From Treponema sp. (lineage in GTDB: Bacteria > Spirochaetota > Spirochaetia > Treponematales > Breznakiellaceae), in NCBI GenBank assembly GCA_031255645.1, contig JAIRSC010000093.1:1-33378 (forward strand): 33,378 nucleotides of DNA, read 5' to 3'. This document shows, piece by piece, positions 1-33,378 of the stretch. Within the stretch, counting starts at the first letter, position 1, and each line of letters opens with the position of its first letter. Below the pieces are notes generated by a model. That model was not told the DNA's origin. It searched no databases and was given only the letters and a program-made list of their open reading frames with translations. The position numbers and the translations under genes are program-made.

Positions 1-236
1 TCCTGGAACTCCATAAGGATGGCGTCTTTCTGTTCCGGCTCTATGGTTTCAAGACGGGCGATTTCAAAGGTGAGGGTTTCTATCTCGTCCTCACGAAGGT
101 ACTTGAAAATTTCCGAGGAAATTTCCGAACCGACGCTGACAAGAAATATCGCGGCTTTTTGCCGGCCGGTAAATTCCTTCGCTCCCTTTTTTTTGGAAGA
201 AGAACCACCCTGGGCTGTAGTGGTAGTCTGGGCCAT
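1..236 (-). CDS. fliG: Flagellar motor switch protein FliG, N-terminal part (gene runs off the window)
   Basis: Manual minus-strand translation from ATG at 236: MAQTTTTAQGGSSSKKKGAKEFTGRQKAAIFLVSVGSEISSEIFKYLREDEIETLTFEIARLETIEPEQKDAILMEFQ; FliG N-terminal pattern, directly downstream of fliF. Confidence 0.93.
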   Translation of the reverse strand, partial: MAQTTTTAQGGSSSKKKGAKEFTGRQKAAIFLVSVGSEISSEIFKYLREDEIETLTFEIARLETIEPEQKDAILMEFQ

Positions 237-239
237 ATT

Positions 240-1943
240 CTAATCCTCCAAAAGCCAGGTTCTGATAAGCTGGGCGGCGTCTTCGGGATGATCCTTGGCC
301 ATGCTGATAACGTTTTCCTGAAGCTCCATCCGCTTCCGTTCCTCGACGGACATCGAAACTTCCACCCCTTCTTCCTCTGCCTGCTGCAGCGCCCGTTCCC
401 TCGCGGCCTGCCGTTCGCGGGCCAGGGCTTCTTCGTCGGCCAGCCGCTTCCGTTCGATTGCCTTGGATACCAGCCGGAAAACCACAAACGCGATCAAAAG
501 GAACGCGAGGCCGACAAGGAACACAAGAACCGTGTTCTGTACGTTCCGCTGCCGGAAGAACGCGGTGTCCTCGTCGGCAAACTGTTTGGTTCTGTCGAAG
601 CGGATGTTACGCACCGTAACCGAATCGCCGCGGTTTTGGTTATAGCCTATGGCGTCTTCCACGAGTTCCGCGGTGGCCCGGAGTTCTTCCGGCGGTATGG
701 GCGTATACTCCCTTTCCAGGGTATTGTTCGGGAGTATTATCGGCTTTCCCTTCTCATCGTACTTCTTTGTCCAGACACCGTCAATATTTACCGACACGGT
801 TACCCGGTCTATCTTCGGTTTACGTTCTTCCTCGGTTATTTCGCTTGAGGTATTTTCGTTTACCTTTTCGACGCGCTGGGTAACCTTGCCCTGGACGTTG
901 CTCATGTCGGTATAGGCCGGCATAACGTTAGGCTCCACTCCCGGAGGGCCTTCGGGGTTAAAACCCGTTCCCTCATAGGTGGTGTCGTAGATTTCCCTTG
1001 AATAGGTAACCGAATCTTTTATTTCGGAATCGTCGTATGGGGTATTGGGATTATCCGGGCGTACAACAAAGGGCAGATACCTTGTGGTACTGACGGCCTT
1101 TTTCGACATGTCCATGTCTATTTTGATGTTGATGTCCCGCACCCGGTCTTCGGTAAAGGTTTTCTGGAGGGAACCTAAAATGATCGCCCGGTATTTTGCT
1201 TCCATCTGAAGTATGTATTTTTGCTGCCGTTCAATCAGCGTCTGTTCGTCCCAGTCCTTTGAGCCTTCAAAGTCGTTAAGCACAAGGCCGCTCTGATCGG
1301 TAATGACGATATTTTCGTCTTTAAGACCCTCGACGGCGTATTTAAGGAGTTTTTGTATGCCTTCGATTTTCTTGCGGTTTTCCGTTATGTCGCTGCCGGG
1401 GGTGGGAATAAGAATCGCGGTGGCGGTTGCCGGGTTCTGATCCGAAAGAAACAGGGCGTCCCGGGGGATGGTAATCGTTACATCGGCGTCGTCAATCCCG
1501 TCCAGGGCTTTGATATGTTCCCGTACCATCTGGGTATGGGCCCTCTGAAAATTGACGTTCCGTTCAATATCGGTTATTGTCCAGCGTTCCCGGTCGAAAA
1601 TACTCCAGGGATCGGTTCCGCGGGGGATAAGATCCTCGCGGATCAGGATACCCCGCATTTTTTTCGCGGCCGCGTCGTCGCTTACCATAACGGTTCCGTT
1701 GGCCGAAACCGTCGCCCTGTAACCTTCGGCGTTGATTCGCGTTATAATGCGGTCCCTGGCGTCCTCGTCGGCGATGGGCGCGTCGATAACCGGAACCATG
1801 CTCGGCGACGACGATACCGAAACGAGCGCGATTAACCCGGCGACAACCACGACGGCAATGCCCAAAAGCACCAGCTTTTGTATAAGGCTCCATTTGCCCC
1901 AGAGGTTCTTAACCTGTTCGAGCAGTCTGCGTAAAAAGTCCAT
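240..1943 (-). CDS. fliF: Flagellar MS-ring protein FliF
   Basis: 567 aa ORF; N-terminal TM segment, NVNFQRAHTQMVREHIKALDGIDDADVTITIPRDALF and C-terminal TM; RBS GGGGAGGGG upstream; between fliE and fliG. Confidence 0.96.
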   Translation of the reverse strand: MDFLRRLLEQVKNLWGKWSLIQKLVLLGIAVVVVAGLIALVSVSSSPSMVPVIDAPIADEDARDRIITRINAEGYRATVSANGTVMVSDDAAAKKMRGILIREDLIPRGTDPWSIFDRERWTITDIERNVNFQRAHTQMVREHIKALDGIDDADVTITIPRDALFLSDQNPATATAILIPTPGSDITENRKKIEGIQKLLKYAVEGLKDENIVITDQSGLVLNDFEGSKDWDEQTLIERQQKYILQMEAKYRAIILGSLQKTFTEDRVRDINIKIDMDMSKKAVSTTRYLPFVVRPDNPNTPYDDSEIKDSVTYSREIYDTTYEGTGFNPEGPPGVEPNVMPAYTDMSNVQGKVTQRVEKVNENTSSEITEEERKPKIDRVTVSVNIDGVWTKKYDEKGKPIILPNNTLEREYTPIPPEELRATAELVEDAIGYNQNRGDSVTVRNIRFDRTKQFADEDTAFFRQRNVQNTVLVFLVGLAFLLIAFVVFRLVSKAIERKRLADEEALARERQAARERALQQAEEEGVEVSMSVEERKRMELQENVISMAKDHPEDAAQLIRTWLLED

Positions 1944-2020
1944 TTCCCCTCCCCAAATTCACGGCTAGCCGCCGCTTTCCCCTCAAGGCCGTTTCAAAAT
2001 ATCAAATTCCAAAACCACGC

Positions 2021-2401
2021 TCATCGGGTATTTATAATATCCTTCCACGCCTGAACCACCCGGTTCAGGATTGTCCGCGTTATGTTAAGCGTCATCTGCG
2101 CCTTTGCCTGGGCGTCGGTAATTTCGTGAACGTCCACGGATTCCGGATCGGTGATCATCTGCTGATGAAGCGATTCGACATTCCGTTGATGCGCGTTTAC
2201 CCTGTCCAGGGCTTTAAGCATTACCGTATCAAACGTACCGTCCCCGTAGAGACCTTCCGCCCCGGCCGCTTTTCCCAGTTTGGAAATGCCGCTTCCCGTG
2301 GCGTTGTAAAATTCCTCGTTGTACACCTTCGGCCTGAAATCGGAAAGCCCGGAAGGAACCCTGGGCTGCGGAATCGGCGCCAAAACCGGTTTAATTGTCA
2401 T
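2021..2401 (-). CDS. fliE: Flagellar hook-basal body complex protein FliE
   Basis: 126 aa; C-terminal DAQAKAQMTLNITRTILNRVVQAWKDIINTR is FliE-like; position between flgC and fliF. Confidence 0.93.
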   Translation of the reverse strand: MTIKPVLAPIPQPRVPSGLSDFRPKVYNEEFYNATGSGISKLGKAAGAEGLYGDGTFDTVMLKALDRVNAHQRNVESLHQQMITDPESVDVHEITDAQAKAQMTLNITRTILNRVVQAWKDIINTR

Positions 2402-2404
2402 TTA

Positions 2405-2863
2405 TTACCTCCCCCCGATTTCCAGGGCTTTCTGAAACATCGACTTGTAGCCTTCCACCACCTGGGCGTTGGCTTCGTAAGCGCGGGCGGCTTCGAGCAG
2501 ATCCACCATCTCCGTAACCACGTCTACATTCGGCATAAGAACGTAGTCCTTTTTCGGCCCTTCGAGGATCCTGTGGGGATGGGTCGGGTCGTACACTTCC
2601 CGCAGCGGGCTGTTGTCTCTTTCAATTCCGGCCACCCGCACGCCGGCGCCCGGCCCGTTGTCCAGCATCCCCGGAAGGAACGGCGAACGCCAGTAAGGCT
2701 GCTGTACCCGCGGCCTCATAATCACCCTGCTGCGCCGGTAGGGACCGCCTTCGTTTGTCTGCGTGGTGTTCACATTGGCGAGGTTATCCGCGATAACGTC
2801 GCTCCTTAACCTCTGGGCGCTCATCCCCGTAGTAGCTATATTAATCGACGAAAAAAGTCCCAC
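2405..2863 (-). CDS. flgC: Flagellar basal-body rod protein FlgC
   Basis: MGLFSSINIATTGMSAQRLRSDVIADNLANVNTT and C-terminal NVDVVTEMVDLLEAARAYEANAQVVEGYKSM. Confidence 0.96.
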   Translation of the reverse strand: MGLFSSINIATTGMSAQRLRSDVIADNLANVNTTQTNEGGPYRRSRVIMRPRVQQPYWRSPFLPGMLDNGPGAGVRVAGIERDNSPLREVYDPTHPHRILEGPKKDYVLMPNVDVVTEMVDLLEAARAYEANAQVVEGYKSMFQKALEIGGR

Positions 2864-2873
2864 CGTTTACCTC

Positions 2874-3287
2874 CTAGGCCCGCAATACAAGGCTTACCTG
2901 GCCGTATTCAAACGCCGTCGCCTGGGCGTACAAGGTGTACTGAAGCTGATTTTTCAGGACCAGGTTGAATTCTTTTTCCGGGTCGACGTTGTTTCCGTTG
3001 TTGTCGTAGGTACTAAGGTAGTCAAGCACCCTTCTCGGCTGAACGCTCCGGTAGTCGAGCTGTGTCCACGAAGAAACATGACGCGAGCCGGCCCTGGCCA
3101 TTTCAAAGCCCGGTTTGTAGTTTTGGGAATCAAGGGCCTTTTGAAGCCGGGCCTCGAAATTTACCTCTGTCCGCTTGAAGCCGGGCGTGTCTTTGTTTGC
3201 CAGATTGTCGGCGTAAACCGTATCCCTGAGCATGCTTACGTCCATCGCCCGGTTCAGCAAATCGAGGGTCTTGGAAAAATCACTCAT
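2874..3287 (-). CDS. flgB: Flagellar basal-body rod protein FlgB
   Basis: LNRAMDVSMLRDTVYADNLANKDTPGFKRTEVNFEARL; FlgB-like, upstream of flgC. Confidence 0.95.
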   Translation of the reverse strand: MSDFSKTLDLLNRAMDVSMLRDTVYADNLANKDTPGFKRTEVNFEARLQKALDSQNYKPGFEMARAGSRHVSSWTQLDYRSVQPRRVLDYLSTYDNNGNNVDPEKEFNLVLKNQLQYTLYAQATAFEYGQVSLVLRA

Positions 3288-3346
3288 TCTGTTCTATACC
3301 TCTCCTTTCAAAATCGGTAAAATAACGGCCTTCCTTTACTGTCGCG

Positions 3347-4897
3347 TCATAAAATATACCTGCCCAGATCCTGATCCATCGCGAGGTCGGCAAGCTTTTC
3401 GTTCACGTATTCTTCGGTAATGCTTACCTTTTGGGGAGCGATGTCCGGCGCCTCGAACGAAAGCTCTTCAAGAAGGGTTTCCATAATCGTATGAAGGCGC
3501 CGGGCGCCTATGTTCTCAAGCCGCGAATTGACTTCCGCGGCCAGGGCGGCCAGGCGTTCCACGGCCTGGGGGGTAAATTCAACCTCGATGTTTTCCGTTC
3601 CCAGCAGGTCCGTATACTGCCGCGTAAGGGCGTTTTTCGGTTCGGTAAGTATGCGCAGAAAATCGTCCTTGCCCAGGGAATCGAGTTCCACCCGAAGGGG
3701 AAAGCGTCCCTGGAGTTCGGGAATCAGGTCGGAGGGCTTGCTGACGTTAAAAGCCCCGGCGGCGATAAAGAGTATGTGGGAGGTGTCTACCTGGCCCCAT
3801 TTGGTGTTGACCCTGGCGCCTTCGACTATCGGGAGTATGTCGCGCTGTACGCCTTCCCGCGACACGTCGGGGCCGCCGCCCCTGTCGCCCCGGACGGCGA
3901 TTTTGTCGATTTCGTCGATAAACACAATGCCGGTTTCTTCCACCCGCCGCCGCGCTTCGTCGCTTACCCTGTCCCTGTCGATAAGCTTTTCCGCTTCTTC
4001 GGCGATAAGTATTTCCCGCGCCCGGCTGACGGTTACGAGTTTTTTCTTTTTTACGCCGCCGAATATGCCGGCAATTCCGGAAAGGCTCGATTCCAGATCC
4101 TCAAAACCGCCGCCCATCATTTCCATCGAGGGAAACTGGGGGCTCTGGTTTACCGTAATTTCCACGGTCTTGTCTTCAAGTTTTCCTTCCTTGAGCCACT
4201 GGCGGAATTTTTCCCGTGTGCCGTCGGTTTTTTCGGCGGAATTATCCGAATTTTCGGCGGTATCCGCGTCGGCGGAATTCTCCCCGCCGGGAAGCGCGGA
4301 AAGGCTCCCGTCCGAGGCGTTTCTCATAAGGGGGATGCCGACCTGAATCGCCGTTCCCATAATGCCCGATCCGCTGTCGTTGTTAAAACTGAAAGCGCCG
4401 ACGGGTTTGATAACCGGCTCCTGGGGTTTGGGTTCCCTGCGTTTTTTCCCGGAACGGGGAACAAGCAGGTCGAGCAGGGCTTCTTCGGCCCGCTTTTCCG
4501 CCTCGGCGTTTACCTGATCCTGCATTTCTTCCTTTACCATCTGGGCCCCGGCGGCCATGAGATCCCGGATCATCGACTCCACGTCCCGGCCCACATAGCC
4601 TACTTCGGTATATTTGGTAGCCTCCACCTTGATAAACGGGGAATTGGCGAGTCTCGCGAGCCGCCGGGCAATTTCGGTTTTGCCGACTCCCGTGGGGCCG
4701 ATCATCAGTATATTCTTCGGGGCGATGTCTTCCCGTATTTCCGGATCCAGCTTGATCCGCCGTATCCGGTTGCGAAGAGCGACGGCAACCGCGCGTTTCG
4801 CCTTCTTTTGCCCGACAATGTATTTGTCCAGTTCCGCCACAATTTCCCTGGGCGTCAAACGATCCAGATTCTTGCCTTTCTCATTCATATCCTTCAT
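3347..4897 (-). CDS. hslU: ATP-dependent protease ATPase subunit HslU (ClpY)
   Basis: Walker A GPTGVGKTEIARRLARL, Walker B IVFIDEIDKIA, C-terminal ADLAMDQDLGRYIL; immediately downstream of hslV. Confidence 0.97.
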   Translation of the reverse strand: MKDMNEKGKNLDRLTPREIVAELDKYIVGQKKAKRAVAVALRNRIRRIKLDPEIREDIAPKNILMIGPTGVGKTEIARRLARLANSPFIKVEATKYTEVGYVGRDVESMIRDLMAAGAQMVKEEMQDQVNAEAEKRAEEALLDLLVPRSGKKRREPKPQEPVIKPVGAFSFNNDSGSGIMGTAIQVGIPLMRNASDGSLSALPGGENSADADTAENSDNSAEKTDGTREKFRQWLKEGKLEDKTVEITVNQSPQFPSMEMMGGGFEDLESSLSGIAGIFGGVKKKKLVTVSRAREILIAEEAEKLIDRDRVSDEARRRVEETGIVFIDEIDKIAVRGDRGGGPDVSREGVQRDILPIVEGARVNTKWGQVDTSHILFIAAGAFNVSKPSDLIPELQGRFPLRVELDSLGKDDFLRILTEPKNALTRQYTDLLGTENIEVEFTPQAVERLAALAAEVNSRLENIGARRLHTIMETLLEELSFEAPDIAPQKVSITEEYVNEKLADLAMDQDLGRYIL

Positions 4898-4900
4898 TCC

Positions 4901-5446
4901 TCACTCTCCACCCTTCAGTTCTTCCAGCGTGATCTGGCTGTTGGTATAAATGCAGATATTCCCCGCTATTTCCAGGCTGCGCCTGGCTATCTCCGAAGCG
5001 GAAAGATCGCTTCCGTCAAGGTAGGCCAGGGCGGCGGCATAGGCGTAGTTCCCGCCCGAGCCGATTGCCAGGGCGTTTTCCGCCGGTTCGATAACGTCGC
5101 CCGTTCCCGAAATAAGGAGGGTCTTGGAAATATCCGCGGTAAGAAGCAGAGCCTCGAGCCGCCTCAGGGTACGATCCGTCCGCCAGTCCTTGGCGAGTTC
5201 CACCGCCGACCTTGCAAGATCCCCGGAATATTCTTTCAATTTACTTTCGAAGCGATCGAAAAGGGTAAAGGCGTCGGCGGTGGCGCCGGCGAATCCGCAG
5301 AGAACCTTGCCGTCCCAGAGCCGTCTGACCTTGCGGGCGTTGTTCTTCATCACCGTTTCACCCATCGTTACCTGACCGTCGCCGGCCATCGCGACTTCGC
5401 CCGACTTTCTGACCGCGAGAACCGTGGTCGATCGTATCCGGTTCAT
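4901..5446 (-). CDS. hslV: ATP-dependent protease peptidase subunit HslV (ClpQ)
   Basis: [43 protein letters not shown]; catalytic Thr pair, classic HslV N-terminus. Confidence 0.97.
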
Positions 5447-6480
5447 GATTTTCTCCTTCGTATGCCCGTTCCTTCGGGACGCGGGTCCAAAACCGCCGGC
5501 CGCGCTTCGGCGCCGAAAGCCGCGCGCGCGTGCGGATGGGCTTTCATATAGGCCTGGCGCAGGCGTTCCATATCCACATGGGTATAACGCTGGGTCGTGG
5601 AAATGCTCGCGTGGCCGAGCATCTCCTGTACCATCCGCACGTCGCAGCCGGAATTCACCAGGTGAGTGGCAAAGCTGTGCCGCAGGGCGTGGGGGTGTAC
5701 GTGTTTTCCAAGGCCCGAACGGTCGCCGTAACGGCTGATAATCCAGCGGACGCCGGGAACGGAAATCGCCCTGCCCCGCCGGCTGATAAACAGTCTGCCG
5801 GTAATTTGTATTTTTTCGTTTTTCGCGCCGTCCGCCGCGCCGTTTTTTTCGGCCTTCGCGTCGTTTTTTTCAACTTTGAGCCGGGCGTTCCGCGCGGGAA
5901 GGTACTCCCCAATCGCCGCGGCGGCTTCGTCGGAAAAAAACACAAAGCGTTCTTTCCCGCCCTTGCCCAAAACCCGCGCGCCGGAAAAGCCCGGATCGAG
6001 ATCGGATACTTCCAGCGAGACAAGTTCCGAAACGCGGAGGCCCGCCGAATACATCGTCAGTATCAGGGCCTTGTCGCGGACCGGCCAGAGTATGCCTTCT
6101 TTTTCGGGAAGTTCCGCGAAGGCCGCCATTTCACGTTCCCACAAAAAGGCCGGAAGGGTTTTGGGGGTTTTGAGGTTTCGGATACTTGCGGACGGATCGT
6201 CTTTTCTGCGGCCGAAGCGGATAAGCCAGCGGTAAAGGCCCCTGACCGAGGACAGCGCCCTGTTAACCGAGACGGCGGCGATCCCTTCGGCGCTCAGATC
6301 CGCGATAAACCGTTCGACTTCGGCGGCGGCGGCGGTTTCCGGGGCAAAGCCCGCATTGCCGCAGTACGAGGCAAAGCGCTCCAGGTCCTTTCCGTAGGCG
6401 GCAAGGGTTCTGCCGGAAACGCCCCTTACGGCTTCGAGGTACAGCAAATATTCGGCAACAAGCCCGTTACGCTCCGTCAC
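5443..6480 (-). CDS. xerC: Tyrosine recombinase, XerC/CodV-like
   Basis: Catalytic motifs [46 protein letters not shown] start at 6480 overlaps the topA stop (GTGA), so the longer ORF from 6825 is not needed. Confidence 0.92.
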
Positions 6481-8651
6481 GCGTCTTCCCCCTCTTCGCT
6501 CGAGTGAAGATAATCGCAGGCCGGATTGATACAGCCCTTGTGAGCGCCGTTTTTCTTGTCGTACTTTTCCACCATAAACCATCCGCATTTGGGGCAGACC
6601 TGATCCGGCAGCGGCTTGAAATGGCTGATAAAGTCGCAGTCCGGGTAGTTTGCGCATCCGTAAAATTCCTTTCCCCTGCCCCGCGTCTTTCGCGCGACGA
6701 CGTCGCCGCCGCATTTCGGGCATTTGGCAAGCGGAATGGAACGGGTGTTCTTGCATTCGGGAAAGCCGGAACAGGCGAGAAAAAACCCGAAGCGTCCAAG
6801 TTTTTTTACCATGGGCTTTCCGCATTTTTCGCAGACAAGGTCGGTCATCTCGTCCAGGGATCCCTTGTACGATTCAAGGGTCTTGCCGACCTCGTCGACC
6901 TGGGCCTTGAATGGATCGTAAAACTCCCGGATCATTTCCGGCCAGCTTGTTTTGTTTTCTTCAACTTCGTCAAGCTTGGTTTCCATTGTGGCGGTAAAAG
7001 CGGCGTCGACCACATGGGGAAAGTATTCGCTTAACATGCCGCTTATCATTTTTCCGAGCATGGTCGGTACAAGCTGTTTGTTCGATCTGGTTACATAATA
7101 ACGGTCAAGAAGCACCGAAATGGTCGGCGCGTAGGTGGAAGGCCGTCCGATGCCTTTTTCTTCCAGCGTTTTGATAATGCTCGCGTCGGTATAGCGGGGC
7201 GGCCCCTGGGTAAAATGCTGTTCGCTGTAAAACTTTTCCGCCTTGAGGGGGTCTTTGACCTTTAGCGCGGGAACGGAAGCGCTCTTTTCGTCCTTTGACG
7301 CAAGGAGCTTTAATACCTGCATAAAACCTTTTCGCAGTATTTTGGTTCCGGCGATCCTGAAAATTCCCTCGGCCGCGAAATCGCCGCCGGCCGCTCCGGC
7401 CCCTATGTCGATGCTGACGGTTTTGGTTTTGGCGTTTTCCATCTGGCAGGCTGTAAAACGTTCCCAGATAATCGAATAAAGCCGGAGCTGATCCTTGCTA
7501 AGAAATTCCTTGAGCGAATCGGGAGTGTATTCCACATAGGTCGGGCGGATCGCCTCGTGGGCGTCCTGGGCTTTTTTCCCCACGGCGTATTCGCAGGGAG
7601 CTTCGGGAAGATCGGCGGGATAGTTCCGGGCAATCCAGTCCCGGACTTCCTCGAGGGCGAGACGGGAAATGCGCACCGAATCGGTACGCATATAGGTGAT
7701 AAGCCCTACCCGGCTTTCGCCGATGTTCACCCCTTCGTAAAGCTGCTGGGCAACCTGCATGGTTTTTTTGCTGGTAAAGCCGAGCCTGTTCGCGGCGGTC
7801 TGCTGCATCTGGCTTGTGGTAAACGGCGGCTTTGGCTTTACGGTTTTTTCCGTTTCCCGAATGTCCGTAACCGCGCATTCGGCGTTTTTGAGCTTTTCGA
7901 TAATTTCCGTAACTTCGGCTTCCGATTTCAGCTCAGGCTTTTTTCCCCGCCAGGAAACAAGCTGGGCCCGCAGATGCCGCGCCGTCTTGTCGGTTTTGAA
8001 ATCCGCGTCCAGCGTCCAGTATTCGTCGGGAATAAACTGTTCGACTTCCTTTTCCCGTTCGCATATAAGACGCAGGGCCACCGACTGAACCCGCCCGGCG
8101 GAAAGGCCGTTCTTTACTTTTTTCCACAGCAGCGGAGAAAGGTTGTAGCCCACAAGACGGTCGAGAACCCGCCGGGCTTTTTGGGCGTTTACCTTGGCTT
8201 CGTCAATGCCGGCGGGATTCCCCACCGCTTCCTTAATCGCCTGGGGGGTTATCTCGTTAAAACTTATCCGTTTAATCGGAACATTTTTGCTTTTCGCGCT
8301 GATCGCGTTTCGAAGGTGCCAGGCTATGGCTTCCCCTTCCCTGTCGTTATCGCTTGCCAGCAACACCTCGCCGGATTTTTTCGCGTCTCCCTGAAGTTCC
8401 TTGAGCAGCTTCGCCCTGCCCCGGACGGTAATGTACTCAGGCTCGAATTCATGATCGACGTCGATAGCCATTCTGGATTTGGGCAGATCGATAAGATGTC
8501 CCATCGAGGCCTTGACCGTGTAGGAATCGCCCAGGTATTTTTCGATGGTTTTCGCCTTGGCCGGCGATTCCACAATCACGAGTATTTTCCTGGCGGGTTT
8601 TTTCGCTTTTCGGGTTTTTTCGCCCGCTTCGCTTTTTTTGCTTACTGCCAT
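6477..8651 (-). CDS. topA: DNA topoisomerase I
   Basis: VIVESPAKAKTIEKYLGDSYTVKASMGHLIDLP, GLITYMRTDSVRIS, C-terminal C4 zinc-ribbon modules. Confidence 0.97.
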   Translation of the reverse strand: MAVSKKSEAGEKTRKAKKPARKILVIVESPAKAKTIEKYLGDSYTVKASMGHLIDLPKSRMAIDVDHEFEPEYITVRGRAKLLKELQGDAKKSGEVLLASDNDREGEAIAWHLRNAISAKSKNVPIKRISFNEITPQAIKEAVGNPAGIDEAKVNAQKARRVLDRLVGYNLSPLLWKKVKNGLSAGRVQSVALRLICEREKEVEQFIPDEYWTLDADFKTDKTARHLRAQLVSWRGKKPELKSEAEVTEIIEKLKNAECAVTDIRETEKTVKPKPPFTTSQMQQTAANRLGFTSKKTMQVAQQLYEGVNIGESRVGLITYMRTDSVRISRLALEEVRDWIARNYPADLPEAPCEYAVGKKAQDAHEAIRPTYVEYTPDSLKEFLSKDQLRLYSIIWERFTACQMENAKTKTVSIDIGAGAAGGDFAAEGIFRIAGTKILRKGFMQVLKLLASKDEKSASVPALKVKDPLKAEKFYSEQHFTQGPPRYTDASIIKTLEEKGIGRPSTYAPTISVLLDRYYVTRSNKQLVPTMLGKMISGMLSEYFPHVVDAAFTATMETKLDEVEENKTSWPEMIREFYDPFKAQVDEVGKTLESYKGSLDEMTDLVCEKCGKPMVKKLGRFGFFLACSGFPECKNTRSIPLAKCPKCGGDVVARKTRGRGKEFYGCANYPDCDFISHFKPLPDQVCPKCGWFMVEKYDKKNGAHKGCINPACDYLHSSEEGEDA

Positions 8652-9526
8652 TTCTCCTCACTTCCGCTTATATTCCATTCGGCCAGAATATCCGCCGCCG
8701 AGCCCAGTTTTCCGCAGCCTTCCTCAACAAGCCTTCTTGTTCCCGCCCCCCGGGGAGAACCGAGGCCGGCTTTTCCGGCCCAGAGATCCCGTCCCTGTTC
8801 CAGGGCGAAACGCGCCGTATGGAGGGCGCCGGAACGTTCCGGGGCTTCGACAATTACCGTCCCCCGGGCCATGCCGGAAATGATACGGTTCCGTTCCGGA
8901 AAATTCCAGCGGTAGGGCTTTGTCCCCGGGGGATATTCGCTTACGAGGGCCCCCTCCGATTCCAGGATACGCCTTGCCAGGGGCCTGTTCGACGAGGGGT
9001 ACAGCTCATCAAGACCGGAGCCCAGCACGGCGACGGTAAGGCCGCCGCCGTCAACGCAGCCCCGGTGGGCCATCGCGTCGATTCCCAGCGCGAGGCCCGA
9101 CACGACCGCGATTCCCGCCCCGGCAAGCTCCCTGCCAAGGGAATAGGCCTGGGCGGAACCCGCCGGACTCGGCTTTCGGGTACCCACAAGCGCCGCCGCC
9201 GGCTTTTCCGGGTCCGGCAGACGGCCAAGGTAATACAACAAAAACGGCGGATCGTATATTTCCCCAAGCAGGGGCGGATACCCGGCCTGGCCGCAGCGCA
9301 GGCGCCGGATACCCCGGATGCGGACGGTTTTTTCGTGCCGTTCCGCGCGGCTAAAAATCTCGTCCATCGTGCGGAAATTTCCCCGCAGGGATCGTTTAAG
9401 GAAATCTTCCAGATCCCGCTTTTTGGGAAACGGGAATTTTTCTTCCCGCTCGAATTTCTCCAGAACGGCGAGCCGTTCCGCGCAGCTCAGCCCCGGAATC
9501 AGGGCCACCGCCATATCTTTAACCAT
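8642..9526 (-). CDS. dprA: DNA-processing protein DprA/Smf
   Basis: LVGTRKPSPAGSAQAYSLGRELAGAGIAVVSGLALGIDAMAHRG; start MVKDMAVALIPGL at 9526 overlaps the upstream TPR stop by 8 bp. Confidence 0.94.
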   Translation of the reverse strand: MVKDMAVALIPGLSCAERLAVLEKFEREEKFPFPKKRDLEDFLKRSLRGNFRTMDEIFSRAERHEKTVRIRGIRRLRCGQAGYPPLLGEIYDPPFLLYYLGRLPDPEKPAAALVGTRKPSPAGSAQAYSLGRELAGAGIAVVSGLALGIDAMAHRGCVDGGGLTVAVLGSGLDELYPSSNRPLARRILESEGALVSEYPPGTKPYRWNFPERNRIISGMARGTVIVEAPERSGALHTARFALEQGRDLWAGKAGLGSPRGAGTRRLVEEGCGKLGSAADILAEWNISGSEEKWQ

Positions 9527-10277
9527 ACCAGCTGTCCAGTACCTGTTGTTTGTTCGCGCCGGCCTGGGCCTTTTTTTCGGGATCTTTGCTGACGCTGATA
9601 ATCCTGTCGTAAAGGTCGGCGGCCGCCTCATAGTTTTCCGTCATATAATGCGCGCGGGCGAGAACAAACATCGCGTCGGTATCGGATTTGTTGATGTCCA
9701 GAAAACGCTCAAGATAGGGAACGGCCTCGGCGGGCCGGTTGAACTCGAACACGTACAGTACCGAAAGGCCGTACAGGGCTTTACTGTAACGTTCGTCGAT
9801 GTCGATGGCCCGAAGATAGGCCTGTTCGGCGGTCCTGAACAGGGACGCCGATTCCGGCCCGGAAAAATATTCCGACTTGGCGCTTGTTCCCGCGGAAACC
9901 CCGATAAGGTAATGAACGGTTTCGTCTTCGGGATAGTAACGCGCCGCCTGTTCAAGCGCTTCCAGGGCTTCCCCGTAAAGGCCCTTGTCTATAAGCCTTG
10001 AACCGAGTATCTTCCAGTACACGCCCGTCTGGGCCGCGTCCTGTACGTGGGCCTCAATCTTCCTTTCGTAAAGGGCGATTGCCTTGCGGAGGTCTTCAAT
10101 GCTCCGAGGCGGGGCTCCCCGGGGGCTTAAATCCGCTATCTGCCGGGCAAGGCTGTTCCGTTCCGCGAAACGCTTGTAAACAACGACCCCGCAAATCCCC
10201 AGGGCGAGGATAACGAGAATAACGACCGAACGAACGGTTCTGCCGTTAACGGAAGCGGTTCCTTTTTTATCAGCCAT
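9519..10277 (-). CDS. Membrane-anchored TPR-repeat protein
   Basis: N-terminal TM segment (SVVILVILALGICGVVVY) then TPR-like helices (YGEALEALEQAARYYPEDETVHYLIGV, YSKALYGLSVLYVFEFNRPAEAVPYLERFL). Confidence 0.8.
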   Translation of the reverse strand: MADKKGTASVNGRTVRSVVILVILALGICGVVVYKRFAERNSLARQIADLSPRGAPPRSIEDLRKAIALYERKIEAHVQDAAQTGVYWKILGSRLIDKGLYGEALEALEQAARYYPEDETVHYLIGVSAGTSAKSEYFSGPESASLFRTAEQAYLRAIDIDERYSKALYGLSVLYVFEFNRPAEAVPYLERFLDINKSDTDAMFVLARAHYMTENYEAAADLYDRIISVSKDPEKKAQAGANKQQVLDSWYG

Positions 10278-11289
10278 GTGTACCTCCGGTTCCCGGACTC
10301 GCCGGCTCCTGACAACTCAGCCTGGGCAGATACTTCCTGTGATTTTCCCGCAGCAGGGAAACGTCCACGTGGGTGTATATCTGGGTTGTGGCGATATCCG
10401 CGTGACCCAGCAGTTCCTGAACCTGCCTTAGATCGGCGCCGCCGGCCAAAAGTTCAGTCGCGAAGCTGTGTCTCAAAGTATGAAGCTTCGAAGACGTTCC
10501 CGCCAGGGCCGCAAGCAAAGAATAGTTCTTCCATATCCCTTTTCTGGAAAGCCGCTTTCCCCGCCTGCTTATAAACAAAGCCCGCGTCCGTCTTGTTCCC
10601 GCCAGCAAAGGCCGAGATTCTTCCAGATATGCCTTGAGCCGACGGGCCGCCTCGTCCCCGAATATCGCCATCCGTTCCCTGTTTCCCTTTCCCGTTACCC
10701 TGACAATCCTCTCGCCGAAAAACAGATCCTTTATGTCGAGGCGAACGGTTTCCGAAACCCTAAGCCCGGCGGAATATACAAGCTCGTACAACGCCCTGTT
10801 CCGTATGCCCAGAGGCTTTGAAATGTCTATTGCTTCAAGAATCGTCTCAATTTTTTCTTTTCGCAATACCGCGGGAAGCCTTTCGTTCCGTTTGGGGCTT
10901 TCCAGTATCGCCGCGGGATTGTCTTCCCGGATACCGCGGGAAACCAGATAGCGGAAAAAGGAACGCAGCGCGGAAACGGCCTTGGCCGCCGAACGGGGGC
11001 CTATGTTTTTCCGCCGTTCTTCCAGGTAGCCGACAAGAAAAGAAGTGTCGGCCCCCAAAAGCCAGTCCCCGGTTTCCCCGCCGGACACGTCTCCGGACAC
11101 CTTGTCGGAACCGCCGCCGGAAACGCCGGAACCGGTTTCCGAAACGTTCTTGTTCCGGCCGTATTCGAGGAAAAAGCGGATTTCTCCCAGGTAGGTTTCC
11201 GCCGTCAGAGCGGCGCGGCGCTCAACGGCGACAAGCCGGGAACGGTAACCGGAAAGAATCGTATCTTCGGATCCGGAAAAACCGTTCAT
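10270..11289 (-). CDS. xerD: Tyrosine recombinase, XerD-like
   Basis: [55 protein letters not shown] overlap with the ftsZ stop. The XerC/XerD assignment between the two recombinases is tentative. Confidence 0.85.
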
Positions 11290-12458
11290 AGATTTATGAC
11301 TTCCCGGACGCCGGATTCGGGAGAGTTCCGCATTATCGTGGGTACGTCAAGATCGTCCTCGCTGTAGTTTTTTCTCTGCCCCAGAAACTCGGTCTTCGTT
11401 TTTACCGGCCGCGTCGTCATGCCGTTCCATTCTTCAACGCTGATAACGTCCCGCTGCGGGGCGCTGTCGTTGAGGTTTTCTATCCGCAGGGTTTTCTGCT
11501 GGAAACCGGTGGCGATTACCGTAATCATTATTCCCTTGCCGAACGAGGAATTTTTTACCAGCCCGGCCTTAAGCTGAACGGCGGGATCGGCCTTTTCCTT
11601 GATGATCCGTACCGCTTCCTGGTATTCGCCCATGCCCACGGCGTCGCCGGAAATATTGATAAGAAGCCGCTTTGCGCCTTCTATCGTGGTGTCCTCGAGC
11701 AGCGGGTTGTCTACGGCCTTCATCGCCGCGTCCTTCGCCCTGTTCTCGCCTTCCCCGACGCCGATGCCCATAAGCGCGTCGCCCTGACCGCACATGGTTT
11801 TTTTGACGTCGGCAAAATCCACATTTATAAGCCCGATTTTAACGATGAGATCGGATATACTCTGTACGCCCTGGTGAAGAATTTCATCGGCTTTGAGGAA
11901 CGCGTCTTCCATCATGGCGTTCTTGTCCATCACCTCAAAAAGACGCTGATTCTGGATAACGATAAGGCTGTCGACGGCTTCCCTCATTTTATTGATACCG
12001 TCGCAGGCGACGCTCATTCTGTAATCGCCCTCAATCTCGAAGGGCTTGGTGACGACCCCGACGGTCAGCGCGCCGCTTTCCCGCGACGCCTGGGCGATTA
12101 CGGGCGCGGCCCCCGTGCCGGTGCCGCCCCCCATGCCGGTGGTTACAAACACCATGTGGGCGCCCTTGATGGCGTCGACGATCCTGTCGCGGTCTTCCAG
12201 CGCCGCTTTTTCGCCGAGTTCGGGATCGCCGCCCGTTCCAAGCCCCGCCGTAATTTTCGCCCCGATCGGAAGTTTGGTCTCCGCTTTACACTCGTTAAGA
12301 ACCTGCTGATCGGTATTGACGGCGATAAACTCCACGCCTAAAAGTCCGCCTTCGATCATGCGATTCACGGCGTTGCAGCCGCCGCCTCCCACGCCGATCA
12401 CTTTGATAATCGTCGGCTGCGGACCGGCGATTCTTTCATTGAGAACTTGAACGTTCAT
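11286..12458 (-). CDS. ftsZ: Cell division protein FtsZ
   Basis: [36 protein letters not shown] at 12458 with RBS GGAGGGG. Confidence 0.98.
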
Positions 12459-12499
12459 TTTCCCCTCCACACTATTTAAATTCCGTTATATTGACAGAA

Positions 12500-13735
12500 T
12501 CAGAAAAATTCCTTTTTCAGCCATTCGGCAAGCCGCCCGAAAAGCGGCGGCCCTTTTTCCCGTACCCGAACCTCTCCGGCTTTTTCCTGCGCCCAGCCTT
12601 CCCGGTCAAAACCTTCGAGGACAAGCCCCACGGCGGTCGAATAAACCGGGTTCCGGTATTCTTCCACAAGGCCGCCGAGGGAAAGCGGAAAGCCGACCCT
12701 GGCGGGAAGGGCGAAAACATGCGAGGCCAGCTCCGCCGCTCCCAAAAGCTGCGAAGCCCCGCCGGTAAGCACGATTCCGCCCCCCAGGGGCCTTGAAAGG
12801 GCGAGCTTGTCGAGTTTTTCCCTGACCAGGGAAAAAATCTCTTCCATTCTGGGACGGGCGATTTCCTCAATCTGGTAACGGGGAATGGGAAGCGGCGGCC
12901 TTCCGCCGACGCCGGGAACGATAACGTCGTCCCCGAAAGAGGCGCCTTCCCAGCAGCTTCCCGCCTCGATTTTTATTTTTTCCGCGCTTTCAAACGAAAT
13001 GTTTTTCATGATTGAAATGTCGCCCGTTACCTGGGAACCTCCGGCGGGAATCGTCGTGGTCGAATAGGGAGCGCCCTCGGAATACACAAGGACGTCGGTG
13101 GTGCCTCCTCCCATATCGATCAGGGCCACTCCCAGTTCTTTCTCTTCCTCGGTAAGCACGGCCCGGCCGGCGGCGAGGGACTGCAGTACAAGGCCTTCCA
13201 CGCGAAAGCCGGCCCTGTTGACGCACTTGACGAGGTTCTGGGCGCTGGTTACCGAACAGGTGATGATATGCACTTCCGCCTCAAGACGGACTCCTATCAT
13301 GTCCAGAGGATCCCGGATTCCCCTTTGATCGTCCACAATATAACTTTGGGGAATAAGTTCCAGAACCTGTCTGTCCATGGGGATAACGACCGCCCGCGCC
13401 GCCTCAAGCACCCGGTCGATGTCTTCCTGCGCGATTTCCCTTACTTCCCTGGTCTTGCCCGTAACGGCCACCACGCCCCTGGAATTAATTCCGTCGATGT
13501 GGCTGCCCCCGATACCCGTCCACGCGCCGTGGACTTCCCTTCCGCTCATCATCTCGGCGGCCTCAACGGCCTGCGCGACCGAACGGAGAGTCGCCTCGAT
13601 GTTGACCACTACGCCTTTGCGCAGGCCGGTGGAAACGCTGGTTCCCACGCCGGTTATTTCGAGATTCCCGTTTTCGTTCCGCTCACCGATGACGGCGCAG
13701 ACTTTGGTCGTGCCTATGTCAAGACCGACAACCAA
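12500..13735 (-). CDS. ftsA: Cell division protein FtsA
   Basis: VVGLDIGTTKVCAVIGE, LIDMGGGTTDVLVY, GGIVLTGGASQL; predicted TTG start, exact start uncertain. Confidence 0.95.
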   Translation of the reverse strand: MVVGLDIGTTKVCAVIGERNENGNLEITGVGTSVSTGLRKGVVVNIEATLRSVAQAVEAAEMMSGREVHGAWTGIGGSHIDGINSRGVVAVTGKTREVREIAQEDIDRVLEAARAVVIPMDRQVLELIPQSYIVDDQRGIRDPLDMIGVRLEAEVHIITCSVTSAQNLVKCVNRAGFRVEGLVLQSLAAGRAVLTEEEKELGVALIDMGGGTTDVLVYSEGAPYSTTTIPAGGSQVTGDISIMKNISFESAEKIKIEAGSCWEGASFGDDVIVPGVGGRPPLPIPRYQIEEIARPRMEEIFSLVREKLDKLALSRPLGGGIVLTGGASQLLGAAELASHVFALPARVGFPLSLGGLVEEYRNPVYSTAVGLVLEGFDREGWAQEKAGEVRVREKGPPLFGRLAEWLKKEFF

Positions 13736-13742
13736 TCCATCG

Positions 13743-14537
13743 TTAGCCAGAGTAAGCCTCCTTTATTGTATAAGACGCCGTTCCGGTCCTGAAATCTATT
13801 TCCTCGACAGCCTCCGCCCTGGCGGAAAGAACGTCCAGTATAAGCAGCATGTGCCTGATGGTTTCGGCCCTGAGTTCCGGCCCCATTCTGACCTTAATCG
13901 GGGTATGGGCGGGAAAGACCGTAAGATCGAATCCGTCGTAGTTTTTCCTGTTGATCCGTATTTCGGAAACGGCCAAAAGAAGCTCCGGGGATTCGGCGGC
14001 AATCTGTTCAAGCTGCCTGAAGACCCTGCCGTAAACCCTGGGCAGTTTCATCCCCGGAAACGCCCTGTCCAGTTCAAGGCCGGAAACAACCGGCAGGGCC
14101 GCTTCTTCGTAACCTTCGCCGCCGACGCTGAAAACCGAGCCGTTTCCGTCAATCAGGGCGGGCAGGAGCCTTCCGCCGTTTTCGACGAAAACTATCGCCG
14201 CTCCCCTTCTCGGCTGAAGGACGATTTCAAGCCCTGAGGGAAAATGTTTCAGCACCCTGACGGACTCAACCATCGGAAGGGCGGCAAGGGCCTTTTCGGC
14301 GGCCAGCCTGTTTACCGTCATAAAAGAGCTGTGCTTTCCGACGCCCGCCGCCGCCAGCACGGCCGAATTGTCCACGCCGGAAACGCCGGTTATTTCAAGC
14401 CGGGAAAACGGCATGCAGGGACGTATCCCGAAAAGCCAGAGTAGTTCCGCCCCCAGAAGAAACGCGACAACCACAAGGACACGCGCGAGAATCCGCTCTT
14501 TGCGGATCGCGGGGCGGACGGCCCAGGCGCTAGACAT
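13743..14537 (-). CDS. ftsQ: Cell division protein FtsQ/DivIB (POTRA)
   Basis: N-terminal TM then LEITGVSGVDNSAVLAAAGVGKHSSFMTVNRLAAEKALAALPMVESVRVLKHFPSGLEIVLQPR; between ftsW and ftsA. Confidence 0.88.
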   Translation of the reverse strand: MSSAWAVRPAIRKERILARVLVVVAFLLGAELLWLFGIRPCMPFSRLEITGVSGVDNSAVLAAAGVGKHSSFMTVNRLAAEKALAALPMVESVRVLKHFPSGLEIVLQPRRGAAIVFVENGGRLLPALIDGNGSVFSVGGEGYEEAALPVVSGLELDRAFPGMKLPRVYGRVFRQLEQIAAESPELLLAVSEIRINRKNYDGFDLTVFPAHTPIKVRMGPELRAETIRHMLLILDVLSARAEAVEEIDFRTGTASYTIKEAYSG

Positions 14538-15669
14538 GGGACACTCCTTCCGCGCGGCGCGAATTGTTGACGATAACGCCCGCCATGATCAGCGTCGTCG
14601 CCAGCGAAGATCCGCCGGCGGAAAAAAACGGCAGCGGAACGCCCGTGGCGGGAATGGCGCCGGCGACAACCGCGACGTTCAGCAGCGCCTGGCCGAGTAT
14701 GCTGGTAGCCAGGCCGAACGTCAAAAGCCTCCTGAAAAGATCGGGCGTCTTTAGGGCGTTCCTGTACGCGGCAAAGGCAAAAACGGCGAAAAGAACAAAC
14801 ACGAGAAACACCCCGATAAATCCCGCTTCTTCCGCGAGCGACGAAAAAATAAAATCCGAATGAATTTCGGGAACACTGGCGATCTTCCGCGTCCCCTGTC
14901 CTATGCCCTTTCCCCAGAATCCGCCGGCGCTTACCGTAAGCAGGCTGGATCGTACCTGATAGCCCGCTCCAAGCGGATCCCATTCGGGCCTTATAAAACT
15001 GATCAGGCGCCTGAGCCTGTGATCCCCGGTAAGGACAAAGTATGTCGACAGGGGCAGGAAAATAACGGCCGCCCCGACAAAAAACCGTATCTTGAAACCC
15101 GCGAGAAAAAAAACAACAAGGGCGTTCGCGAGTATGAACGCGGCGGTTGAAAAGTTGTTTTGCAGATAGATAAGGGTAAAAAAGATCAGCGTTACTATCG
15201 CCGGAGGCAGTATTCCCGAAGAAAAGGAATCCAGGCTGTCCTGTTTTTTTCCGAAAATATGGGCCAGATAAAACGGCAGTACGAGCTTTATCAGTTCCGA
15301 AGGCTGATACGTGGAAGAACCCAGGCGTATCCAGCGGGTCGCGCCGTTTTTCATAACCCCGATACCGGGAACAAGGGTAAGCGCGCAGAGTATCATTGCC
15401 GCTATAACCAGGGGCTGTATCCACTTTCGCAGGGCTTCCAGATCGATCCGCGAAGCGATAAAAAAAAGAACGATCCCGAAACCCGCGAAAACCAGCTGGC
15501 GCGAAATAAAGTACAGGGAGTTTCCGAAAAAACGTTCGGCAAACGCGTACGAAGAAGAATACAGCGTAACAAGCCCTATGCCGCTAAGTAAAAATATCGA
15601 GGCGACAAGAAGATGATCCGCCCGGCGGGTTTTTCCCGCTTGTTCCATTCCAAGCCGCATAGCCGTCAC
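14530..15669 (-). CDS. ftsW: FtsW/RodA/SpoVE-family peptidoglycan glycosyltransferase
   Basis: Polytopic; GIGVMKNGATRWIRLGSSTYQPSELIKL, GIGQGTRKIASVPEIHSDFIFSSLAEEAGFIG, IPATGVPLPFFSAGGSS. Confidence 0.97.
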   Translation of the reverse strand: MTAMRLGMEQAGKTRRADHLLVASIFLLSGIGLVTLYSSSYAFAERFFGNSLYFISRQLVFAGFGIVLFFIASRIDLEALRKWIQPLVIAAMILCALTLVPGIGVMKNGATRWIRLGSSTYQPSELIKLVLPFYLAHIFGKKQDSLDSFSSGILPPAIVTLIFFTLIYLQNNFSTAAFILANALVVFFLAGFKIRFFVGAAVIFLPLSTYFVLTGDHRLRRLISFIRPEWDPLGAGYQVRSSLLTVSAGGFWGKGIGQGTRKIASVPEIHSDFIFSSLAEEAGFIGVFLVFVLFAVFAFAAYRNALKTPDLFRRLLTFGLATSILGQALLNVAVVAGAIPATGVPLPFFSAGGSSLATTLIMAGVIVNNSRRAEGVSHV

Positions 15670-16745
15670 TGAATCTTCAACGTTGAAAGGGCTATGATGG
15701 CGAACAAAGCCCCGAGTATCCAGAACCGGATGACAACCTTGTTTTCAGCCCAGCCGGAAAGCTCGAAATGGTGATGAAGAGGCGCCATTTTCAGGATACG
15801 CCGCTTCCTTAACTTATAGTAGCCGACCTGTAAAATAACCGACGCCGCCTCGAGTACAAAAACGCCGCCGATTATCAGCACGAGAATTTCTTTTTTGATG
15901 ATAAGCGAAACCGTGGCGATAATCCCTCCCAAAGAAAGGCTTCCCACGTCGCCCATAAAAACTTCCGCGGGATGGGAATTAAACCACAGAAAGCCCACGC
16001 AGGCGCCGGCCACGGCAAGGCAGAAAACGGTAAGCTCCCCCGCTCCCTCGATATAGGGAATGCCCAGATAGGAAGAATAATCCGCCCTGCCGGAAAGGTA
16101 GGTGATTATCGCCAGCGTAACAAACACCCAGATTAACAGGCCGGTCGCGAGCCCGTCAAGGCCGTCGGTAAGGTTTACCGCGTTGGACTCGCCTGCCAAA
16201 AGAAGTATGGCGAAGGGAATCCAGAACGGGCCAAGATCGATAACGGGGTTCTTGAAAAACGGAATATAGAGGACGCTTACTTCCCCGTCCCCGCCGTGGT
16301 AGAGCACAAGGCTTATCGCCAGCGCGACGACGGTCTGGAGAAAGAATTTAAGCGGGACCGAAAGGCCGTCGGAATTTTTCTTTGTTACCTTGAGGTAGTC
16401 GTCGACAAAGCCTATCGCCCCGAAAGCCAGGAAAGCCCCAAGGCATATCCACATTTTAACGCTTGCGAGATCCTGCCAAAGCAGCGACGAAACCGTTACC
16501 GAAAGGATGATCATGATTCCGCCCATCGTGGGGGTTCCGGTTTTTTTAAGATGAGTCGCGGGACCGTCGCCCCTGACGGACTGGCCGATTTTAAGCCGGC
16601 GGAGGGCTTCTATAATCGAAGGGCCGAAAAGGTAACAGGCAAGAAGGGTCGTAAGGGCGGCGTACGCGCTTCGAAAGGTCAAATACTGGAATACGTTAAA
16701 CGGGGTAAAATAGCGGACCAGCGGATAAAGAAATTCCAGTAACAT
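15666..16745 (-). CDS. mraY: Phospho-N-acetylmuramoyl-pentapeptide-transferase MraY
   Basis: HLKKTGTPTMGGIMII, GFVDDYLKVTKKNSDGL, NAVNLTDGLDGLA, MAPLHHHFELSGW. Confidence 0.98.
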   Translation of the reverse strand: MLLEFLYPLVRYFTPFNVFQYLTFRSAYAALTTLLACYLFGPSIIEALRRLKIGQSVRGDGPATHLKKTGTPTMGGIMIILSVTVSSLLWQDLASVKMWICLGAFLAFGAIGFVDDYLKVTKKNSDGLSVPLKFFLQTVVALAISLVLYHGGDGEVSVLYIPFFKNPVIDLGPFWIPFAILLLAGESNAVNLTDGLDGLATGLLIWVFVTLAIITYLSGRADYSSYLGIPYIEGAGELTVFCLAVAGACVGFLWFNSHPAEVFMGDVGSLSLGGIIATVSLIIKKEILVLIIGGVFVLEAASVILQVGYYKLRKRRILKMAPLHHHFELSGWAENKVVIRFWILGALFAIIALSTLKIQ

Positions 16746-18157
16746 CAGTTTCCCCTCATTGAAACAATATCGCTGAGTTCTTCCAGGGCGCAGCCTCTGG
16801 AACCCTTAAGCAGTATCATGTCGCCGGGTCTTACGAACGCCGACACCGCTTCTTTCAGATCGTCCATACCCTCGGCGTAGCGGCAGGGGAGCTTTTTCGC
16901 GGAAAGGACCTCCGCCGCGGGGGCGGTTTCTTTTCCGTAAAAAAACGCCATGTCGCAGTCCGAGGCGGCGACACGTTTTCCAAGTTCCGCGTGGGCTTTT
17001 TCCGAATAAGTACCCAGTTCCAGCATCGCCCCGATAATGTAGATTTTCCTGCCCGGCCACCGGACGCCGTCGCAGAAGTCGAGCGCTTCCGCGGCGGAAA
17101 CCGGATTGGCGTTGTAACAGTCCCGGATCACCGTTGTCTTCCCCTCCAGTATTTCTCCCCGGCCGAAAAGTGGCTTTACCGAAGCAAGGCCGCCGCGGAC
17201 GGATTCCCCGCTTATGCCAAGCTCCAGGGCAATCGCCGCCGCGGCGACGGCGTTTTTCACGTTGTGCTTTCCGGGAAGACCGAAGACCGCGGGGATCCCC
17301 TCCCATACAATTTCCGTCCCCGCGAGTCCCCGGTCCCGAATCTCTCCAAGAACCCCTTTTGCCTCAAGGCTTTGTTGTCCGTAAAGTACCGTATTGCCCT
17401 TTATCCCCCCGGAAAGAAAACCCGCGAAGGGATCGTCTTCGGGGATCAGGGCCGTTTCGGTTCCCGTAAAACGGGAAAAAATCCGCTTTTTTTCCGACGC
17501 TATCGCGTCCAGGCTGCCGAGAATTCCGATATGGGCGGGGCCTATGTTGGTAACAAGGGCAAGGCCGGGCCGCAGAACGGAGGCGAGGGATTCAATCTCT
17601 CCCGGAGCGTTCATGCCCGCCTCGAAGATTCCCACTTCGTGGCTTTCCCGCACGGAAAACACGGAAAGCGGAAGCCCGGTTTCCGAATTAAGGTTTCCTT
17701 CATTGGCAAATACGTTTTTTTCGCCGCCTATCATCGCCGCGGCGATTTCCTTGACGGTGGTCTTTCCCGTGGAACCGGTAACGCCTATCCGCAGCAGGCC
17801 GGGGAAGCCGTCAAGGTACGCGGCGGCAAGGCAATGGAAGGCGGCAAGGCTGTCGTCTGAAACGACAAGAACATTGTCCGCGCTTTCGGGACGGAAACCG
17901 GCTTCTTCGATGCCCCGCCTGCCGACCAGGGCCGCGGCGGCGCCCCGCCGGAAGGCGTCGGCGATATAGCGGTGTCCGTCGCTCTTCGCCCCCTTAAGGG
18001 CCACAAACAGGGAACCCGGCCCGGCCTCGCGGGAATCGACGCTTACGGAGGAAAAGCCCCCCGAAACGCCCCGGGGTACAAGTTCCCCCCGAAGCCCGGA
18101 AGCGGACAGGGTTTCGGCGGCGCTTTGGTAATCCATAAGCGCTGAAAAATCGCTCAT
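16745..18157 (-). CDS. murF: UDP-N-acetylmuramoyl-tripeptide--D-alanyl-D-alanine ligase MurF
   Basis: IGVTGSTGKTTVKEIAAAM, FANEGNLNSETGLPLSVF, IRDCYNANPVSAAEAL, ILLKGSRGCALEEL. Confidence 0.95.
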   Translation of the reverse strand: MSDFSALMDYQSAAETLSASGLRGELVPRGVSGGFSSVSVDSREAGPGSLFVALKGAKSDGHRYIADAFRRGAAAALVGRRGIEEAGFRPESADNVLVVSDDSLAAFHCLAAAYLDGFPGLLRIGVTGSTGKTTVKEIAAAMIGGEKNVFANEGNLNSETGLPLSVFSVRESHEVGIFEAGMNAPGEIESLASVLRPGLALVTNIGPAHIGILGSLDAIASEKKRIFSRFTGTETALIPEDDPFAGFLSGGIKGNTVLYGQQSLEAKGVLGEIRDRGLAGTEIVWEGIPAVFGLPGKHNVKNAVAAAAIALELGISGESVRGGLASVKPLFGRGEILEGKTTVIRDCYNANPVSAAEALDFCDGVRWPGRKIYIIGAMLELGTYSEKAHAELGKRVAASDCDMAFFYGKETAPAAEVLSAKKLPCRYAEGMDDLKEAVSAFVRPGDMILLKGSRGCALEELSDIVSMRGN

Positions 18158-18435
18158 TCTTCCCCGTTCTCCGCTATATGAATCAACAGCACCTCTTCGG
18201 GCTGTTTTTTCTCCATTCCCAGTTCGTCCCGGGCGATATGTTCTATCCTGTCCGGGGAAGAAAGCAGGGAAACGCCGGCGACAAGCCGCTTGTTATTCTC
18301 GATCCATTCCTGTTGGCTTTTTTCAAGCCGCGCGAGCTCCCGTTCCAGATCGCCGTAACGGGCCGACTGCCAGGAAACGACGCCGAGCAGCAGGGGAATT
18401 GAAAGTACCATAAGATAAAAGATGATTTTTTTCAC
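18154..18435 (-). CDS. ftsL: FtsL/DivIC-like septum protein
   Basis: 93 aa, N-terminal TM plus coiled coil (YGDLERELARLEKSQQEWIENNKRL) and IEHIARDELGMEKKQPEEVLLI; between rsmH and murF. Confidence 0.75.
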   Translation of the reverse strand: MKKIIFYLMVLSIPLLLGVVSWQSARYGDLERELARLEKSQQEWIENNKRLVAGVSLLSSPDRIEHIARDELGMEKKQPEEVLLIHIAENGEE

Positions 18436-19379
18436 GCCTCTTCCTTGCGCAATTTTTCCGCAACCCGAAGCCGCGCGCTTCGGGAGGGGGGATTACGGCG
18501 GATTTCTTCCCTGCCGGCGGAAACCGCCCTGCGGGTAAGAACGCTAACCGAAGGTTTTCCTCCACATCTACATATCGGCTCGGAGGGCGGACAGGTACAG
18601 CCCCCGCTTTTGCCGCGAAGAAAAAATTTTACGATCCTGTCTTCGGCGGAATGAAAGCTAATAATGCCCAGCCGGCCGCCTTCCCCAAGAATATCCAGGG
18701 CCTTTTCCAGCATACGGGGAAGCCGTTCCAGTTCGCCGTTGACGGCGATACGAAGGGCCTGAAAGGTTTTTGTGGCGGGATGAACCGGCCCCCGGCGGTA
18801 CGCGGCGGGAACCGCCGTCTTTACGCACTCCACAAGGGAAGCGGTCGTGGCGACAACTCCCCTTCGCTTGGCTTCCGCCACGGAACGGGCAATACGCCTG
18901 GAATAACGCTCTCCGGCGTTGTTCCACAGTAAATCGGCAAAATCTTTTTCCGAAAGGGCGGCGACAATGCCGGCGGCGGTTTTTCCCGTTCCGGGATCGA
19001 TGCGCATATCGAGGTATTCGTCTTTTCGGAAACTGAAACCCCGGCCGGAACGCTCATAGTGGTACATGCTTATCCCCAGATCGAAAAGTACCGTGTCGGG
19101 ACGGGTTTGTCCGTCCGAAAAACCGTCGAAAAAATCCTCCGACCAGCCCGAAAAAAAACGTATCCGCGAACCGAACTTTTCAAGCCGTTCCCCGGCTTTT
19201 TCCCGGATAAGCGGATCGGCGTCGATCCCTATGATCGTAAGATCGGGGAAGCGTTCAAGAAAAGCCTCGCTGTGGCCGCCCTCGCCCAGCGTGGCGTCTA
19301 TCATAAGCTCCCCTTCTCCGCGGGGGGCAAGATACGCGATAGTCTCCTCCAGAAGAACCGGAGTATGAGCGGCTTCCAT
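18432..19379 (-). CDS. rsmH: 16S rRNA (cytosine(1402)-N(4))-methyltransferase RsmH (MraW)
   Basis: HTPVLLEETIAYL, MIDATLGEGGHSEAFL, FQALRIAVNGELERL, ISFHSAEDRIVKFF; ATG at 19379 behind GGGAG. Confidence 0.97.
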   Translation of the reverse strand: MEAAHTPVLLEETIAYLAPRGEGELMIDATLGEGGHSEAFLERFPDLTIIGIDADPLIREKAGERLEKFGSRIRFFSGWSEDFFDGFSDGQTRPDTVLFDLGISMYHYERSGRGFSFRKDEYLDMRIDPGTGKTAAGIVAALSEKDFADLLWNNAGERYSRRIARSVAEAKRRGVVATTASLVECVKTAVPAAYRRGPVHPATKTFQALRIAVNGELERLPRMLEKALDILGEGGRLGIISFHSAEDRIVKFFLRGKSGGCTCPPSEPICRCGGKPSVSVLTRRAVSAGREEIRRNPPSRSARLRVAEKLRKEEA

Positions 19380-19431
19380 TTTTTCTCCCAAATCCGTTTT
19401 TTGTCCGCCGGACTTCTTTTTTTAAACCGGC

Positions 19432-19878
19432 CTATACGTCGAAAGATTCCATTTCTTCCAAAACGCTTAGCAGCTGTTCGTCGCTGGCCTGTTCATAGGC
19501 CCGGTAATGTTCCACATCCCACAATTCAAGGCGCCTGCCGTTGCTGATAACCGTGCAGTCTTTTACCAGGCCGGCGAAATCCCGCAGTTTTTGCGGAACG
19601 GCGATACGTCCCGCTTTGTCAATCTCGGCCTCATAGGTCGAAAAAAGAAAACGGTGCTGCACCATATCGGCTTTTTTTATCGACATCGGCGCGATGTTTG
19701 CCTGAAGCTTCGAGGAAAACTGTTCCCACCGCTCCTGGGTAAAGGCCCAAATACAGCGCTCTATCCCCTTGGTCAGGACAAGCGCGTTGTCGGGAATGTT
19801 TTCTCTAAACCGTGCCGGAATACTCACGCGCCCCTTGTCGTCAAGGGTTACCGAATATTCTCCGCTCATCAACGTCAT
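19432..19878 (-). CDS. mraZ: Transcriptional regulator / division protein MraZ
   Basis: SGEYSVTLDDKGRVSIPARFRENI and EIDKAGRIAVPQKLRDFAGL: two SpoVT/AbrB-like repeats. Start could be 19878 or 19869. Confidence 0.96.
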   Translation of the reverse strand: MTLMSGEYSVTLDDKGRVSIPARFRENIPDNALVLTKGIERCIWAFTQERWEQFSSKLQANIAPMSIKKADMVQHRFLFSTYEAEIDKAGRIAVPQKLRDFAGLVKDCTVISNGRRLELWDVEHYRAYEQASDEQLLSVLEEMESFDV

Positions 19879-19897
19879 AACACTTTATCCGTATATT

Positions 19898-19923
19898 TAC
19901 CAATATTTCCCACTTTCTTCCCA
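19898..19923 (-). promoter_or_regulatory. Candidate MraZ-box operator (TGGTA / TGGGA / TGGGA repeats)
   Basis: Minus strand TGGGA (19919-19923), TGGGA (19908-19912), TGGTA (19898-19902) at 11- and 10-bp phasing just downstream of and touching the -10. Confidence 0.6.
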
Positions 19924-19950
19924 TTATGAAGGGATTTTTTTTCCTGTCAA
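19923..19950 (-). promoter_or_regulatory. Predicted sigma70 promoter for mraZ (head of superoperon)
   Basis: Minus strand TTGACA (19945-19950) - N16 - CATAAT (19923-19928), about 45 nt upstream of the mraZ ATG. Confidence 0.7.
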
Positions 19951-20077
19951 TATTTTTTTCAAGAAAAATCATTATACATAGTCATTTCTTTTGTTATTTT
20001 ACTTAACAGTCGTTTAGAGATAGGGAAAAATCGCCGATCTTTTCCGCCGCGGGCAGTGGCTTTACCGTATACGGCGT

Positions 20078-20109
20078 TTCATTCGCGGTGGAAGCCCAGC
20101 GCGAATGAA
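20078..20109. repeat. Perfect 10-bp inverted repeat upstream of the 20145 gene
   Basis: TTCATTCGCG (20078-20087) / CGCGAATGAA (20100-20109), 12-nt loop; directly abuts the predicted -35 at 20110. Confidence 0.75.
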
Positions 20110-20138
20110 TTGCGGGAATTTCGGGAAAACGCTATGCT
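20110..20138 (+). promoter_or_regulatory. Predicted promoter, leaderless geometry
   Basis: TTGCGG (20110-20115) - N17 - TATGCT (20133-20138), then 6 nt, then ATG 20145; no Shine-Dalgarno upstream of that ATG. Confidence 0.5.
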
Positions 20139-20144
20139 AAAAAC

Positions 20145-20402
20145 ATGTTTCAGGACGACTACTACGTTGTTTTTCCCGAAGGAGACGTACAGGAAGTTCC
20201 GGGGAGAATACCGCTAAACAGTCTGGTGGATATGAACGGCCGCCCGCTGCCACTGCCGCTGCCCACCAATAAAATGATCGCGTTCCGGGTACAGCGGGTA
20301 CGGACGGCCGAAAACAAGGGGATAAGCGAAACCTTCCATCATCTGGAACTGGTAAGCGCCGCGGAACTTCTTGAATTCGTAAAACCCCAAAGACCGCTAT
20401 AG
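20145..20402 (+). CDS. Hypothetical protein, 85 aa
   Basis: ORF MFQDDYYVVFPEGDVQEVPGRIPLNSLVDMNGRPLPLPLPTNKMIAFRVQRVRT...; its stop directly abuts the next ATG (TAGATG), suggesting coupling. Confidence 0.7.
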   Translation: MFQDDYYVVFPEGDVQEVPGRIPLNSLVDMNGRPLPLPLPTNKMIAFRVQRVRTAENKGISETFHHLELVSAAELLEFVKPQRPL

Positions 20403-21113
20403 ATGGTTCCCGGTAAAACCCCCGCGGCTTCGGCGAAAACGCGAAAACACCGAATCGGTACGGAAAACGAAAGCAGCCTGCACCGGGCCCTTAAATTCCG
20501 TTACGCGGATCCGGGCAAAACCGAGGAAGAACGGGCGGGCTTTGTCTGCGACGCGCTGGGCCCCGGCGGCGAGGCGATTGAAATCCAAACCGGTAATTTC
20601 GGCGCGCTGAAAAATAAACTTCCCGCCCTCGCCGCGCGGGGCAGGACGCGGCTTGTTTACCCGGTAATCGTCAACAAAACCATTGAGTTATATGATACGG
20701 CCGGCAATCTGATCTCGAAAAGAAAGAGCCCCCGAAAAGGCAGCCTCTGGGACATTTTCGGCGAGCTTATTTACGCGCCGAATTTGACCCTGCTCCGCCG
20801 CCTAACGGTAGAAATTGCCCTTGTGGACGCGACGGAACGCCGCCGGGACGACGGCCGGGGTTCCTGGAGACGGAAAGGGGTAAGCATTGAGGACAGACGT
20901 CTTGACCTGTTCCATGAAAGCGTCGTACTGCGAAAAAAAGCGGACTGGCGGCGTTTTCTGCCGGTAAGCGGGGAATTTACCGCGAGGGAACTCGCGGCCG
21001 GCGCGCGAATCAGGCCGGTTCTTGCCCGAAAAACCCTTTATGTGCTCGAAAAGGCCGGTCTTGTGGAAAAACTGCGAAAAGAAGGCAGAAGCTGGATATA
21101 TAAGCCGACGTAG
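20403..21113 (+). CDS. Conserved-looking hypothetical; possible nuclease-fold N-terminus plus winged-helix C-terminus
   Basis: 236 aa; N-terminal ESSLHRALKFRYADPGKTEEERAGFVCDALGPGGEAIEIQTGNFGALKNKLPAL, C-terminal FTARELAAGARIRPVLARKTLYVLEKAGLVEKLRKEGRSWIYKP (wHTH-like). Confidence 0.75.
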   Translation: MVPGKTPAASAKTRKHRIGTENESSLHRALKFRYADPGKTEEERAGFVCDALGPGGEAIEIQTGNFGALKNKLPALAARGRTRLVYPVIVNKTIELYDTAGNLISKRKSPRKGSLWDIFGELIYAPNLTLLRRLTVEIALVDATERRRDDGRGSWRRKGVSIEDRRLDLFHESVVLRKKADWRRFLPVSGEFTARELAAGARIRPVLARKTLYVLEKAGLVEKLRKEGRSWIYKPT

Positions 21114-21140
21114 GGGAAACGCTGCGAACCGTTTCCCCTA
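21111..21140. terminator. Perfect 11-bp hairpin between convergent genes (candidate bidirectional terminator, no U-tract)
   Basis: TAGGGGAAACG (21111-21121) - CTGCGAAC - CGTTTCCCCTA (21130-21140); stem begins at the TAG stop codon of the plus-strand gene. Confidence 0.55.
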
Positions 21141-21157
21141 CCCCAAACGCGCGCCCG

Positions 21158-21877
21158 CTACCACATATCGCTGGGGTCGTCGGCGTCTCTTATGTCTTCG
21201 GCAAAAAGGTCGGTAACGGCCCGCAGATCGTCAAAATAGATGTAATACGAGCCGTAAGCTTCCATCGGATCGCAGTCGATACGGAACCCGATAATTTTAA
21301 TGCCCATCATCGTGTTGTAGTGGTAGTTCCGCTGAACTATGCCGTGAATTCCGTCAAGAGCCTGGGGAGGAATCGCGACAGTCATTTTTTTCCAGCCCTG
21401 GAAATTCAGCTTGCCCATATAAAGCTCAAAATAACGGCCAAACGCGTCTTCGATAAGAAGGTTGAGTTCGTGGTTAAAATTCCGGCCCACTACCCAAAGC
21501 GAAACGGTTTTCGTAATGCCTTCAATCGGAACGGGACGCGTCGGATAAATCGTAAAGCTGTTATAGCCCCGGCGCAGGAAATCCACCCTGGTGCCAAGAA
21601 CGTAATTATCCGGAATGTCCAGGCCCTCTTCTTCGGGGATCGGCTCTTTCGCCATAGGCCCCCCGTCAAACAGCCTTGTCGTGGTATATCCTTCGTCGGC
21701 GGACATCGTCGACAGCCAGAAACCGTCGTATTCGAACTTGTCTACCGAAATCTCCTTAAGCTTCTGCTGAGCTTCGGTTATGCCAAGCTGGGCGGCGTCC
21801 GGCTCCCCAACATCCTGGGCAAAAAGACCCGGAACAACAAGAAATACAATCAACGCGGTAAAAATAACGTGTTTCAT
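21158..21877 (-). CDS. Flagellar filament outer-layer (sheath) protein FlaA-like
   Basis: Signal peptide; VDFLRRGYNSFTIYPTRPVPIEGITKTVSLWVVGRNFNHELNLLIEDAFGRYFELYMGKLNFQGWKKMTVAIP, YYIYFDDLRAVTDLF; FlaA-family pattern. Confidence 0.88.
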   Translation of the reverse strand: MKHVIFTALIVFLVVPGLFAQDVGEPDAAQLGITEAQQKLKEISVDKFEYDGFWLSTMSADEGYTTTRLFDGGPMAKEPIPEEEGLDIPDNYVLGTRVDFLRRGYNSFTIYPTRPVPIEGITKTVSLWVVGRNFNHELNLLIEDAFGRYFELYMGKLNFQGWKKMTVAIPPQALDGIHGIVQRNYHYNTMMGIKIIGFRIDCDPMEAYGSYYIYFDDLRAVTDLFAEDIRDADDPSDMW

Positions 21878-21886
21878 GGCGTCTCC

Positions 21887-22744
21887 TTAATTAGCCGAAT
21901 CCCAGTTTTCCCGTATCCAGTCGGGATCCGTCAGTTCGTCGCCGTCGTAGAGGGATTCGAAGGTATCGGTCAGTACCTTGAACTGGTCAAAATAGATATA
22001 AAAATTCCCAACCGCCTCCGCGGGGGTAGTCCAAATACGGAACTTGACAAATTTGAGGTAGATGCTATTTCTGTCCTCCGCGCTGGTTATACTCGTCGCT
22101 TTTGGATCCAGGATGATCCGCCGGCGCTGGGGAATATAGGTAGGAACCAAAGCCCGAAGGTTTTTCCAGCCCCGATACCTAAGATTGCCGAGATAAATCG
22201 TATGAATTACCCCCTGCTCGTCCCGTACATAGGCTTCAACGTAATAATTAAGATTGGAACCCCATACCCACATATCCAGGTACCGTACCCGGCCGGGAAT
22301 CGGGATTTCGTAGGGACCGGCTTCTTCCCCGTCTGTTTTAAGGGTCGGATAGATGTCTATCCAGTTATAACCCATCCTTTTGAATTTTCCCCAAATGCCC
22401 AGTATCTTAAGGTCTTTGCCGTCCCGGTTGTTCCGGAACAGGGCCATCGGCCAGCCTTCCTTATGGTCGATTTTGGGGAAAAAATCGTATCCGTACTGGG
22501 GAGGGGTGCTCCAATGTTTGTCAAACCCGTAATCCGTGAAAGAAGGATTATCCCTGTCGGTTTCGTCCTTCCCCACAGTATAACGGCTGGCCTCTTTTCT
22601 CCAGACATATTGAGAGTCTTCCGTATTGTCGAAATTCTCCAGGATTCTTGATTCCAGATTAACGGTAAAATCATCACCGAACGCCGCCAGGGTTACTCCC
22701 GCCAACAAAGCGATAATGACAACCCTAAAAATATTATGTTTCAT
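21887..22744 (-). CDS. Flagellar filament outer-layer (sheath) protein FlaA-like
   Basis: Start MKHNIF at 22744 with GGAG RBS; signal peptide; NWIDIYPTL...IPIPGRVRYLDMWVWGSNLNYYVEAYVRDEQGVIHTIYLGNLRYRGWKNLRALVPTYI, NFYIYFDQFKVLTDTF; paralogous to the neighbouring ORF. Confidence 0.9.
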   Translation of the reverse strand: MKHNIFRVVIIALLAGVTLAAFGDDFTVNLESRILENFDNTEDSQYVWRKEASRYTVGKDETDRDNPSFTDYGFDKHWSTPPQYGYDFFPKIDHKEGWPMALFRNNRDGKDLKILGIWGKFKRMGYNWIDIYPTLKTDGEEAGPYEIPIPGRVRYLDMWVWGSNLNYYVEAYVRDEQGVIHTIYLGNLRYRGWKNLRALVPTYIPQRRRIILDPKATSITSAEDRNSIYLKFVKFRIWTTPAEAVGNFYIYFDQFKVLTDTFESLYDGDELTDPDWIRENWDSAN

Positions 22745-22789
22745 CCCATACTCCTTTTCACGCTGCAATGGAAAATGAAGTCAGATCAG

Positions 22790-22818
22790 ATTATATTTCT
22801 TTTACGTTTCTTTGTCAA
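22790..22818 (-). promoter_or_regulatory. Perfect-consensus sigma70 promoter of the flaA pair
   Basis: Minus strand TTGACA (22813-22818) - N17 - TATAAT (22790-22795), about 45 nt upstream of ATG 22744. Confidence 0.9.
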
Positions 22819-22851
22819 ACCTCTTGCGGGGTTTTCTTTAATAATTCAACT

Positions 22852-22877
22852 GGTTCCAAAACTGAAGTTTTGAAACC
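22852..22877. repeat. Dispersed TGAA-loop hairpin, copy 1
   Basis: GGTTCCAAAACTGAAGTTTTGAAACC, stem with one C-A mismatch, loop TGAA; same core as 26888-26911 and 27291-27315. Confidence 0.8.
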
Positions 22878-22880
22878 GTT

Positions 22881-23843
22881 TCAATTATCTGTAACTTCAT
22901 TATCTGCAATTTCGGGGAGAAAAAACAGCTGTTTTATCCGTCCAGCCGATATATTCGCCGGTTTTGATCCCAAAACCAGGGGCGTTGAAGGGACAAGGCC
23001 CTCGAATTGTCCCGTTTCGAGCAGTTTGAGGGCTTCCGGCAGGACTTCCCAGGGCGAATCGCTGAATAGTACCTCGGCTTCCGCCGGCGCGGCGGCGGGA
23101 TCGATCCAGGAATATAGAACAAACGGGATACCCGCAGTTTCCCTGAAAAAAGCCTCCCCGCCGCCGATAACTATGGCGCAGACCGCTTCTTTGGAAAAAT
23201 CCCCGCCGGTAAAGCGGACGCGGGAGGCCGTTTCCGGCCCGGCGCTCTCTTCCAGCCCCCGCAGCAGGGCCGATCGTTGTTCCGCGTCGAGAGGATTGGC
23301 CTGGAAAACCGAAATTTCCCCAGGCGGCGGGGCCAAAAGGCCGGCGCAGAAGCCCCCCCGGTAAAGGTCCGTAAGGACATCGGTGGAATACCAGGCCGGA
23401 GCGTCCGGCGGGCCGGAGGAAACCGCTTCCTGCCCGCGGCCGGTTTCAGGGCCGGTCTCGCGGCCCGCCAGCACGGCCGCCGGAGCGCCGGGATAATCCC
23501 TGAGGTAGCGGCGCGCCCCGTCCCGGTAACGATACGGGAAAAATACCGCGTAGGGCCGTTTCGAAGCCGTCCGCGCCGCGAGGGAGACCAGATCCGGCCC
23601 GGCGCTTTCCGCGACAACGGCCGTTTTAAGCCGCCTGAAAAGCCGCGCCGACAAAACCAGCCGTTTTACCCCGGCGCGGTTTTTCCCGTAAAGGGCGGTA
23701 AAGGCGGAATCCGTCACCAGTACGACGGGCCGTCTGGAAAAAAAGGCCGCGGCAAGGACGGCAAGGCCGCAGAGGACGGCGGAAAGCGCCCGGACGGAAC
23801 GGCGCGTGAACAGAAGCTGTAGTTTTTCCGGTAAATTCGTCAT
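22881..23843 (-). CDS. Membrane-anchored protein, possibly periplasmic-binding-protein-like
   Basis: N-terminal TM (ALSAVLCGLAVLAAAFF) then alternating alpha/beta segments (LYRGGFCAGLLAPPPGEISVFQANPLDAEQRSALLRGLEES, VCAIVIGGGEAFFRETAGIPFVLYSWIDP). Start tentative (MTNLPEKL at 23843; ORF opens at TTG 23900). Confidence 0.65.
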   Translation of the reverse strand: MTNLPEKLQLLFTRRSVRALSAVLCGLAVLAAAFFSRRPVVLVTDSAFTALYGKNRAGVKRLVLSARLFRRLKTAVVAESAGPDLVSLAARTASKRPYAVFFPYRYRDGARRYLRDYPGAPAAVLAGRETGPETGRGQEAVSSGPPDAPAWYSTDVLTDLYRGGFCAGLLAPPPGEISVFQANPLDAEQRSALLRGLEESAGPETASRVRFTGGDFSKEAVCAIVIGGGEAFFRETAGIPFVLYSWIDPAAAPAEAEVLFSDSPWEVLPEALKLLETGQFEGLVPSTPLVLGSKPANISAGRIKQLFFLPEIADNEVTDN

Positions 23844-23929
23844 CCCCTTATCCCGCGCCGCGAAGTCTTTCCCTTTTTCGGCTTTTTCACTATACTTCAA
23901 AACAACAAATCTTTCAGTAAGGAGCTGCT

Positions 23930-24928
23930 ATGACCAGTTATAAGGAATTAGGCCTTGTCAATACCCAGGAACTCTTTAAAAAGGCGGTTTCGGGCGGCTA
24001 CGCGATTCCCGCCTACAATTTTAACAATATGGAACAGCTTCAGGCCATTATCCAGGCCTGTGTGGAGACAAAGTCTCCGGTTATCCTTCAGGTTTCTTCC
24101 GGCGCCCGCAAGTACGCCAACCAGAATCTGCTTAAAAACATGGCCCGCGGCGCGGTGGAATACGCCCACGAGCTGGGCTGCGACATTCCCATCGTCCTTC
24201 ATCTGGATCACGGCGATACCTTTGAACTGTGCGTTGATTGCATAGAATCCGGGTTTTCCAGCGTTATGATAGACGGCTCAAGCAAGCCCTACGACGAAAA
24301 TGTGGAACTGACCAAAAAGGTCTGCGAATTCGCCCATTCCCGCAAGGATTATGTGACCGTGGAAGGCGAACTTGGGGTTTTGGCCGGGGTCGAAGACGAC
24401 GTAGTCGCCGAACAGAGCCATTATACCCAGCCTTCCGAGGTTATCGACTTTGTCAAAAAAACCGGCGTCGATTCTCTGGCCATTTCCATCGGCACAAGCC
24501 ACGGCAGGGCCAAGTTCAAGCCGGAACAGTGCACAAGGGACGCCAACGGGATACTTATTCCGCCCCCGCTGCGTTTCGACATTCTTGAGGAAATCGAGAA
24601 AAAGATTCCCGGTTTCCCAATCGTGCTTCACGGCTCTTCGTCGGTTCCGGTTCAATATGTAAAGATAATTGAAGAATTCGGCGGCAAACTCCCCGACTCG
24701 GTGGGGATTCCCGAAGAACAGCTCCGCAAGGCCGCCAAGAGCGCCGTATGCAAGATCAACATCGACAGCGACGGGCGGCTGGCAATGACCGCGATGATCC
24801 GCAAGGTTTTCGCCGAAAAGCCCGAAGAATTCGATCCCCGTAAATACCTTGGCCCGGCCAGGGACGAGTTAAAGAAAATGTACGCGGAAAAAAACAAAAA
24901 CGTCCTCGGTTCGGCGGAAAAAGTGTAA
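23930..24928 (+). CDS. fba: Class II fructose-1,6-bisphosphate aldolase
   Basis: GYAIPAYNFNNMEQLQAIIQA, IPIVLHLDHGDTFELCVDCIESGFSSVMIDGSS, FPIVLHGSSSVP; RBS AAGGAG. Confidence 0.95.
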   Translation: MTSYKELGLVNTQELFKKAVSGGYAIPAYNFNNMEQLQAIIQACVETKSPVILQVSSGARKYANQNLLKNMARGAVEYAHELGCDIPIVLHLDHGDTFELCVDCIESGFSSVMIDGSSKPYDENVELTKKVCEFAHSRKDYVTVEGELGVLAGVEDDVVAEQSHYTQPSEVIDFVKKTGVDSLAISIGTSHGRAKFKPEQCTRDANGILIPPPLRFDILEEIEKKIPGFPIVLHGSSSVPVQYVKIIEEFGGKLPDSVGIPEEQLRKAAKSAVCKINIDSDGRLAMTAMIRKVFAEKPEEFDPRKYLGPARDELKKMYAEKNKNVLGSAEKV

Positions 24929-24932
24929 CGGC

Positions 24933-24981
24933 GCGGCAAAGGCGCCCGAAAGCCCGGCCGGCTTCGCGGAGCCTTCGCCGC
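24933..24981. terminator. Large GC-rich hairpin between convergent fba and aroH (candidate bidirectional terminator)
   Basis: GCGGCAAAGGC (24933-24943) / GCCTTCGCCGC (24971-24981), one mismatch, with an inner imperfect hairpin; abuts the aroH stop. Confidence 0.55.
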
Positions 24982-25332
24982 TTATCTGTCCGGCCTGAGA
25001 ACCTCCGCCCCGTTCATATAGACGTGGCGGGGGGCCTGTTCAAGATTGCAGTGAACCAGAACCCGGATGGTCCGGGAAAGGCCGCCCTGAAACCGGCCTT
25101 CCTGGAACACCATCAGGGCAAGCCGTTCCGCCCTGCCGGCGTTCCGCAGGGCGGCCGCGGGGTTGAGGGCGTCGATATCGCCGGTCACGGAAAAAACAAC
25201 GGAGACGATGTCCTCTTCCGCGAGCCCGTTGGACTCAAGAAGCCTGTCGTACAAACGAACGACCTGCCCGGCAATGTCGCTTTCGGTGTTTTCCGTCCGT
25301 ACCGCCCCCCGCAGGGCCGCGAGTTTCTTCAC
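24982..25332 (-). CDS. aroH: Chorismate mutase, AroH class
   Basis: LAALRGAVRTENTESDIAGQVVRLYDRLLESNGLAEEDIVSVVFSVTGDIDALNPAAALRNAG, IRVLVHCN, HVYMNGAEVLRPDR. Confidence 0.93.
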   Translation of the reverse strand: MKKLAALRGAVRTENTESDIAGQVVRLYDRLLESNGLAEEDIVSVVFSVTGDIDALNPAAALRNAGRAERLALMVFQEGRFQGGLSRTIRVLVHCNLEQAPRHVYMNGAEVLRPDR

Positions 25333-25676
25333 AGGTTTCCTCCCGCCAGACTGAGTATAAACGCCGCTGCGCAGGCGGCAAGGCTTCCGAATATCAGGCA
25401 GAGGACAAACCCCGCCGCGCCCAGAAGAAAGCGGCGGTTTTTATGACGAACCGCGTAGAAAATATCGAGAACTATCCCCAAAAACGAGGCAAGACAAAGC
25501 AGCACGGACACGGACATGCACAGCCGGACCAGAAAAAACTGGACATCGTCCTCGAACCCGGCGTATGAACCAAAACAATACAGTCCGATTACCAAAACCG
25601 TAAAGCCAAAGACAAGCCGGACGGTCCAGGCAACAAGCGTACCGAGCAAAGGCTTGGTTGTTAAATTTCGCCCCAT
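25329..25676 (-). CDS. Small integral membrane protein of unknown function
   Basis: 115 aa with about three hydrophobic segments; ATGA overlap with aroH. Confidence 0.7.
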   Translation of the reverse strand: MGRNLTTKPLLGTLVAWTVRLVFGFTVLVIGLYCFGSYAGFEDDVQFFLVRLCMSVSVLLCLASFLGIVLDIFYAVRHKNRRFLLGAAGFVLCLIFGSLAACAAAFILSLAGGNL

Positions 25677-25711
25677 AACATATCATAATACTATGAAAAA
25701 AGTATTAACAA
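25658..25711. promoter_or_regulatory. Overlapping divergent promoters
   Basis: Plus: TTGTTA 25658-25663, N17, TATCAT 25681-25686. Minus: TTGTTA 25706-25711, N18, TATGAT 25682-25687. Start codons at 25693 (+) and 25676 (-). Confidence 0.55.
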
Positions 25712-26523
25712 TACTGATTCTGCTTGGAGCCGCGGGCGTTTGTTTTTTTCTCGGCTGGGTGCAATTTCAGGTTCCGCCGGGCGCCTACGGGGTAATCCGC
25801 TCCAAAACGCACGGAACCGACGGCGGCGTAATACGGCCGGGGGAATTCCGCTGGGTCTGGTACCGGCTTATCCCGACCAACGCGGTAGTCCAGGTTTACA
25901 CGCTGCCGGAACCGGCGCTTCCGATAGAAATAAGGGGGAAACTTCCTTCCGGGGACGTATATTCGGCCATGGCCGGAATCGCCGGTGATTTTTCCTATGA
26001 ACTGAAAGGCTCTTTTTCCTACTCGCTGCGGCCCGAAGCCCTGCCCGGCCTGGTCGAACGCTGGAACATGTCGTCCCAGAAAGATTTGGACGCCTATGTG
26101 GAAAAACTGTCGCCGGAAATCGAAAACCGTATCCGTCAAAACCTCTGGACGTACGCCGAACGGGAAGACGTTCTGGAACGGATACGGACAGGCGGATCGA
26201 TACCGGAACTTGAGGGGACGCTGGCGGCCGCGTTCCCCGCCGCGGAAAACCTCGCGATACGCCTGGAAATTCTCAATTTTCCCGATTTCACGCTGTACAG
26301 GGAAGTCAAGGAATTTTACGGGGATTATATCGCGAGCCAGAGGCAGACCCTGAGCGCCGGCCTTGACCGGATGGCCGGGGAAGCCGTCGCCGCCAAACGC
26401 CGCCTGGACGAACTGAGCCTTTACGGGGAGCTGTTAAGCAAATACCCCATCCTGCTTAACTACCTCGCCCTGGAAAAGGGCTTTCCGCCTTCGGGGAATA
26501 CCGGCGCGGGTTCCGCTCCCTAA
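25693..26523 (+). CDS. Membrane-anchored SPFH/Band7-like protein
   Basis: N-terminal TM followed by VPPGAYGVIRSKTHGTDGGVIRPGEFRWVWYRLIPTNAVVQVYTLPE, DLDAYVEKLSPEIENRIRQNLWTYAEREDVLERI: Band7-like pattern. Start taken as MKKVLTILILL at 25693. Confidence 0.65.
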   Translation: MKKVLTILILLGAAGVCFFLGWVQFQVPPGAYGVIRSKTHGTDGGVIRPGEFRWVWYRLIPTNAVVQVYTLPEPALPIEIRGKLPSGDVYSAMAGIAGDFSYELKGSFSYSLRPEALPGLVERWNMSSQKDLDAYVEKLSPEIENRIRQNLWTYAEREDVLERIRTGGSIPELEGTLAAAFPAAENLAIRLEILNFPDFTLYREVKEFYGDYIASQRQTLSAGLDRMAGEAVAAKRRLDELSLYGELLSKYPILLNYLALEKGFPPSGNTGAGSAP

Positions 26524-26760
26524 CGCGGACACGTTCCATGCCATGTTGAAAATCAGTGAAAATGTCTTATAGCGCGTTCAGCGGAACGGATTTACCGACG
26601 ATATCGAATGGAGCGGGACGGGCTGGACATATCAGTTGGGGGTACTCAGGCGCGCGCTGATACAGGACGGGCAATGGGAATCGTCGAAGAACAAGGTAAG
26701 CTACCGAAGCCGCCGGTTTCCGCTCCGCCCGCGGCGTATTTCTTCCCGGCTTTCGGTCCG

Positions 26761-26817
26761 TTCTCCCGGGAGAATGACCTATTCGGATATCCAAATAGCC
26801 TGTTTGGGGGGCCAAAC
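26761..26817. repeat. Cluster of three consecutive palindromes
   Basis: TTCTCCCGGGAGAA (26761-26774, perfect), CTATTCGGATATCCAAATAG (26779-26798, near-perfect), GTTTGG-GGGG-CCAAAC (26802-26817). Confidence 0.75.
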
Positions 26818-26847
26818 GAAACTAAACCATAGACGGACACAGACTTC

Positions 26848-26876
26848 TTGACTAAAAAGCGCGCTTCAGCTTTAAT
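26848..26876 (+). promoter_or_regulatory. Predicted sigma70 promoter for tRNA-Ala
   Basis: TTGACT (26848-26853) - N17 - TTTAAT (26871-26876), about 55 nt upstream of the tRNA 5' end. Confidence 0.7.
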
Positions 26877-26887
26877 GAACTCAGCCA

Positions 26888-26911
26888 GTTCCAAAAACTG
26901 AAGTTTTGGAA
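26888..26911. repeat. Dispersed TGAA-loop hairpin, copy 2
   Basis: GTTCCAAAAACTGAAGTTTTGGAA; one bulged A; lies between the tRNA promoter and tRNA. Confidence 0.85.
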
Positions 26912-26930
26912 TAGCCTCAACTACAAGCGC

Positions 26931-27003
26931 GGGGATATAGCTCAGTTGGTAGAGCGATAGGTTCGCAATCTATAGGCCAGGGGTTCGAATCCCCTTATCT
27001 CCA
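26931..27003 (+). tRNA. tRNA-Ala (anticodon CGC)
   Basis: 73 nt full cloverleaf: GGGGATA/TATCTCC acceptor with G3-U70 wobble (alanine identity element), D-arm GCTC/GAGC, anticodon stem ATAGG/TCTAT with loop TTCGCAA, T-arm AGGGG-TTCGAAT-CCCCT, discriminator A; CCA not encoded. Confidence 0.96.
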
Positions 27004-27161
27004 GAACGTTATCAGTACCCAGTAAAGGGGGGATTCGAACCGCAGCCTGCGCCGACCAACGGGAGGAAAAGGGGGCACGGACGCCCCCGGCAGCAGGCGA
27101 AGGCGGGCTGGAGGGAGCAAACAGGAAGTTTGCGACCGGAAGCCGAATCCCCTTATCTCCA
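26986..27161 (+). repeat. 18-bp exact direct repeat of the tRNA 3' end, period 158 bp
   Basis: CGAATCCCCTTATCTCCA at 26986-27003 (tRNA 3' end) and at 27144-27161. Confidence 0.95.
27027..27152 (+). other. Structured element within the 158-bp unit (candidate ncRNA or small mobile/relic element)
   Basis: Closed by GGGGATTCG (27029-27037) / CGAATCCCC (27144-27152). Inner arm GCCTGCGCC (27045-27053) / GGC-A-GCAGGC (27089-27098) enclosing GGGGGC-ACGGAC-GCCCCC (27071-27088). Second arm GCAAAC-AGGAA-GTTTGC (27117-27133). Confidence 0.5.
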
Positions 27162-27247
27162 TTATTTTATCAATAACCTGTGGCCTTTTTTCGATTAATC
27201 CGCCTTCCGGGCTTCCCCAAAAGGTATGTCTTGACCGGCGCGTCGTC

Positions 27248-27276
27248 TTGACCTGTGGGCAGAGACAGGTTATGGT
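27248..27276 (+). promoter_or_regulatory. Predicted promoter of the nucleoside transporter operon
   Basis: TTGACC (27248-27253) - N17 - TATGGT (27271-27276). Confidence 0.45.
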
Positions 27277-27290
27277 TATCTCATCAGCTA

Positions 27291-27315
27291 GTTCCAAAAA
27301 CTGAAGTTTTGGAAC
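27291..27315. repeat. Dispersed TGAA-loop hairpin, copy 3
   Basis: GTTCCAAAAACTGAAGTTTTGGAAC, flanked by AGCT on both sides (27286-27319). Confidence 0.85.
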
Positions 27316-27383
27316 AGCTTCTCATAGAAAAGACGGTCAATTCGGGCTTCCCGATTGGCCCATGTTCATTTTGGAGGAATATA

Positions 27384-28490
27384 ATGAAAAAGTTTTGTGT
27401 ACTGGCCGCCGTTCTTCTCGCGGTTTTGGTTCTGGTTTTGGCCTGCGGCAGACAGGCCGACCGTCAGGCGGGAAGCGGGGATATAACCTGCCGTCTGCTT
27501 ACCGACGCCAGCGGTATTGACGACAAATCGTTCAACGCCGCCGCGTGGCGGGGTATTCTTCAGTTTTACGGCGATACCTGGGATAATCCTTCCAAACGGG
27601 GAACCGCCTACGACGTTATTAACGCCCCGTCCCAGGATATGTATATCCCCCTGATTCAACAGGCTACCGACGACGGCTACGACCTTATCATTACGACGGG
27701 CTTTACCTTTGCCGACGCCACCTTGGAGACCGCGCGGAAAAGTCCCGATCAGAACTATATGATTGTCGATGTTGATTACATCGCGAATCCCAATATTCTC
27801 CAGGCGGTCTTTGCCGAACATGAAGGCTCCTACCTGGTCGGCGTCGCCGCCGCGCTCAAGGCAATCGAAGACAATATCCCCAATCCCCGTTTCGGCTTTA
27901 TCGGCGGCATTGCCAGCGCCACAATTACCAAATTCGAGGTGGGCTATGTACAGGGGATTCTTTCGGTCCTTCCCAACGCGGAAATCGTCGACTACTATGT
28001 GGGCAGTTGGGACGATCCGGCCCTGGCGAAATCCCAGGCAAAGAACTGGTACGATTCGGGCGTTTACATCATCTATTCCGCGGCGGGGGCCAGCGGCGGC
28101 GGAACCATCGCCCAGGCAAAAGAATACCGCATCCAGAACAGGAACGTCTGGGCCCTCGGGGTCGATTCGGATCAGTTTGAGGACGGCCTTTATAACGATA
28201 CCGATTCGGCGGTGTATACCTCCATGCTTAAGCGGGTAGAAGCGGCCACCTACTACGGCCTTACCGCGGTAAAGAACGGCAGCTTCAAGGGCGAAACAAT
28301 CACCCTGGATCTGCGGGCGGACGGTGTCGGCTACGCGCAGACGAATCCGGCGATGTCTTCCGCGGTTAAAGCCGCAATCGACGAAGCCGCCCAACAGATA
28401 AAAAACGGCGCGATTCAGGTCGCGGCGACCCACGCGGCCGCCAAAGCCCTGCCGGGTTTTCCCCAGAACCTGAAAGCCCTGGACGATTAA
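27384..28490 (+). CDS. BMP-family purine nucleoside-binding lipoprotein (PnrA/TmpC-like)
   Basis: RBS GGAGGAAT, lipobox VLVLACGR, DASGIDDKSFNAAAWRGI, YMIVDVDY, YLVGVAAALKAI, FGFIGGI, VWALGVDSDQF. Confidence 0.92.
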   Translation: MKKFCVLAAVLLAVLVLVLACGRQADRQAGSGDITCRLLTDASGIDDKSFNAAAWRGILQFYGDTWDNPSKRGTAYDVINAPSQDMYIPLIQQATDDGYDLIITTGFTFADATLETARKSPDQNYMIVDVDYIANPNILQAVFAEHEGSYLVGVAAALKAIEDNIPNPRFGFIGGIASATITKFEVGYVQGILSVLPNAEIVDYYVGSWDDPALAKSQAKNWYDSGVYIIYSAAGASGGGTIAQAKEYRIQNRNVWALGVDSDQFEDGLYNDTDSAVYTSMLKRVEAATYYGLTAVKNGSFKGETITLDLRADGVGYAQTNPAMSSAVKAAIDEAAQQIKNGAIQVAATHAAAKALPGFPQNLKALDD

Positions 28491-28512
28491 CGGGCCTGGA
28501 TTTTCAGGCAAA

Positions 28513-28531
28513 GCGGCGATTGTGAAGCCGC
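28513..28531 (+). repeat. Intergenic hairpin 1 (GCGGC/GCCGC)
   Basis: GCGGC (28513-28517) - GATTGTGAA - GCCGC (28527-28531) downstream of the binding-protein gene. Confidence 0.55.
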
Positions 28532-28533
28532 GG

Positions 28534-28571
28534 CCTGAACCCGGACGTTCCCGCGAATGTCCGGGTTCGGG
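28534..28571 (+). promoter_or_regulatory. Long stable intergenic hairpin between binding-protein and ATPase genes
   Basis: CCTGAACCCGGACGTTC - CCGC - GAATGTCCGGGTTCGGG: 17-bp stem with two G-U pairs; no U-tract follows. Confidence 0.8.
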
Positions 28572-28589
28572 TTTACAAGGGAGGCTGCC

Positions 28590-30110
28590 GTGTCCGTACC
28601 CGCCATCGAGATGATCGGCATTACGAAGGTTTTTCCCGGAGTCGTAGCCAATGACCGGATCAGCCTCGAGGTTGCCGATGGAGAGATTCACGCTCTTTTG
28701 GGCGAAAACGGCGCCGGCAAATCGACGCTTATGTCGATACTGTTCGGCCTGTACGAATGTGACGGGGGCGTTATCAAAATACGGGGCAAAGAAGCCCGCA
28801 TAAAAAGCCCCAACGACGCCACGGCGCTGGGAATCGGCATGGTGCATCAGCATTTCAAGCTTGTGCACAACTTTACCGTTACCGAAAACATAGTCCTTGG
28901 AATGGAACCGAAAAATCCCCTGGGGAATCTGGATCTTTCGAAGGCGGAAAAGCGCGTCGCGGAACTTTCCGAAACCTACGGCCTTGCCGTCGATCCAAGG
29001 GCGAAAATTGAAAACATCACCGTAGGCATGCAGCAGCGGGTGGAGATTCTTAAAATACTCTACCGTAACGCCGACATTTTGATTTTCGACGAGCCGACGG
29101 CGGTGCTCGCCCCGCAGGAAGTCGACGAACTTCTTGAAATATTCAACAGGCTTCGTTCCGAAGCCAAAACCATCGTATTTATCACTCATAAGCTCAGGGA
29201 AATAAAAGCCGCCGCCGGACGCTGTACGGTGCTCAGGCGGGGGCGCTGTATCGGAACGGTTAACGTCAAAGATACCGACGAACAAAAGCTCGCCGAAATG
29301 ATGGTAGGCCGGGAGGTAAATTTCAGGATTGAGAAAAAACCCGCGCGTCCGGGCAAACTGATCCTCAAAATAGAAGACCTTACGGTAATCGGCTCAAAGG
29401 GCGTACCCGCGGTAAGCGGTCTTTCGCTGGAGGTCCACGCGGGAGAAATTGTCGGCATTGCCGGGGTCGACGGCAACGGCCAGTCGGAGCTGGTTGCCGC
29501 CATATCGGGGCTTTTGCCGCTTAAATCGGGCCGCATATTCCTTAAGGGCAAAGACATTTCCCGCGAAAACATACGCCGCAGAAACGAAGACGGCATCGGA
29601 TTTGTTCCCGAAGACAGGCACAAACACGGCCTTGTTCTGGATTTCCGCGTGGATGAAAACTTTGTCCTTAAAAGTTTCAGGCGCAATCCCTATTCGGACA
29701 AACTGGGGTTTCTCCGGTTTCCCGCGATATCCGATCACGCCATGGCCCTTATCAGGGAATTCGACATACGGGCGGGCGGCGGTCCGGCTACCCCGGTAAA
29801 AGGCATGTCCGGCGGAAACCAGCAAAAGGCCGTCATTGCCCGGGAAATCGATCTTTCCCCCGAACTGCTCGTTGTCGCCCAGCCTACCCGCGGGCTCGAC
29901 GTAGGGGCGATTGAATACATACACCGCCGTATTGTGGAAGAGCGGGACAAGGGCCGGGCGGTGCTGCTGGTGTCCTTCGAACTGGATGAAATCATGGCCC
30001 TGTGCGACCGCATTGCCGCGGTTTCAAAAGGCCATGTAGTGGGCGTTGTTCCGGCGGCGGAGGCCGACGAACGGCGCATAGGCGCCATGATGGCGGGGGT
30101 CGAGGCATGA
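28590..30110 (+). CDS. ABC transporter ATP-binding protein, two ABC domains (nucleoside/BMP type)
   Basis: Walker A LLGENGAGKSTLMSILFGLYE, VGMQQRVEIL, LIFDEPTAVL; second domain GVDGNGQSELVAAISG, SGGNQQKAVIARE. GTG start at 28590 with RBS AAGGGAGG; the 28557 ATG lies inside the hairpin. Confidence 0.94.
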   Translation: MSVPAIEMIGITKVFPGVVANDRISLEVADGEIHALLGENGAGKSTLMSILFGLYECDGGVIKIRGKEARIKSPNDATALGIGMVHQHFKLVHNFTVTENIVLGMEPKNPLGNLDLSKAEKRVAELSETYGLAVDPRAKIENITVGMQQRVEILKILYRNADILIFDEPTAVLAPQEVDELLEIFNRLRSEAKTIVFITHKLREIKAAAGRCTVLRRGRCIGTVNVKDTDEQKLAEMMVGREVNFRIEKKPARPGKLILKIEDLTVIGSKGVPAVSGLSLEVHAGEIVGIAGVDGNGQSELVAAISGLLPLKSGRIFLKGKDISRENIRRRNEDGIGFVPEDRHKHGLVLDFRVDENFVLKSFRRNPYSDKLGFLRFPAISDHAMALIREFDIRAGGGPATPVKGMSGGNQQKAVIAREIDLSPELLVVAQPTRGLDVGAIEYIHRRIVEERDKGRAVLLVSFELDEIMALCDRIAAVSKGHVVGVVPAAEADERRIGAMMAGVEA

Positions 30111-31330
30111 AACAGGAACAGCGTGGTAAACCGGCTCCCGGTTCTTTCAGCCTTAAAAAAAATCTTCTTGAGGCGTTTACCCATTCCGACGGCCTTGTAT
30201 CCGCGGCCGTCGTCGTACTGGGCTTCCTCGTGGGGACCCTGTTGATACTGATTGTGGGCCGGAAGCCATCGGGCATGTATTCCGCCATAGTTCAGGTCGT
30301 AACGGGCATCGACCTTCGCCGCTATGTCTGGAACGTCCGCTATATCGGCGAATGGCTTGTCATGTCGATGCCCCTTATACTCTGCGGGTTTTCGATGGGC
30401 TTTGCCGCCCGGACGGGGCTGTTCAACATAGGCGCGGAAGGCCAGTACATAGCCGGCCTTACCGTCGCCCAGCTTGTGGCCGTCTTCTTTCCCCAGGTTC
30501 CGGTGCTTCACTGGTTTACCGCCCTTGCCGCGGCGCTGGCCGCCGGCGCCGTCTGGGGCGGCGTTGTCGGCTGGTTCAAGGCGAAGTTCAGCGTTTCCGA
30601 AGTGGTCGCCACGATCATGATGAACTATATCGCCCTGTACGCTTCGCGGCTTATCACGCTGAACATGCCCGGAGCGAACACCTACCGGGTTCCCGATTTT
30701 CCCGCCACGGCGATGATCCGCAGCCCGTTTCTGGAAAGGCTCAGCAACGGTTCGCGGCTCAATTACGGCATCTGGTTTACGCTGGCCGCGGCGGTGTTTT
30801 TCTGGCTCGTTATGGGAAAGACCCGGCTGGGTTATTCGCTGAGGGCGACGGGGCTTAACAGGGAAGCGGCCCGTTACGGAGGCATCAGCGTTAACGGCAG
30901 CATTACAAGCGCGATGGCGATTTCGGGGGCGTTTGCCGGCCTTGCCGGGGCCGTCGTGGCCCTCGGTTCTTTCAGCTACGGCCGGGTTCTGGCGGTTCAG
31001 GACGGATACGGTTTTGACGGTATCGCGGTAGCCCTGGTCGGGAACAGTACGGCCTGGGGAACGGTCCTGTCCGGGCTTCTTTTCGGCATGCTCAAATCGG
31101 CCCAGCCGCTTATGCAGGCCCGGCAAATCCCCAAGGAAATAACGTCGATTATTATGGGCCTGGTGGTCGTGTTTATATCCCTGCGGGCAGGGGTACGGAT
31201 CATTGTGAACTGGCAGATGAAAGAAAAAGCCCGGAAGGCCGGAACGCCGGGCGGGGAAACGTCCGCTTCCGGCGGCGCCGATTCCGGGGACGCGGCCCGG
31301 AACGCCGCCCTGACCGGAGGTGAGCAATGA
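30107..31330 (+). CDS. ABC transporter permease (nucleoside type)
   Basis: ATGA overlap with the ATPase; polytopic; FSMGFAARTGLFNIGAEGQYIAGL, SEVVATIMMNYIALY, GLNREAARYGGI, YGFDGIAVALVGNSTAWGTVLSGLLFG. Confidence 0.93.
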   Translation: MKQEQRGKPAPGSFSLKKNLLEAFTHSDGLVSAAVVVLGFLVGTLLILIVGRKPSGMYSAIVQVVTGIDLRRYVWNVRYIGEWLVMSMPLILCGFSMGFAARTGLFNIGAEGQYIAGLTVAQLVAVFFPQVPVLHWFTALAAALAAGAVWGGVVGWFKAKFSVSEVVATIMMNYIALYASRLITLNMPGANTYRVPDFPATAMIRSPFLERLSNGSRLNYGIWFTLAAAVFFWLVMGKTRLGYSLRATGLNREAARYGGISVNGSITSAMAISGAFAGLAGAVVALGSFSYGRVLAVQDGYGFDGIAVALVGNSTAWGTVLSGLLFGMLKSAQPLMQARQIPKEITSIIMGLVVVFISLRAGVRIIVNWQMKEKARKAGTPGGETSASGGADSGDAARNAALTGGEQ

Positions 31331-32235
31331 GTTTTTCCCAAATCGTACTTGGCATGATCCCCTCAATATTGATGATAGTCGCCCCGATACTTATCGCCGC
31401 CACGGGGGGGATGATCTGCGAGCGGAGCGGGGTGGTGAATATTGCCCTTGAAGGTCTTATGGCGTTCGGCGCGTTTACCGCCGCCGCCAGCCACCGGCTT
31501 TTGGAAACCCAGGCCGGGGCGGTTTCCATTCCGCTGGCCCTTTTCCTGGCCGCCGCCGTCGGCGGGCTTTTCTCGATGATTCACGCGTTTGCCTCGATCA
31601 CCCTTAAGGCCGACCAGGTTATTTCCGGTACCGGCCTTAATCTGCTGGCGACGGGGGTAACGGTTTTTGCCTGCCAGATTATTTTTCAGCAGGAACGGAG
31701 CCAGCCTTTTAAACTGGGGATGACGCCATGGATCGGCGGGATTTATCCTACGGCCTGGCTTGCCCTGGCGCTGCTCCTTCTTTCGTGGACCGTACTTTAC
31801 AAACGGCCCTGGGGCCTGCGGCTCCGCGCCTGCGGCGAACATCCGCAGGCGGCGGCTTCGGCGGGAATCAACGTTATTCGTTACCGCTATGCCGCGGTGA
31901 TTGTTTCGGGGCTTCTTGCCGGCCTCGCGGGAGGCTGCCTTGTCCTTACCCAGACTATTCAGTACACGGTAAATACCATAAACGCCAAAGGCTTTATCGC
32001 CCTGGCCGCGGTTTCTTTTGGCCGCTGGCTTCCGCTGGGGATACTCGGCTCGTCCCTGCTCTTTGGGACTTCCGCGGCCCTAGCCGTGTACATCGTCAAT
32101 ATTGAATCACTCAAATTCCTCCCGCCGGAATTTTTTAACGCGCTGCCCTATATTATTACGCTGGTTACGCTCGTGTTTTTTAGCGGCAAAGATTACGCGC
32201 CGAAAGCGTCGGGCCAGCCCTATGAGAAAGGGTAG
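31327..32235 (+). CDS. ABC transporter permease (nucleoside type)
   Basis: ATGA overlap; MICERSGVVNIALEGLMAFGAF, ITLKADQVISGTGLNLLATG, LRLRACGEHPQAAASAGINV, AKGFIALAAVSFGRWLPLGILGSSLLFG. Confidence 0.94.
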   Translation: MSFSQIVLGMIPSILMIVAPILIAATGGMICERSGVVNIALEGLMAFGAFTAAASHRLLETQAGAVSIPLALFLAAAVGGLFSMIHAFASITLKADQVISGTGLNLLATGVTVFACQIIFQQERSQPFKLGMTPWIGGIYPTAWLALALLLLSWTVLYKRPWGLRLRACGEHPQAAASAGINVIRYRYAAVIVSGLLAGLAGGCLVLTQTIQYTVNTINAKGFIALAAVSFGRWLPLGILGSSLLFGTSAALAVYIVNIESLKFLPPEFFNALPYIITLVTLVFFSGKDYAPKASGQPYEKG

Positions 32236-32252
32236 ATATGAGAAAGGGTAGA
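32221..32252 (+). repeat. 16-bp perfect tandem duplication across the permease stop codon
   Basis: TATGAGAAAGGGTAGA x2 (32221-32236, 32237-32252). Confidence 0.9.
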
Positions 32253-32268
32253 ATGGTAGACTATTATT

Positions 32269-32847
32269 ATGGCAGAAATACTTTCCAAACCTAATATCAA
32301 CAAAATGTTTATCCTGGATACAAATATATCTTCATACTATTTTGACGATCGTATTGAAGATAATGTGTATACCATTGACGACCCCCGTCTCACAATAGCC
32401 GCAACCGATAAAGACCACAAAGGAATGTATGCCGCTCTGAACGAGCATATAAACCGTTTTCTCAATTCCCCGCAGCCCATAACTGTATTGGATTATGCCC
32501 CCAACACCGCTGTGGCTCTCAAACAACTTCATGATAGTTTCATACAAGAGTGTCTTGGCCATCTTCTGTTTATCACTTTTATTCATTCAGACGAGGAGTG
32601 CAAATATCTGGGGTTCTCTAAATATGAGGACGCAATCTGGCAAAAATATGAGTTTATTAATTCTTTCCTGCTTTTCCCCTTTATTAATAAAATAGAAATA
32701 CCGGCCGGATTTTTCGTAGAGCAGGACTATATCAACAGCCTGTTTATGACCGTCCATTCCTGCTCTCTCCTGCCGGAAGTCTCAGATGGGGAACGAGCCG
32801 TTTGTACCGCCAGGAAACGAAGAAAAAAAAGTGATAAACCCACATAA
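32269..32847 (+). CDS. Hypothetical protein, AT-richer than surroundings; possible truncated ParA/TraL-like protein
   Basis: 192 aa ORF; MFILDTNISSYYFDDRIEDNVYTIDDPRLTIAATDKDHKGMYAALNEHINRF...VLDYAPNTAVALKQLHD; no P-loop seen; start uncertain (32269 or 32305). Confidence 0.55.
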   Translation: MAEILSKPNINKMFILDTNISSYYFDDRIEDNVYTIDDPRLTIAATDKDHKGMYAALNEHINRFLNSPQPITVLDYAPNTAVALKQLHDSFIQECLGHLLFITFIHSDEECKYLGFSKYEDAIWQKYEFINSFLLFPFINKIEIPAGFFVEQDYINSLFMTVHSCSLLPEVSDGERAVCTARKRRKKSDKPT

Positions 32848-33005
32848 CGGATAATTCCTTTGTGTAAAGCGGGCAAACCGGGACCCGTCAGCCGAACTGT
32901 TGTCCTGTACAGCGTAAACCGGAACTACCTCACAGCCCGTATTCCCCGGCCCAAACGTCGTGTACTGCTGCATATTTTGCGAAATACACTTTTTTTGGAA
33001 AAAGG

Positions 33006-33035
33006 TTGACAAAATTGATAAATGTATGCTACATA
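33006..33035 (+). promoter_or_regulatory. Predicted promoter upstream of the small ORF
   Basis: TTGACA (33006-33011) - N18 - TACATA (33030-33035). Confidence 0.5.
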
Positions 33036-33144
33036 AAGAATAATATGAAATTTTGTTTTTTATAATTAACCAGTAAAACCATTCCCTAAAATCCCAAGTG
33101 GAATTCCCCTTGACAGGAATGGCATGTCTTTTTCGGAGGTAATT

Positions 33145-33264
33145 ATGGAAAACATTCATGGAAATAACGGTTCAATTGTTGATATTATCAATGATCCTTT
33201 TGGGTTTACGCTCAATGAGCCTCCCCGCCGCAAGCGGCGAGGTATCAAACCATACTGCGAATGA
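33145..33264 (+). CDS. Small ORF (39 aa), probably a gene 5' end read through into an inserted palindromic element
   Basis: RBS GGAGG, ATG 33145; MENIHGNNGSIVDIINDPFGFTLNEPPRRKRRGIKPYCE*; the C-terminal part is encoded by the hairpin repeat. Confidence 0.45.
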   Translation: MENIHGNNGSIVDIINDPFGFTLNEPPRRKRRGIKPYCE

Positions 33265-33317
33265 ACCTCCCCGCCCTGAAGGGCAGGGTATCTCGTAAGC
33301 GTTACATCGTTTACGAG
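33219..33317. mobile_element. Consecutive hairpins resembling IS200/IS605-type ends (no transposase in window)
   Basis: GCCTCCCCGCCGCAAGCGGCGAGGTATC (from 33219), AACCTCCCCGCCCTGAAGGGCAGGGTATC (from 33265), CTCGTAAGCG-TTACAT-CGTTTACGAG (33292-33317). Confidence 0.45.
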
Positions 33318-33378
33318 GTTCGTTCTGTAAGGAAATTATTTAACCGCGTGGTCTGCTACCAATTTTTGTTGGCGTTGC

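What the first reader, a model, noticed from the sequence alone, without database searches (positions are those of the whole stretch)
26986..27161. 158-bp structured unit downstream of tRNA-Ala(CGC) that duplicates the last 18 nt of the tRNA
Seen: CGAATCCCCTTATCTCCA, the exact tRNA 3' end including the discriminator A, recurs 158 bp downstream. The spacer also has an inverted copy of the T-arm and several nested stems, which a simple duplication would not give. Established: the E. coli tyrT locus has about 178-bp downstream repeats that each carry the 3' end of tRNA-Tyr (rtT RNA); tRNA 3' ends are also classic attB sites for integrases. Inference: this is an rtT-like trailer repeat, a tiny integrated or decayed element with attL/attR-type ends, or a tRNA-derived MITE. 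There is no integrase inside the unit, so it would be non-autonomous or a relic.
Basis: partly seen in the sequence, partly recalled or inferred. Interest (0 to 1): 0.75.

Follow-up and report, generated by a model that had tools for sequence, protein, structure and literature searches.

The report
Structured repeat duplicating tRNA 3' ends
Behind this bacterium's alanine tRNA gene sits one copy of a widespread family of small folded DNA repeats, not found in the RNA and paper libraries searched here, that settle behind tRNA genes and carry a copy of the last 18 letters of the tRNA they sit behind, which makes a decades-old oddity of E. coli (the tyrT repeats) look like one case of a general kind.

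Summary
CGAATCCCCTTATCTCCA (C56-N73 of tRNA-Ala) lies at 26986-27003 and 27144-27161, and an inverted T-arm lies at 27029-27041. The unit is one member of a family: 8 copies in this genome, copies in 47 of 61 genomes sampled from its family, and copies in Omnitrophota and a deltaproteobacterium. Of 194 distinct copies, 162 follow a tRNA gene on the same strand (18 isotypes, often in tandem). Nearly all carry their own host tRNA's 3' end and an inverted copy of its T-arm. A covariance model shows strong compensatory change (27 of 37 pairs). The second tRNA end is constrained: 0/234 differences in its acceptor part against 69/416 in the adjoining duplicated trailer. A congener of another carrier has an empty site. 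E. coli rtT, examined here, has the same architecture (tail, linker, inverted T-arm, hairpins, tail) but no detectable homology. Best reading: an rtT-type, non-autonomous structured repeat that inserts at the T-loop/3' end of tRNA genes and leaves the tRNA intact; enzyme unknown. TnpB-guided insertion is rejected; RT-driven insertion and a CsrA sponge are unsupported. Transcription and function are untested.

The parts
26931..27003 (+). host tRNA-Ala(CGC) gene
   Evidence: ARAGORN and Rfam RF00005, 74.3 bits
26986..27003 (+). tail 1: C56-N73 of the tRNA
   Evidence: identical to 27144-27161
27004..27027 (+). linker (trailer 1), variable between copies; weakly similar to 27162-27181
27029..27041 (+). 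inverted T-arm; 27029-27036 is the 5' strand of closing stem P1 (pairs with 27145-27152)
   Evidence: 13-nt perfect inverted repeat of 26982-26994; P1 covaries between copies
27028..27152 (+). structured element as matched by covariance model R1
   Evidence: 134.4 bits, but this copy is in the model's own alignment
27045..27098 (+). domain A: P2 (27045-27050/27093-27098), conserved P2.1 motif GCCGACCAACGGGAGGAAAAG, P3 hairpin 27071-27088 with loop ACGGAC
27106..27144 (+). domain B: P4 (27106-27109/27141-27144) and P5 hairpin 27117-27133 with loop AGGAA
27144..27161 (+). tail 2: second copy of C56-N73; its first nucleotides form the 3' strands of P4 and P1
27162..27181 (+). trailer 2, weakly similar to linker 1; extends the direct repeat to 38 nt at 82%
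   Evidence: on its own the trailer similarity is weak (z 2.3)

Best explanation
This is one copy of an rtT-type tRNA-tail repeat: a small, gene-less, structured element that enters a tRNA gene at the T-loop (T55|C56) or just behind its 3' end and ends up flanked by two copies of C56-N73. The copy next to the tRNA body keeps the tRNA functional; the distal copy closes the element's P1 stem with an inverted copy of the same T-arm. Shown: the architecture; same-strand placement behind tRNAs of 18 isotypes; tail and inverted arm tuned to the host tRNA; tandem arrays; an empty site in a congener of another carrier; conserved structure with compensatory changes; a bias to G.U over A.C pairs, consistent with the sense strand being the one that folds. 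Inferred: that copies spread as a non-autonomous mobile element using an enzyme supplied in trans; that the fold acts as RNA or sense-strand ssDNA; and that in the precursor the inverted arm can pair with either tail, giving two competing folds, which would explain why the distal tail stays identical to the tRNA through N73.
For: Multicopy in the genome, each intact copy behind a different tRNA with that tRNA's own tail. 162 of 194 copies follow a same-strand tRNA, none an opposite-strand one. 27 of 37 pairs show double-sided changes, 207 cells against 48 shuffled, 0/500. P1 5' strand matches its own tail 9.2/10 against 6.8/10 for others. Tail 2 constrained through N73. Empty site. Copy numbers from 0 to 21 within one genus and copies in other phyla. 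G.U over A.C, p = 0.001. Same architecture in E. coli rtT.
Against: No transposase or recombinase was identified; TnpB was not detected in any copy-bearing genome and reverse transcriptase not in two complete ones. Constraint on structure and on tail 2 at individual loci is more than a decaying selfish repeat should show. Some units lie behind a terminator-like hairpin of their tRNA (seen by eye), so co-transcription is not general. Duplicated trailers in some loci and an element-specific linker in others suggest more than one way of insertion or amplification. The empty site is a different locus from the window's.
Confidence: 0.55

Rival explanations
1. Host-functional trailer RNA: the unit is transcribed with the tRNA, released by 3' processing, and acts in trans, or tunes tRNA maturation through the two competing folds. 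Its spread reflects recruitment and horizontal transfer of tRNA regions rather than selfish mobility.
For: Strict same-strand placement behind tRNAs, compensatory changes, sense-strand bias, constraint on tail 2, tail-2 fold about 5 kcal/mol more stable in 94 of 97 loci; E. coli rtT is annotated as a small RNA.
Against: Zero copies in close congeners of copy-rich species; most copies in the deltaproteobacterium are not at tRNAs; terminator-like hairpins sit between tRNA and element at some loci.
Confidence: 0.25
2. Minimal att-flanked integrative element: a site-specific recombinase acting in trans inserts a circular unit at the T-loop, the two tails being attL and attR.
For: Tail identity runs from the T-loop to the tRNA end and stops there, as in tRNA-integrating elements; tandem arrays; in the G062 locus tail 1 plus linker looks inserted and tail 2 keeps the short ancestral spacer.
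Against: 48 distinct tails in use, and many loci duplicate the trailer as well, which a fixed attP would not bring; no recombinase gene in the unit.
Confidence: 0.1
3. CsrA-binding module: the P3 and P5 loops present GGA and the units together titrate CsrA, as CsrB/RsmZ RNAs do.
For: In Spirochaetota P3 loops read ANGGAN and P5 loops AGGAN closed by C-G, matching the reported CsrA/RsmE hairpin consensus (PMC7652899); csrA is present.
Against: The loops are not GGA in Omnitrophota copies; csrA is equally common in genomes without copies (13/14 against 41/47); stems are longer than SELEX-preferred ones; explains neither the tails nor P1.
Confidence: 0.07
4. Plain local duplication of the tRNA 3' end with chance hairpins.
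For: The direct repeat itself.
Against: The spacer is a conserved multicopy element and the inverted T-arm covaries with the host tRNA.
Confidence: 0.01

Closest known systems
RtT RNA (Rfam RF00391), the E. coli tyrT/tyrV 178-bp repeats
   Same: Behind a tRNA, same strand, tandem; each unit bounded by copies of the tRNA 3' end (19 nt with CCA); begins with an inverted T-arm (GGGGAAGGAT) that closes the unit; hairpin core.
   Different: No covariance-model match either way; different core; tail starts two nucleotides later; here known only at the tRNA-Tyr genes, whereas this family hosts 18 isotypes and several phyla; rtT carries the small ORF tpr, this unit none conserved.
tRNA-integrating islands and prophages (attL/attR at tRNA 3' ends)
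   Same: Identity block from the T-loop to the tRNA end; tRNA kept functional.
   Different: 100-200 bp, no genes, no integrase, many different tails and locus-specific linkers.
REP/MITE-type small bacterial repeats
   Same: Dispersed, palindromic, non-coding, non-autonomous.
   Different: Tied to tRNA genes; ends retuned to each host tRNA; 18-nt or longer target duplication; structure conserved with compensatory change.
CsrB/RsmZ-type CsrA-sequestering RNAs
   Same: GGA in hairpin loops in Spirochaetota copies.
   Different: GGA loops are not family-wide; the remaining architecture is foreign to that class.

Membership tests
RtT RNA (RF00391) | match to the RtT covariance model | tested here: not met
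   no RtT match in the window region even at E up to 5, nor in five loci at gathering threshold; E. coli units score 133-138 bits in the same search
RtT RNA (RF00391) | reverse test: E. coli units match this family's model | tested here: not met
   best 9.6 bits, E 0.07, filters off
rtT-type architecture (kind, not family) | tRNA - tail - linker - inverted T-arm - hairpins - tail, tandem | tested here: met
rtT-type architecture (kind, not family) | stable transcript processed from the tRNA precursor | not testable with these tools
   needs RNA-seq or northern
att-flanked integrative element | empty site with a single tail in a relative | tested here: met
   tRNA-Ser(gct) of G080 against G062; another locus than the window's
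att-flanked integrative element | integrase gene in the unit | tested here: not met
   no integrase-sized reading frame fits in the 158-bp unit; the one overlapping 100-aa ORF runs through the tRNA end on the other strand
att-flanked integrative element | excision circle | not testable with these tools
   needs read data
TnpB omega-RNA guide system | TnpB-like nuclease in the genome | tested here: not met
   PF07282 in 0 of 47 copy-bearing family genomes, 4 of 14 others
RT-mobilised retroelement | reverse transcriptase in copy-bearing genomes | tested here: inconclusive
   RVT_1 not detected in the complete genomes G062 (21 copies) and G030 (7 copies) but present in others
CsrB/RsmZ-type RNA | GGA in the hairpin loops throughout the family | tested here: not met
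   present in Spirochaetota, absent in Omnitrophota
CsrB/RsmZ-type RNA | CsrA binding | not testable with these tools
   needs binding assay

The most novel reading that the evidence does not exclude
A class of gene-less mobile RNAs or DNAs dedicated to tRNA genes: each copy remakes its closing stem from the T-arm of the tRNA it enters and duplicates that tRNA's 3' end, so that the precursor becomes a two-state RNA in which either tail can complete the tRNA. E. coli rtT would be a relic of the same class.
Probability: 0.3. Interest if true: 0.9.

Novelty: new variant of a known kind. Interest (0 to 1): 0.75.

Why it matters
The E. coli tyrT repeats have been known since the late 1970s as an isolated curiosity (from memory). 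Here the same architecture appears in at least three bacterial phyla, behind tRNAs of 18 isotypes, with a covarying closing stem that ties each copy to its host tRNA. That makes it testable whether such repeats move, how their ends become matched to each tRNA, and whether a precursor with two interchangeable 3' ends affects tRNA maturation. It also gives a covariance model for annotating a family that was found neither in Rfam 15 nor in the paper library.

Tried and rejected
Plain duplication: rejected, the spacer is a conserved multicopy element. TnpB-type guide RNA (structured scaffold plus an 18-nt guide matching the tRNA gene): attractive, rejected because TnpB was not detected in any of the 47 copy-bearing genomes. 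RT-driven insertion: not excluded, but RVT_1 was not detected in two complete copy-bearing genomes. CsrA sponge: the consensus fits in Spirochaetota and fails in Omnitrophota. Search for an autonomous version: non-tRNA copies in L114, L039 and L171 turned out to follow displaced 3' halves of tRNAs, probably island ends; the deltaproteobacterial repeat at contig ends shares only 140-380 bp and shows no gene of its own. Phage and plasmid collections: no match. IMG/VR pattern scans failed technically twice, so viral carriage is untested. Empty site for the window locus itself through the downstream BMP-lipoprotein gene: no relative keeps the tRNA next to it. Paper searches found no description of this family, but the library holds only part of the literature. 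A first test of tail-2 constraint pre-selected copies on the tail; it was redone on the acceptor part only, with trailers judged separately.

Full report
CHECK. The 18-nt repeat, its spacing and the inverted T-arm are as described, are not chance, and the tRNA ends at 27003. The unit folds with z = -4.4. Rfam has no family for it.

FAMILY. A DNA search of the same genome gave 7 places, a covariance search 8. Copies lie right behind different tRNAs (Ala, Pro, Val, Leu, His, Cys) and the intact ones repeat that tRNA's own 3' end; two others sit at or near contig ends. Thirty of 61 genomes (own plus relatives) match by DNA. From 28 copies I built an alignment and model R1: P1 to P5 plus a small conserved P2.1 hairpin, 96.5% of cells paired, 27 of 37 pairs with double-sided changes, 207 compensatory cells against 48 in shuffles (0/500). 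R1 finds copies in 47 of 61 genomes of the family and 25 of 199 sampled from the phylum. Within genus g54 one genome has 21 copies and another none.

TAXONOMY. An exact 19-mer of the core hits named genomes: Breznakiella homolactica, Brucepastera parasyntrophica, a Gracilinema caldarium MAG, many Treponema MAGs, several Omnitrophota and a deltaproteobacterium. R1 confirms these. Single hits elsewhere (for example Polynucleobacter, Maricaulis, Salipiger, Nitrospina, Chloroflexi) are not confirmed by R1 and are probably chance. Three Omnitrophota genomes have 13, 5 and 3 copies, nearly all of those read lying behind tRNAs. The deltaproteobacterium has 38 matches, one at tRNA-Pro and most away from tRNAs; several of these have direct repeats of their own.

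ANATOMY. Pooling loci gives 194 distinct copies. 162 have a same-strand tRNA within 700 nt upstream and 132 start within 90 nt of its 3' end; none follows an opposite-strand tRNA; of the 32 others, 20 lie within 400 nt of a contig end. Eighteen isotypes are hosted, tRNA-Ser most often. Order: tRNA body 1-55, tail (C56-N73), linker (the element starts 5-83 nt behind the tRNA), inverted T-arm (5' strand of P1), core, tail. Arrays repeat the whole unit (five copies among tRNA-Ser genes). The inverted arm matches its own tail 9.2/10 against 6.8/10 for other tails, and in about a quarter of copies reaches into the acceptor strand.

TAIL 2. Among copies whose T-arm part still matches, identity of the two tails is about 98% at nt 1-10 and 79-100% at nt 11-18 depending on the subset, then drops after N73. 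Where the trailers are recognisably duplicated too and have begun to differ, the acceptor part of tail 2 shows 0/234 differences against 69/416 in the next 16 nt (an earlier, pre-selected version is). So the distal tail is held to a tRNA 3' end although P1 usually uses only its first 9-10 nt. Related copies are counted as if independent, so the p-value is optimistic. In the window copy both tails are identical while the trailers have drifted.

EMPTY SITE. G080, with no copies, has tRNA-Ser(gct)-tail-TTTTTC-tRNA-Arg. G062, a congener with 21 copies (its 4,059,867-bp single contig suggests T. primitia ZAS-2, from memory), has tRNA-Ser(gct)-tail 1-61-nt linker-element-tail 2-TTAAA-tRNA-Arg. For the window locus no orthologous empty site was found.

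WHICH STRAND. Across 188 unique aligned copies G.U outnumbers A.C at paired positions 102 to 60 (p = 0.001; not corrected for relatedness), as expected if the tRNA-sense strand is the one that folds. Modelled energies put the fold in which tail 2 completes the tRNA, with tail 1 hairpinned to the inverted arm, about 5 kcal/mol below the alternative in 94 of 97 loci (window locus -95.2 against -93.1). Tail 1 is made first, so which form exists in cells is unknown.

KNOWN RELATIVE. I fetched E. coli tyrTV. Its rtT units carry AATCCTTCCCCCACCACCA at both ends and GGGGAAGGAT, the reverse complement of the T-arm 3' half, at the start of the core; the unit folds with that closing stem. R1 does not match it and RtT does not match ours. 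Same kind, no demonstrated kinship.

MECHANISM. I commit to a non-autonomous mobile repeat of rtT type (0.55) over a host trailer RNA (0.25), a recombinase-borne att element (0.10) and a CsrA module (0.07). TnpB and RVT_1 searches found no consistent driver. Shown: anatomy, structure, constraint, distribution, one empty site. Inferred: mobility, the enzyme, RNA-level action, the two-state precursor.

Noticed in passing
window 26881-26918 and 27284-27321: A second, unrelated 38-nt palindromic repeat (TTCCAAAAACTGAAGTTTTGGAA, copies 92% alike) brackets the tRNA and its element; a similar palindrome follows tRNA-Met in another genus (L014 2777-2800).
   Followed up: partly
L114 1840-2050 (Breznakiella homolactica), L039 1430-1640, L171 1390-1640: Elements follow 3' halves of tRNA-Met, tRNA-Thr and probably tRNA-Leu that begin about the anticodon loop: probably displaced far ends of genomic islands, with the element carried along.
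   Followed up: partly
G282 loci L203-L252 (deltaproteobacterium, JACRIV contigs): A REP-like version in 38 matches, mostly away from tRNAs, with an upstream box GAGCGAGAAYCCAACCG that covaries with the inverted arm and own direct repeats of about 30-40 nt (L221, L235, L238, L247).
   Followed up: partly
L029 237-361, L034 1479-1603: A sub-family without a T-arm tail, away from tRNAs in two genera; in L029 it lies just upstream of a start codon.
   Followed up: no
tRNA-Ser/Arg clusters, e.g. L014, L017, L031, L089: The Ser(tga)-Ser(gct)-Arg(gcg)-Ser(cga)-Ser(gga) cluster is the commonest home of the element; cores within a cluster are up to 99% alike with different linkers, suggesting local copying or gene conversion.
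   Followed up: partly
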